A DNA stretch of 46,741 nt, taken from Actinomycetota bacterium. GTDB taxonomy: Bacteria > Actinomycetota > Acidimicrobiia > Acidimicrobiales > Ilumatobacteraceae. The notes beneath the pieces were generated by a model. The model was given only the letters and a program-made list of their open reading frames with translations. It did no database searches and was not told where the DNA came from. Location of the stretch: positions 1-46,741 of the forward strand of contig JAUSLQ010000131.1 in NCBI GenBank assembly GCA_030645675.1, read 5' to 3'. Below are positions 1 through 46,741 of the stretch, in pieces (the stretch's first letter is position 1; every line of letters starts with the position of its first letter). A program made the position numbers and the translations under genes.

Positions 1-2
1 GG

Positions 3-191
3 CTGGGCATTCCCGCCGGCGCGGCGGTTCGCTTCGGGCCGGGCGAGACGCTGGAGGTGCCGCTGGTGCCCATCGGTGGCGCCCGCATTGCGATCGGGTT
101 CGCCGGGCTGGTCGATGGCCCGCTGGACGACCCGGGTGCGAAAGAGGCCGCGCTGGCACGCGCGCACGAGCAGGGGTACCTCGGAGCATGA
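3..191 (+). CDS. ureB: Urease beta-type subunit, C-terminal end (cut by window edge)
   Basis: Only the last 62 codons are present; the gene enters from the left edge in frame 3. The residues [16 protein letters not shown] and [11 protein letters not shown] match the C-terminal beta-sandwich of urease beta subunits, which normally read IPAGTAVRFEPG and GFNGLVNG. The beta subunit is a structural partner of the alpha subunit in the urease trimer. The stop overlaps the ureC start in an ATGA at 188-191, so the two are translationally coupled. It cannot be seen whether this is a separate UreB or the end of a fused gamma-beta protein, as found in some actinobacteria. Confidence 0.85.
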
Positions 192-1963
192 CCGGCACCA
201 ACCACCACAAGTACCGGCACTCGCACGGGCAGTTCGAGCACACCCACGACGGCGGCGAGGCCCCGCACAGCCACCTGCACCCCGACGAAATCTTGCCCGA
301 CGACTACGCGGCGATCCACGGGCCAACGGTCGGCGACCGCGTGCGGCTGGGCGACACCGGGCTCGTCATCGAGATCGAGTACGACGCGCAGGAGCGCGGC
401 AACGAGTTCCTCGCCGGCTTCGGCAAGACCGCCCGCGACGGGCTGCTGCTGAAGGGCGCTTCGGTGAAGGAGACGTGCGACATCGTCATCTCCAACGTCG
501 TCGTCATCGACGCCACCCGCCGCATCGGCAAGGTCAGCATCGGCATCCGCGAGGGCCGCATCTGCGCCGTCGGTCGCGCCGGCAACCCCGACATGCAGGA
601 CGACGTGGATGTGGTGGTCGGCACCGGCACCACGATCATCAGCGGCGAAGGGCTCATCGCCACCGCGGGCGCGATCGACACGCACGTGCACCTGCTGTCG
701 CCGCGCATCATGGAGGCCTCGCTCGCCTCGGGCGTCACCACCATCCTCGGACAGGAGTTCGGGCCGGTGTGGGGTGTGGGTGTGAACTCGCCGTGGGCGT
801 TGCGTCACGCGTTCAACAGCTTCGACCAGTGGCCGGTGAACATCGGCTTCCTCGGCCGCGGCTCGTCGTCGCACGAGGCACCGCTGATCGAGGCGTTGGT
901 GGAAGGCGGTGCATGCGGCTTCAAGGTGCACGAAGACATGGGCGCGCACACGCGGGCGCTCGACACAGCGCTCAACGTCGCCGAGGCGTTCGACGTGCAG
1001 GTGGCACTGCACACCGACGGCCTCAACGAGTGCCTGTCGGTCGACGACACGCTGGCCGTGCTGGCCGGCCGCACCATCCACGCATTTCACATCGAGGGGT
1101 GCGGCGGTGGGCACGTGCCCAACGTGCTGCGCCTCGCGGGCGTTGCCAACGTGCTCGGCTCGTCCACCAATCCCACGTTGCCGTTCGGGCGCGACGCGCT
1201 GGATGAGCACTACGAGATGATCTTCAGCGCGCACGGTCTGAACCACCACAGCCACAGCGATCATGCGATGGTCAGCGACCGCATCCGGGCCGGCACGATG
1301 GGCGCCGAGGGTGTGCTGCACGACCTGGGCATCATCGGCATCACCAGCAGCGATGCGCAGGGCATGGGCCGCGCCGGCGAGACCGTGCGGCGCACGTTCC
1401 AGCTGGCCGCGCGCATGAAGCAGGCGGCCGACCAAGGGCCCACCGCCAACGACAACGACCGCGTGCGGCAGTACGTGGCCAAGCTGACCATCAACCCCGC
1501 CATCGCCCACGGGCTGGCCCACGAGATCGGCTCGCTCGACATCGGCAAGCTGGCCGACATCGTGCTCTGGCGGCCGGATCACTTCGGCGCCAAGCCGCAA
1601 CTGGTGCTGAAGAGCGGCTTCCCCGCCTACGGCGTCACCGGCGACCCGAACGCCTCCACCGACTCGTGCGAGCCGTTGGTGCTCGGCCCGCAGTTCGGGT
1701 CGTACGGGTCCACTGCCGCCGACATCTCGGTGGCCTTCGTCAGCCAGGCGGCCGTCGATGCCGGCGACGACCACATGACCACGCGCCGCCGGCGCGTGGC
1801 CGTGCGCGGCACGCGCGGCATCGGCCCCGCCGACCTGGTGCACAACACCCGCCTCGGCCAGGTGGATGTCGACCCCACCACCGGCATGGTCAGCCTCGAC
1901 GGCGAAGGCGTGTACGTCGACCCCGCCGACGAGGTGTCGCTGAGCCGCCTCTACTTCCTCTAA
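188..1963 (+). CDS. ureC: Urease alpha-subunit homologue, divergent, with His-rich N-terminus
   Basis: 591 residues; canonical UreC is about 570. Residues 1-31 hold nine histidines, after which homology starts at [20 protein letters not shown] (38-57). All nickel ligands and catalytic residues align at near-constant offset with Klebsiella UreC: H166 and H168, carbamylated K246 in GFKVHED, H248, H275, H301, H349, R365 and D389. The flap cysteine (Cys319 in Klebsiella) is Ala348 (SAHGLN). The usual substrate-side GGGTGPATGTNATT loop is replaced by [13 protein letters not shown] (188-200). Nickel amidohydrolase chemistry is therefore likely; whether the substrate is urea is open. No accessory genes ureE/F/G/D follow; agmatine deiminase does, after a 31-nt gap. 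The upstream side is not visible. Confidence 0.9.
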
Positions 1964-1994
1964 CTCCGTTCGATCGCCTCGCCAGGAGCACCCG

Positions 1995-3035
1995 ATGACC
2001 ACGCCCCGACTCGCCGGCTTCTCGATGCCCCCCGAGTGGGCGCCGCACGAGCGCACCTGGATGGAGTTCCCGCCGGCCAACGAGGGCTTCGGCCGCGACC
2101 CCGATGGCGAGCTGGGCCACTACCGGCGGGTGTGGGCCAGTGTGGCCAACACGATCAACCGCTTCGAGCCGGTGTCGCTGGTGTGCAACCTGGGCGACGG
2201 CGAGGTGGCGCGCACGATGGTGGACGACGGCATCGAGATCCACGAGACCCCGATCGGCGACTCGTGGGCGCGCGACAGCGGGCCGACGTTCCTCACCCAC
2301 CCCGACGGCCGCCTCGGCGCCACGCACTGGCGGTTCAACGCATGGGGCGACGCGGGGTTCAGCGACTGGGCCGACGAGCAGCACGTCGGTGCGTTCATCG
2401 CCGGCCTGGCCGGTGCCGAACTGTTCAGCTCGTCGATGGTGAACGAGGGCGGCGGCATCCACGTGGATGGCGAGGGCACGGTGCTGTGCACCACCACCGT
2501 GCAGCTCGACCCGGGCCGCAACCCGACGATGAACCCCGAGTCGGTGGAGACCGAGCTGAAGTCGTACCTGGGCGTCAGCAAGGCCGTCTGGCTGCCACGT
2601 GGCCTCACCAAGGACTACGACCGCTTCGGCACCCGCGGCCACATCGACATCTGTGCGTGCTTCGTGCGGCCGGGTGTCGTGCTGGCCCACCGCCAGACCG
2701 ACCCGTCGCACCCCGACTTCGAGGTGACCGCCGAGTACATCGAGCTGCTGCGCCGTTCCACCGACGTTGCCGGCCGCGAGCTGGAAGTGGTGGAGGTGCC
2801 CGCCCCGGTGCAGACCCACGCCGACGGCGAGATCGTGGACTGGAGCTACCTGAACCACTACATCTGCAACGGCGCCGTGATCCTGTGCAGCTTCGACGAC
2901 CCGAACGACGACGTGGCCGCGAGCATCCTGGAGGGCGTGTACCCCGGCCGCGAGATCGTGCTGCACGACGCCCGCGACATCTTCGCCTGCGGCGGCGGCA
3001 TCCACTGCATCACCCAGCAGCAGCCGAAGGTCTGA
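1995..3035 (+). CDS. aguA: Agmatine deiminase (PAD-fold iminohydrolase)
   Basis: 346 residues; the family is usually about 350-370. Agmatine deiminase converts agmatine to N-carbamoylputrescine and ammonia in the cytoplasm. Seen: N-terminal GFSMPPEWAPHERTWM, the D-S-W-A-R-D-S-G-P motif around residues 89-97 with the catalytic Asp, NEGGGIHVDG (150-159), GHID at 215-218 with the catalytic His, and C-terminal GGGIHCITQQ with nucleophile C338. The usual Asn of GGGNIHC is absent here. AGGAG at 1984-1988 fixes the ATG start. It is co-oriented 31 nt behind ureC, so one transcript is likely. No AguB-type carbamoylputrescine amidase is in the window. A peptidyl-arginine deiminase is less likely because there is no signal peptide. 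Confidence 0.9.
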   Translation: MTTPRLAGFSMPPEWAPHERTWMEFPPANEGFGRDPDGELGHYRRVWASVANTINRFEPVSLVCNLGDGEVARTMVDDGIEIHETPIGDSWARDSGPTFLTHPDGRLGATHWRFNAWGDAGFSDWADEQHVGAFIAGLAGAELFSSSMVNEGGGIHVDGEGTVLCTTTVQLDPGRNPTMNPESVETELKSYLGVSKAVWLPRGLTKDYDRFGTRGHIDICACFVRPGVVLAHRQTDPSHPDFEVTAEYIELLRRSTDVAGRELEVVEVPAPVQTHADGEIVDWSYLNHYICNGAVILCSFDDPNDDVAASILEGVYPGREIVLHDARDIFACGGGIHCITQQQPKV

Positions 3036-3039
3036 CTGG

Positions 3040-3171
3040 TCAGGGGGCAGCGGTGTTTGGTGTGAGGGTGGTCACCACACCGGTGCCCGGGTTGTCGCCG
3101 TAGTCATCGTCGTCGCACGATGCGGCGAGCACGGCAATGGTGACAACTGCGACGATCGCCAAGTGCCTCAT
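3040..3171 (-). CDS. Small putative lipoprotein
   Basis: A 43-codon frame that ends 4 nt beyond the aguA stop, tail to tail. It has a charged start (MRH), a hydrophobic stretch LAIVAVVTIAVLAAS and a cysteine at residue 19 followed by four aspartates, which looks like a lipoprotein signal with an AASC lipobox and +2 Asp. The remainder is a short Thr/Pro/Gly-rich tail with no recognisable domain. A purine-rich AAGGAGA lies upstream, but about 15 nt from the ATG, which is long. It may be a real small surface lipoprotein or a chance frame; conservation would decide. Confidence 0.4.
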   Translation of the reverse strand: MRHLAIVAVVTIAVLAASCDDDDYGDNPGTGVVTTLTPNTAAP

Positions 3172-3303
3172 TTTCACGCTGCAGCGTCTCCTTGTGTTCG
3201 GCGCCCGCAGTCATGGAGTTCCCCTCCGGGGCGACCCTCAAACGCGCGTCTCTCACGACCTCCGTCACCGCCGTCGTTGCAGCTGCGCGAAAGTGGGTAC
3301 AGC

Positions 3304-4665
3304 ATGAACATGGAACACGTGGATGCAATCGTGCTCGGGCTGGGCCCAGGGGGCGAAGAGGTCGCAGGAAGGCTCGCCGAGGCTGGGCTGCACGTCGTCG
3401 GCATCGACCACGCACTGGTGGGTGGCGAGTGCCCGTACTGGGGCTGCGTGCCGTCGAAGATGATGATCCGGGCCGCCAACCTCCTCGCGGAGGCGAGGCG
3501 CATCCCCGGAATGGCCGGCAGTGCGGAGGTGCAACCCGACTGGGCGCCTGTTGCTGCCCGCATCCGCGCCGAGGCGACCGACAACTGGGACGACACCGTC
3601 GCGGTCGAGCGTTTCGAGGGCAAGGGCGGGCGATTCGTTCGCGGTCACGGCCGGCTGACCGGGCGCGACACGGTCACCGTCGGCGATCGCACGTTCCGCG
3701 CTTCGCGGGCGCTCGTGGTCGCCACGGGCGGCCAGCCGTCGATCCCTCCGATCGCCGGCTTGGCGGAGACGCCGTACTGGACGAACCACCAGGCGATCGA
3801 AGCCGAACAGCTGCCACGCTCCATGATCGTGCTCGGCGGCGGGGCCATCGGCGCCGAGGTCGCTCAGGTGTTCGCTCGGTTCGGCGTCGACATCACCATC
3901 GTCGAGGCTGCCCCGCTGCTGCTCCCGCTGGAGGAGCCGGAGGTCGGCCCGGTGCTGGCAGAGGTGCTCTCCCGCGAGGGACTCACCGTCATCACCGGCG
4001 TCGGCGCCGAGCGCGTGCAGCACGATGAGGGGCGCTTCGCCGTCCACCTCGCCGACGGGCGGTTGCTGGAGGCGGAACGCCTGCTCGTTGCAACCGGCCG
4101 GCGGGTCGACCTGGCGGCCATCGGCGCCGCCGCGCTCGGTGTCGTTCCCTCCGCGAAGGCGCTCCCCGTCGACGAGCACCTTCGCGTCACGGATGGCGTG
4201 TGGGCCGTCGGCGACGTCACCGGGAAGGGCGCGTTCACGCACGTGGCGATGTACCAGGCCGGCATCGCCGTCGCCGACATCCTGGGCACGCCTCACTCGC
4301 CGGCCGCCTACGACGCGCTGCCGCGGGTCACGTTCACGGATCCGGAAGTTGCCTCCGTCGGACTGAGCACCCAGGCGGCGGTCGACGCCGGCATCGCCGT
4401 CGCGACCGGGCGGGTGGAAACGTCGTCGACGGCCCGGGGCTGGATCCACAAGGCCGGCAACGAGGGGTTCATCCACCTGGTCGCCGATCGGCGTCGGGGC
4501 GTCCTCGTCGGGGCGACCGTCATCGGCCCCAACGCCGGCGAGGTGCTCGGCCTGCTGACCCTGGCGATCCATGCCGCCGTCCCGATCAGCGCATTGCGGA
4601 CGATGGTGTACGCCTACCCCACGTTCCATCGAGGTGTCGAGGACGCCTTGCGCGACCTGCCCTGA
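3304..4665 (+). CDS. FAD/NAD(P) disulfide oxidoreductase, dihydrolipoamide dehydrogenase-like
   Basis: 453 residues, the usual size of class I pyridine nucleotide-disulfide reductases. FAD-binding GLGPGG is at residues 12-17. The redox disulfide is C43-PYWG-C48 in GGECPYWGCVPSK, where lipoamide dehydrogenase has CLNVGC. A second nucleotide fold follows (VLGGGAIGAEVAQVF), then the FAD motif VWAVGDVTGKGAFTHVA and a dimerisation domain. The C-terminal acid-base motif is changed: YAYPTFHRGVEDAL replaces HAHPTxxE, so the His of the catalytic dyad is lost or moved to the His after PTF. The substrate cannot be named; lipoamide, mercuric and soluble transhydrogenase functions are not supported. The ATG at 3304 is chosen because homology begins directly after it. 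Confidence 0.8.
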   Translation: MNMEHVDAIVLGLGPGGEEVAGRLAEAGLHVVGIDHALVGGECPYWGCVPSKMMIRAANLLAEARRIPGMAGSAEVQPDWAPVAARIRAEATDNWDDTVAVERFEGKGGRFVRGHGRLTGRDTVTVGDRTFRASRALVVATGGQPSIPPIAGLAETPYWTNHQAIEAEQLPRSMIVLGGGAIGAEVAQVFARFGVDITIVEAAPLLLPLEEPEVGPVLAEVLSREGLTVITGVGAERVQHDEGRFAVHLADGRLLEAERLLVATGRRVDLAAIGAAALGVVPSAKALPVDEHLRVTDGVWAVGDVTGKGAFTHVAMYQAGIAVADILGTPHSPAAYDALPRVTFTDPEVASVGLSTQAAVDAGIAVATGRVETSSTARGWIHKAGNEGFIHLVADRRRGVLVGATVIGPNAGEVLGLLTLAIHAAVPISALRTMVYAYPTFHRGVEDALRDLP

Positions 4666-4746
4666 CGCCTGTACCGGCGGAAGTGAGTCGGCACGACCCA
4701 AGAAATCCGGGGGAGTCGCGGCGGAGTTCCGGCAGGATGGTCGGCC

Positions 4747-6381
4747 GTGAGCAGCATCGTCGTCTCTGAACTGGAATACGCACCGCCGGGGGCCGACTCG
4801 CTGTTCTTCGACGTCGGCTTCGGCGTGTCGCCCGGCGAGCACGCCGCGATCGTCGGCGCCAACGGGGTGGGCAAGAGCACCATCCTGCGGATCCTCTCCG
4901 GCCAACTGCAGGCCGACGAGGGCGAGTACGCGCTGGGTGGCAACGTGCTCACGATGACACAGGACGTGGGCATGTCGCGGCCCACCGACACCTTGCGCGA
5001 CATGCTGATCGAGGTTGCCCCGGCCGCGCTGCGCGATGCCGGCCGGGCGATGGTGGCGGCCGAGAAGGCGATGTACGACGGCACCGACGACGGCATGTTG
5101 TACGCCGAGACGCTGACGCACTGGGGCGACCTGGGCGGTTACGAGCTGGAGGCCCAGTGGGCCGCGGCCGCCCGCCGCAGCGTGAAGACGCCGGTGGAGG
5201 ACTTCCACACCCGCCTGGTCAGCGAGCTCTCCGGTGGCGAGCGCAAGCGGCTGGTGCTGGACCTGCTGCTCACCAGCAACGCCGACATCCTGCTGCTCGA
5301 CGAGCCCGACAACTACCTCGACATCCCTACCCGCATGTGGCTGGAAGAGCAGATCAAGGCGTGCAAGAGCACCATCCTGATGGTCAGCCACGACCGCACC
5401 CTGCTGGAGCGCGTGGCCACCAAGATCGTGGTGATCGAAGGTTCGGGCGCGTGGGTGCACGGCGGCTCGTACGCCACCTTCCCCGAGGCCCGTGCGCGCC
5501 GGCAGGAGTTGCTGGGTGATGCGCTGAAGCGGTGGAACGACGAAGAGCGCCGCCTGTTCCAGCACATGAAGATCATGAAGCAGCGGGCCGCGCAGAACTT
5601 CAAGAACGCCACCAAGGCCAACGCGGCCGAGACCCGCTGGGAGAAGTTCGTGGCCATCGGCCCGCCCCCGCCGCCGGTGCCCGGCCAGAACATCTACGTC
5701 AACCTGCGCGGCGCCGACAGTGCCCGCCGCGTCATCCAGATGTTGGGCGTGTCGGTGAACGACCTGTTCCTGCCGTTCAGCGACGAGGTGCACTACGGCG
5801 AGCGGGTGGGCCTGATCGGCCCCAACGGCACCGGCAAGAGCCACCTGCTGCGCGCGCTCGACGGCACCATCGGCCACTACGAGGGCACCATCGGCTTCGG
5901 GCCGCGCACGTCGGTGGGCACCTTCACCCAGATCAACGACCGGCCCGACTTCATCGGCCGGCAGTGCTTCGACATCGTGCGCGACCGGGTGTTCGACGAC
6001 GAGAAGTCGATGAAGGCGCTGGCCCGCTACGGACTCGCGTTCAACGCCAAGCAGGAGTTCGAGACGCTGTCGGGCGGGCAGAAGGCGCGGCTGGAGATCC
6101 TGTGCCTGGAGCTGGAGGGGCACAACGTGCTGCTGCTCGACGAACCCACCGACAACCTCGACATCGAGTCGTCGGAGGCGCTGGAGCGGGCGCTCGACGG
6201 CTTCCAGGGCACCGTGCTGGCCGTCAGCCACGACCGCACGTTCCTGGCCAGGCTGGACCGCTTCCTGATGATCAACGACGACGGCGAGGTCTTCTCGCTG
6301 CCGGATTACGAGGTGGCGATGGCCGCGCTGGCCAACCCGGCAGCGGTGGGGAAGCTGCGGCTGGCGAAGGTGCTCACCTGA
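4747..6381 (+). CDS. ABC-F family ATPase
   Basis: 544 residues with two ABC domains and no membrane segment, as in ABC-F proteins, which act on ribosomes as translation or antibiotic-protection factors. Domain 1: Walker A GANGVGKST (37-45), signature LSGGERKR, Walker B LLLLDEPDNYLD. A linker rich in Lys, Arg and Ala follows (about 245-310). Domain 2: GPNGTGKSH (358-366), LSGGQKARLEI and LLLDEPTDNLDIE. The second Walker A ends in Ser-His rather than Ser-Thr, which is uncommon but keeps the P-loop Lys and Ser. GTG start. Family membership is clear; whether it is a housekeeping type or a resistance type cannot be read from sequence alone. Confidence 0.88.
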   Translation: MSSIVVSELEYAPPGADSLFFDVGFGVSPGEHAAIVGANGVGKSTILRILSGQLQADEGEYALGGNVLTMTQDVGMSRPTDTLRDMLIEVAPAALRDAGRAMVAAEKAMYDGTDDGMLYAETLTHWGDLGGYELEAQWAAAARRSVKTPVEDFHTRLVSELSGGERKRLVLDLLLTSNADILLLDEPDNYLDIPTRMWLEEQIKACKSTILMVSHDRTLLERVATKIVVIEGSGAWVHGGSYATFPEARARRQELLGDALKRWNDEERRLFQHMKIMKQRAAQNFKNATKANAAETRWEKFVAIGPPPPPVPGQNIYVNLRGADSARRVIQMLGVSVNDLFLPFSDEVHYGERVGLIGPNGTGKSHLLRALDGTIGHYEGTIGFGPRTSVGTFTQINDRPDFIGRQCFDIVRDRVFDDEKSMKALARYGLAFNAKQEFETLSGGQKARLEILCLELEGHNVLLLDEPTDNLDIESSEALERALDGFQGTVLAVSHDRTFLARLDRFLMINDDGEVFSLPDYEVAMAALANPAAVGKLRLAKVLT

Positions 6382-6416
6382 AGTCCGGCCTTGCGCCCGC
6401 GTGAGAAGCTGGGTGT

Positions 6417-8150
6417 GTGACATCGAACACACACTGGATGGTGGAGGGGGCCGTCGACCCGCGGTGGCCGATCAACACACGCGGCAACATCGGCGAGGTC
6501 TTCCCGGAGGTGCTCACGCCCCTGAGCTACGAGCTGGCGGTGAAGGCCGCCGAGGCCGGGTGGCGCGAGGCGTACCGCATGATGGGCGTGCTCGACCGCC
6601 GCGACTTTGCCTCCGACGCGCCCGTCATCATCGGCCTCTACGGCGGCTACGGCTACCTCAACCTGTCGTACTTGCGCATCCTCGGCGTGCGCGCGCCGGG
6701 CTCGTCGGCGCAGGCGATCGACGTCAGCTTCTTCGGTGAGGGCAACCCGCCGCCCTACGAACCGCACAAGGGCGACAAGCGGCCGCTGAGCACGCTGAAG
6801 ATCCTGCGCACGGTGATGAAGGCGCTGGCGCAGAAGGATCTGCCGCCGGCCGTGGCCGACAGCCGGGCCGCCGTCGCCGAGTGGGAGGCGCGACAGCCCG
6901 ACCTCGCCACCGCCGCGGACGAGGTGCTGCTGTCCTACCTGTTCAGCTACCCGCCGGTGATCCAGCGCGTGTTCCGCAACCACATGATCACCAGCGGCCT
7001 GTCGTCCATCGTCGCGGGCATCCTCGCCGATGGTGCAACCGCAGCCGGCGAACCCGGCCTGGTGCTGCAGCTGCTGGGCGCCGCCGACGAGGTGGTGTCG
7101 GCGCAGTACAGCCAAGACCTGTGGAAGATCGCTCAGATCGTGCAAGGCACGCCCTCCGTCGGCGCCGAGTTCGAGCGGGGCGTGGCCGGAGTCGGTGAAC
7201 GACTGGCCGGGCACCCCGATGCCGCCGAGTTCCGTGCGGCCTTTGCCGGCTTCATCGCCACGCACGGCCACCGCGGCCCCAACGACTGGGAGCTGTCGGC
7301 CCGCACGTGGGAGAACACGCCTGAGCTGGCGTACAGCGCGATCGACCGCATGCGCCTGAGCACCCGCGACCTCTCACCCACCGAGCGGGTCGCCGGCAGC
7401 GACGCCGCCCGCGCTGCCGCCGCGGCGAAGGTGCTGCCCCACGTGAACGGGCTGGACAAGCTGAACTTCAAGAAGGCGCTGGGTGCTGCGCCGTGGTGGG
7501 CCCGAGCGCGTGAGGCCACGCGCGACCTTGCCATCCGTGCCCACAACCCCACCCGCCGCGTGTTCTTCGAGCTGGCCCGGCGCGCGGCCGAACGTGGCGG
7601 CACCGAGCAGTTGCGCGACGTGGCGATGCTGCAGCCGCTCAGCGAGCTGCCCCGCTACGTGCAGTCGCCGGGGAAGTACCGCGCGGTGATCGACGAGCGG
7701 GTGGGGCTGCGCGATCGCTTCGCCGCGGTCGAGCCGCCGTTCTTCATCACCAACCAGACCGAGGTGCCCTCGATCGAGGACCTCGAGGCCCGGCAGATGC
7801 AGGCGGCACCCGCGGCCGCGGTCAGCGGCACCGTGTTGCACGGCTCGCCCGGTTCGCCCGGTGTCGCCCGCGGGCGCGCGCGAGTGGTGCTCGACCCATC
7901 CGACCCCGCAGGCCTGGAGCCCGACGAGATCCTGGTGGCACCGCTCACCGACCCGGCGTGGACGCCACTGTTCCTGCCCGCCGCCGCCGTGGTGGTGAAC
8001 GTAGGAGCGTTGATGAGCCACGCGATCATCGTCAGCCGCGAGCTGGGAATCCCATGCGTCGTGGCGGTGGCCGGTGCCACCGACCTGATCGCCACCGGCA
8101 CGATGGTGGAGGTCGACGGCCTGGCCGGCACCGTGACGGTGCTGTCGTGA
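6417..8150 (+). CDS. PEP-utilising enzyme, swivel domain protein lacking ATP-grasp domain
   Basis: 577 residues. The C-terminal ~90 residues are the mobile phosphohistidine domain of PEP synthase, PPDK and rifampin phosphotransferase: GSPGSPGVARGRARVV, then NVGALMSHAIIVSRELGIP with the phospho-acceptor H535. The central helical region contains HGHRGPNDWELSART, resembling the middle domain of rifampin phosphotransferase-type proteins. The N-terminal ATP-grasp domain that would phosphorylate the His is missing; the protein instead starts with a region I do not recognise (WPINTRGNIGEVFPEVLTP). It may work with a separate ATP-binding subunit, as split phenylphosphate synthases do, or use another donor. 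GTG start, 35 nt after the ABC-F gene. Confidence 0.75.
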   Translation: MTSNTHWMVEGAVDPRWPINTRGNIGEVFPEVLTPLSYELAVKAAEAGWREAYRMMGVLDRRDFASDAPVIIGLYGGYGYLNLSYLRILGVRAPGSSAQAIDVSFFGEGNPPPYEPHKGDKRPLSTLKILRTVMKALAQKDLPPAVADSRAAVAEWEARQPDLATAADEVLLSYLFSYPPVIQRVFRNHMITSGLSSIVAGILADGATAAGEPGLVLQLLGAADEVVSAQYSQDLWKIAQIVQGTPSVGAEFERGVAGVGERLAGHPDAAEFRAAFAGFIATHGHRGPNDWELSARTWENTPELAYSAIDRMRLSTRDLSPTERVAGSDAARAAAAAKVLPHVNGLDKLNFKKALGAAPWWARAREATRDLAIRAHNPTRRVFFELARRAAERGGTEQLRDVAMLQPLSELPRYVQSPGKYRAVIDERVGLRDRFAAVEPPFFITNQTEVPSIEDLEARQMQAAPAAAVSGTVLHGSPGSPGVARGRARVVLDPSDPAGLEPDEILVAPLTDPAWTPLFLPAAAVVVNVGALMSHAIIVSRELGIPCVVAVAGATDLIATGTMVEVDGLAGTVTVLS

Positions 8151-8176
8151 GTGCGCTGTCGTGAGTGCGCTGTCGT
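8141..8176 (+). repeat. 14-bp tandem repeat, about 2.5 copies
   Basis: GCTGTCGTGAGTGC occurs at 8141-8154 and 8155-8168, with a partial third copy to 8176. It spans the stop codon of the PEP-utiliser gene and the gap before the next gene, and duplicates GTG and TGA triplets there. It is probably a slippage duplication. Confidence 0.7.
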
Positions 8177-8194
8177 CGTGATCGGTCGTGGCTG

Positions 8195-8569
8195 ATGGGC
8201 GTAGGCGTCTCGATCGACGACGTGCGGGCCATCACCGCCGATCTCGAGCGCTCGTACGAGGTGGTGGTGCGCGACCGGGTGAAGTTCCGGGTGGGCCGCA
8301 TCGTCTACCTCGCGCTCAGCCGCGACGAGACGATGATGGGCTTTGCGTTCCCGAAGGACCAGCGCGCCGGTCTGGTGGCCGGCGAGCCGCACAAGTTCCT
8401 GCTGCCCAAGCCTGGCGACATGCGCTACCAGTGGGCGGTGGTGCGCCTCAGTGCGATCGACGAGGTGGAGCTGCGCGAGCTGGTGGAGGAGGCGTGGTCG
8501 ATGGTGGTGCCGAAGAAGCTGCGCAGCGCCTACTTCGCCGGCCGCGGCGTGCCCGACGACCCGCGCTGA
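8195..8569 (+). CDS. MmcQ/YjbR-like protein
   Basis: 124 residues from the ATG at 8195; an upstream in-frame start at 8165 would add ten Arg-rich residues that look non-homologous. The pattern VRAITADLERS, RDRVKFRVGRIVYLAL, MGFAFPKDQRAGLV and WAVVRLSAIDEVELRELVEEAWSMVVPKK fits the YjbR/MmcQ fold, a small cytoplasmic family sometimes annotated as DNA-binding but without an established biochemical role. It lies 44 nt after the PEP-utiliser gene in the same direction. Its last 40 nt overlap, tail to tail, the phosphatase gene on the other strand. Confidence 0.65.
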   Translation: MGVGVSIDDVRAITADLERSYEVVVRDRVKFRVGRIVYLALSRDETMMGFAFPKDQRAGLVAGEPHKFLLPKPGDMRYQWAVVRLSAIDEVELRELVEEAWSMVVPKKLRSAYFAGRGVPDDPR

Positions 8570-9075
8570 CCACGGCGAACAGCGATGGCGTTGACCAGGT
8601 CGATCTGCGCGCCCACCTCCGGCCCGGCCATCGGGCGGCTGGCGGAGACCAGCGCGAGCGCGTCGTCGCGCCCCATGCCGAGCTCGATCAGCAGGCAGGC
8701 GGCGATCGTGCCGGTGCGGCCGATGCCGGCGGCGCAGTGCATCAGCAGGTGCTCGCCGCGGTGCAGGCGCGCCAGCACATCGTGCAACAGGTGGTCGGCG
8801 GTTGTCATCGGTGGGGCGTGAAGGTCGTGGATCGGGTACCAGATCGCCGCCCCGCCGCTGTTGGCGTGCAGCCACTGCACGTACTGCGGGTAGCGGTCGG
8901 CCAGCTCGCGCTCCTCCACCAGGCAGACGACGGTGGTGGCGCCGCAACGGGCCATCGCCGCTGCATGATCGGGGCCGATGGCGTGCTTGCCGCACAACGA
9001 CAGCCCGCCGGCCACGCCCGGCAGCGGCACCGTGTCGATGCCCCCGTCGCGCCCACGTTCCCCCAACCACTTCAC
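8530..9075 (-). CDS. Protein-tyrosine/dual-specificity phosphatase
   Basis: 181 residues from the GTG at 9075. The P-loop is HCAAGIGRTG with nucleophile C114 and Arg120 (C-x5-R), and the likely general acid is Asp84 in PIHDLHAPP. Both elements of the cysteine-phosphatase mechanism are present, as in small DSP/PTP-like proteins that dephosphorylate proteins or phosphoinositides. No signal peptide or membrane segment is seen. An ATG at 9159 is in frame, but its extra 28 residues are low-complexity Gly/Arg and cross the palindrome at 9131-9146, so GTG 9075 is preferred. It is divergent from the esterase lipoprotein gene. Confidence 0.8.
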   Translation of the reverse strand: MKWLGERGRDGGIDTVPLPGVAGGLSLCGKHAIGPDHAAAMARCGATTVVCLVEERELADRYPQYVQWLHANSGGAAIWYPIHDLHAPPMTTADHLLHDVLARLHRGEHLLMHCAAGIGRTGTIAACLLIELGMGRDDALALVSASRPMAGPEVGAQIDLVNAIAVRRGQRGSSGTPRPAK

Positions 9076-9130
9076 GGCGCCGAACCGTACCCGCCGAACC
9101 GGCCCGCCCCCGAACCGCCCGCCCCTCCCC

Positions 9131-9146
9131 GCGAACTTGAGTTCGC
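9131..9146. promoter_or_regulatory. LexA-like (SOS) box candidate
   Basis: GCGAACTTGAGTTCGC has 7-bp inverted arms around TG and matches the Gram-positive LexA core CGAAC-N4-GTTCG. It lies between the divergent phosphatase (start 9075) and esterase (start 9193) genes. The same GAACTTnAGTTC core occurs twice at 25180-25210, so it may belong to a regulator other than LexA. Confidence 0.45.
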
Positions 9147-9192
9147 GGTGGGTGGTCATGGTTTGCTCACAACTGGTTGGGAGGATGGGGGC

Positions 9193-10281
9193 ATGAACCA
9201 CCGCCCGCGTCTGCCGTTCCTCGTGATTGCATCGCTCGGGGTCGCGGCACTGACATCGTGCTCCGGCGGGCTCGCCGACGACACCGCCACCGCTTCCACG
9301 GCTGCCACCACGACGACGGCAGCCGCTACCGCTGCCACCGCCGCTGCCACCGCCACGACCACGACCACGACCACGACGGTCGCCGACGTGCCCCCGGTGG
9401 AGGTGCGGGCGGCGGTGGCTGCGGTGGGGGAGACCATCGAGGGCATCGTCGCCACACCCGACGGGCGCACGCGCAGCTACCACCTGTACGTGCCCAGCGC
9501 GCTGCCGGCCGGCCCGGTGCCGCTGCTGATCGCGCTGCACGGTGGCACCGGGTGGGGCGTGCAGTTCCAGCGCAACTCGGGCTTCGACGGGCTGGCCGAG
9601 GCCAACGGCTTTCTGGTGGTGTTCCCCGACGGTGTCGGCACCGGCGCCCAGGAGGAAGACCTGCGCACGTGGAACGGCGGCGACTGTTGCGGCGCCGCTG
9701 CCCGCAAGGACGTCGACGACGTGGTGTTCGTCGACGTGCTGATCGACGAGATCGCCGGCCAGTACGACGTTGACCCGCTGCGGGTGTTCGCGGCAGGTCA
9801 CTCGAACGGCGGCATCCTCTCCTACCGGCTGGCGTGCGAGCTGTCGGATCGAATCGTCGCCATCGGCCTGCAGGCGGGCACGATGGGCATCGACGAGTGC
9901 GACCCCGCGTGGCCTGTGTCGATGCTGCACCTGCACGGCGAGGATGACACGAACCTTCCCATCGACGGCGGTATCGGCCCGGACAGCATCGCCGGCGTCG
10001 ACTTCGCTTCGCCCCGCGAGTCGGCGGCCACGTTCGCCGCCGCGATGGGATGTGGGGTCACCCCGGACGTCGCCGCCGATGCATCGAACCCCGACCTGAC
10101 GATCACCGACTGGGCCGTGTGTGGCGCGAGTACCGAGGTGCGCTTCGTCGCCGTCGCCGGCGCGCCGCACGCGTGGATGGGCCACACCCCGTCGAACCCC
10201 GCCGCATCACCCGCGTACCAGGGCCTCGATGCCAGCTTCGAGATCGTGCAGTTCCTGCTGCAGCACCCGCGCACCGGCTGA
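9193..10281 (+). CDS. Secreted PHB depolymerase-family esterase lipoprotein
   Basis: 362 residues. A lipoprotein signal ends at L-T-S-C (20-23), followed by an Ala/Thr-rich linker (about 28-66) including a run of eight Thr, then an alpha/beta hydrolase domain. Seen: oxyanion region LLIALHGGTGWG, nucleophile Ser in AAGHSNGG, an Asp in HLHGEDD and a His in GAPHAWMG. This is the arrangement of the PHB depolymerase/LpqC/feruloyl esterase group, so extracellular ester hydrolysis is expected; the substrate may be a polyester, an acetylated glycan or a feruloyl ester. The ATG at 9193 is set by GGGAGG just upstream and by the signal peptide. Confidence 0.82.
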   Translation: MNHRPRLPFLVIASLGVAALTSCSGGLADDTATASTAATTTTAAATAATAAATATTTTTTTTVADVPPVEVRAAVAAVGETIEGIVATPDGRTRSYHLYVPSALPAGPVPLLIALHGGTGWGVQFQRNSGFDGLAEANGFLVVFPDGVGTGAQEEDLRTWNGGDCCGAAARKDVDDVVFVDVLIDEIAGQYDVDPLRVFAAGHSNGGILSYRLACELSDRIVAIGLQAGTMGIDECDPAWPVSMLHLHGEDDTNLPIDGGIGPDSIAGVDFASPRESAATFAAAMGCGVTPDVAADASNPDLTITDWAVCGASTEVRFVAVAGAPHAWMGHTPSNPAASPAYQGLDASFEIVQFLLQHPRTG

Positions 10282-10303
10282 CCCGGCCCAGGCCGTCGGG
10301 GCA

Positions 10304-10309
10304 TAGGGT
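10304..10309 (+). promoter_or_regulatory. -10 box of probable leaderless transcript (M20 peptidase)
   Basis: TAGGGT lies 6 nt before the ATG at 10316, placing the expected transcription start on the A of the start codon. No Shine-Dalgarno sequence is seen between them. No clear -35 element is present. Confidence 0.45.
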
Positions 10310-10315
10310 TCGGCC

Positions 10316-11656
10316 ATGAACACCGGGCAAACCGTGGAGCTGCTGCAGACGCTCATCCGCAACCGTTGCGTCAACGACGGCACCGCCGCGTCGGGCTTCG
10401 AGACCCGCAACGCCGACGTGTTGCGCCAGTACCTGGGCGGCCGTGGGCTGGAGATGCAGTCGTTCGGCCCCACTCCCGAACGGCAATCGCTGGTGGCCCG
10501 CATCGAGGGAAGCGACCCGAACGCGCCGTCGCTGTGCCTGATGGGCCACACCGACGTGGTGCCGGTGAACGAGGCGGGCTGGGCGCGCGACCCGTTCGGC
10601 GGCGAACTGGTCGACGGCGAGGTGTGGGGCCGCGGCGCGGTCGACATGCTGAACCTCACCGCCTCGATGGCCGTCGCCTTCCGCCACCTGGCCGACAGCG
10701 GTTTCCGGCCGAAGGGCGACCTGATCTTCTTCGCCGTCGCCGATGAGGAATCGGGCAGCGCCCACGGCATGCAGTGGATGGCAGACCACCAGCGCGACGC
10801 GATCATGGCCGACTTCGTGCTCACGGAGAACGGCGGGCTGCACAGCGGCCCGAAGGAGCAGCCGTACGTCGGCATCAACGTGGGGGAGAAGGGCGTCGCG
10901 TGGCGGCGGCTGCGCGTGCACGGCACCCCCGGCCACGGCAGCACCCCGTTCAAGGCCGACAACGCGCTGCTGACCGCGGCCGCGGTTGTGCAACGCATCG
11001 GCGAGTACCGCCCGTCGCCTCGGTTCCACGAACTGTGGCGCACGAACGTGGAGACTCTGGGTGTGCCGGCCGACGTGCAGCGCGAGCTGCTCGACCCCGG
11101 CCGCATCGACGCCTTCCTCGACAGCCTGCCCGTACCCGGCCCGGGCGCGCATCTGCACGCGTGCACGCACACCACGTTCTCCTGCAACACCATCGGCACC
11201 GGCAGCCACACACCGATGAAGACCAACGTCATCCCCGACAGCATCGAGATCGGCGTCGACGTGCGCACCCTGCCCGGCGAGGGCCCGGCCGAGGTGGATG
11301 CGCACCTGCGCGCCGCGCTGGGCGACCTGTACGAGCGGGTGCAGGTGGAGGTGGTGATGAACGACCCGGCATCGATCAGCCGCACCGACACTGCGTTGTG
11401 GGACTCGCTGAGCCGCTGCATCGCCAAGCCGTTCCCCACCGCGAGGCCCACACCCCAGCTGATCGTCGGGTTCACCGACTCGCGGATCTACCGGCAGATG
11501 GGCGCGGTGGCATACGGCGCCGGCCTGTTCAGCCCCGACCTGGACCCCGCCGACTTCGGCCGCCGCTTCCACGGGCACGACGAACGGATCGACGTGGAGA
11601 GCCTGCGCCTCACCACCAACCTGTGGCTCGACGTTGTACGCGACCTGATGGGTTGA
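10316..11656 (+). CDS. M20 family metallopeptidase/deacylase
   Basis: 446 residues. The metal site of the M20/ArgE/DapE/aminoacylase family is complete: H78-T-D80 in GHTDVVP, D110 in WGRGAVDM, the general base and ligand E144-E145 in ADEESGS, and a late His in RFHGHDE. The dimerisation domain carries FSCNTIGTGSH and MKTNVIPDS. Such enzymes hydrolyse amide bonds of acylated amino acids or dipeptides with a two-zinc centre in the cytoplasm; the exact substrate is not readable. ATG at 10316, with a -10-like TAGGGT 6 nt upstream, suggests a leaderless message. It stands alone, 34 nt after the esterase gene. Confidence 0.85.
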   Translation: MNTGQTVELLQTLIRNRCVNDGTAASGFETRNADVLRQYLGGRGLEMQSFGPTPERQSLVARIEGSDPNAPSLCLMGHTDVVPVNEAGWARDPFGGELVDGEVWGRGAVDMLNLTASMAVAFRHLADSGFRPKGDLIFFAVADEESGSAHGMQWMADHQRDAIMADFVLTENGGLHSGPKEQPYVGINVGEKGVAWRRLRVHGTPGHGSTPFKADNALLTAAAVVQRIGEYRPSPRFHELWRTNVETLGVPADVQRELLDPGRIDAFLDSLPVPGPGAHLHACTHTTFSCNTIGTGSHTPMKTNVIPDSIEIGVDVRTLPGEGPAEVDAHLRAALGDLYERVQVEVVMNDPASISRTDTALWDSLSRCIAKPFPTARPTPQLIVGFTDSRIYRQMGAVAYGAGLFSPDLDPADFGRRFHGHDERIDVESLRLTTNLWLDVVRDLMG

Positions 11657-11776
11657 GCGCACCCGAGCTGAGCTCGCCGGGGCCTTCGGGCGGCGCGACC
11701 GCTTCGCGGAACGACGGTGCGCGGCGACGCACTAACGTTTCGTCGGGGGAGTTTCCGAAGAGGAGACAGACGGGCG

Positions 11777-12172
11777 ATGGGAATCGACACGAGCACGATC
11801 ACTGTGGTCGCACCCTTGGTGGTGCTGGCGCTGGTGGGCGTCTCGCTGCTGCTGCGAACGCAGAAGTCGTCGTCGGCGAGATCGGTCGCCTCCGACTGGC
11901 CGCACACGATGGGCACCGTGCTCAGCGCCAGCGTGCAGGTCAGCCACAGCGGGAACTCGCGGCACGAAACCCCGCTGGTGCTGTACGCGTACCAGGTGAA
12001 CGGCCAGCTGTTCCAGGGGCACCGGGTACGGGTCGGCGACGAGTACGGCCGCGTGCGCGTGGCCGGCACCGACAGCAGCGCATCGAACACCGTGGCCCGC
12101 TACCAGGCTGGTGCGTCGGTGGTGGTGTTCTACGACCCCAGCAACCCGTCGAACTCGGCACTCGAACGCTGA
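11777..12172 (+). CDS. DUF3592-like small membrane protein
   Basis: 131 residues. An N-terminal membrane helix (VVAPLVVLALVGVSLLL, about 10-26) is followed by a beta-rich soluble domain with GTVLSASV, LYAYQVNGQLFQGHRV, a Gly/Arg turn, and YQAGASVVVFYDPSNPSNSALE. The V-x-V-x-YDPxNPxxSxLE ending is typical of DUF3592 proteins, which have no assigned function. AGGAGA at 11761-11766 sets the ATG at 11777. A -10-like TAACGT lies at 11733-11738, giving an ordinary short leader. Nothing nearby suggests a pathway. Confidence 0.65.
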   Translation: MGIDTSTITVVAPLVVLALVGVSLLLRTQKSSSARSVASDWPHTMGTVLSASVQVSHSGNSRHETPLVLYAYQVNGQLFQGHRVRVGDEYGRVRVAGTDSSASNTVARYQAGASVVVFYDPSNPSNSALER

Positions 12173-12362
12173 GCCGCCCCTGCCGAGCGTCGGGCACATG
12201 TCGTCGATCGAACAGTGCTACATCGCCCGCACACCTCGGCCGGCTCGTGCTGGCCACCGTGATGTCCGCCGACGACCGTTTCCGAAGCCTGAGCTGGGCT
12301 TTTGCCGCGAATCTGGGATGAACTCCTACCTTGCTCTTACCGGTCCCGGCGGCCATCGGGCG

Positions 12363-12368
12363 TACTGT
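12363..12368 (+). promoter_or_regulatory. -10 box of probable leaderless transcript (DUF2231 gene)
   Basis: TACTGT ends 7 nt before the ATG at 12376 and there is no Shine-Dalgarno sequence. The 203-nt gap from 12173 to 12375 holds nothing else I recognise. Confidence 0.45.
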
Positions 12369-12375
12369 CGCGGGC

Positions 12376-12957
12376 ATGGAACTCGAAACGATCTTCGGCC
12401 TCCCGGCACATCCACTGCTCGTTCATCTTGCGGTTGTCCTGGTGCCGCTGGCGGCACTGATCGCGGTGGTCTTCGCCTTCCGCCCGGCGTGGCTGGATCG
12501 CTTCGGGTGGGGCCTCGTCGCCTTGTCTGGTGCTGGAGCGTTCGGGGCGGTCCTCGCCGCGGGCAGCGGCGAAGGGCTGGAGTCGCTGCAGAACGACGTC
12601 GAGACGGCCGCTCGTGAAGATCACTTCGAGATGGGCGAGATGGCTCGCAACCTGTCGCTGCTGTTCTTCTTCCTCGTCACTGCGGTGGTGGTGCTGCGGT
12701 ACCTCGCGCGCCGGCGCGCCGCCGCCGGCCAGGCACCAACCGGCTTCTGGGGCCTGATGGCCGGCAAGGCGGGCGCGATCGGCATCGCCGCGGCGCTGGT
12801 GCTGACCGCCTCGGGGGCGCTCGTCACGGTCGCGGTGGCCGGCCATCAGGGGGCGAAGCTGGCCTGGTGCGAGGAGACCAAGAACTGCCCGGCCGACAAC
12901 GGCGGTGGCGAAGGCACCGAGCAGGGCGACGACGACGGCGACGACGACGGCGACTGA
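12376..12957 (+). CDS. DUF2231-like four-helix membrane protein
   Basis: 193 residues. It begins FGLPAHPLLVHLAVVLVPLAAL, the HPxxVHF-type opening of DUF2231 proteins, with hydrophobic segments near 15-33, 44-62, 92-108 and 131-152. The histidines in HPLLVH and in HFEMGEMA could bind a metal or haem, but that is inference. The C-terminal tail holds two Cys (WCEETKNCP) and a run of Asp/Gly encoded by a short GACGACGGC repeat, which continues past the stop codon. No function is established for the family. It lies just upstream of, but is probably not cotranscribed with, the sigma module promoter at 12985. Confidence 0.7.
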   Translation: MELETIFGLPAHPLLVHLAVVLVPLAALIAVVFAFRPAWLDRFGWGLVALSGAGAFGAVLAAGSGEGLESLQNDVETAAREDHFEMGEMARNLSLLFFFLVTAVVVLRYLARRRAAAGQAPTGFWGLMAGKAGAIGIAAALVLTASGALVTVAVAGHQGAKLAWCEETKNCPADNGGGEGTEQGDDDGDDDGD

Positions 12958-12984
12958 CGACGGCGACTGACGATCGCGCAAACC

Positions 12985-13011
12985 TGTCACGTCCACCACC
13001 GCTGGCTCGTC
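12985..13011 (+). promoter_or_regulatory. ECF41-type promoter for the oxidoreductase-sigma operon
   Basis: TGTCACG at 12985-12991, a 16-nt spacer, then CGTC at 13008-13011. This matches the published ECF41 consensus TGTCACA-N16-CGTC at all but one base. The ATG of the next gene is 8 nt downstream, so the transcript would be nearly leaderless. It sits directly in front of the ECF41 operon, as expected for autoregulation. Confidence 0.75.
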
Positions 13012-13019
13012 AACCGGGC

Positions 13020-14300
13020 ATGAGTGATCTTGCACACGATGAACCGCCCGCCACCGCAACGTTGCCAGCGCGTACCGACGTGGTGGTCGTGGGTGGCGGC
13101 CTCGCCGGCCTGGCGGCCGCCCGTCTGTTGCAGCGCGACGGCCACTCGGTGGTCGTGCTGGATGCGCAGCGGGCCGGGGGGCGCGGTGCGACCGACGAGC
13201 GCGCGGGGTTCCTGTTCAACCGTGGCCCGCACGCGCTGTACCTCGGCGGCCCGGCAGAGCGGGTGCTCGCCGAGTTGGGCGTGCGCCCGGCGGGTGGTCG
13301 GGCGGGCTCCGGCGCCTGCGGGCTGCTCGGCGAGCGGGTGGCGCCGCTGCCGGCGGGACCGCTGTCGCTGCTGCGCACCCCGCTGCTGGGGTGGAGGGGG
13401 AAGCTCGCCGTCGGCCGGCTGATGAATGGTTTGTCGGGGCTGCGCGCCGAGGGGCTGGGCGGCCTGTCGTTCGGCGAGTGGCTCGACGGCCGGCGCCTTC
13501 CCGCCGACGCCCGCGCGCTGGTGGAGACGGTGGCGCGAGTGGCCACCTACAGCAACGCACCCGCCATCGCTTCCAGCGACATGGTGGTGGGCCAGATGCA
13601 GATGGCGCTGGGCGCCGGCGTGCGCTACGTGCACGGCGGCTGGCAGACGATCGTCGATGCCCTGGCCGAGGGGTTGACGGTGCGCCGCGCCACAGTGGTC
13701 GCCGTGCGCGGCGACAGTGGATCGCCGGTGGTGGAAATGGCCGACGGAACGCACATCGTCGCCCACGCCGTCGTCGTGGCGGTGGGCACCCCTGCGGTCG
13801 CGGCCACGCTGCTGGGCAGGCCGGCATTCGACGTCGGCCCGCCGATCGAGGCGGCGTGCCTCGACCTGGGCACCACCGTGGCGTCGGAGCCCGCGTTGTT
13901 GCTGGGCATCGACCAGCCGCTGTACCTCTCGAACCACTGCCCGCCGGCCCGGCTGGCGCCCGCCGGCAGCTCGGTCGTGCATGTGGCGCGCTACCTCGCC
14001 CCTGGCGAGCACACCGAGCCGCACGCGCAGCGACAGCAACTGGAAGCTCATGCCGCCCGCGCCGGTATCGGCGCCGAGCAGATCGTCGAGCGCCGATACC
14101 TGCACCGAATGACGGTGGCCGGCGCGTTGGCCGTGGCGGCACACGGCGGGTTGTCGGGCCGGCCAGGGGTGGGCGACACCGGCGTCGGCGGCGCGTTCCT
14201 CGCCGGCGACTGGGTGGGCCCCACCGGGCACCTGCTCGACGCCTCGCTGGCGAGCGCGGCCGTTGCCGCCGAACGCGCTGGCAGACTGGTGAGCCGATGA
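13020..14300 (+). CDS. FAD-dependent amine oxidase/phytoene desaturase-like oxidoreductase
   Basis: 426 residues. An N-terminal Rossmann motif VVVVGGGLAGLAAARLLQ (about 22-39) is followed by VVLDAQRAGGRGAT, the second FAD contact, and by RGPHALYLGG, as in the NAD(P)/FAD amine-oxidase and phytoene-desaturase group. The C-terminus has GGAFLAGDWVGPTGHLLDASLASA, the last flavin-binding segment. The substrate is unknown. Its stop overlaps the sigma factor start in ATGA (14297-14300), and an ECF41-type promoter lies directly upstream, so it is the expected partner gene of this ECF41 module; oxidoreductases are common partners of this sigma class. Confidence 0.82.
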   Translation: MSDLAHDEPPATATLPARTDVVVVGGGLAGLAAARLLQRDGHSVVVLDAQRAGGRGATDERAGFLFNRGPHALYLGGPAERVLAELGVRPAGGRAGSGACGLLGERVAPLPAGPLSLLRTPLLGWRGKLAVGRLMNGLSGLRAEGLGGLSFGEWLDGRRLPADARALVETVARVATYSNAPAIASSDMVVGQMQMALGAGVRYVHGGWQTIVDALAEGLTVRRATVVAVRGDSGSPVVEMADGTHIVAHAVVVAVGTPAVAATLLGRPAFDVGPPIEAACLDLGTTVASEPALLLGIDQPLYLSNHCPPARLAPAGSSVVHVARYLAPGEHTEPHAQRQQLEAHAARAGIGAEQIVERRYLHRMTVAGALAVAAHGGLSGRPGVGDTGVGGAFLAGDWVGPTGHLLDASLASAAVAAERAGRLVSR

Positions 14301-15232
14301 CCGACGACGGTGCCACCCGAGCATCCGTTGCCGCCACAGCGGCGGCGACGTTCGAGGCGGAGCGCTCGCGCTTGCATGCCGTGGCATATCGGATGCTCGG
14401 CTCCGTCGCCGACGCGGAAGACGTCGTGCAGGACACCTGGTTGCGCTGGCACCGGCTGGGCGAGGCCGGCCGGGCCGAGGTGCGGCTCCCCGCCGCGTGG
14501 TTCACGACGGTTGCGTCGCGCCTCGCACTCGACCGGCTGAAGTCTGCCCAGCGGCAGCGCGAGGAGTACATCGGGCCGTGGCTGGCCGAGCCGGTGCTCA
14601 CCGACGGCGACCCGGCCGTCGCCACCGAGCTGGCCGAGTCGCTCACGCTCGGTTTCCTCGCCGTGCTGGAGCGACTGAGTCCTGTGGAACGAGCGGTGTT
14701 CCTGCTGGCCGATGTGTTCGGCGAGCCGTACGCGGCGATCGCGGCGATCGTCGATCGCAGTGACGAGGCCTGTCGCCAGATCGCCAGCCGCGCCCGTCGG
14801 CGGGTGCGCGAGCAGCACCGTCGACCTGCCGGCGCTACACGCCGGCCGGCGTCGTCCGACCCATCGCACCGCGACGACCTGGTGCACGCGTTCGCCGCGG
14901 CCTGCGCGTTCGGCGACCTCGACGGCCTACGCCGCATGTTGGCCGACGACGTCGTGCTGGTCAGCGACGGCGGCCGCGACGTGCATGCCGCCCGGCGGCC
15001 GGTGCTGGGGGCCCACCGCGTCACCCGGCTGCTGGCCAACTTGGCCAAGCGCATGCCCGCCGATACCGAGGTGGCCGTGCACGCTGTGAACGCCGAGCCC
15101 GGGCTGGTGCTCAGCCGCGGCGGCCGCCCGTGGATGGTGATGGCGTTGGAGACCGACGGCGGGCGCATCGTCGCGATCCGGATGGTCATCAACCCGGCGA
15201 AGCTGCGCAGACTGGTGTCACCGCTTCCCTAG
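14297..15232 (+). CDS. ECF41-type RNA polymerase sigma factor with SnoaL-like domain
   Basis: 311 residues. Sigma region 2 runs RLHAVAYRMLGSVADAEDVVQDTWLRW (about 26-52), region 4 has LERLSPVERAVFLLADVFGEPYAAIAAIVDRSDEACRQ, and the last ~110 residues form a SnoaL/NTF2-like domain with VLVSDGGRDVHAA. ECF41 proteins carry this C-terminal extension in place of a separate anti-sigma factor, and it tunes their activity; the class motif DGGGK appears here as DGGRD. It is cotranscribed with the upstream oxidoreductase through a 4-nt overlap, and the operon has an ECF41 consensus promoter, consistent with autoregulation. Confidence 0.85.
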   Translation: MTDDGATRASVAATAAATFEAERSRLHAVAYRMLGSVADAEDVVQDTWLRWHRLGEAGRAEVRLPAAWFTTVASRLALDRLKSAQRQREEYIGPWLAEPVLTDGDPAVATELAESLTLGFLAVLERLSPVERAVFLLADVFGEPYAAIAAIVDRSDEACRQIASRARRRVREQHRRPAGATRRPASSDPSHRDDLVHAFAAACAFGDLDGLRRMLADDVVLVSDGGRDVHAARRPVLGAHRVTRLLANLAKRMPADTEVAVHAVNAEPGLVLSRGGRPWMVMALETDGGRIVAIRMVINPAKLRRLVSPLP

Positions 15233-15235
15233 GCT
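15230..15235 (+). promoter_or_regulatory. -10 box of probable leaderless transcript (fucosidase)
   Basis: TAGGCT overlaps the TAG stop of the sigma gene and ends 6 nt before the ATG at 15242. No Shine-Dalgarno sequence is visible. Confidence 0.4.
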
Positions 15236-15241
15236 GCGCCG

Positions 15242-16636
15242 ATGAGCGCCTCGTCGTCGACATCGCCCACGTCCGCACCGTCGCCCGCATCGCGGCCCGG
15301 CACCGGCACCGGCACCGCCAGGTTCGCCGGGCGCCCGCTGCCACAGTGGTACGACGACGCCAAGTTCGGCATCTTCATCCACTGGGGGCCGTACGCGGTG
15401 CCGTGCTATGCGCCGGTCGACCGCGACATGGGCGACCTGTTCGCAGCAGGCGACTGGGCGGAGGTGTTCCGCTGGAGCCCTTACACCGAGTGGTACCTGA
15501 ACTCGTGGTCGCTGGAGGGCAGCCCCACCGCTGCGCACCACGCCGCCACCTACGGCGAGCGCCCGTACAGCAGCTTCGTCGAGGAGTTCCGCGCCCGCTC
15601 GGCAGGGGTCGACGTCGGCGGCTGGGCGCCCCTGTTCCAGCAGGCCGGCGCCCGCTACGTGGTGCCGGTGACGAAGCACCACGACGGCTTCCTGATGTGG
15701 CACAGCGACGTGCCCAACCCGCACCGCACGGGCTGGATGGCCGAGCGCGATCACATCGGCGAGCTGGCTGCGGCCGTGCGCGCGGCTGGCATGCGCTTCG
15801 GGCTGTACTACTCAGGTGGCCTCGACTGGACGTTCCAGCCGCCGCCCGTGCGCGACCTGGCCAGCCTGATCGGCGGCATCCCCTCCACCCCCGAGTACGC
15901 CGAGTACGCCACCGCCCACGTGCACGAGCTGATCGCCCGCTTCGGGCCCAGCGTGCTGTGGAACGACATCGGCTGGCCGTTCAACCTCGACCCCGCCGAC
16001 ATCATCGGCGACTACTACACGGCCGTGCCCGACGGGGTGGTGAACGACCGCTTCAACCTGATCAGCGTGATGCAGGGCACCCTGCACGCCGACTTCAACA
16101 CGCCCGAGTACAGCAGTACCGCCAGTGGCACGCGCAAGTGGGAGGTGTGCCGCGGCATCGGCCGTTCGTTCGGGTACAACCGGATGGAGAGCGAGGCCAC
16201 GTTCCCGTCGGTGGACGAGGTGATCTGGATGCTGGTCGACATCGTCGCCCGCGGCGGCAACCTGCTGCTGAACGTCGGCCCCTCGGCCGACGGGCAGATC
16301 CCGCTGGCGCAGGTGGTACGGCTGACCGCGCTGGGCTGGTGGCTGCGCGTCAACGGCGACGCCGTCTACGGCACCAGCGCGGGCGGCGTAGGGGCGACGG
16401 CCTGCGGGCGCGAGGTTCGGTTCACCTCGCGGCCGGGCACCAGCTACGCGATCGTGCAGGGGGCCCCGCACGACGAGGTGCGCTTCGCCGCCCCTCAGCC
16501 GGCCGATGGCGCGGAGGTGCGCATGTTGGGCAACTCGCGTGCGCTGCCCCATCGTTGGCACGAGGGCGAGCTGCGCATCGAGCTGCCCGACCACCTGCCC
16601 GCCGCGCCGGCCACGGCGTTCTCGATCGGCGGCTGA
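15242..16636 (+). CDS. GH29 alpha-L-fucosidase
   Basis: 464 residues. After a Ser/Thr/Pro-rich start (1-25) comes the GH29 barrel: QWYDDAKFGIFIHWGPYAVP (35-54), ARYVVPVTKHHDGFLMWHS with KHHDGF at 145-150, and SVLWNDIGWP with the expected nucleophile D242. A C-terminal beta-rich part follows. GH29 enzymes release terminal alpha-fucose by a retaining mechanism. There is no signal peptide, so action in the cytoplasm is likely, or the low-complexity start is a mis-chosen N-terminus. It lies between two sigma modules without an obvious sugar transporter; other galactoside hydrolases are at 31743-36835. Confidence 0.88.
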   Translation: MSASSSTSPTSAPSPASRPGTGTGTARFAGRPLPQWYDDAKFGIFIHWGPYAVPCYAPVDRDMGDLFAAGDWAEVFRWSPYTEWYLNSWSLEGSPTAAHHAATYGERPYSSFVEEFRARSAGVDVGGWAPLFQQAGARYVVPVTKHHDGFLMWHSDVPNPHRTGWMAERDHIGELAAAVRAAGMRFGLYYSGGLDWTFQPPPVRDLASLIGGIPSTPEYAEYATAHVHELIARFGPSVLWNDIGWPFNLDPADIIGDYYTAVPDGVVNDRFNLISVMQGTLHADFNTPEYSSTASGTRKWEVCRGIGRSFGYNRMESEATFPSVDEVIWMLVDIVARGGNLLLNVGPSADGQIPLAQVVRLTALGWWLRVNGDAVYGTSAGGVGATACGREVRFTSRPGTSYAIVQGAPHDEVRFAAPQPADGAEVRMLGNSRALPHRWHEGELRIELPDHLPAAPATAFSIGG

Positions 16637-16656
16637 ACCGATCCGCGCGAAGATCC

Positions 16657-16683
16657 TGTCGAAATCCCGTCGGCCCGTTCGTC
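16657..16683 (+). promoter_or_regulatory. ECF42-type promoter for the DGPF-sigma operon
   Basis: TGTCGA at 16657-16662, a 17-nt spacer, then CGTC at 16680-16683. ECF42 promoters are described as TGTCGA at -35 and CGA/TC at -10. It precedes the DGPF gene that is the hallmark partner of ECF42 factors, leaving a leader of about 40 nt with a strong AAGGAGG site. Confidence 0.7.
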
Positions 16684-16730
16684 GTATGGGTGACATCCGC
16701 ACCGGATGCCCCCGACCAAGGAGGAACCCC

Positions 16731-17105
16731 ATGCCCCGCTATGCCGCTCTCATCTACGGCCCGGAAGAGACCGACGAGAACACCCCGCCCGAGGTGTGGG
16801 CCGCGATCATGGCCGAGTACACCGACTTCGGCGCCACCGCCGGCGCGGCCGGTGTGATCGCCGGCGGCGAGGCGCTGCAGGACACGAAGACCGCCACGAC
16901 GGTGCACGTGAAAGGCGGGGCCAAAGGCGGCGAGGTGATCACCAGCGACGGCCCGTTCGCCGAGACGAAGGAGGTGCTCGGCGGGTTCTACCTGCTCGAC
17001 TGCGCCGACCTCGACGAAGCGTTGCACTGGGCCGCACAGATCCCCGGCGCCTGGCACGGCCGGGTGGAGGTGCGGCCGGTGATCGACTTCAGCCAGCAGC
17101 AATGA
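16731..17105 (+). CDS. YCII/DGPF-domain protein
   Basis: 124 residues. It starts MPRYAALIYGPEE and carries EVITSDGPFAETKEVLGGFYLLDCADLDEALHWAAQIPGA, the SDGPF(A/V)ExKE signature of the DGPF subgroup of YCII-like proteins. These small ferredoxin-fold proteins are almost always encoded next to ECF42 sigma factors; their biochemical role is not settled. AAGGAGG at 16718-16724 gives a clear start. The ECF42 gene follows 22 nt downstream, and an ECF42-type promoter lies at 16657-16683. Confidence 0.88.
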   Translation: MPRYAALIYGPEETDENTPPEVWAAIMAEYTDFGATAGAAGVIAGGEALQDTKTATTVHVKGGAKGGEVITSDGPFAETKEVLGGFYLLDCADLDEALHWAAQIPGAWHGRVEVRPVIDFSQQQ

Positions 17106-17127
17106 CCGCTGCCGTCGACGCCCCCCG

Positions 17128-18387
17128 GTGACCGACCCGCTGATCGGCCCGCTGGAGCAGATGACCCGCCACGAGGGTGGCCGCGTGCTGGCCACCCTCG
17201 TGCGGCTGACCGGCGACATCACGATCGCCGAAGACGCCGTGCAGGACGCAGTGGTGGAAGCCCTGCGCCGATGGCCCCGCGACGGTGTGCCCGCCAACCC
17301 GGCGGCGTGGCTGACGACGGTCGCCCGCAACCGGGCGCTGGACGTGCTGCGGCGCGAAGCACGGCGCACCACCAAAGAAGGCGACGCCCGCCTGTTGGAC
17401 GAGCTGACGACGGCGTTCGGTGAAGACACCAGCGACTCGATGGTGCGCGACGACCTGCTGCGGCTGCTGTTCACCTGCTGCCACCCGGCGCTCGCGCTCG
17501 ACGCACGAGTCGCGCTCGCGTTGCGCACCCTGTGCGGTATGAGCACCGCCGAGATCGCGCTGGTCTTCCTGGTGCCCGAGCCGACGATGGGGCAGCGCAT
17601 CAGCCGGGCGAAGAAGAAGATCGCCACCGCCCGCATCCCGTACCGCATCCCCGCCGACCACGAGCTGCCCGACCGGGTGACAGCGGTGCTGGCCGTGGTG
17701 CACGCGGTGGTCACGGCCGGCCATCACTCACCCGCGGGGCCGCTGGACGCCCGCATCGACCTGGCTGTCGAAGGCGTGCGGCTGGCGCTGCTGCTGCACT
17801 CGCTGATGCCCGACGAGCCGGAGTGCGCGGGCCTTGCCGCCCTCGCGATGGCGGTGCACGCGCGCCGCGATGGGCGGCTGGACGCGGCGGGCGAGGTCGT
17901 GCTGTTGCCCGCGCAGGACAGGACGCGTTGGCACCACGACGAGATCGCAGCTGCGGCCGCGCTGCTGGACCGCGCCGTCGCCCGCCACCGGCCCGGCCAG
18001 TACCAGGTGCAGGCCGCGGTCGCCTGCCTGCATGGGCTGGCGCCCACCTACGCCGACACCGACTGGGCGCAGATCGTCAGCCTCTACGCAACGCTGGAAC
18101 GGTTCGCACCGACGCCGGTGGTGAGCGTGAACCGCGCCGTCGCAGTGGCCGAACTGGAGGGGGCAGCGGCCGGGTTGGCCGTGCTCGACACCGTCGATGT
18201 CGCGGCCGTCGAGCGTTGGCACCTGTTCTGGAGCACTCGCGGCGAGTTGCTGCATCGCCTGGGCCGGAGCCACGATGCCGTCGCCGCCTTCGATCGAGCG
18301 CTGGGCTGTGCGCCCAACGACAGCGACCGGCGGTTCCTACTGCGCCGGCGCAGCGACCTTGCCGGTGAGGGCCGCCAGCCGGCGTGA
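17128..18387 (+). CDS. ECF42-type RNA polymerase sigma factor with TPR-like C-terminus
   Basis: 419 residues from a GTG. Regions 2 and 4 are typical of this class: RVLATLVRLTGDITIAEDAVQDAVVEAL, PANPAAWLTTVARNRALDVLRRE, and LLFTCCHPALALDARVALALRTLCGMSTAEIALVFLV. The second half is a helical domain with AVACLHGLAPTYADTDWAQIVSLYATL and VVSVNRAVAVAE, the TPR-like extension that ECF42 factors need for activity in place of an anti-sigma factor. The DGPF gene directly upstream and the TGTCGA/CGTC promoter support the class. Its last 51 nt overlap the end of the ferredoxin oxidoreductase gene on the other strand. Confidence 0.88.
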   Translation: MTDPLIGPLEQMTRHEGGRVLATLVRLTGDITIAEDAVQDAVVEALRRWPRDGVPANPAAWLTTVARNRALDVLRREARRTTKEGDARLLDELTTAFGEDTSDSMVRDDLLRLLFTCCHPALALDARVALALRTLCGMSTAEIALVFLVPEPTMGQRISRAKKKIATARIPYRIPADHELPDRVTAVLAVVHAVVTAGHHSPAGPLDARIDLAVEGVRLALLLHSLMPDEPECAGLAALAMAVHARRDGRLDAAGEVVLLPAQDRTRWHHDEIAAAAALLDRAVARHRPGQYQVQAAVACLHGLAPTYADTDWAQIVSLYATLERFAPTPVVSVNRAVAVAELEGAAAGLAVLDTVDVAAVERWHLFWSTRGELLHRLGRSHDAVAAFDRALGCAPNDSDRRFLLRRRSDLAGEGRQPA

Positions 18388-21300
18388 CAGCTCGGCACGG
18401 TACGCCTCGGCGCGCTCCAGCTTGAGGTGCTCGTAGCCGCGTACCTTGTCGGGTAGCGAGGCGATTGCCACCGCCTCGGCCACCACCTCGGGTGAGTCGG
18501 GGTTCGCCGCCACATGGCCCACCAGTGCCTCGATGGCGGCGACGTACTCGGGCACCATCGCCCGCTCGACCTTGCGCACGCCTGCCCAGCCGAACACGTC
18601 GATCGGTGTGCCACGGATCTTGTGCAGCGCCCGCAGGCCCATGAACACCGGGCGCGACCAGCGGCCGAAGTGCATCTTGTTCTTCACGCCCACCGCGCGC
18701 AGGGCCGGCGGGTGCAGCAGCCAGGTGACCTTCGTGCGCTTGCCGCCCACCGACTGCGCCTGCGCCTTCGACTCGGGCAGCAGCAGCAGGCGGGCCACCT
18801 CGTACTCGTCCTTGTAGGCCATCAGCTTGTGGAGATGGCGGGCCACGGCGTCGGTGAGCTCGTCGTGCCCCAGTGCCTGCACCCTGTCGACGACCGCGGA
18901 GTAGCGGGCGGCGTAGCGCTGCGACTGGTAGCCGCGCAGGTCGGCGGCCAGCCGCTCGCGCAGTGGCGTGTCGGCGGCAGCTGCGCTCGCGGCATCGGTG
19001 GCGGTGAGGCCGGCGGCAGCTTCGGTAGCAGTGGGGTCGGCCTGCCACGCCCGGCCCCATGCGAAGGCAGCCAGGTTCTTGGCCACGGCCGTACCGTTCA
19101 GCGTGATGGCCCGCTCGATCTGCTCGGTGGTGACGGGTAGCAGGCCGGCTTGCGCGGCCACACCCAGCTGCAGCACGTTGGCGGTGCTGTCGTCGCCCAG
19201 CAGGCCGACGGCAAGCCGCTGGGCCTGCACCCGCACCACACGTCGTGCAGCGGAATCGAGGCGGGCGGTGACCTCGCCCACGGGGTACGGCCGCTCGGGG
19301 TGGACGACCATCGAGCCCGTGGGCACCGCCGCGGCGTTCACCACTGCGATGGTGTGGTCGGCGGACAGCGTGCGCATCGTGGCATCGGCGCCGCCGACCA
19401 GTTGGTCGAAGGCGATCAGCACGTCGACCGCACCGGCGGTGGCCTTGTTCGAAGCCGCCGGCTCGTGGGTGGAGATGCGCACGTCGCTGACCACCGGGCC
19501 GGCCTTTTGCGAGAGCCCCGTCTGGTCGAGGCCGCGCACGTGCAGTCCCTGCAGCATCGCCGCCATTCCCAGGATCTGGCTGACCGTCACCACGCCCGTA
19601 CCTCCGATGCCGGCCAACCGGATGGTGCAGTCGGGGCCCGAGGAGGCGGCAAGTGGCGCCGGAAGTTGCGCAGGAGCGGTAGGGAGGGGGCGGTCGGGGG
19701 ACTCCGTCCCCCGACGTGATGTCGCGGTGACGGTCATGAACGCCGGGCAGTCGCCCTTCATGCACGAGAAGTCGAAGTTGCACGTGTTCTGATCGATGGC
19801 GGTCTTGCGGCCGAACGGGGTGTCGATCGGCTGCACCGACAGGCAGTTGCTCTTGTCGCCGCAGTCGCCGCAGCCTTCGCACACGCGCTCGTTGATGACC
19901 ACCCGGAAGTCGGGCGTGGCGATCTTGCTGCGCTTGCGGTCGCGGCGCTTCTCCGCCGCGCAGCGCTGGTCGTGGATCAGCACGGTGCAACCGGGCACCG
20001 CCGCCAGCACCTCTTGCGCTTCCAGCAGCCGGTCGCGGCCCCACACCTTGATGCCCGCGGGCACGTCGGCCAGGCGGTAGTTGGCCAGTTCGTCGGTGGT
20101 GATGATGATCTGCTTGGCGCCGGCGGCCTGCAGCACCTTGCACAGCGACAGCACGTCGAGCTGGCCGAACGGGTCTTGCCCGCCGGTCATCGAGACCGCG
20201 CCGTTGTAGAGGATCTTGTAGGTGATGTTGGCGCCGTTGGCGATGGCGGCCCGGATGGCGCCCATGCCGCTGTGGAAGAGGGTGCCGTCGCCCAGGTTCT
20301 GCATCAGGTGGCGGTCGCCCACGAACGGGGCCATGCCGAACCACTGCGCGCCCTCGTTGCCCATGGCCGTGATGCCCACCACGTCGCCGGCGCGGCCCGG
20401 CTCCATCAGCATCACCATGCTGTGGCAGCCGATGCCGGCGCCGACCAGCGTGCCGTCGGCGACCTTGGTGGACTGGCTGTGCGGGCAGCCCGAGCAGAAG
20501 TAGGGGGAGCGGCTGACGCTCAGCGGGATCAGCTGGCGGGGGGCCTCTGGCGGCGGTGTCATCCGCTCGGCGAGGCGGCCGGCGAGGCGGCTGCGCAGGT
20601 GGGGCGCGATCTTGTCGGCCTCCATCGCACCGCTGAAGGGGAACAGCGGCTGGTCGTCGGGGGTGCGCTTGCCGTAGACGGTGGGCGCGTCGGCCCGGCC
20701 GTACAGCGCGTCTTTCACCACCCACTCCAGGTTCTGGCCCTTTTCCTCGACCACGATCACCTCGGCGAGACCCAGCGCGAACTCGCGCACCACGGCTGGG
20801 TCGAGCGGCATCGGCAGGCCCAGCCGCATCAGGCGGATGCCGGCCGAGCGCAACTCGTCGTCGTTGCGGAAGCCCAGCAGGCGCAAGGCCTCCAACGTCT
20901 CGCGGTAGGTGTGGCCGCTGGCGACGATGCCCACCCAGTCGTGCGGGCCGCGCACCTCCACCACGTTCAGCTTGTTGAGCGCGCCGTACTGCTGGGCCAG
21001 TTGCAGGCGCACCTCGTGGAACTCGCGCTCGATCTCGACGGTGTACGGCGTGATGATGTTGCCGGTGGGCCTGGGCACCCAGACCTTGCCGTTCACCTCC
21101 ATCGTCGGGATCTGTGGTTCGAAGCGCTCCGGGTGCAGCTCGACGGAACCCGTTCCGTCGGCGACGGCGTCGACGATCTTGATGCTCACCCACACGCCGC
21201 ACGCACGCGACATCGCCACCGCGTGGCGGCCGAGATCGATGGTCTCCTGCACATCGCCCGGGTAGATGATCGGCATGTTGAGGTCGACCAGCGTGGCGCC

Positions 21301-21795
21301 GCTGCTGGACGGCAGGGTGCTGCTCTTCGCCGTGGGGTCGTCGCCGACCAGCGCGATCGCCCCACCCTTGTGCGAGGTGCCGGCGAACACGGCGTGGCGC
21401 AGCGCATCGCTGGCCCGATCGACACCCGGCGCCTTGCCGTACCAGACACCGAGGATGCCTTCGTACTCGCAGCTGTCGATGGTGACGGCCAGCTGGCTGC
21501 CCATCACGGCCGTGGCCGCGAGCTCTTCGTTCATGCCCGGCTGGAAGACCATGCGCAGGCCGTCGGCGGTGGCCAGCTTCGCCGCGGCGGTCACGTCGCG
21601 GTCATACCCGCCCAGCGGGCTGCCCTGGTAGCCGCTGATGTACGCGGCGGTGTGCAGCCCGGCCCGGCGGTCGGCGCGCAGCTGCTCGTACGGCAGCCGG
21701 GCCAGCGCCTGGCATCCGCTGATGAAGGCACGGCCTTCATCCAGTCGGTAACGGTCGGACAACTCGTACGCGTCGATCACGGCCACGCCGGACAT
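18337..21795 (-). CDS. Indolepyruvate ferredoxin oxidoreductase, single-chain
   Basis: 1152 residues from the ATG at 21795, which is preceded by GGAAGG. It is a fused 2-oxoacid:ferredoxin oxidoreductase of the IorAB type: an N-terminal pyrimidine domain (YISGYQGSPLGGYD, GMNEELAATAV), a TPP-binding domain with YFCSGCPHSQST and NLGDGTLFHSGMGAIRAAI, a cysteine-rich FeS region (CEGCGDCGDKSNC, then CNFDFSCMKGDC), and a C-terminal gamma domain beginning IRLAGIGGTGVVTVSQ with LDQTGLSQKAGPV. It oxidatively decarboxylates aryl pyruvates from aromatic amino acids to acyl-CoA, reducing ferredoxin. It is divergent from the YbaK-like gene, and its 3' end overlaps the ECF42 gene. Confidence 0.88.
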   Translation of the reverse strand: MSGVAVIDAYELSDRYRLDEGRAFISGCQALARLPYEQLRADRRAGLHTAAYISGYQGSPLGGYDRDVTAAAKLATADGLRMVFQPGMNEELAATAVMGSQLAVTIDSCEYEGILGVWYGKAPGVDRASDALRHAVFAGTSHKGGAIALVGDDPTAKSSTLPSSSGATLVDLNMPIIYPGDVQETIDLGRHAVAMSRACGVWVSIKIVDAVADGTGSVELHPERFEPQIPTMEVNGKVWVPRPTGNIITPYTVEIEREFHEVRLQLAQQYGALNKLNVVEVRGPHDWVGIVASGHTYRETLEALRLLGFRNDDELRSAGIRLMRLGLPMPLDPAVVREFALGLAEVIVVEEKGQNLEWVVKDALYGRADAPTVYGKRTPDDQPLFPFSGAMEADKIAPHLRSRLAGRLAERMTPPPEAPRQLIPLSVSRSPYFCSGCPHSQSTKVADGTLVGAGIGCHSMVMLMEPGRAGDVVGITAMGNEGAQWFGMAPFVGDRHLMQNLGDGTLFHSGMGAIRAAIANGANITYKILYNGAVSMTGGQDPFGQLDVLSLCKVLQAAGAKQIIITTDELANYRLADVPAGIKVWGRDRLLEAQEVLAAVPGCTVLIHDQRCAAEKRRDRKRSKIATPDFRVVINERVCEGCGDCGDKSNCLSVQPIDTPFGRKTAIDQNTCNFDFSCMKGDCPAFMTVTATSRRGTESPDRPLPTAPAQLPAPLAASSGPDCTIRLAGIGGTGVVTVSQILGMAAMLQGLHVRGLDQTGLSQKAGPVVSDVRISTHEPAASNKATAGAVDVLIAFDQLVGGADATMRTLSADHTIAVVNAAAVPTGSMVVHPERPYPVGEVTARLDSAARRVVRVQAQRLAVGLLGDDSTANVLQLGVAAQAGLLPVTTEQIERAITLNGTAVAKNLAAFAWGRAWQADPTATEAAAGLTATDAASAAAADTPLRERLAADLRGYQSQRYAARYSAVVDRVQALGHDELTDAVARHLHKLMAYKDEYEVARLLLLPESKAQAQSVGGKRTKVTWLLHPPALRAVGVKNKMHFGRWSRPVFMGLRALHKIRGTPIDVFGWAGVRKVERAMVPEYVAAIEALVGHVAANPDSPEVVAEAVAIASLPDKVRGYEHLKLERAEAYRAELSRRLAALTGKVAAPAQ

Positions 21796-21851
21796 GTTGC
21801 CACCTTCCGGAGGCCGTGCGGCGCGGGCCACAATGTCGTCGTGATGTCGTC

Positions 21852-22370
21852 GTGAGCGGGCCTGCTGCCAAGGGAGCCACTCCAGCGATTGCGGCCCTGG
21901 TCGCGGCGGGTGTGGAGTTCGCCGTGCACGAGTTCCACCACGAGCCGGGCGAGCGCAACTACGGGCAGGTCGCGGCCGAAGCGCTGGGCGCCGAGCCCGA
22001 GCGGGTGTTCAAGACGCTGGTGGTGAACCTCACGGTCGAGCGCAACGGACTGAGCGTGGTGGAGCAGGCGGTGGGCATCGTGCCCGTCAGCGGCCAGCTG
22101 TCGTTGCGCCAGGTGGCCGCCGCGCTGGGTGGCAAACGAGCTGAGATGTGCCCGGTCGACGTGGTCCAGCGCCTCACGGGCTACGTGGTCGGCGGGATCA
22201 GCCCGTTCGGCCAGAAGAAGCGGCTGCGCACGGCCATCGACGAGTCGTGCATCCTGTTCGACACGATCTTCGTCAGCGGTGGCAAGCGTGGGCTGGACCT
22301 GGAGATCGCCCCCGACGCCCTGGTGGCCGTCCTCGACGCACTGGTCGCCGACATCGCCGACGGCCGCTGA
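21852..22370 (+). CDS. YbaK/EbsC-family Cys-tRNA(Pro) deacylase
   Basis: 172 residues from the GTG at 21852; an earlier in-frame start at 21816 would add Arg-rich residues and overlap the divergent promoter region. The sequence ATPAIAALVAAGVEFAVHEF, ERVFKTLVV, LSLRQVAAALGGKRAEM and YVVGGISPFGQKKRLRTAIDES follows the YbaK fold, including the invariant Lys of FKTLV and the GGISPFGQ motif. The family hydrolyses Cys-tRNA(Pro) made in error by prolyl-tRNA synthetase. Length is near the usual 160. Confidence 0.88.
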   Translation: MSGPAAKGATPAIAALVAAGVEFAVHEFHHEPGERNYGQVAAEALGAEPERVFKTLVVNLTVERNGLSVVEQAVGIVPVSGQLSLRQVAAALGGKRAEMCPVDVVQRLTGYVVGGISPFGQKKRLRTAIDESCILFDTIFVSGGKRGLDLEIAPDALVAVLDALVADIADGR

Positions 22371-22429
22371 CCAGCACCGGGGCACCAGCGGTGGGCTGGT
22401 ACCGTCGCGCCGACAGAGAGGGCGGGGCA

Positions 22430-23350
22430 ATGGCGGCAGGATGGCACCCGGATCCGTTCGGGCGTTGGGAACAGCGCTACTGGGACGGCACGCAGTGGAC
22501 GCAGCACGTATCGACTGCCGGGCAGTCGGGCGTCGATCCGGCAGTACCGGCTCCGCCTGCCGTGCAGGCCGTGCAGGCCGTGCAGGTTGCGCCGGCCGCA
22601 CCTGCTGCGACTCAGTGGGGTGCACCGGCTCCGGCGGTGCCCGCCGCGCCGGCATCGGTGGCACCTCCGATGATCGAACCCCTCGCCCACTACGGCCCTG
22701 CGCCGAAGGGGGGTGGCAGTGCGAAGTGGATCGCGCTGGTCGCCGTGCTGGCGGTCGCCGGGGTGATTGCGTTCGTGGTGGCGAGCGGCGACGATGGCGA
22801 TGGCGACATTGCCACACCAGGCAGCAAGGCTGGGCAGTTGCTGTCGAAGGTCGATCAGATCGTCGATGCATCCGGATCGAAGGACAACGACGACGAGGAC
22901 GTCCCGCTCGGCCGTTGCCCCTTCTCCGCTGACAAGTACTTCGCCACGCTGATGCCCGACAGCGGCTCCGGCAGCGGCCAGCGATCGGCGGAGGTGTTCG
23001 TCAACGAGTTCTTCGAAGGCATGACCTGCAAGTTCGACACCGACGACTACGAGGAGGACGGTGTCGAACTGATCGCGGCGCGAAAGATGGGGGGCGGACT
23101 CGATCGTGTTGTGGAGATCGCCGATGCCCGCGAGGAGTTCGCGGATGGCGAGATCCTGTCGTACTGCAACCAGGACGACTGCGGGGCGGTGTGGTTCAGC
23201 GGCGACCTGGCCGTCGGTTTCGAGTACGACGATGGCCAGCCGGCCTTCGATCATCCGGTGCCTGCCGAGTGGCTGAAGCAGCATCTCTCGGCACTGGTCG
23301 CCGACATGGCGGCCGCCAACGTGGATCTCACCGTGGTCAGCTCGACCTGA
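22430..23350 (+). CDS. DUF2510-domain single-pass membrane protein
   Basis: 306 residues. The N-terminus AAGWHPDPFGRWEQRYWDGTQW (2-23) is a DUF2510 motif, common in actinobacterial membrane and secretion-linked proteins. A Pro/Ala/Val linker follows, with a 9-bp tandem repeat (GCCGTGCAG three times, 22559-22585) encoding AVQ units, then one membrane helix (WIALVAVLAVAGVIAFVVA, about 99-117). The outer part is acidic with four Cys that could pair (GRCPFSADKY, MTCKFD, YCNQDDCG). The exterior domain is not recognised. GAGAGGGCGGGG precedes the ATG. Confidence 0.7.
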   Translation: MAAGWHPDPFGRWEQRYWDGTQWTQHVSTAGQSGVDPAVPAPPAVQAVQAVQVAPAAPAATQWGAPAPAVPAAPASVAPPMIEPLAHYGPAPKGGGSAKWIALVAVLAVAGVIAFVVASGDDGDGDIATPGSKAGQLLSKVDQIVDASGSKDNDDEDVPLGRCPFSADKYFATLMPDSGSGSGQRSAEVFVNEFFEGMTCKFDTDDYEEDGVELIAARKMGGGLDRVVEIADAREEFADGEILSYCNQDDCGAVWFSGDLAVGFEYDDGQPAFDHPVPAEWLKQHLSALVADMAAANVDLTVVSST

Positions 23351-23361
23351 CGCCCGTACGC

Positions 23362-24182
23362 TCAGCCGCGGTTCACGCGGCCGCGCAGGGCGCGGAAGGC
23401 GAGGGTGAAGCTCAGCGCGCCCATGCCACCGATCGCCAGCGCGGCCTTGCCGATGGGGGCCCAGTCCCAGCCGACCTGCAGCATCGTGCGCATTCCGTCG
23501 AGCAGGTAGGTGGTCGGGTTGAACTTCACGGCTGTTGCCAGCCAACCCGTCATCGCTTCCTCGGGCAGGTAGGCGGTGGTGAGGAACGCGAATGGGAAGA
23601 AGAGCAGGAACGCGTTGTTCACGGCCGTCGGGTTGCCGGTGCGCAGCGCGATCGCGTACGGGAAGCCGGTGAACGCCAGCCCCCACAGGCCCGACAGCAG
23701 CACGAACAGCAAGATGCCCCCGACGCCCGTGGCCACATCGATGCCCAGCACCAGGCCGAGCACCACCACCGGCGTGGCCAAGGCGACGATCAGCACGAAG
23801 TCGGCGGTCATCAACCCCAGCAGCAGGGTGCCGCGCCGCACCGGTGTCAGCAGCAGGCGATCGAGGTAGCCGTCGCTGATGTCGATCACCAGCGAGTTCG
23901 CGCGGCTGATGCCGGTGACCGCGAACACCACGGCGACGGGTAGCTGGAACGCCTTGTAATCGAAACCAGCAGGGAACGAGCCCTCCACGAACGTCTGCAG
24001 CGCGCCGACGTTGACCACGAAGAAGAACACCGGGATGATCAGCGCCGGCCCGAACGCCTCGGGGTCGCGCCAGGTGAGGCGCAGCGCCCGCAGGCTGACC
24101 GTGCGCCAGTCGGTGAAGAAGCCGGCGGCCCGCGGGTGCACGCGCCCGCCGTGGGTGACCGTGGTAGCAGCGGGGGTCGAGC

Positions 24183-24186
<4 letters not shown>
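23362..24186 (-). CDS. ABC-2 type exporter permease (DrrB-like)
   Basis: 274 residues. After a cytoplasmic start with ALRLTWRDPEAFGPALIIPVFFFVVNVGAL, it shows about six hydrophobic segments, the ABC-2 permease layout, including RGTLLLGLMTADFVLIVALATPVVVLGLVLG and NAFLLFFPFAFLTTAYLPEEAMTGWL, a conserved stretch of daunorubicin-type permeases. It would form the membrane channel for the ATPase encoded just upstream, the two overlapping by 3 nt (24183-24185). The exported substrate, possibly a drug or lipid, is not readable. Confidence 0.85.
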
Positions 24187-25133
<947 letters not shown>

Positions 25134-25140
25134 CGGCCCG

Positions 25141-25146
25141 AAGCTA
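25141..25146 (-). promoter_or_regulatory. -10 box of probable leaderless transcript (ABC exporter)
   Basis: On the minus strand TAGCTT ends 7 nt before the ATG at 25133, with no Shine-Dalgarno sequence between. The palindromes at 25180-25210 lie about 35-65 nt further upstream. Confidence 0.45.
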
Positions 25147-25179
25147 CTCGGCGAGTTGCGCCCACTGAGTTCCACGGCC

Positions 25180-25210
25180 GAACTTAAGTTCTACGACCGA
25201 ACTTAAGTTC
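25180..25210. promoter_or_regulatory. Tandem GAACTTAAGTTC palindromes (LexA-like core)
   Basis: Two perfect 12-bp palindromes GAACTTAAGTTC lie at 25180-25191 and 25199-25210, 19 bp apart start to start, each preceded by CC. A degenerate half site GAGTTC sits at 25167-25172. They match GAAC-N4-GTTC, the LexA core of Gram-positive bacteria, and share GAACTTnAGTTC with the site at 9131. The location is upstream of the ABC exporter promoter. Confidence 0.5.
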
Positions 25211-25269
25211 CTCGGGCGCCTCGGGCGCCTCGGGCCTCGGGCCTCGGGCGCCTCGGGCGCTTCGGGCGA
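25211..25269 (+). repeat. CTCGGGCGC tandem repeat
   Basis: Seven units of CTCGGGCGC or the shortened CTCGGGC follow the palindromes directly and end about 30 nt before the stop of the M48 gene. Non-coding. GC-rich slippage sequence; a role as transcription end is possible but not shown. Confidence 0.65.
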
Positions 25270-25301
25270 ACGTGAGGTCGGGGTGGCGGCGATGCGGCGC
25301 A

Positions 25302-26204
25302 TCAGCGGCGGGTTCTGAGGAGGGCTTCGATCCTGGCGACCCTGGTGCGGGCCGGGGGGTGGCTGGCGGCAAGGCGGGCGCGCCACGTGAGGGGTCGGTC
25401 GCCGCCGAACTCGGCGACGAAGCGGCGCAGGGCTGTGGCCAGCGGGCGGCCGAAGCCCATGCCCACGGCGCGGTTGTCGGCCTGGAACTCGCTGTTGCGG
25501 CCCACCATGTTGGCCATCATGTTGCTGAGCAGCAGACCGCTGAGGAACACCCACGAGACGGCGGTGAGCAGCGCGGCCACCGTGCGGCCCAGGGCAGTGA
25601 TGGCCGAGGAGTGGCTGGCGTAGCTGGTGGTGGCGGCCGTGGCGACATTTTGCAGGAAGAAGCCGATGCGGGGGAGCACCAGCACGGGGATGCTGAGCCA
25701 CTGGCCGACCGTGAGTGCCACGGTGTGCAACCCGAGGTGATGGCTGAGCTCGTGGGCCAGCACACCACTGAGCTCGTCGCGCGGCAACGCGTCGATCGCG
25801 TACGACGTGACCACCACGAGGTGCCCGCCGCAGGCGAACGCGTTCAGCTCGTTCGACGGCAGCACGGCCAGCACGTATCGGCGCGCAGGCAGGTCGTTGG
25901 CCTGCAGCACCGGCCGCCACGCGGGTCCGAGCACTGCCCGTTCGTCGCCGGAGGGCCGGCGCGCGCCCAGCAGCGGGGCCAGCACGAACACCTGCACCGG
26001 GCGCAGGAACAGCAGCACCACCGCAGCCAGGTAGCCGCCGGCGAACCACAGGAACGGCACGTTCCACAGCAGGTGCACCGGCACCCACCACACGAAGATG
26101 GCCAGCAGCCAGACAGGCGCGACAGCGACCACCGGTGCGAGTGCGGTGATGGCCGACGAGTCGACGTTTCGGCGAGCGGCGTTGCGGTGCCGCGTGATGC
26201 CCAC
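25302..26204 (-). CDS. M48 family membrane metalloprotease
   Basis: 300 residues from the GTG at 26204. The zinc motif HELSHH in DELSGVLAHELSHHLGLH is complete (HExxH). Two membrane segments precede it (ALAPVVAVAPVWLLAIFVWW and FAGGYLAAVVLLFLRPVQVFVL), and more hydrophobic stretches follow (TVAALLTAVSWVFLSGLLLSNMMANMV). NSEFQADNRAV contains the third ligand region ExxxD. This resembles HtpX/STE24-type quality-control proteases of the cytoplasmic membrane. TATCGT 6 nt before the GTG suggests a leaderless message, which also favours this start. Confidence 0.87.
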   Translation of the reverse strand: MGITRHRNAARRNVDSSAITALAPVVAVAPVWLLAIFVWWVPVHLLWNVPFLWFAGGYLAAVVLLFLRPVQVFVLAPLLGARRPSGDERAVLGPAWRPVLQANDLPARRYVLAVLPSNELNAFACGGHLVVVTSYAIDALPRDELSGVLAHELSHHLGLHTVALTVGQWLSIPVLVLPRIGFFLQNVATAATTSYASHSSAITALGRTVAALLTAVSWVFLSGLLLSNMMANMVGRNSEFQADNRAVGMGFGRPLATALRRFVAEFGGDRPLTWRARLAASHPPARTRVARIEALLRTRR

Positions 26205-26210
26205 GGTGTC

Positions 26211-26216
26211 ACGATA
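26211..26216 (-). promoter_or_regulatory. -10 box of probable leaderless transcript (M48 protease)
   Basis: TATCGT on the minus strand ends 6 nt before the GTG at 26204. No ribosome binding site is visible. Confidence 0.45.
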
Positions 26217-26222
26217 GGGGCA

Positions 26223-26260
26223 TCACAGCTGCTCACGGGCAGTGAGCGAGCCCTCACAGC
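26223..26260. promoter_or_regulatory. Paired TCACAGC heptamers and GCTCAC inverted repeat
   Basis: In the divergent promoter between the M48 protease and the HD-GYP gene, TCACAGC occurs at 26223-26229 and 26254-26260, 31 bp apart. Between them GCTCAC and GTGAGC form an inverted repeat with a 5-nt loop. TCACAGC is also the PhoP-type heptamer found at 43510-43516. A regulator site is plausible. Confidence 0.35.
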
Positions 26261-26357
26261 AGATTCTGCTATCCCCGGCGGCGCAACTGCCGATAACTAG
26301 CCTGCGTCACCGGGTGCGTTGCATATGTCGCGCCAGGATCGCCGCAGGGAGGTGAGC

Positions 26358-28106
26358 ATGACGTCGACGTTGCCCGTGGAGCAGAGCCCAGGAAGAGACC
26401 CTTCCGTGTTGGATCTGCTGAGCCAGGCACGCGACGTCGAGGCCGACGATCTCGGCCGTGCGCGTTCCCTCGTACAGCAGGCCAGGGTGCTGGCCCGCTC
26501 GCAGCGCGACGCCCCCGGCGAGGCCGAGGCGCTGTACCGGCTGGCCGAGCTGTCGTACGCCAGCGGCCTGAACAACGAAGCGTTCGCCGTCGCCCTGGAG
26601 GCGCGCGATCTGGCCCAGCAGTGCGGCGCCGCGTTGTCGCAGGTGTCGGCATTGAACCTGATCGCCGCCGTGCAGTACCACGCGGCCAACTTCTCCGAGG
26701 CACTGTCCGCAGCGCTGGCCGCGCTGGAGCTGTACCGCTCCACCGACGAGCGGGTTGCCGAGGGCATGCTGCTGAACTCGCTGGCCGTCATCCAGCACAG
26801 CCTGCGCGACACCGACCGGGCGATCGTCACCTACGAGGCCGCGCTGATGGCCAACAAGGGCCAGAACCGGCCCGACCTCGACGCGATCACGCTGGCCAAC
26901 ATGGCCAAGGTGCGCGCCGACCGCCACGAAGACCTGCTCGCGGTCAGCCTGGGCGAGTCCGCCCTGGAGCTGGCCAAGGCCCACGCGCCCGAGTTCGTGC
27001 CCGAGATCCTCGCCCGCCTGGCCATCGCCTACGTCGCGCTCTCCGCGCTGGACAGGGCGGTCAGCTGCCTCGACGAGGCCGACGGTGTGCTGCGCGACCG
27101 CACGACACGCCGCGTCGCGCTGTCGCCGGGCAGCGTGGTCACGGTGCGGGTGGCCCGCGGCGAGCTGTACGTGGCGCAGCACCTGCGCGACCACGCGCTG
27201 CGCGAGTGGGGCGATGCGCTGGATCTGGCCACCCAGGCCAACATGACCGAAGTGGCGCTGACGCTGCGCGAGAAGCTGGCCGGGCTGTGCAAGGAGATGG
27301 GCCGCTTCGAGCATGCGCTCGCCCACCAGGAGGCGCGTTACGCCCTCAACGAGGAGATGTTCAACCGCGGCACCGATCTGCGCATCAAGACGCTGCAGAT
27401 CCAGCACGACACCGAGGCGGCCCGGCACCAGTCGGAGATCCTGCGCTTGCGCACCACCGACCTCGAGCAGCTGGTGTCACTTCGCACCGACGAGGTCGAG
27501 GCGTTCCAGATCGAGGTGCTGTTGCGGATCGCCGTGATGGCCGAGTTCCGCAACACCGACACGGCCGAGCACCCCATCCGCGTCGGCGACCTCTCCGCCG
27601 AGATCGCGCAAGAGCTGGGCGAACCCACCGAGTACGTGAACCAGTTGCGGCTGGCAGCGCGCCTGCACGACATCGGCAAGGTGGCCGTGCCCGACGCCAT
27701 CCTGATGAAGCCCGGCCCGCTGACGGCAGCCGAGTTCGACCTGATGAAGACGCACACCACGCTGGGTGCCGAGATCCTGTCGGGCAGCTCGTCGCCCACG
27801 ATCCAGCTGGCGGCCGAGCTGGCGCTCACCCATCACGAGCGGTGGGACGGCAGCGGCTACCCCGGCGGTGTAGCCGGCGCGGTCATCCCGCTCAGCGGCC
27901 GCATCGTCACCATCGCCGACGTGTACGACGCGCTCATCAGCGCCCGCGTGTACAAGCACGCCTGGTCGTCGATCGATGCGATCAACTACATCGTCGCCGG
28001 CCGCGGCGCCCAGTTCGAGCCGCGGATGGTGGCGGCGTTCATCGCCGTGATGGCACGCCGCGACCCGGCACTGGCGGCGTTGATCGACCGCTCAAAGCCA
28101 GCGTGA
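26358..28106 (+). CDS. TPR-HD-GYP c-di-GMP phosphodiesterase
   Basis: 582 residues. Residues ~20-340 are helical repeats of TPR type (AEALYRLAELSYASGLNNEAFAVALEA, AEGMLLNSLAVIQHSLRDTDRAIVTYEAAL). A likely coiled coil follows (about 345-390), then an HD-GYP domain: EHPIRVGDLS, H437-D438 in RLHDIGKVAVPD, HHERWDGSGYPGG with GYP at 500-502, and IADVYDALISARVYK. The metal and catalytic residues are intact, so hydrolysis of c-di-GMP is expected, controlled by a protein-binding TPR module. GGAGGTGA at 26348-26355 sets the ATG. The last 68 nt overlap the tetR gene tail to tail. Confidence 0.88.
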   Translation: MTSTLPVEQSPGRDPSVLDLLSQARDVEADDLGRARSLVQQARVLARSQRDAPGEAEALYRLAELSYASGLNNEAFAVALEARDLAQQCGAALSQVSALNLIAAVQYHAANFSEALSAALAALELYRSTDERVAEGMLLNSLAVIQHSLRDTDRAIVTYEAALMANKGQNRPDLDAITLANMAKVRADRHEDLLAVSLGESALELAKAHAPEFVPEILARLAIAYVALSALDRAVSCLDEADGVLRDRTTRRVALSPGSVVTVRVARGELYVAQHLRDHALREWGDALDLATQANMTEVALTLREKLAGLCKEMGRFEHALAHQEARYALNEEMFNRGTDLRIKTLQIQHDTEAARHQSEILRLRTTDLEQLVSLRTDEVEAFQIEVLLRIAVMAEFRNTDTAEHPIRVGDLSAEIAQELGEPTEYVNQLRLAARLHDIGKVAVPDAILMKPGPLTAAEFDLMKTHTTLGAEILSGSSSPTIQLAAELALTHHERWDGSGYPGGVAGAVIPLSGRIVTIADVYDALISARVYKHAWSSIDAINYIVAGRGAQFEPRMVAAFIAVMARRDPALAALIDRSKPA

Positions 28107-28677
28107 TCCACTCACCCACCAGCTGGGCGAGATCGTCGATGGGCATCGCCAGGCGGCCCTTGCGGTGTGCGTTGCTGTACGCCGAGACAGTGCCCAGCAC
28201 GCCCACCACGTAGAACTCCACGTCGCCGTCGGGCACCGTGCCGGCCTGCTGCGCCTCCAGCAGCAGGCGCCGCACGTCGGCGGCGTACACGTCGCTGCCT
28301 TCCTTCAGCACTGCGGCCAGCGCGTCGTCGGTGCGCTCCACGTCGAGCAGGGCGAAGTACGGCTGGTGTTCGGCCATGAACCGCACGCTGGCCTCGGCGC
28401 CCTGGCGGATGCGCGTGACCGCGTCGGTTGCCGGGTCCATGGCTGCCGCTTGGGCGCGCCGCAGGTTCAGGCGCATCGTCCGCACCAGTTCGGCGAACAG
28501 CGACTCCTTGGTGGGGAAGTACCAGTAGAACAGACCCTTCGCCACCCCGGCGGCCGCGCAGATGTCGCTGATGCGGGTGGCGCCGTAGCCCTTCTGGGTG
28601 AACGACCGCTCGGCCGCCTGCAACAGCTGCTGCTTGCGTTCGTTGCCCTGCTCGGTATGACGACGGTCGGCGACCAC
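28039..28677 (-). CDS. TetR family transcriptional regulator
   Basis: 212 residues from the GTG at 28677. The helix-turn-helix is GATRISDICAAAGVAKGLFYWYFPTKESLFAEL (about 32-64). The ligand domain contains YFALLDVERTDDALAAVL and is not assignable. An ATG at 28704 lies inside the palindrome 28697-28712, while TTGACC-N17-TGGACT places transcription at the GTG, so GTG is chosen. It is divergent from the ferredoxin gene and probably represses both itself and the rightward ferredoxin-esterase-lgt run through that palindrome. Confidence 0.87.
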   Translation of the reverse strand: MVADRRHTEQGNERKQQLLQAAERSFTQKGYGATRISDICAAAGVAKGLFYWYFPTKESLFAELVRTMRLNLRRAQAAAMDPATDAVTRIRQGAEASVRFMAEHQPYFALLDVERTDDALAAVLKEGSDVYAADVRRLLLEAQQAGTVPDGDVEFYVVGVLGTVSAYSNAHRKGRLAMPIDDLAQLVGEWITLALSGRSTPPVPGRGVPSRR

Positions 28678-28683
28678 GGGCCA

Positions 28684-28712
28684 AGTCCAGCAGGCATTGA
28701 CCAACGGGTCAA
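28684..28712 (-). promoter_or_regulatory. tetR promoter, leaderless
   Basis: On the minus strand TTGACC (28712-28707), a 17-nt spacer and TGGACT (28689-28684) are followed by 6 nt and the GTG start. The -35 box is one arm of the operator palindrome, so repressor binding would block it. Confidence 0.55.
28697..28712. promoter_or_regulatory. TetR operator candidate
   Basis: TTGACC-AACG-GGTCAA is a perfect inverted repeat with 6-bp arms between the divergent tetR and ferredoxin genes. It overlaps the -35 element of tetR and lies about 28 nt before the ferredoxin start. This is the usual geometry of TetR autoregulation. Confidence 0.65.
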
Positions 28713-28727
28713 TCCGAGCTGACGCCG

Positions 28728-28733
28728 TACACT
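28728..28733 (+). promoter_or_regulatory. -10 box of probable leaderless transcript (ferredoxin)
   Basis: TACACT ends 6 nt before the ATG at 28740. The identical hexamer precedes gatC. The palindrome 28697-28712 would cover the -35 region. Confidence 0.5.
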
Positions 28734-28739
28734 CGCCAC

Positions 28740-29120
28740 ATGGCCGACGCCCGGGCCGACCGCATCGCCCATCGCACGCGTCATCCGAAGTGGAAGAACC
28801 ATCCGCTGCGGATCGAGATGCTGGAGTGCATCAACTGCGACGCGTGCCTGCAGCACTGCCCGCCGGAGTTCGGGGCCATCTTCCTGCACGGCCCCGACGT
28901 GGTGATCATCCCCGAGCTGTGCAGCGGGTGCGACAAATGCCTGCCCGCCTGCCCGGTGCACTGCATCCACCCCTTCCCCGAGTGGGAGGCGAAGGGTTCG
29001 CCTGCGCAGTGGTGGCAACAGGCCGAGGGCGCCGCCGACCCGTACCGCACCGCCGACGGCCGGCCGCAGACCCCCCCTGCAACACCCGCGAGCGAGACCG
29101 CGGCGCGGCGCCCTGGCTGA
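28740..29120 (+). CDS. Ferredoxin-like protein with two [4Fe-4S] motifs
   Basis: 126 residues. Two cluster motifs are seen: CINCDACLQHCP (about 30-41) and CSGCDKCLPACP (about 61-72), each C-x2-C-x2-C-x3-CP, as in bacterial 2[4Fe-4S] ferredoxins. Between them lies FGAIFLHGPDVVIIPEL. The sequence around the clusters is longer than in simple clostridial ferredoxins, with a basic N-terminus (RIAHRTRHPKWKNHP) and a Pro/Thr-rich tail of about 45 residues. It would carry electrons in the cytoplasm; the partner is not shown, though the ferredoxin-reducing indolepyruvate oxidoreductase at 18337-21795 is a candidate. Divergent tetR suggests regulated expression. Confidence 0.87.
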   Translation: MADARADRIAHRTRHPKWKNHPLRIEMLECINCDACLQHCPPEFGAIFLHGPDVVIIPELCSGCDKCLPACPVHCIHPFPEWEAKGSPAQWWQQAEGAADPYRTADGRPQTPPATPASETAARRPG

Positions 29121-29133
29121 CATACTGCACGCC

Positions 29134-29889
29134 ATGACTGCACTGATCCCCGGGGCCGAGCCCTGGTCGCACACCGGAACCTCCGCCCACGGCGCACTGG
29201 TGCTGCACGGCTTCACGGGCAACCCGGGCAGCATGCGGGGTTTGGCCGAGGCGTTCGCCGCCGCCGGGTACCACGTAGAGATGCCGCTGCTGCCGGGCCA
29301 TGGCACCACGGTCGACGACATGCTGCCCACCCGATGGGCCGACTGGGTGGCCGCCGCCGAGGCCGCCTACCAGACGCTGGCCGCCCGCACCGACAGGATG
29401 GTCGTGGCCGGGCTCAGCATGGGCGGCGCGCTGACGCTGCGCATCGGTGCCGACCACCCCGAGGTGGCCGGCCTGGTGTGCGTGAACCCAGCCACCCAGC
29501 CGCAGCCCGCCGAGATGCTGGAGATGCTGCAGGGCATGATCGACGGTGGCACCGAGGTGATGCCTGCGATCGGCAGCGACATCGCCGACCCCGATGCCCA
29601 CGAGTCGGCATACGACGCCACCCCGTTGCGCCCGCTGCTCTCGCTGATGGTCGACGGCCTGGCCACGCTGGCGCCTGAGTACCAAGGAATGCGCCAGCCG
29701 CTGCTGCTGCTGAACTCGCCACAGGATCACGTGGTCGAGCCGGCCGCAGCCGAGTTCCTGGCCCAGCAGTACGGCGGCCCGGTGCAGCGCGTCAGCCTGG
29801 ATCGCAGCTATCACGTGGCCACCCAGGACTACGACAAGGAGCTGATCTTCGAGTCGGCCGTGTCGTTCGCCCAGCGCGTGTTCGGCTGA
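29134..29889 (+). CDS. Alpha/beta hydrolase, carboxylesterase/monoacylglycerol lipase type
   Basis: 251 residues. Oxyanion motif VLHGFTGNPGSMRGLAEAF, LPGHGTTVDDM, nucleophile Ser in VAGLSMGGALTL, Asp in NSPQDHVVEP, and His in LDRSYHVATQDYDKE form a complete catalytic triad. This pattern matches the Est30/monoglyceride lipase group of cytoplasmic carboxylesterases. A CATACT box (29121-29126) 7 nt before the ATG may give it its own leaderless start, though it is only 13 nt behind the ferredoxin gene. lgt follows after 4 nt, so it is probably in an operon. Confidence 0.87.
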   Translation: MTALIPGAEPWSHTGTSAHGALVLHGFTGNPGSMRGLAEAFAAAGYHVEMPLLPGHGTTVDDMLPTRWADWVAAAEAAYQTLAARTDRMVVAGLSMGGALTLRIGADHPEVAGLVCVNPATQPQPAEMLEMLQGMIDGGTEVMPAIGSDIADPDAHESAYDATPLRPLLSLMVDGLATLAPEYQGMRQPLLLLNSPQDHVVEPAAAEFLAQQYGGPVQRVSLDRSYHVATQDYDKELIFESAVSFAQRVFG

Positions 29890-29893
29890 CGCG

Positions 29894-30865
29894 GTGCACA
29901 TGCTGGCCAGCATCCCCAGCCCGTCCGACGGCGTCCTGCACCTGGGGCCGCTCGACATCCACGCCTACGGCCTGATGATCGCACTCGGTGTGGTGGCCGC
30001 TGTGTGGCTTGCCGGCCGCCGGATGGAAGCCGCGGGCGTGGGCACCCGCGACGACATGAGCTCGATCGCGGTGTGGGCGGTGAGCGCCGGCGTGCTGGGT
30101 GCCCGGCTGTATTACATCGTCACCGACAAGAGCCTGCCGTGGAAGCACCCGGATCGCTGGATCAAGGTGTGGGAGGGCGGTCTCGGCATCCCCGGTGGGC
30201 TGCTCGCCGGCATCGTGGTGGCGATGATCGTGGCCGAGCGCCGCGGCGTGTCACCCGGTGGGTTGTTCACCGCAGCCGCGCCGGCGGTGCCGCTGGCCCA
30301 GGCCATCGGGCGCATCGGCAACTGGTGGAACCAAGAACTGTACGGCCGGCCGACCACCCTGCCGTGGGGCCTGGAGATCGACGACCAGCACCTGCCGTCC
30401 AGCGGCGAGTACCCGTCGGGCACCCTGTTCCACCCCACGTTCCTCTACGAAGCGCTGTGGAACCTGGGCCTGATGGCGTTGCTGATCGTCATCGGCAAGC
30501 GGATGAAGCTGCGGCCCGGCCGCCTGCTGGTGATCTACGTGCTGGGTTATGCGATCGGCCGCTTCTGGATCGAAGGCCTGCGCATCGACTCGGCCAACGC
30601 CGCCGGCGGCTGGCGCCTGAACCAATGGGTGTCCGTCGCCGCCGCAGCGGGGGCGCTGCTGTTCCTGTTCATCGACCGCAGCCGCCACCGCAACGACGTG
30701 GCCGTCGACGACGAGGATGATGGATCGGACGACGACCGCGACGTCGAGACCCCCACCGATGACGAGACCCCCACCGACGCCGAAGCCATCGACTTCGCCG
30801 ACGACGACCCGCTGGCCGACGAGAGCGCGGCCGCCGGCTCCGACTACGTTGCCGGAGATGAGTGA
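29894..30865 (+). CDS. lgt: Prolipoprotein diacylglyceryl transferase with acidic tail
   Basis: 323 residues from GTG; an ATG two codons later is equally possible. Lgt moves diacylglycerol from phosphatidylglycerol to the lipobox cysteine of prolipoproteins in the cytoplasmic membrane. Seen: IHAYGLMIALGVVAA, GGLGIPGGLLAG, the signature AIGRIGNWWNQELYG (about 137-151) with R140, and FHPTFLYEALWNL, all typical, with about seven membrane helices. The last ~55 residues are strongly acidic with repeated Asp and TPTD/ETPT units, an extension the catalytic core does not need. It overlaps the next gene by 8 nt. Substrates in this window include the lipoproteins at 9193 and 3040. Confidence 0.93.
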   Translation: MHMLASIPSPSDGVLHLGPLDIHAYGLMIALGVVAAVWLAGRRMEAAGVGTRDDMSSIAVWAVSAGVLGARLYYIVTDKSLPWKHPDRWIKVWEGGLGIPGGLLAGIVVAMIVAERRGVSPGGLFTAAAPAVPLAQAIGRIGNWWNQELYGRPTTLPWGLEIDDQHLPSSGEYPSGTLFHPTFLYEALWNLGLMALLIVIGKRMKLRPGRLLVIYVLGYAIGRFWIEGLRIDSANAAGGWRLNQWVSVAAAAGALLFLFIDRSRHRNDVAVDDEDDGSDDDRDVETPTDDETPTDAEAIDFADDDPLADESAAAGSDYVAGDE

Positions 30866-31661
30866 CGACGTCGTACTGATCGAGCGCCCTGAGCCGGGTG
30901 TCGCCGTGCTCACGCTCAACCGCCCCGATCGCCTGAACGCCTGGACCGGCGTGCTGGGCGACCGCTACTTCGGCCTGCTCGACGAGTGCGCGGCCGACCC
31001 GTCGGTGAAGGTGATCGTCGTCACCGGCGCCGGCAAGGGCTTCTGTGCCGGTGCCGACATGAACGAACTGCAGGCGCTGGGCGCCTCCAAGGGCGGTGGG
31101 GGCGCGGCGGCCGCTGCCGGCAACCGCCCGCAGTACACCACCACGCTGATCCCCAAGCCCGTGATCGCCGCCATCAACGGGGCCTGTGCCGGCATGGGCC
31201 TGGCCCAGGCGCTGATGTGCGACATGCGCTTCGCCGCTGCCGGCGCCAAGCTGACCACCTCGTTCAGCCAGCGCGGCCTGATCGCCGAGTGGGGCCTGTC
31301 GTGGGTGCTGCCTCGCCTGGTGGGCACCGCCCGGGCGTTCGACCTGCTGCTCTCGGGCCGCGTGGTGCTGGTCGAGGAAGCCGCGCAGATGGGCCTGGTG
31401 AATGCAGTGGTGCCGCCCGAGGAGCTGCTGCCGTACACCATCGCGTATGCGGCCGAGCTGGCGGCGAAGGCGTCGCCGACCTCGATGGCCGTGATGAAGC
31501 GGCAGGTCTACGCCGACTGGGACAAGGGCCTCATCCCCGCCCACGACGACGCGGTGGAGCTGATGAAGCAGTCGATGCGCCGCCCCGACTTCGTCGAAGG
31601 CGTGTCGAGCTACCTCGAGAAGCGGCCACCGGCGTTCACCCCCGTCGATCCGTCGGCCTGA
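30858..31661 (+). CDS. Enoyl-CoA hydratase/isomerase family protein
   Basis: 267 residues from the ATG at 30858. The crotonase fold is clear: VAVLTLNRPDRLNAW, oxyanion segment GKGFCAGADMNEL (A-D motif), and INGACAGMGLAQALMCDMRFA for the second oxyanion hole. In QRGLIAEWGLSWVLPRLVG a Glu sits near the second catalytic position; the first expected Glu is not obvious, so hydratase versus isomerase activity is uncertain. A Gly/Ala-rich insertion (KGGGGAAAAAG, about 85-95) lies in the flexible loop after the first motif. It overlaps lgt by 8 nt, which implies coexpression rather than a shared pathway. Confidence 0.85.
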   Translation: MSDDVVLIERPEPGVAVLTLNRPDRLNAWTGVLGDRYFGLLDECAADPSVKVIVVTGAGKGFCAGADMNELQALGASKGGGGAAAAAGNRPQYTTTLIPKPVIAAINGACAGMGLAQALMCDMRFAAAGAKLTTSFSQRGLIAEWGLSWVLPRLVGTARAFDLLLSGRVVLVEEAAQMGLVNAVVPPEELLPYTIAYAAELAAKASPTSMAVMKRQVYADWDKGLIPAHDDAVELMKQSMRRPDFVEGVSSYLEKRPPAFTPVDPSA

Positions 31662-31693
31662 GCGAGCCGTCCGCCGGAAGGTCGGAAGCCGGT

Positions 31694-31736
31694 GGGTGAG
31701 GGGTGAGGGGTGAAAGGGTGAAGGGTGAAGGGTGAA
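31694..31736 (+). repeat. 7-bp tandem repeat GGGTGAA/GGGTGAG upstream of alpha-galactosidase
   Basis: Six copies of GGGTGA(A/G) at 31694-31736, one carrying an extra A. The last copy ends 6 nt before the GTG at 31743 and resembles a Shine-Dalgarno sequence. Each copy also contains a GTG, so copy number could change start choice and translation. Confidence 0.75.
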
Positions 31737-31742
31737 GCTGTC

Positions 31743-33875
31743 GTGATCCATCTGCGTGGCCCCCGGACGGACGTGGTGATCGACACGGCGTTCGGCGCGC
31801 CCGTGGTCGCCCACTGGGGCGCGCCCGTGGGCGAGATCGACCCCCACGCCTTGCGCCGAGCGCTGGCCCGCCCGGTCGCCGGCGGCGGGCTGGACGTGGT
31901 GGCCCCGCTGTCGGTGGTGCCCGAGCACGGCAGTGGGTTCGCCGGCCGGCCCGGCCTGCTGGGCCACCGCCAGGGTGGGCGGGCGTGGGCGCCGCGCTTC
32001 GTACCCGCCGAGGTGCGCCGGCTCGGCCCTTCGGCGGTGGAGGTGATCGCGGTCGATCCGCACGCCGGGCTGCAGCTGGCCACCACGATCGAGCTCGACG
32101 AGCTGCTGGCGGTGAGCGTGCAACTGACCAACACGGGCGCCAACCGCTACCTGCTGCAGCAGCTGGCCCCCACGCTGCCATTGCCCAGCCAGGCCCGCGA
32201 GCTGCTCCACTTCAACGGCCGCTGGACCCGCGAGTTCCAGCCCGTCCGCCGGCCGTTCACCTCCGGTGCGTTCGTCGTCGAGAACCGCTCGGGCCGTTCC
32301 AGCCAGGACCAGGTGCCCGTGCTGTTCGCCGGCACGCCCGGCTTCGGCGAGTGGAGCGGAGAGGTGTGGGGCGTGCACCTCGCGTGGAGCGCGAACCATC
32401 AGCTGCTGGCAGAGGTGCTGCCCGACGGCCGGGCGCTGGTGCAGGCCGGCGAGCTGCTGCACCCTGGCGAGCTGGTGCTGCAGCCGGGCGAGCGCTACAC
32501 GACGCCGACTCTGTACGGCACCTACAGCGACAGTGGTCTGACGCCCGCGTCGTGGGGCTTCCACCGCCACCTGCGCGCGCTGCCGGCGCACCCCACCAGC
32601 GAGCGACCGGTGCTGGTGAACACGTGGGAGGCCGTGTACTTCCACCACGACCTGGCGGTGCTCACGGCGCTGGCCACCGCCGCGGCGGAGGTTGGCGCCG
32701 AGCGCTTCGTGCTCGACGACGGCTGGTTCGGTTCACGCCGCGACGACCGCTCGGGCCTCGGCGACTGGGAGGTGTCGCCGCAGGCGCACCCGCAGGGCCT
32801 GCAGCCGCTGATCTCGGCCGTGCGTGCGCTGGGCATGGAGTTCGGCATCTGGGTGGAGCCGGAGATGGTGAACCCCGACAGCGACCTGTACCGCGCGCAC
32901 CCGGAGTGGGCGCTGGTGGAAACCGGTTACGAGCCGGTGCTGAGCCGTCACCAGCTGGTGCTCGACCTGGCGAACCCGGAGGCGTACGCGCACATCCGCG
33001 ACCGGCTGCACGCCCTGCTGCGCAACCACGACATCGCGTTCGTCAAGTGGGACATGAACCGCAACCACGTGCACGCCAGCGGCGCCGACGGCGCGGCCGG
33101 GTCGCACGCGCAGACACTGGCGCTGTACCGCCTGCTCGACGAGTTGCGCGGCCTGCACCCGGACGTGGAGATCGAGAGCTGCTCCAGCGGCGGCGGGCGC
33201 GTCGACTTCGAGATCCTCCGGCGCACCCAGCGCGTGTGGGCCAGCGACTGCATCGACGCGCTCGAGCGGCAGAGCATCCAGCGCGGGCTGTCCATGTTCC
33301 TGCCGCCCGAACTGATGGGCAGCCACATCGGCGCGCCAACAGCGCACACCACCGGCCGCACCCACTCGCTGGCGTTCCGTGCCGTGTCGGCGCTGTTCGG
33401 GCACATGGGCATCGAGTGGAACCTGCTCGGCCTGAACGATCAGGAACGGGCCGAGCTGGCTGCGGTGGTCGCATTGCACCGGCGCTTCCGCCCGCTGCTG
33501 CACACCGGCGACACCGTGCGCTTCGACCCGCTGCCCGACGGCGACGTGGTGTCGGGTCACGCCCACGGCGTGTACGCCGCCGACCGCTCGGAGGCGTTGG
33601 TGGCGGCGGTGCAGCTGCGCACGGGCAGCAGCCTGACCCCGCCCGTGCTGCGCCTGCCGGGGCTGGAACCCGACCGCCTGTACACGGTGCGCGAGGTGCC
33701 TCTGCCGCGCCAGGCGCGGCCGATGGGCCGCCGCCAACCCTGGCTGACCGACGGCATCACGCTGACCGGGCGGCAGCTGGCCGTGCACGGGCTGCAGTTG
33801 CCGGCGATGAACCCGGAGAGCGCACTGCTGCTGCACCTGGTGGCCGAGCCGGCCGACGCACAGGTGAGCAGTTGA
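31743..33875 (+). CDS. GH36 alpha-galactosidase
   Basis: 710 residues from the GTG at 31743; a GTG inside the repeat at 31725 would add six. An N-terminal beta-sandwich domain is followed by the catalytic barrel with VLVNTWEAVYFHHD, FVLDDGWFGSRRDD, FGIWVEPEMVNPDSDLY, nucleophile D437 in VKWDMNRNH, CSSGGGRVDFEIL, and acid/base D502 in RVWASDCIDALERQ. All are family hallmarks. It removes terminal alpha-galactose from raffinose-type sugars or galactolipids. There is no signal peptide, so it acts in the cytoplasm. Its TGA shares an A with the ATG of the beta-galactosidase gene, so the two are cotranslated. Confidence 0.93.
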   Translation: MIHLRGPRTDVVIDTAFGAPVVAHWGAPVGEIDPHALRRALARPVAGGGLDVVAPLSVVPEHGSGFAGRPGLLGHRQGGRAWAPRFVPAEVRRLGPSAVEVIAVDPHAGLQLATTIELDELLAVSVQLTNTGANRYLLQQLAPTLPLPSQARELLHFNGRWTREFQPVRRPFTSGAFVVENRSGRSSQDQVPVLFAGTPGFGEWSGEVWGVHLAWSANHQLLAEVLPDGRALVQAGELLHPGELVLQPGERYTTPTLYGTYSDSGLTPASWGFHRHLRALPAHPTSERPVLVNTWEAVYFHHDLAVLTALATAAAEVGAERFVLDDGWFGSRRDDRSGLGDWEVSPQAHPQGLQPLISAVRALGMEFGIWVEPEMVNPDSDLYRAHPEWALVETGYEPVLSRHQLVLDLANPEAYAHIRDRLHALLRNHDIAFVKWDMNRNHVHASGADGAAGSHAQTLALYRLLDELRGLHPDVEIESCSSGGGRVDFEILRRTQRVWASDCIDALERQSIQRGLSMFLPPELMGSHIGAPTAHTTGRTHSLAFRAVSALFGHMGIEWNLLGLNDQERAELAAVVALHRRFRPLLHTGDTVRFDPLPDGDVVSGHAHGVYAADRSEALVAAVQLRTGSSLTPPVLRLPGLEPDRLYTVREVPLPRQARPMGRRQPWLTDGITLTGRQLAVHGLQLPAMNPESALLLHLVAEPADAQVSS

Positions 33876-36835
33876 TGTTGCCGGTGCTCGGTGCGCTGCG
33901 CCCGTGGGCAGACCCGGCGATCACATCGATCGGCCGGTTGCCGATGCACGTGCCGATCGCTCGCGCCGATCGCCGCTCGCTGGACGGCGAGTGGTCGTTC
34001 GCGCTGTATCCGCACCCCGACGAAGTGCCCGAGGCTGCTCTCACAGGCCCGAGACCGGCTGCGACGATCGAGGTGCCCGGCAACTGGACGATGCAAGGCA
34101 CCGGCGACGTTCCGCATTACACCAACGTGCAGATGCCGTTCTCCGGCCCTCCACCGCGGCTGCCCCAACGGCTGCCCACGGGTGTGCACCGGCGGTCGGT
34201 GAAGCTGCCCGCGGCGTGGCGCCGCCGGCAGGTCGTGCTGCACGTGGCCGGCGCCGAGAGCGTGCACGCGGTCTACGTCAACGGCGCGTTCGCCGGCTAC
34301 GGCACCGACAGCCGGCTGCCCAGCGAGTACGACGTCACCGCCCAGCTGCGGCCTGGTGCCAACGAGATCGCGATCGTCGTGCTGCGCTACAGCGCGCACA
34401 GCTACGTGGAAGACCAGGACCAGTGGTGGATGGCAGGCCTGCACCGCTCGGTGCACCTCGAGGCGCGGCCGTTGGTGCACGTGGCCGACGTGCGCTGCAC
34501 CACCGACTTCGAGCCGGCGACGGGCGCCGGCTCTGTGCGCGTGGTCGCCGAGGTGGCGTTCGTCGCGCAGCCGCGGGCCGGCTGGTCCGTGCGCACCACG
34601 CTGCGCGGCCCGACGGGCCGTGCGGTCGGGGCGCCACTGACGGCCGCGGTGCCGCACGCGTTCGAGCAGCCGTACATCTTCGGTGGGCACATCGTGGTCG
34701 CCGAGTGGGCGGTGCCCGGCGCTGCCGCGTGGTCGGCCGAGACGCCGCACTTGTACGAGGTGCAGTGCGAGCTGATCGATGCGAAGGGTGCGGTGGCCGA
34801 CACGGTCACCCAGCGGGTGGGCGTGCGGCGCGTGTGCGTGCAGGGCCGCCGGCTGCTGGTGAACGGGCAGCCGATCTGGATCTTCGGCGTCAACCGCCAC
34901 GACCACCACCCCGATCGCGGCACGGCCGTCACCGAGGCCGACATGCGTTGCGATCTGATGGCCATGCGCGCCCACAACATCACCGCCGTGCGCACCAGCC
35001 ACTACCCGAACGACTCGGCGTTCTACGCACTGTGCGACGAGCTGGGCATGTACGTGGTCGACGAGGCCAACATCGAGAGCCACGCCTACAACGTCAGCCT
35101 CTGCGACGACCCCCGCTACCGCCCGGCCTTCCTGGAGCGCGGTGCACGCATGGTGCAGCGCGACCGCAACCACCCGTCGGTGATCCTGTGGAGCCTGGGC
35201 AACGAGTCGGGCTACGGCGCCAACCACACCGCACTGGCCGCGTGGGTGCGCGAGGCCGACCCCACCCGCCCGCTGCACTACGAGGGGGCGATCTTCCACG
35301 GCGACCAGGTGCCCGAGGGCGCCGTCCGCCGAGCGGGCACGATGGCCAACTGGGTCGATGGCGGCCTGGCGGCCAGCGACATCGTCTGCCCGATGTACCC
35401 CCCGATCGACGCCATCCGCCGCTACGGCGACACCGGGCTGGGCACCCGCCCGCTGATCATGTGCGAGTACAGCCACGCAATGGGCAACTCGAACGGTTCG
35501 CTGGCCGACTACTGGCAGGCGATCACCACCACCCCCGGCCTGCAGGGCGGGTTCATCTGGGAGTGGATGGACCACGGCCTGCGCCGGCAGCTGCCCGACG
35601 GCAGCACGCGGCTGGCCTACGGCGGCGACTTCGGCGATGCGCCCCACGACGGCAACTTCGTGGCCGACGGGCTGATGTCGTCCGACGGGGTGCCCCACCC
35701 GGCGATGCGGGAAGTGGCCTGGGTCTACCGCCCGGTGACGGTGTCGCTGAAGGGCGGCGGCGACGATCGCCGGCTGGAGGTGCGCAACCGCCAGTCGTTC
35801 GTCGGGCTGGAGGGTCTGGCCGCCACCTGGGAGTTGTGGCGCGAGGACAGGATGGTGCGCCGCGGCCGCCTGCGCGTGCCGAAGGTGCCGCCGCGTGGGG
35901 CGGTGCAGGTGCCGGTGCCGGGCGGCATGCCCAAGCCGCACGGCGACGTGCACCTGACGGTGCGGTGGCACAGCACGCACGACCAGTGGTTCGCGCCCGC
36001 GGGCCACCTGGTGGCCTGGGATCAGTTGGTGCTGCGGCAAGCGCGTGCGCCCCGCATGCCGGCCCTGCCCTCGGGGCGCAGCGCGACTGGAGACGCGGCG
36101 GGCGGGCGGTGCTCGCTCGACGAACTGCTGGTGCTGTCCGTGGAGCTCGCGCTGTGGCGGGCTGCCATCGACAACGACGGGTACAAGCTGCTGCCCGATC
36201 TCTCGGAGCGGCTGGGCGTGGGCGGCCAGGCGCTGAACCGCTGGGTGGCTGCCGGCGTGCATCGCCTGCCGGCCGACGAACTGGTGCAGCACGAGGTGCG
36301 CCGCCTGGTCGGCGCGGATGGGCACGCGGCCAGGTATCACCACCGCGTGGTGGTGCCCGAGGCGCTGGCCGACCTGCCGCGCGTGGGCGTGCGGTTCGCA
36401 CTGCCCGGGCGGTTCCGTGCGCTGCGCTGGTGTGGCTTCGGCCCGCACGAGAACTACCCCGATCGCCGCGCGTCGGCGATGTTCGGGGTCTGGGAGGGCG
36501 AGCCCGACCGGCAGCCGTACCTCGTGCCCCAGGAGTTCGGGCTGCGCACCGGCGTGCGGTGGCTGGAGTGCGCCGACCCTGCCGCCGGCCAGACCGTGCG
36601 CATCGAAGCGCTGGGGTCGCCGTTGCACATCTCGGCCACCCACCACCGCGCCGAAGACCTGTTCGCCGCGGCGAACGAAGCCGATCTGGTGGCGCGCGAC
36701 GAGCTGGTGGTGCACCTCGATGTCGCCCACCGCGGGCTGGGGACGGCCAGCTGCGGGCCCGACGTGCTGCCGCAGTACCGCCTGCCTGCCGGCGAGTACG
36801 GGTTCGCGTACTCCATCACGCTGCTGCAGCCGTAG
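33875..36835 (+). CDS. GH2 beta-galactosidase (LacZ type)
   Basis: 986 residues, near the 1024 of E. coli LacZ. Domains in order: jelly-roll (RRSLDGEWSFALYPHP, VPGNWTMQGTGDVPHYTNVQMPF), beta-sandwich, TIM barrel, sandwich and the C-terminal Bgal small-chain domain (LRWCGFGPHENYPDRR). The barrel has FGVNRHDHHPDRG, acid/base E444 in LGNESGYG and nucleophile E531 in MCEYSHAMGNSNG. It hydrolyses beta-galactosides in the cytoplasm. The 1-nt stop/start overlap with the GH36 gene suggests joint degradation of mixed galactosides. No permease or regulator accompanies the pair, so uptake must be encoded elsewhere. Confidence 0.93.
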   Translation: MLPVLGALRPWADPAITSIGRLPMHVPIARADRRSLDGEWSFALYPHPDEVPEAALTGPRPAATIEVPGNWTMQGTGDVPHYTNVQMPFSGPPPRLPQRLPTGVHRRSVKLPAAWRRRQVVLHVAGAESVHAVYVNGAFAGYGTDSRLPSEYDVTAQLRPGANEIAIVVLRYSAHSYVEDQDQWWMAGLHRSVHLEARPLVHVADVRCTTDFEPATGAGSVRVVAEVAFVAQPRAGWSVRTTLRGPTGRAVGAPLTAAVPHAFEQPYIFGGHIVVAEWAVPGAAAWSAETPHLYEVQCELIDAKGAVADTVTQRVGVRRVCVQGRRLLVNGQPIWIFGVNRHDHHPDRGTAVTEADMRCDLMAMRAHNITAVRTSHYPNDSAFYALCDELGMYVVDEANIESHAYNVSLCDDPRYRPAFLERGARMVQRDRNHPSVILWSLGNESGYGANHTALAAWVREADPTRPLHYEGAIFHGDQVPEGAVRRAGTMANWVDGGLAASDIVCPMYPPIDAIRRYGDTGLGTRPLIMCEYSHAMGNSNGSLADYWQAITTTPGLQGGFIWEWMDHGLRRQLPDGSTRLAYGGDFGDAPHDGNFVADGLMSSDGVPHPAMREVAWVYRPVTVSLKGGGDDRRLEVRNRQSFVGLEGLAATWELWREDRMVRRGRLRVPKVPPRGAVQVPVPGGMPKPHGDVHLTVRWHSTHDQWFAPAGHLVAWDQLVLRQARAPRMPALPSGRSATGDAAGGRCSLDELLVLSVELALWRAAIDNDGYKLLPDLSERLGVGGQALNRWVAAGVHRLPADELVQHEVRRLVGADGHAARYHHRVVVPEALADLPRVGVRFALPGRFRALRWCGFGPHENYPDRRASAMFGVWEGEPDRQPYLVPQEFGLRTGVRWLECADPAAGQTVRIEALGSPLHISATHHRAEDLFAAANEADLVARDELVVHLDVAHRGLGTASCGPDVLPQYRLPAGEYGFAYSITLLQP

Positions 36836-36844
36836 CTCCCTGGC

Positions 36845-36863
36845 CGGCCGGTAACTCCGGCCG
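36845..36863 (+). terminator. Stem-loop after the galactosidase genes
   Basis: CGGCCGG-TAACT-CCGGCCG forms a 7-bp all-GC stem with a 5-nt loop starting 9 nt after the beta-galactosidase stop. There is no U-run, so it is at most an atypical intrinsic terminator. Confidence 0.4.
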
Positions 36864-36882
36864 CATGCGCGAGGGGCAGCCG

Positions 36883-36888
36883 TACACT
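36883..36888 (+). promoter_or_regulatory. -10 box of probable leaderless transcript (gatCAB)
   Basis: TACACT ends 8 nt before the GTG of gatC; the same hexamer is used before the ferredoxin gene. No Shine-Dalgarno sequence is seen. Confidence 0.45.
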
Positions 36889-36896
36889 GCACCGCT

Positions 36897-37199
36897 GTGT
36901 CTGACCGCATATCCGCTGACGTTGTGGCCAAGGTCGCCCGGCTCGCCCGGCTCGCCCTGGCCCCCGACGAGATCGAGCGCATGACCGCCCAGCTGGACGG
37001 AATGCTCGAACACTTCGCCGATGTCGATGCCCTCGACCTCACCGACGTCGCCCCGATGACCCAGCCGTTCCCGCTGGTCAACGTGTTCCGTGCGGATGTC
37101 GTGCAGCCGTGCCTGGACCGCGAGGAAGTGCTGGCAGCTGCCCCGGCCTCCGAAGACGGCCGCTTCCGTGTGCCGCCCACCGTCGGGCTGGAGGGCTGA
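36897..37199 (+). CDS. gatC: Glutamyl/aspartyl-tRNA amidotransferase subunit C
   Basis: 100 residues from GTG. SADVVAKVARLARLALAPDEIERMTAQLDGMLEHFADVDALDLTDVAPM is the usual GatC helix pair, followed by the extended wrap segment with RADVVQPCLDREEVLAAAP. GatC stabilises the GatA-GatB complex, which converts Glu-tRNA(Gln) and Asp-tRNA(Asn) to the amidated forms, so the organism probably uses indirect tRNA amidation. The stop shares one base with the gatA start. Length is normal. Confidence 0.95.
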   Translation: MSDRISADVVAKVARLARLALAPDEIERMTAQLDGMLEHFADVDALDLTDVAPMTQPFPLVNVFRADVVQPCLDREEVLAAAPASEDGRFRVPPTVGLEG

Positions 37200-38638
37200 T
37201 GACGGCTGACGGCACATCCACTCCCTCGGCCGCGGCAGTTGCCGCAGCAGTTCGCTCCGGCGCCACCAAGGCTGCCGACGTCGTCGAGCAGCACCTGGCC
37301 GCCATCGCCGCCCGCGAGCCCGAGATCCACGCGTTCAACACCGTGCTGGCCGAGCAGGCCCGCGAGCGGGCGGCACAGATCGATGCATCGGTCGCCGCCG
37401 GCAACGACCCCGGCCCGCTGGCCGGCGTGACGGTGGCCCTGAAGGACAACATGTGCACCCGCGGCGTGCCCACCACGTGCTCGTCGAAGATCCTCGACGG
37501 ATGGAAGCCGCCCTACGACGCGACGGTCGTGAACATGCTGCGCGACGCCGGAGCCATCATCGTCGGCAAGACCAACCTCGACGAGTTCGCGATGGGCAGC
37601 AGCACCGAGAACTCGGCGTTCGGCCCCACCCGCAACCCGCACGACACCAGCCGCGTGCCCGGCGGCAGCAGTGGTGGCAGCGCCGCGGCAGTGGCCGCCG
37701 GTTTCAGCCAGATCGCCCTCGGCAGCGACACCGGCGGCTCCATCCGCCAGCCCGCCGCCCTGTGCGGCGTGGTCGGCGTGAAGCCCACGTACGGCTACGT
37801 CAGCCGCTACGGCCTGGTGGCGTTCGCCAGCAGCCTCGACCAGATCGGTCCGTTCGCCAGCAGCGTGGAAGACGCGGCGCTGATGCTCGACGTCATCGGC
37901 GGCCACGACCCGCACGACAGCACCAGCATCCCGCAGCGGCACCCTTCGCTCACCGAAGCGATCCAGCAGGGCGTGGAAGGGCTGCGCGTCGGCCGCATCA
38001 CCGACCTGCCCGAAGGCGCCGACCCCGACGTGCAAGAGCGGCTGGACGCCGCGTTCGAAGCGCTGCGTGCCGCCGGCGCCACCATCGTCGACGTGCAGGT
38101 GCCGGCGTTCACGTTCGGCCTCACCGCCTACTACCTCATCGCCCCGGCAGAGGCCAGCAGCAACCTCGCCCGCTACGACGGCGTGCGCTACGGCTTGCGG
38201 GTGGATGCCGCCGACACCAACGAGATGTACGGCGTCACCCGCGCCGCCGGCTTCGGCGACGAGGTGAAGCGGCGCATCATGCTCGGCACCTACGCCCTCA
38301 GCGCCGGCTACTACGACGCCTACTACGGCAAGGCGCTGAAGGTGCGCCGCCTGATCCACGACGACTTCGAGCGGGCCTACCAGCAAGCCGACGTGCTGCT
38401 GACGCCCACGTCGCCCAGCGTCGCGTTCAAGTTCGGCTCGAAGGGCGACAACCCGTTCGCGATGTACCTCTGCGACACCTACACCATCCCCACCAACCTG
38501 GCCGGCCATCCGGGCATGAGCGTGCCGTTCGGCACCGGCGCCGAGGGCCTGCCGGTGGGTGTGCAGGTGCTGGCCGGCACCCTGCAGGAGCCCGTGATGT
38601 TCCGTGCCGCCGCTGCACTGGAAAGGGCACTCTCATGA
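37199..38638 (+). CDS. gatA: Glutamyl/aspartyl-tRNA amidotransferase subunit A
   Basis: 479 residues. The amidase-signature triad is complete and spaced as in Staphylococcus GatA: K82 in VALKDN, S157 in GGSSGGS, and S181 in GSDTGGSIRQPAA. GatA releases ammonia from glutamine and channels it to GatB. GKTNLDEFAMGSSTENSAFG and YGYVSRYGLVAFASSLDQIGPF are typical. The ATG at 37199 shares a base with the gatC stop, and the 3' end overlaps gatB by 4 nt, giving a tightly coupled operon. Confidence 0.96.
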   Translation: MTADGTSTPSAAAVAAAVRSGATKAADVVEQHLAAIAAREPEIHAFNTVLAEQARERAAQIDASVAAGNDPGPLAGVTVALKDNMCTRGVPTTCSSKILDGWKPPYDATVVNMLRDAGAIIVGKTNLDEFAMGSSTENSAFGPTRNPHDTSRVPGGSSGGSAAAVAAGFSQIALGSDTGGSIRQPAALCGVVGVKPTYGYVSRYGLVAFASSLDQIGPFASSVEDAALMLDVIGGHDPHDSTSIPQRHPSLTEAIQQGVEGLRVGRITDLPEGADPDVQERLDAAFEALRAAGATIVDVQVPAFTFGLTAYYLIAPAEASSNLARYDGVRYGLRVDAADTNEMYGVTRAAGFGDEVKRRIMLGTYALSAGYYDAYYGKALKVRRLIHDDFERAYQQADVLLTPTSPSVAFKFGSKGDNPFAMYLCDTYTIPTNLAGHPGMSVPFGTGAEGLPVGVQVLAGTLQEPVMFRAAAALERALS

Positions 38639-40074
38639 GCAGCTACGACGGTCTGCCCGGCGACTGGGAACTGGTCGTCGGCCTGGAGGTGCACGTCGAG
38701 CTGGCCACCGCCACGAAGCTGTTCAGCGGTAGCCCGAACCGCTTCGGCGACGAGCCGAACACCAACATCGACCCCGTCACGCTGGGCCTGCCAGGCGCGC
38801 TGCCGGTGCTGAACGAGCACGCCGTCGAGCTGGCCATGCGCATCGGCCTGGCGCTGAACTGCACGGTGCAGCCCAGCACGTTCCACCGCAAGAACTACTT
38901 CTACCCCGACATGCCCAAGGCGTACCAGGTCAGCCAGTACGACCAGCCGCTGAACGTCGACGGCTACCTCGATCTGCCCAACGGCGTGCGGGTGGGCATC
39001 GAGCGCGCGCACATGGAGGAAGACGCCGGCAAGAGCACCCACGTCGGCGGCTCGGGTGGCCGCGTGCACGGCGCCACCGCCTCCCTCATCGACCTCAACC
39101 GCGCCGGCGTGCCGCTGGTGGAGATCGTCAGCAAGCCCGACATCCGCAGCGCCGACGACGCCCGTGCATGTGTCGGCGAGCTGCGCGCGATCCTGCTGGC
39201 CGTCGGTGCCAGCGACGCGAAGATGGAGGAAGGCAGCATGCGCGTGGATGCCAACGTCAGCGTGCACAAGCCGGGTACTCCGTTCGGCACCCGCTGCGAG
39301 ATCAAGAACGTCAACAGCGTGCGCAGCGTCGGCCGCGCCATCGAGTACGAGGCTCGCCGCCAGATCGACCTGCTGGAGAGCGGCGACAAGGTCGTCCAGC
39401 AGACCCGCCACTGGGACGAAGGTGACGGCCGCACGCACACCCTGCGCAGCAAGGAAGACGCCGACGACTACCGCTACTTCCTGGAGCCGGATCTCGTACC
39501 TCTCGCGCCGTCGGCGGAGTGGGTCGAGCGCGTTCGCGCCGCGTTGCCGATGCTGCCTGCCGCTCGGCGCGCCCGGCTCTCCGAGGCCACCGGTCAGGCG
39601 GCCGACAGCGAGGCCGTCACCAGCGTGGTCGAGCGCGGCCAGGACGACTACGTGCTCGCCGTTGCTGCGGCCGGCGGCAACGCCGCTCGCGCGCTGGTGC
39701 ACGTGAAGGAAGCGTTCGCCGAGCAGGGCACCTCCCCGCAGGTGCCCGCCGCCGATCTGGCCGCGCTGAGCCTGCTGGAGGTGGGCGGCACGCTCACAGC
39801 CACCCAGGCCAAGGCCGTGCTGGCCGAGATCGTCGCCAACGGTGGCGGCGACGCAGCTGCCATCGCGTCGGCAAAGGGCTTCGAGGCCATCGACACGTCG
39901 TCGCTGGAATGCTTCGTCGACGAGGCGATCGCCGCCGACCCCGACGCGTGGCAGAAGTTCTGCAACGGCGACGGCAAGGCGATGGGTGCGCTGGTCGGCC
40001 TGGTGATGAAGGCCAGCAAGGGCAAGGCCGACGGCAAGACGGTGACGGCGCTGCTCAACCAGAAGAAGGGCTGA
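38635..40074 (+). CDS. gatB: Glutamyl/aspartyl-tRNA amidotransferase subunit B
   Basis: 479 residues. WELVVGLEVHVELATATKLFSGSP opens the catalytic cradle; YFYPDMPKAYQVSQYDQPL, IERAHMEEDAGKSTH, LIDLNRAGVPLVEIVSKPD and MRVDANVSV are GatB signatures. The C-terminal YqeY-like tail ends GALVGLVMKASKGKADGKTVTALL, which binds tRNA. GatB phosphorylates the misacylated tRNA carboxylate and amidates it. The ATG overlaps the gatA stop by 4 nt. Its last 20 nt overlap the 3' end of the histidine kinase gene on the other strand. Confidence 0.96.
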   Translation: MSSYDGLPGDWELVVGLEVHVELATATKLFSGSPNRFGDEPNTNIDPVTLGLPGALPVLNEHAVELAMRIGLALNCTVQPSTFHRKNYFYPDMPKAYQVSQYDQPLNVDGYLDLPNGVRVGIERAHMEEDAGKSTHVGGSGGRVHGATASLIDLNRAGVPLVEIVSKPDIRSADDARACVGELRAILLAVGASDAKMEEGSMRVDANVSVHKPGTPFGTRCEIKNVNSVRSVGRAIEYEARRQIDLLESGDKVVQQTRHWDEGDGRTHTLRSKEDADDYRYFLEPDLVPLAPSAEWVERVRAALPMLPAARRARLSEATGQAADSEAVTSVVERGQDDYVLAVAAAGGNAARALVHVKEAFAEQGTSPQVPAADLAALSLLEVGGTLTATQAKAVLAEIVANGGGDAAAIASAKGFEAIDTSSLECFVDEAIAADPDAWQKFCNGDGKAMGALVGLVMKASKGKADGKTVTALLNQKKG

Positions 40075-41503
40075 CCGCCGCGTCGGTGGCTGGGTCGTTG
40101 GTGGCCGGGTCGTTGGTGGCCGGGTCGTTGGTGTCTGGGTCCGTGGTGGCCGGTGCAGGCAGTGCGATGACGAACCGGCAGCCGCGGCCCGCTTGCGTGT
40201 GCACCACGATGCGGCCGCCGTGGGCTTCCACGTTCGACTGCGCGATCGCCAGTCCCATCCCGCTGCCGCCGGTGTGCCGCGATCGCGACTGCTCGCCGCG
40301 GTAGAAGCGCTCGAACGCGTGGGCGGCCACCTCCGGCGTCATGCCCGGGCCGTGGTCGGTCACCTCGATCGCGACGCCGGAGGCCTCGCGGCGGCCGACC
40401 ACCTCGATGGGCGTGCCGGGTGGAGTGTGCACGAGCGCGTTGTGCACCACTGCGGCCACCACCTGGTGCAGCCGCTGCCGGTCGGCCGAGCACGGCAGCG
40501 ATGGATGGGCAACGAGCGTGATCGAGCGTTCGGGCTGCACCACACGGGCGTCGGCAACCACGTCGTGCAGCACCTCGGCGGCGTCGATCGCGGCCAGCTG
40601 CATCTTCATGCCCCGATCGAGGTTGGTCAGCAGCAGCAGGTCGTTGACGATCGAGGTCATCCGCTCGGCCTCGCCGCTGACGCGGCGCATCGCGTCGTCC
40701 AGCCGTGACGGGTCGTGCAGCCCACCGGCCTGGTACAGGTCGGCGTAGCCGCGAATGGATGTGAGTGGCGTGCGCAGCTCGTGCGACGCGTCGGCCACGA
40801 ACTGGCGCAGGCGGTGGTCGGCCACGTCGCGCTCGTCGAGCATGGTGTTGAACGCGCGGGCGAGGTGGCCGGCCTCGGTGCCGCCGGGGTAGGCGGCCAT
40901 CCTGCGCCCCTTCTCGCCGGCGGTGATGGCGTCGGCGGCGGCAGTCATCTCGTTGATCGGCTTCACGCCCAGGCGCACCACCCAGCCGGCGATCAGCGCG
41001 ATCACGGCCAGCACCGCCAGCCCGCCGACACCGGTGGCGATCAGCAGCCGCTGATACGCCGCGTCGGTCGACTCCAGCGACAGCGCGACCACCTCCCAGC
41101 CGGTGCGGCCCGGCCGGGTGGCGATCATCACGCGGAAGCGTTCGTCAGTGCCCACGCCTGCCACGGTGAACGGAGGGGGCGCTCCGCGACGCATGTGGCT
41201 CATTGCATCCTGCGGGGAGACGGCCGGCGACCCGCTGGTCGGCCCCGGAACGATGGTGGTCAGCAGGCCGTCGGGGGCCAGGTGGCCCACGTAGAGCTTG
41301 CTCAGTGCCGCGCCCTGCCCCGGCGGCAACGGTGCCGGGTTGTCGCCCAGCAGGCTCAGCGCGGCCGGCATCGAGCTCTGCAGGTCGCGGTCCAGCTGCT
41401 GGGTGAGGTAGCGCTGCTGGGTGGTGGCCACCAGGTAGCCGCTGATCGCGAAGGCGACTGCGATCGCGCCGAGGCCGGCGTAGAGGCGCGTGCGCAGCCT
41501 CAC
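40055..41503 (-). CDS. Sensor histidine kinase
   Basis: 482 residues from the GTG at 41503, overlapping the response-regulator stop by 2 nt. Membrane helix 1 is AGLGAIAVAFAISGYLVA, then an external sensor of ~130 residues, helix 2 LLIATGVGGLAVLAVIALIAGWVV, a HAMP domain, the H-box FVADASHELRTPLTSIRGYADL, N-box VVHNALVH, and G-boxes DHGPGM and GGSGMGLAI. All catalytic boxes are intact. The C-terminal tail carries the unit NDPAT three times, from a 15-bp DNA repeat. It is partnered with the adjacent OmpR-type regulator and resembles actinobacterial PhoR/TcrY-like kinases. Confidence 0.92.
   Translation of the reverse strand: MRLRTRLYAGLGAIAVAFAISGYLVATTQQRYLTQQLDRDLQSSMPAALSLLGDNPAPLPPGQGAALSKLYVGHLAPDGLLTTIVPGPTSGSPAVSPQDAMSHMRRGAPPPFTVAGVGTDERFRVMIATRPGRTGWEVVALSLESTDAAYQRLLIATGVGGLAVLAVIALIAGWVVRLGVKPINEMTAAADAITAGEKGRRMAAYPGGTEAGHLARAFNTMLDERDVADHRLRQFVADASHELRTPLTSIRGYADLYQAGGLHDPSRLDDAMRRVSGEAERMTSIVNDLLLLTNLDRGMKMQLAAIDAAEVLHDVVADARVVQPERSITLVAHPSLPCSADRQRLHQVVAAVVHNALVHTPPGTPIEVVGRREASGVAIEVTDHGPGMTPEVAAHAFERFYRGEQSRSRHTGGSGMGLAIAQSNVEAHGGRIVVHTQAGRGCRFVIALPAPATTDPDTNDPATNDPATNDPATDAAVSPSSG
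40092..40151 (-). repeat. 15-bp tandem repeat in the kinase C-terminus
   Basis: Four 15-bp units (GGGTCGTTGGTGGCC and variants on the plus strand) encode the DPAT/NDPAT tail of the histidine kinase. Units 1 and 2 are identical and the last two are diverged. Unit length is a multiple of three, so copy changes keep the frame. Confidence 0.75.
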
Positions 41504-42243
41504 CCGTCGACCCGCAGGCAGTAGCCCACGCCGCGCACCGTGTGCAGCAGCTTGGGCTCGACGGTGTCGATCTTGCGTCGCAGGTAGCTCATGTACGTCT
41601 CCACCACGGAGGCGTCGCCGCCGAAGTCGTAGCTCCACACGTGATCGAGGATCTGGGCACGGGTCAGCACCCGGCCGGCGTTCACCAGCAGGTAGCGCAG
41701 CAACTTGAACTCGGTGGGCGACAACGTGACGGGCTGCCCGGCGCGCGTGACGCGATAGGCCGCTTGGTCCAGCTCCAGGTCGGCCAGGTGCAGCACGCTG
41801 CCCTCGTTGTCGATGCCGGCGTGGCGCAGCGCCACGCGCACGCGCGCCACCAGCTCGGCGATCGCGAACGGCTTCAGGATGTAGTCGTCGCCACCGATGG
41901 TGAGGCCGCGCACCCGGTCGTCGACCGTGTCGCGGGCGGTGAGGAACAGCACGGGGGTCTTCACCCCGTCGCTGCGCAGCCGGCGCAGCACCTCGAAGCC
42001 GTCGATGCCAGGCATCATCACGTCCAGCACGATCGCGTGCGGGAGGTAGCTGCGCACCATCGCCACCGCCTGATGGCCGTCGGTGGCCTTGGCGGTGTCG
42101 ATGCCGTCGAGCTGCAACGCCGACTCGACGAGGAAGGAGATGTTGTCCTCGTCGTCGACCACCAGCACCCGCGGCTTGGCCGCGGGTGGCTTGCCGGTCG
42201 GCGGTTGGGCTGGCCGCGGGTTGGCTGGCGTCACGGACGTCAT
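41500..42243 (-). CDS. OmpR/PhoP-type response regulator
   Basis: 247 residues. The receiver has VLVVDDEDN, the phosphorylation Asp in AIVLDVMMPGIDGFEVL, T in LTARD and K in YILKPF. The DNA-binding winged helix carries LSPTEFKLLRYLLVNAGRVLTRAQILDHVW and SVVETYMSYLRRKIDTVEPKLLHTVRGVGYCLR, very like mycobacterial PhoP. A Pro/Ala/Lys-rich stretch of ~24 residues precedes the receiver. It lies between the glycosyltransferase gene (6-nt gap) and the kinase gene. A direct repeat with the PhoP-box spacing lies upstream of the operon at 43488-43516, suggesting autoregulation. Confidence 0.93.
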   Translation of the reverse strand: MTSVTPANPRPAQPPTGKPPAAKPRVLVVDDEDNISFLVESALQLDGIDTAKATDGHQAVAMVRSYLPHAIVLDVMMPGIDGFEVLRRLRSDGVKTPVLFLTARDTVDDRVRGLTIGGDDYILKPFAIAELVARVRVALRHAGIDNEGSVLHLADLELDQAAYRVTRAGQPVTLSPTEFKLLRYLLVNAGRVLTRAQILDHVWSYDFGGDASVVETYMSYLRRKIDTVEPKLLHTVRGVGYCLRVDG

Positions 42244-42249
42244 TGTGGT

Positions 42250-43455
42250 TCAGCCGCGAGGGCGGAACACCCATCGGCGCAGGAGTGCGAAGCGGGCGAT
42301 GGTGGCAACCGTCCACGTGACCAGCAGCACCAGCACCTGCGCCAGGCTGGCCCCACCGCTGGGGTCTGGCACGTTGGCCAGCGCCAGGCTGGACAGGCCG
42401 AGGCTTGCGAGCGAGATCGCCACGCCACCCATGTAGTGACGACCTCGCTCGCGAGCTCCGCGGTAACCGAACGTGTAACGCCGGTTGGCCCATGTGTTGC
42501 CCAGCGCTGTTGCGCCGACCGCGATCAAGTTGGCCGCCACTGCCCCCGTGCTGCCGCGCAGCCACAGGAACAGCAGCAGCGACACCACGGTGCTGGCGGC
42601 ACCGATCTTGCCGAACACCACCAGCTGCCGCCCGAAGTCGTCGTGCAGCGGCTCGCGCCCGGCGGCGCCCATGTCCACCGTGCCGCGCCCGTGGGCGAAG
42701 TCGTTGGCCAGTCGCACCACGCCCTTCAGGTCGTCGCGGGCGGTCTTGGCGACGCGCACCCGGCTGTCCGGGTCGTCGACCCAGGTCACCGGCAACTCGT
42801 GCACGCGCAGTCCGTTGCGCTCGGCCAGCAACAGCAGCTCGGTGTCGAAGAACCACTCGTTGTCGCGCACCATCGGCACCAACGTGTCGGCCACATCGGT
42901 GCGCACGGCCTTGAACCCGCACTGTGCGTCGCGGAAACCGTTGCCGAACACGGTGCGCAGGATGGTGTTGTAGGTGCGTGAGATGACTTCGCGACGGGGC
43001 CCGCGGGCAACGGTCGCACCAGCCGCCAGGCGTGAGCCGATGGCGATGTCGCTGTGCCCACTGACCAGCGGGGCGACCAGGGGCAGCAGGGCGTCCAGGC
43101 TGGTGGAAAGGTCGACATCCATGTAGGCGACGATGGTCGCGTCGTTGCCGTGCCAGGCCGTCCGCAACGCCCGCCCTCGCCCTTTCTGGTCCAGGTGGAT
43201 CGCCCGCACACGGTCCAGCGTCAGCGACAGCGTGGCCGCGATCTGCCAGGTGAGATCGGTGGAGGCGTTGTCCGCGATGGTGATGCGCCACGTGAAGGGG
43301 AAGTGGTCGCGCAGGTAGGTGTGCAGTGCGTTGACGTTGGCGGCCAGCACCTGCGCCTCGTTGTACACCGGGATGACGATGTCGACGAGTGGCGCATCGG
43401 TGGCGGTCGGGTGCGCCGCCGGCGCCGATGGCTGGTGCTGCTCGGTTGCCGTCAT
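42250..43455 (-). CDS. GT2 glycosyltransferase fused to GtrA-like membrane domain
   Basis: 401 residues from the ATG at 43455. The N-terminal GT-A domain has VDIVIPVYNEAQVLAANVNAL, ITIADNASTDLTW, the metal motif AYMDVDLSTSLDALLPL, and AQCGFKAVRTDVADTLVPMVRDNEWFFDTELLLLAERNGLRVHELPV, as in polyprenyl-phosphate sugar transferases. The C-terminal ~130 residues hold four hydrophobic segments of GtrA type (FGKIGAASTVVSLLLFLWLRG, NTWANRRYTF). It probably makes and flips a lipid-linked sugar for cell-envelope decoration. As first gene of the operon with the regulator and kinase, it is likely under their control. Confidence 0.9.
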   Translation of the reverse strand: MTATEQHQPSAPAAHPTATDAPLVDIVIPVYNEAQVLAANVNALHTYLRDHFPFTWRITIADNASTDLTWQIAATLSLTLDRVRAIHLDQKGRGRALRTAWHGNDATIVAYMDVDLSTSLDALLPLVAPLVSGHSDIAIGSRLAAGATVARGPRREVISRTYNTILRTVFGNGFRDAQCGFKAVRTDVADTLVPMVRDNEWFFDTELLLLAERNGLRVHELPVTWVDDPDSRVRVAKTARDDLKGVVRLANDFAHGRGTVDMGAAGREPLHDDFGRQLVVFGKIGAASTVVSLLLFLWLRGSTGAVAANLIAVGATALGNTWANRRYTFGYRGARERGRHYMGGVAISLASLGLSSLALANVPDPSGGASLAQVLVLLVTWTVATIARFALLRRWVFRPRG

Positions 43456-43487
43456 GTGGCCATGATCATCGACGGGGCTTGGCGGTG

Positions 43488-43516
43488 TGTGTGAGCTTGC
43501 TGAGAACTTGCTGTGA
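43488..43516 (-). promoter_or_regulatory. PhoP-type direct-repeat box
   Basis: On the minus strand TCACAGC (43516-43510), TCTCAGC (43505-43499) and TCACACA (43494-43488) follow each other with exact 4-nt gaps, giving an 11-bp period. Mycobacterial PhoP binds TCACAGC-N4-TCACAGC. The box lies 33 nt before the ATG of the GT2-regulator-kinase operon, near the expected -35. Confidence 0.65.
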
Positions 43517-43538
43517 ACCGTGCGCTGCGCACCGGCGC

Positions 43539-46325
43539 TCACCGCAGCGTCGCGGCCGGCTCGATCCGATGGCTCAGCCAGGCGGTTGCCTCGGGCAGCA
43601 TCATCGGCATGGCGATGTAGTACCCCTGTGCCCAGGGGCATCCCATCAGCTCCAGCTGCACCAGCTTGTCGAGGCTGTCGACACCCTCGGCCACCACCTT
43701 CACGCCCAGCGAGTCGCCCAGGCGCAGCAGCAGCTCGACGATCGTGCGGTCGAGGTCGTTGTCACACATGCCGGCCACGAACACGCGGTCGATCTTCAGG
43801 ATGTCGACCGTGAGCTGGTGCAGGTAGCCCATCGACGAGTAGCCGGTGCCGAAGTCGTCGATGGCCACGCGGATGCCCTGGCTGCGCAGGTCGTCGACGA
43901 CGGTGCTGGCGCGGGCGACATCGGCCACCAGGTGGGTCTCGGTGATCTCCAGATCGAGCAGGCGGCGATCGGCGCCGTACGTGCGGCAGAGGTGGTCGAT
44001 CAGCGGGCTCAGGGTGCCGTCGACGATGTGCCGCCCGGAGATGTTGACGGCGATGCGCAGCTCGCTGGTGAGCGGGTGGTCGCCCCACTCGCGCAGGATT
44101 CCCATGGCCTGCTCGATCACCCAGGCGTCGAGATCGACGATCACGCCGGTCCGTTCGGCGACCGGGATGAACTCGTCGGGGCCAACCTCGCCCACACCGG
44201 GGCGGTTCCAACGCACCAGCGCCTCGGCACCGATCGGGCGGCCGCTGGCGATGTCGATGATCGGCTGCAGACGCAGCGAGAACTGCCCCTGGGCCAGGCC
44301 TTGGCGCATGGTCAGCGCCATGTCGGCCCGGTCTTCGATGTCGCGGGCGAGGCGCTCGTCGTACACCTCCACCCGGCCGCGGCCGCGCTCCTTCGCGTGG
44401 TACACGGCGGAGTCGGCACGGGCGATGAAGTCGAGCGGCTCGCGGCTGCTGTCGTCGACGATCGACACGCCCACGCTGGCGGACAGCGTGAACGACTGGC
44501 CGTTGCTGCCCGCACACGGTGCAGAGACCAGGCGGATCAGGTCGCGGGCCAGGGCGACGACCTGCTGCTGATCGTGCACCTCGTCGATGAGCACGATGAA
44601 CTCGTCGCCGCCGATGCGGGCCACCATGGAGTCGGGGCATGCAGTCCGCAGGCGGCCGCCGATCTCGCCGAGAATGCGGTCGCCCTCACCGTGCCCTTGG
44701 GTGTCGTTGACGCTCTTGAAGCCGTCGAGGTCGAGGAAGATGATTGCCCCCCGGGCATCGTCGGAGCGCGCCCGAATGGAGATGTGGGCCAGCCGCTCGA
44801 GCGCCGCGACTCGGTTGGAGAGGCCGGTCAGCGCGTCGGTGCGGGCCTGCGCGTTGGCGGCGGCTTCCGACTCGTGCAACTGGTTGGTGACCGCGGCGAG
44901 GCGGCTGACCGACTGCCGCAGCGTCTCGCCCAGCGGCCCGGGCAGCGCCCGGTCGATGTGCGTCTCGCCCTGGGCCAGTAGGCGCACCTGCTTGTCGTAG
45001 GCCCGCAGCGTGTTGACCATCTCGTCGAACGTGCGCATCACCACACGGATGTCCGTGGGGCCTGTGGGCCGGGAGGTGGCGATGGCGAGGTCGCCTTCGC
45101 TGACCTGCCGCGACTGGCGCACCAGCCGGCGCAGGGGCCGCAGGATGGAGACGAGCACCAGCGCGAACAGCACCAGGATGACGGCCAGCGAGCCCACCAT
45201 CGCCCAGACCGCATTGTGCTGCGAGCGCTCGGCCTGCGCGCGGATCGTGTCGGCCATCTTCACCTCGGCGTCGAGGAAGGTGATGCCGTACGACTGCAGC
45301 TGCTCCAGCCGTACGAACGAGCTCTCCATCACCGCGATGGCCGCTTGGATCACCACCGGGTTGTCGATCAGGGCGACCCCGTCCTCGGCCGTGGCGGTGA
45401 TGCTGGCGGCCCACGACGGCAGCGCGTCGGAAACCTCGGTGAACGAAGGGTGGGCCAGCAGTCGGTCGAACTCCGGCCGCCGGTCGGCGGGGATCAGTTC
45501 GCGGAACCTGGTGAGCGACGCGTCGAGCGCGCCGCCTGCGGCCAGCATCTCCACGACGGGGGCCTCGACACCGCCCATGATGCCGGTCTGGGCCAGGAAG
45601 GTCAGCTCGCTGGTGGCGAAGTACAGGACCCGCAGGAACTCTTCCGTTTCGGAGACGATCTGCGCCAGCTCGCTGGTGCTGGCCGACTGCTCGAGGACGG
45701 TGCGGCTCTGCGCGTCGATCTGGAGCAGCAGCTCCGAGAGGTGCCGGAAGACGTGATCGACGTCGGCCATCACCTGCTCGCGGGCGTCGAACGCAGCGCG
45801 CACCGCAGCCAGCTCGGCCTGGGTGAGGGCCACTTCGTCGCCGAGGGTACGGCCGGAGGGCAGCACCGTTGCCGGCGCGGTGACGGCGAGCTGGGCCAGC
45901 CCCGCGTCGAGCTCGGCACGGGCCTGGTGCATGCGACCGAGGAAGTCGACGCCGGTGGCCTCCTTGACCAGCGTGCGGTCGACTCCGATGCTCTCGCCGG
46001 TGCTGATGCCACCGGTGGTGGTGGACTCGAAGACGAGCGGCACGAGCAGGCGACCAGAACGCTGGAGCAGCAGCATCTGTGCGCTCACCTTGGTTGCGGA
46101 AGCTGCCGCCTCGTCGTGCCGCTGCACCTCCTGATAGGCCAGGACCTGCACCATGGCCGTCGGGATCAGCAGCACCAGCAGCAGCCTTGCGGCCAGCGAG
46201 CGGGGCCCGATGCCACCCACCCGCCAACGGCCGGGGCGCCGCGCCGACGCCTCTGCGCGGCGTGGACGACGCGGGCGGGGCGGGCGGGGCGGTGGTGTCA
46301 CCTCAGGTTCCACCACGTCCGTCAC
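43539..46325 (-). CDS. Membrane-bound GGDEF-EAL c-di-GMP turnover protein
   Basis: 928 residues from the GTG at 46325; TAGATT 7 nt before it favours this over the GTG six codons upstream. Order: Pro/Arg-rich start, membrane helix (SLAARLLLVLLIPTAMVQVLAY), helical sensor of ~300 residues, second helix (AMVGSLAVILVLFALVLVSIL), HAMP (PLRRLVRQSRQVSEGDLAI), GGDEF with the exact motif at 572-576, then EAL with EALVRW at 701-706, a diagnostic Asp pair in IDDFGTGYSSMGYL, and KVVAEGVD. Both catalytic motifs are intact. The cyclase inhibitory RxxD site reads CPDS, so product inhibition is probably lost. Divergent from the MFS gene. Confidence 0.9.
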   Translation of the reverse strand: MTDVVEPEVTPPPRPPRPRRPRRAEASARRPGRWRVGGIGPRSLAARLLLVLLIPTAMVQVLAYQEVQRHDEAAASATKVSAQMLLLQRSGRLLVPLVFESTTTGGISTGESIGVDRTLVKEATGVDFLGRMHQARAELDAGLAQLAVTAPATVLPSGRTLGDEVALTQAELAAVRAAFDAREQVMADVDHVFRHLSELLLQIDAQSRTVLEQSASTSELAQIVSETEEFLRVLYFATSELTFLAQTGIMGGVEAPVVEMLAAGGALDASLTRFRELIPADRRPEFDRLLAHPSFTEVSDALPSWAASITATAEDGVALIDNPVVIQAAIAVMESSFVRLEQLQSYGITFLDAEVKMADTIRAQAERSQHNAVWAMVGSLAVILVLFALVLVSILRPLRRLVRQSRQVSEGDLAIATSRPTGPTDIRVVMRTFDEMVNTLRAYDKQVRLLAQGETHIDRALPGPLGETLRQSVSRLAAVTNQLHESEAAANAQARTDALTGLSNRVAALERLAHISIRARSDDARGAIIFLDLDGFKSVNDTQGHGEGDRILGEIGGRLRTACPDSMVARIGGDEFIVLIDEVHDQQQVVALARDLIRLVSAPCAGSNGQSFTLSASVGVSIVDDSSREPLDFIARADSAVYHAKERGRGRVEVYDERLARDIEDRADMALTMRQGLAQGQFSLRLQPIIDIASGRPIGAEALVRWNRPGVGEVGPDEFIPVAERTGVIVDLDAWVIEQAMGILREWGDHPLTSELRIAVNISGRHIVDGTLSPLIDHLCRTYGADRRLLDLEITETHLVADVARASTVVDDLRSQGIRVAIDDFGTGYSSMGYLHQLTVDILKIDRVFVAGMCDNDLDRTIVELLLRLGDSLGVKVVAEGVDSLDKLVQLELMGCPWAQGYYIAMPMMLPEATAWLSHRIEPAATLR

Positions 46326-46332
46326 CCTTTGG

Positions 46333-46338
46333 AATCTA
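46333..46338 (-). promoter_or_regulatory. -10 box of probable leaderless transcript (GGDEF-EAL gene)
   Basis: TAGATT on the minus strand ends 7 nt before the GTG at 46325 and thereby supports that start. No clear -35 box is seen. Confidence 0.45.
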
Positions 46339-46404
46339 CACACAGAGCAGGCGAAACACCTCAGGCGGTGGTGGTGCGTCAGGCGGTGGCGCCAGCGGCA
46401 CCGG

Positions 46405-46410
46405 TAGGGT
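46405..46410 (+). promoter_or_regulatory. -10 box of probable leaderless transcript (MFS gene)
   Basis: TAGGGT ends 8 nt before the ATG at 46419, the same hexamer as before the M20 peptidase. No Shine-Dalgarno sequence is seen. Confidence 0.45.
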
Positions 46411-46418
46411 CGAGCGGG

Positions 46419-46741
46419 ATGGCTTCCGCCTCGCTCGCACCGTTCCGGTCGCGCCCGTTCGCCCTGATGTGGACGGGCGCGCTCGTCTCCAACATCGGCA
46501 CCTGGATGGAGACCGTCGCACTCGGCTACTACGTGGCCGACACCACCGGCAAGGCCAGCTGGTCGGCGGTGGTGGCCGCGGCCGGCTTCATTCCCAGCGC
46601 AGTGCTGGGGCCGATCGGCTCGGCGATGGCCGACCGCCTCCGCCGCCGCCGGGTGTTGCTCATCGGCAGCATCGTGTCCGGGTTGATCGCAGCGGTGGTC
46701 GCGGCGTGGGTCGGCGCGGGCGACGCGACACCCGCCGGCAG
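46419..46741 (+). CDS. MFS transporter, N-terminal part (cut by window edge)
   Basis: 107 codons are visible. FALMWTGALVSNIGTWMETVALGYYVADTTG, ASWSAVVAAAGFIPSAVLGPIGSAMADRLRRRRVLLIGS and VSGLIAAVVAAWVG give the first three membrane helices and the loop 2-3 motif (ADRxxRRRxLL) of the major facilitator superfamily. The NIGxWMExVALGYYV opening is typical of the EntS/MFS_3 exporter group. The substrate is unknown. The gene runs off the right edge. Confidence 0.82.
   Translation, partial: MASASLAPFRSRPFALMWTGALVSNIGTWMETVALGYYVADTTGKASWSAVVAAAGFIPSAVLGPIGSAMADRLRRRRVLLIGSIVSGLIAAVVAAWVGAGDATPAG

Follow-up and report, generated by a model that had tools for sequence, protein, structure and literature searches.

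What does a urease-like protein do when its gene runs directly into that of an agmatine deiminase? The window, the whole stretch of 46,741 nucleotides analysed here (G000:C264:1-46741), poses this question at its very start. It begins with its contig and opens inside a fused ureAB gene, so that the upstream side of the locus falls outside the contig, and then encodes a homolog of the urease alpha subunit, hereafter UreC*, and a deiminase (Table 1). Urease is the textbook example of a nickel enzyme with a single substrate and its own indispensable metal-loading machinery. UreC* probably removes the ureido group made by its deiminase partner rather than splitting urea, because its active-site loop is rebuilt, its deiminase neighbour is near-constant and the nickel-loading helpers are missing in one group of genomes.

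Table 1. Features of the locus, with positions in the window (SPU, numbering of Sporosarcina pasteurii urease)
Feature	Position	Strand	Evidence or remark
3' end of fused ureAB (urease gamma-beta subunit fusion)	3..191	+	truncated by contig start; frame ending ...GYLGA*, stop codon 189-191
ureC-like gene (UreC*), 591 aa	188..1963	+	Urease_alpha 124.9 bits, Amidohydro_1 140.7 bits; TIGR01792 626.7 bits
His-rich N-terminal tail of UreC* (residues 1-35)	188..292	+	His count
Metal ligands H166 and H168 (SPU H137, H139)	683..691	+	invariant in alignment A3
Rebuilt loop, 14 residues (188-201)	749..790	+	replaces GGGTGPAEGSKATT and four further residues of S. pasteurii urease
K246 (SPU K220, carbamylated in ureases), H248, E249, D250	923..937	+	invariant in A3
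Flap A348-H349-G350 (SPU C322, H323, H324)	1229..1237	+	Cys and second His changed, catalytic His kept; H349 in 90/90 clade rows
Metal ligand D389 (SPU D363) and G392 (SPU A366, urea-contacting position)	1352..1363	+	alignment
PAD/agmatine-deiminase-family gene, 346 aa	1995..3035	+	PAD_porph 340.6 bits; best solved relatives plant agmatine iminohydrolases
Catalytic Cys338 of deiminase (Cys366 of plant agmatine iminohydrolase)	3006..3008	+	invariant in A2

Gene order and the deiminase neighbour

The order first read from the letters, ureAB end, ureC and deiminase gene in one direction, was confirmed from the coordinates: the ureAB stop codon overlaps the ureC* start (ATGA), and a gap of 31 nt separates ureC* from the deiminase gene, which is followed by genes for a disulphide oxidoreductase, an ABC-F ATPase and a PEP-utilising-domain protein (domain scan up to 8150). 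An upstream search for ureA and accessory genes, run in relatives, found a complete fused ureAB with Urease_gamma and Urease_beta domains in loci L041 and L068. In L068 it lies upstream of ureC*, and no accessory gene is present among the nine ORFs scanned; the scan of L041 covered the ureAB ORF only.

Among the best 80 of 540 confirmed relatives, 78 have a deiminase gene of like orientation immediately downstream of ureC* (gap -15 to 85 nt, median 10), and since the order is conserved to this extent, the pairing in the window is not due to chance. At L049, on the same contig as L019/G012, the UreC sequence turns unrelated after residue 475; this contig is probably chimeric, which would bring the count to 78 of 79 intact loci. 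L042 is an intact clade locus without a deiminase after ureC.

Co-occurrence was counted in two genome sets, 120 relatives and 150 Streptomycetaceae, and both counts and p values ignore kinship among the genomes. A deiminase is encoded by 39 of the 120 relatives, of which 10 have UreC*, 27 have AguB, none has both and two have neither over cut-off (G033, with an AguB fragment at a contig end, and G077, with another CN hydrolase). UreC* adjoins the deiminase in all ten. Among the Streptomycetaceae, a deiminase is present in 98/98 genomes with UreC*, UreC* in 0/42 genomes without a deiminase, and AguB in 0/150. The co-occurrence of this UreC clade with an aguA-like gene, anticipated by the sequence-only reading, was thus borne out; the anticipated anticorrelation with AguB is clear only among deiminase-bearing genomes and weak across all 120 relatives (p = 0.064), so the absence of AguB alone was rejected as decisive. 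Four of the 120 relatives have AguB and no deiminase. As a negative control, a deiminase was found in 7 of the 26 relatives with an ordinary urease (G028, G037 and G111 recognised from fragments, G027 read in two pieces) vs 32 of the 94 others, i.e. no link (p = 0.64).

The assembly of the window's genome is 80% complete and contains no AguB over cut-off. Two of its CN hydrolases have AguB as their best model, score under the cut-off (247 and 234 bits) and might do AguB's job; in G064, which encodes UreC*, a sub-cut-off CN hydrolase of this kind lies next to a second deiminase. No paper joining the UreC* clade with a deiminase was found in the open-access literature searched.

A separate urease branch with a rebuilt pocket

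UreC* proteins share 75-92% identity within the best 80 of the 540 relatives and 43-50% with ordinary UreC, a class defined by that lower range and by having no Q(E/D/N) motif. They form a clade apart from ordinary UreC (support 100/99) in a tree of 74 chosen rows, in which 13 Streptomycetaceae rows of simple kind were retained, several rows have long branches and L042 is labelled 'PAD' although it lacks the deiminase. Profile search of the window's UreC* identified the Urease_alpha N-terminal and amidohydrolase domains, and placed the protein above the cut-off of the wider PRK13207 subfamily model (728 vs 354) and below that of the TIGR01792 equivalog (626.7 vs 680 bits). All seven UreC* and sister-clade proteins scored against TIGR01792 fall under its cut-off (480-646 vs 680 bits), whereas all six ordinary UreC proteins pass (834-970 bits). 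The sister clade is located within NRPS clusters; a search of the literature for a named product yielded no matching cluster.

The metal ligands H166, H168, K246, H275, H301 and D389 are all invariant in the 38-row alignment A3, and the catalytic His (SPU 323) and Arg (SPU 339) are retained, as are SPU G280 and H222. The invariance of ligands and catalytic residues, together with conservation of the gene at 75-92% identity across distant actinobacteria, makes it highly improbable that UreC* is a non-catalytic, structural or degenerate relative, as the missing UreD, UreF and UreG described below might otherwise suggest.

That the pocket is remodelled, as had been suggested, is supported by tallies over 129 of 141 UreC rows (two short rows, L019 and L049, and ten duplicates were left out). 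The loop carrying the urea-contacting Ala170 in S. pasteurii urease is swapped in the UreC* clade for a GQE(F/I)GPxW segment that is four residues shorter, with Q189, E190, W195 and V199 in 90/90 clade rows; V199 occupies the Ala170 position in the window's UreC*, beside the four-residue deletion. E190 is found where barrel strand 2 ends (strand 183-191 in the structure model, placed by strand position only), and its position holds Glu in 90/90 clade rows vs Gly in 34/34 ordinary rows. SPU Cys322 is replaced by Ala or Val in 87/90 clade rows, His324 by Gly or Asp, and Ala366, a urea-contacting position (PMC7433671, in part), by Gly, and the window's UreC* keeps none of the three urea-contact positions (V199, A348 and G392). 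The idea that every single pocket change is a hallmark of the clade was rejected, because some also turn up in a few rows of the ordinary class: of 34 such rows, Ala366 is Gly in four, Cys322 is Val in three and Ala170 is replaced in five. Ala366 is retained by the NRPS clade. Among the positions tallied, only the loop Q, E (or D/N) and W are confined to UreC* and its sister branches, QE with W occurring in 90/90 clade rows and in no ordinary row; the position of E190 holds D in a distant branch and N in a branch of peptide-antibiotic-type clusters.

These features bear on whether UreC* could be a working urease that splits urea, possibly using iron or some other metal and dispensing with UreDFG, sharing an operon with the deiminase for nitrogen supply or receiving urea that the deiminase makes from free guanidine. 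The retained ligands, catalytic His and Arg are consistent with this; the structure model matches ureases, the H. mustelae iron urease among them; iron ureases exist (PMC11541087, in part); and L140, which belongs to the ordinary UreC class and scores above the urease cut-off, likewise has an altered Ala170 loop. We nevertheless consider urea splitting quite unlikely, given the sub-cut-off scores of UreC* and its sister clade, a loop motif that ordinary rows lack, the unlinked ordinary ureases and a search of seven loci that revealed no guanidine riboswitch near the operon above the Rfam gathering score. The sole Rfam match, to 5_ureB_sRNA on the antisense strand within ureC of L039, was rejected because it seems to reflect coding sequence.

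The deiminase and its substrate

The window's deiminase possesses a PAD_porph domain and all catalytic residues (D94, E151, H216, D218 and C338), and its nearest solved folds are agmatine deiminases, namely plant agmatine iminohydrolases, in which Cys366 has a catalytic role (PMC6447857, in part). It has an insertion near the amine-binding Asp (plant D220) and a deleted gate loop, with D89 kept (the deiminase alignment comprises 92 of 103 rows). Its TIGR03380 equivalog score lies under the cut-off (286.8 vs 381.8 bits), which was rejected as a sign of a new substrate because an AguB-linked relative fails too (285.4 bits).

The PAD family acts on several guanidino substrates. In some Streptomycetaceae clusters several different deiminases surround one UreC*, which suggests more than one guanidino substrate, and these clusters also carry genes for a family-5-like binding protein and an Opp-type transporter. 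The pair could therefore act on another guanidino or ureido compound (e.g. 4-guanidinobutyrate, a guanidino peptide or antibiotic, or several) rather than agmatine, UreC* still being a ureido hydrolase; the changed amine-binding region with its missing gate loop, the transporter genes and the sister UreC clade inside NRPS clusters all point that way. Against it stand the agmatine deiminase folds with their catalytic residues kept, the fact that the deiminase's partner in the window's relatives is UreC* or AguB, and the Opp clusters themselves, in each of which one deiminase adjoins the binding-protein gene and groups nearer AguB-linked AguA (grouping of 64 of 150 deiminase pieces). On balance, a substrate other than agmatine seems to us somewhat doubtful.

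Metal loading and the proposed pathway

Neither UreD nor UreF was found in the window's genome (80% complete), and UreG reached only 41.9 vs 204.2 bits. UreD, UreF and UreG are over cut-off in 0/8 relatives with UreC* only, the window's genome included, and present in 3/3 relatives with both ureases and in 10/10 with an ordinary urease only. The suggested nickel dependence is therefore not supported. UreD was detected in 14/14 and UreG in 13/13 of the Streptomycetaceae tested, which could therefore load nickel. The 60 aa preceding RLGD contain 8-18 His in 11/11 loci of the window's group; ordinary UreC has 0-2 N-terminal His in 19 sequences, counted over at most 45 aa.

The sequence-only reading had named, as grounds for giving it up, canonical ureA and accessory genes immediately upstream together with normal urease kinetics, or an aguB elsewhere and no aguA linkage in relatives; the analysis found that relatives with UreC* alone lack UreD, UreF and UreG, that no AguB exceeds the cut-off and that the deiminase linkage is conserved. 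Its urease-fold ureido hydrolase with a remodelled pocket is thus supported, through that linkage, the replacement of AguB and the rebuilt loop; nickel dependence is not.

We put at about 0.5 the probability that ureAB-ureC*-PAD encodes a two-step pathway, a deiminase followed by a urease-fold ureido hydrolase acting most likely on N-carbamoylputrescine, with no UreDFG loading in the window's group. The deiminase would act on a guanidino compound, most likely agmatine, releasing ammonia and leaving a monosubstituted urea, N-carbamoylputrescine. UreC*, together with its fused gamma-beta subunit, would retain the dinuclear metal centre known from ureases but carries a shorter rebuilt loop at the barrel mouth; it would then hydrolyse the ureido group, yielding putrescine as the amine along with ammonia and CO2, and so take over AguB's job with an unrelated fold. 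E190 could bind the distant amine of the substrate, and in the window's group, where UreDFG would not insert the metals, the His-rich tail may help loading. A broader version falls a little short of even odds. In it, a branch of the urease family would have abandoned urea to hydrolyse N-carbamoylputrescine, or ureido amines like it, in a metal-dependent manner, recruited in Actinomycetota to work alongside agmatine deiminase. An acidic residue where barrel strand 2 ends (E, replaced by D in the distant branch) would receive the substrate's amine, maturation in the window's group would proceed without UreDFG and be aided by the His-rich tail, and the N-bearing branch would have been drawn into peptide-antibiotic-type clusters. 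If true, a widespread urease relative that keeps the metal centre and acts on another ureide, partly without the loading machine, would show how urease specificity and maturation can change; Actinomycetota would have a further route from agmatine to putrescine, and in roughly two thirds of the sampled Streptomycetaceae (98/150) the label 'urease subunit alpha' would mislead for one urease gene.

Compared with the nickel urease UreC of S. pasteurii, Klebsiella and Yersinia, the UreC* model has a common fold (TMq 0.84-0.90), with metal ligands, catalytic His and Arg and gamma/beta partner subunits in common; UreC* differs in the rebuilt, four residues shorter loop (SPU 160-176), the changed C322, H324 and A366, the adjoining deiminase gene and the lack of UreDFG in UreC*-only relatives. 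In the structural alignment, UreC* and the H. mustelae iron urease matched by the model are 42% identical. The Helicobacter iron urease UreA2B2 is not known to be deiminase-linked, and it splits urea, unlike the role proposed for UreC*. It combines a urease fold with a non-nickel metal (PMC11541087 and PMC3816311, both in part). AguB, the N-carbamoylputrescine amidohydrolase, resembles UreC* in its place beside aguA and in the reaction proposed here, as far as an AguB-like working of UreC* can be inferred, but has a nitrilase (CN hydrolase) rather than a urease fold, and in none of the 120 relatives do an over-cut-off AguB and UreC* share a genome. AguB is not known to use a metal.

AguY, an amidase noticed next to aguA, has been shown to cleave N-carbamoylputrescine (PMC12283126, in part; 'urease' has 0 occurrences in the available text). 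Like UreC*, for which this role is proposed, it brings a fold unrelated to AguB to AguB's job and is marked by its place beside aguA; unlike UreC*, it is GatA-like. Urease and AguA-AguB are named as separate pathways in the available part of PMC3534580. In 2008, urease clusters comprising ure(AB)C genes alone were reported for S. coelicolor (SCO5526) and S. avermitilis, agmatine being unmentioned in the available text ('agmatin', 0 occurrences; PMC2492869, in part); judging from Streptomyces matches rather than sequence comparison, these clusters presumably belong to the UreC* clade.

Gene order and the UreC clade

The window spans bases 1-46,741 of contig C264, which belongs to a draft genome that is 80% complete, and no urease accessory gene was found among the three genes following its deiminase (3163-8150).

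Genes at the start of the window
Feature	Coordinates	Strand	Remark
Fused urease gamma-beta gene (3' part; window opens inside)	end 191	+	ATGA overlap with ureC
ureC	188-1963	+	
PAD-family (agmatine-deiminase family) gene	1995-3035	+	31 nt past ureC
Pyridine-nucleotide-disulphide oxidoreductase	3163-4665		
ABC-F ATPase	4747-6381		
Protein with PEP-utilising mobile domain	6417-8150		

The last of these products (577 aa) carries the mobile domain C-terminally as its sole Pfam domain and weakly resembles RedH/PigC ligases and the C-termini of PEP synthases. In Streptomyces griseofuscus (locus L068), a complete fused ureAB precedes ureC and the deiminase gene. The ORFs scanned around it comprised isopropylmalate-dehydrogenase-like and aminotransferase genes and, farther, LysR and aldehyde dehydrogenase genes upstream, and TetR, MFS and LeuA-like genes downstream, with no accessory gene among them.

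UreC matches in 120 related genomes fell into two groups, with 84-92% identity to the window (10 others) and 43-48% (ordinary ureases), respectively. The contigs of named records yielded 540 confirmed relatives. We retained the best 80, each of which shares 75-92% identity with the window; their source records are Streptomycetaceae and actinobacteria that are either of Acidimicrobiaceae/Ilumatobacteraceae type or unclassified. A midpoint-rooted maximum-likelihood tree of 74 sequences grouped the window's clade (hereafter UreC*), a sister clade linked to NRPS genes and a distant pair on a long stem (L146/L156) with support 100/99, leaving 34 others outside. Seven proteins of these groups scored below the 680-bit cut-off of the curated urease model (window, 626.7; L039, 614; L050, 635; L155, 646; sister L120, 611; L146, 497; L156, 480), whereas six ordinary UreC scored above it (834-970 bits). 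An Rfam 5_ureB_sRNA match lying antisense within ureC* at L039:8242-8529 (minus strand; 45.7 bits, cut-off 40) is likely merely conserved coding sequence.

Linkage to the deiminase and relation to AguB

The sequence-only reading asked whether this UreC clade travels with the deiminase, and it does: among the best 80 of the 540 relatives, 78 loci carry a deiminase gene directly after ureC* on the same strand, at a gap of -15 to 85 nt (median 10). The exceptions are L042, with other genes there, and L049, with unrelated sequence from within ureC. The L049 contig (8015 bp), in which the UreC* frame stops at residue 475 and unrelated sequence starts at about 6220, is probably chimeric. The order ureAB-ureC-deiminase recurs in the distant actinobacterium G331 (L175). 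Among 150 Streptomycetaceae, all 98 genomes with UreC* (E <= 1e-170) fall within the 108 deiminase carriers (p = 5e-28, for genome co-occurrence and not adjacency per genome, and like all co-occurrence p-values here uncorrected for shared ancestry), and AguB, the nitrilase-fold N-carbamoylputrescine amidohydrolase, was found in 0/150 at E <= 1e-85.

The deiminase family is present in 39 of the 120 relatives; UreC* accompanies it in 10, AguB over cut-off in 27 and both in none, while of the remaining two genomes G033 has a fragment of AguB where a contig ends and G077 has a different CN hydrolase. AguB adjoins the deiminase in 13/13 fetched loci of its kind, G033 counted in, and occurs without a deiminase match in four of the 120 genomes. 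The suggested anticorrelation with AguB is clear within the 39 deiminase genomes (Fisher's test, 1e-7) but weak over all 120 (p = 0.064). No link between ordinary urease and deiminase was found in the 120 relatives (7/26 vs 32/94, p = 0.64). In L173 (G064) and L170 (G077), a PAD-family deiminase adjoins a CN hydrolase that falls short of the AguB cut-off, possibly representing a further ureide pathway.

The putative replacement of AguB has a precedent in AguY, an unrelated enzyme encoded beside aguA that performs the AguB reaction (PMC12283126). Streptomyces clusters of ure(AB)C only were already noted in 2008 (PMC2492869), and our search of the open-access literature found no paper tying them to a deiminase.

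Active-site pocket and predicted substrate

By sequence and by structure model (pLDDT 90.6), the nearest solved relatives of the window deiminase are plant agmatine iminohydrolases, and alignment revealed conserved catalytic residues. In the deiminase tree, the simple-kind UreC*-linked rows form one group, which also includes a single AguB-linked row on a long branch (L171); the remaining 12 rows linked to AguB are placed elsewhere. Agmatine is therefore the likeliest candidate substrate. The plant enzyme is described as binding agmatine's amine through D220 (PMC6447857); the window deiminase differs in having an insertion near this residue and no gate loop.

UreC* keeps H166, H168, K246, H248, D250, H275, H301, G306, H349, R365 and D389, corresponding to H137, H139, K220, H222, D224, H249, H275, G280, H323, R339 and D363 of Sporosarcina pasteurii urease (SPU; numbers counted manually on the alignment). 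Urease is reported to hold urea by the carbonyls of Ala170, Ala366 and Gly280 and to close Cys322 and His323 of the flap over it (PMC7433671). In UreC*, the GGGTGPAEGSKATTVTPG stretch of SPU is replaced by a 14-residue segment, four residues fewer. Across 129 aligned rows (90 UreC*, 3 NRPS-linked, 2 distant, 34 ordinary), all 90 UreC* rows have Q189 (G or A in ordinary rows), E190 (G in 34/34 ordinary) and W195 (in no ordinary row). SPU A366 is G in 90/90 UreC* rows, but also in 4/34 ordinary ones; C322 is V or A in 87/90 (V in 3/34 ordinary), and H324 is D or G in 90/90. In the UreC* model (mean pLDDT 83), strand 183-191 carries E190 at its end; this residue position is N in the NRPS-linked clade and D in L146, which is deiminase-linked, and L156, which has no deiminase match within its 1.5-kb flanks. 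An acidic residue here would be well matched to a positively charged ureide, for example N-carbamoylputrescine. We predict, with a probability of about 0.8, that UreC* hydrolyses some ureido product of its partner deiminase; for N-carbamoylputrescine as the predicted substrate we put the odds at roughly even.

Maturation genes and other genomic settings

UreD, UreG and UreF were searched in 35, 38 and 26 genomes, respectively. All three were below cut-off or absent in 8/8 relatives with UreC* and without ordinary urease (G000, G001, G002, G006, G008, G012, G013 and G049; five 91-97% complete, the rest 75-80%), two of which gave weak UreG matches (42-43 bits, cut-off 204), and all were present in 3/3 relatives with both ureases and 10/10 with ordinary urease only. 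In the window's group, UreC* must therefore be independent of UreDFG. The nickel dependence named in the sequence-only reading is unproven. UreF was also absent in G331. The Streptomycetaceae tested have UreD (14/14) and UreG (13/13), in keeping with a putative second, ordinary urease. The 60 residues before RLGD contain 8-18 His in 11/11 loci of the window's group and 2-8 in 11 Streptomycetaceae loci, partly upstream of the likely start, against 0-2 in 19 ordinary UreC, counted over at most 45 residues; this His-rich tail may allow UreC* to load its own metals.

In ten Streptomycetaceae loci (L177, L179-L187), picked for clustered deiminases or a second ureC* copy, ureAB-ureC* is accompanied by between one and six PAD-family deiminase genes per fetched stretch. 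The UreC* motif of multi-deiminase clusters is GQE(F/I)GP(V/A/S/L)W. All ten loci contain an Opp-type permease and a binding-protein match (24-28% against the family-5 Pfam protein encoded in L175); eight contain an ATPase match, and the other two stretches end inside the permease gene. A protein-kinase match lies nearby in three of the ten.

The sister ureC (L119-L121) is 64% identical with a QNF motif, and fused ureAB domains were seen in L120. Neighbours were read in the linear plasmids L119 (Embleya) and L120 (Streptomyces), L121 (a Kitasatospora plasmid) carrying no annotation. In L119 and L120, NRPS, condensation-domain and phosphotransferase genes come before ureC, and the next gene is unnamed in L119 and encodes a 2OG-oxygenase in L120; the enzyme is apparently a urease fold recruited into a natural-product cluster. 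Both this setting and the multi-deiminase/Opp setting fit a family acting on substituted ureides.
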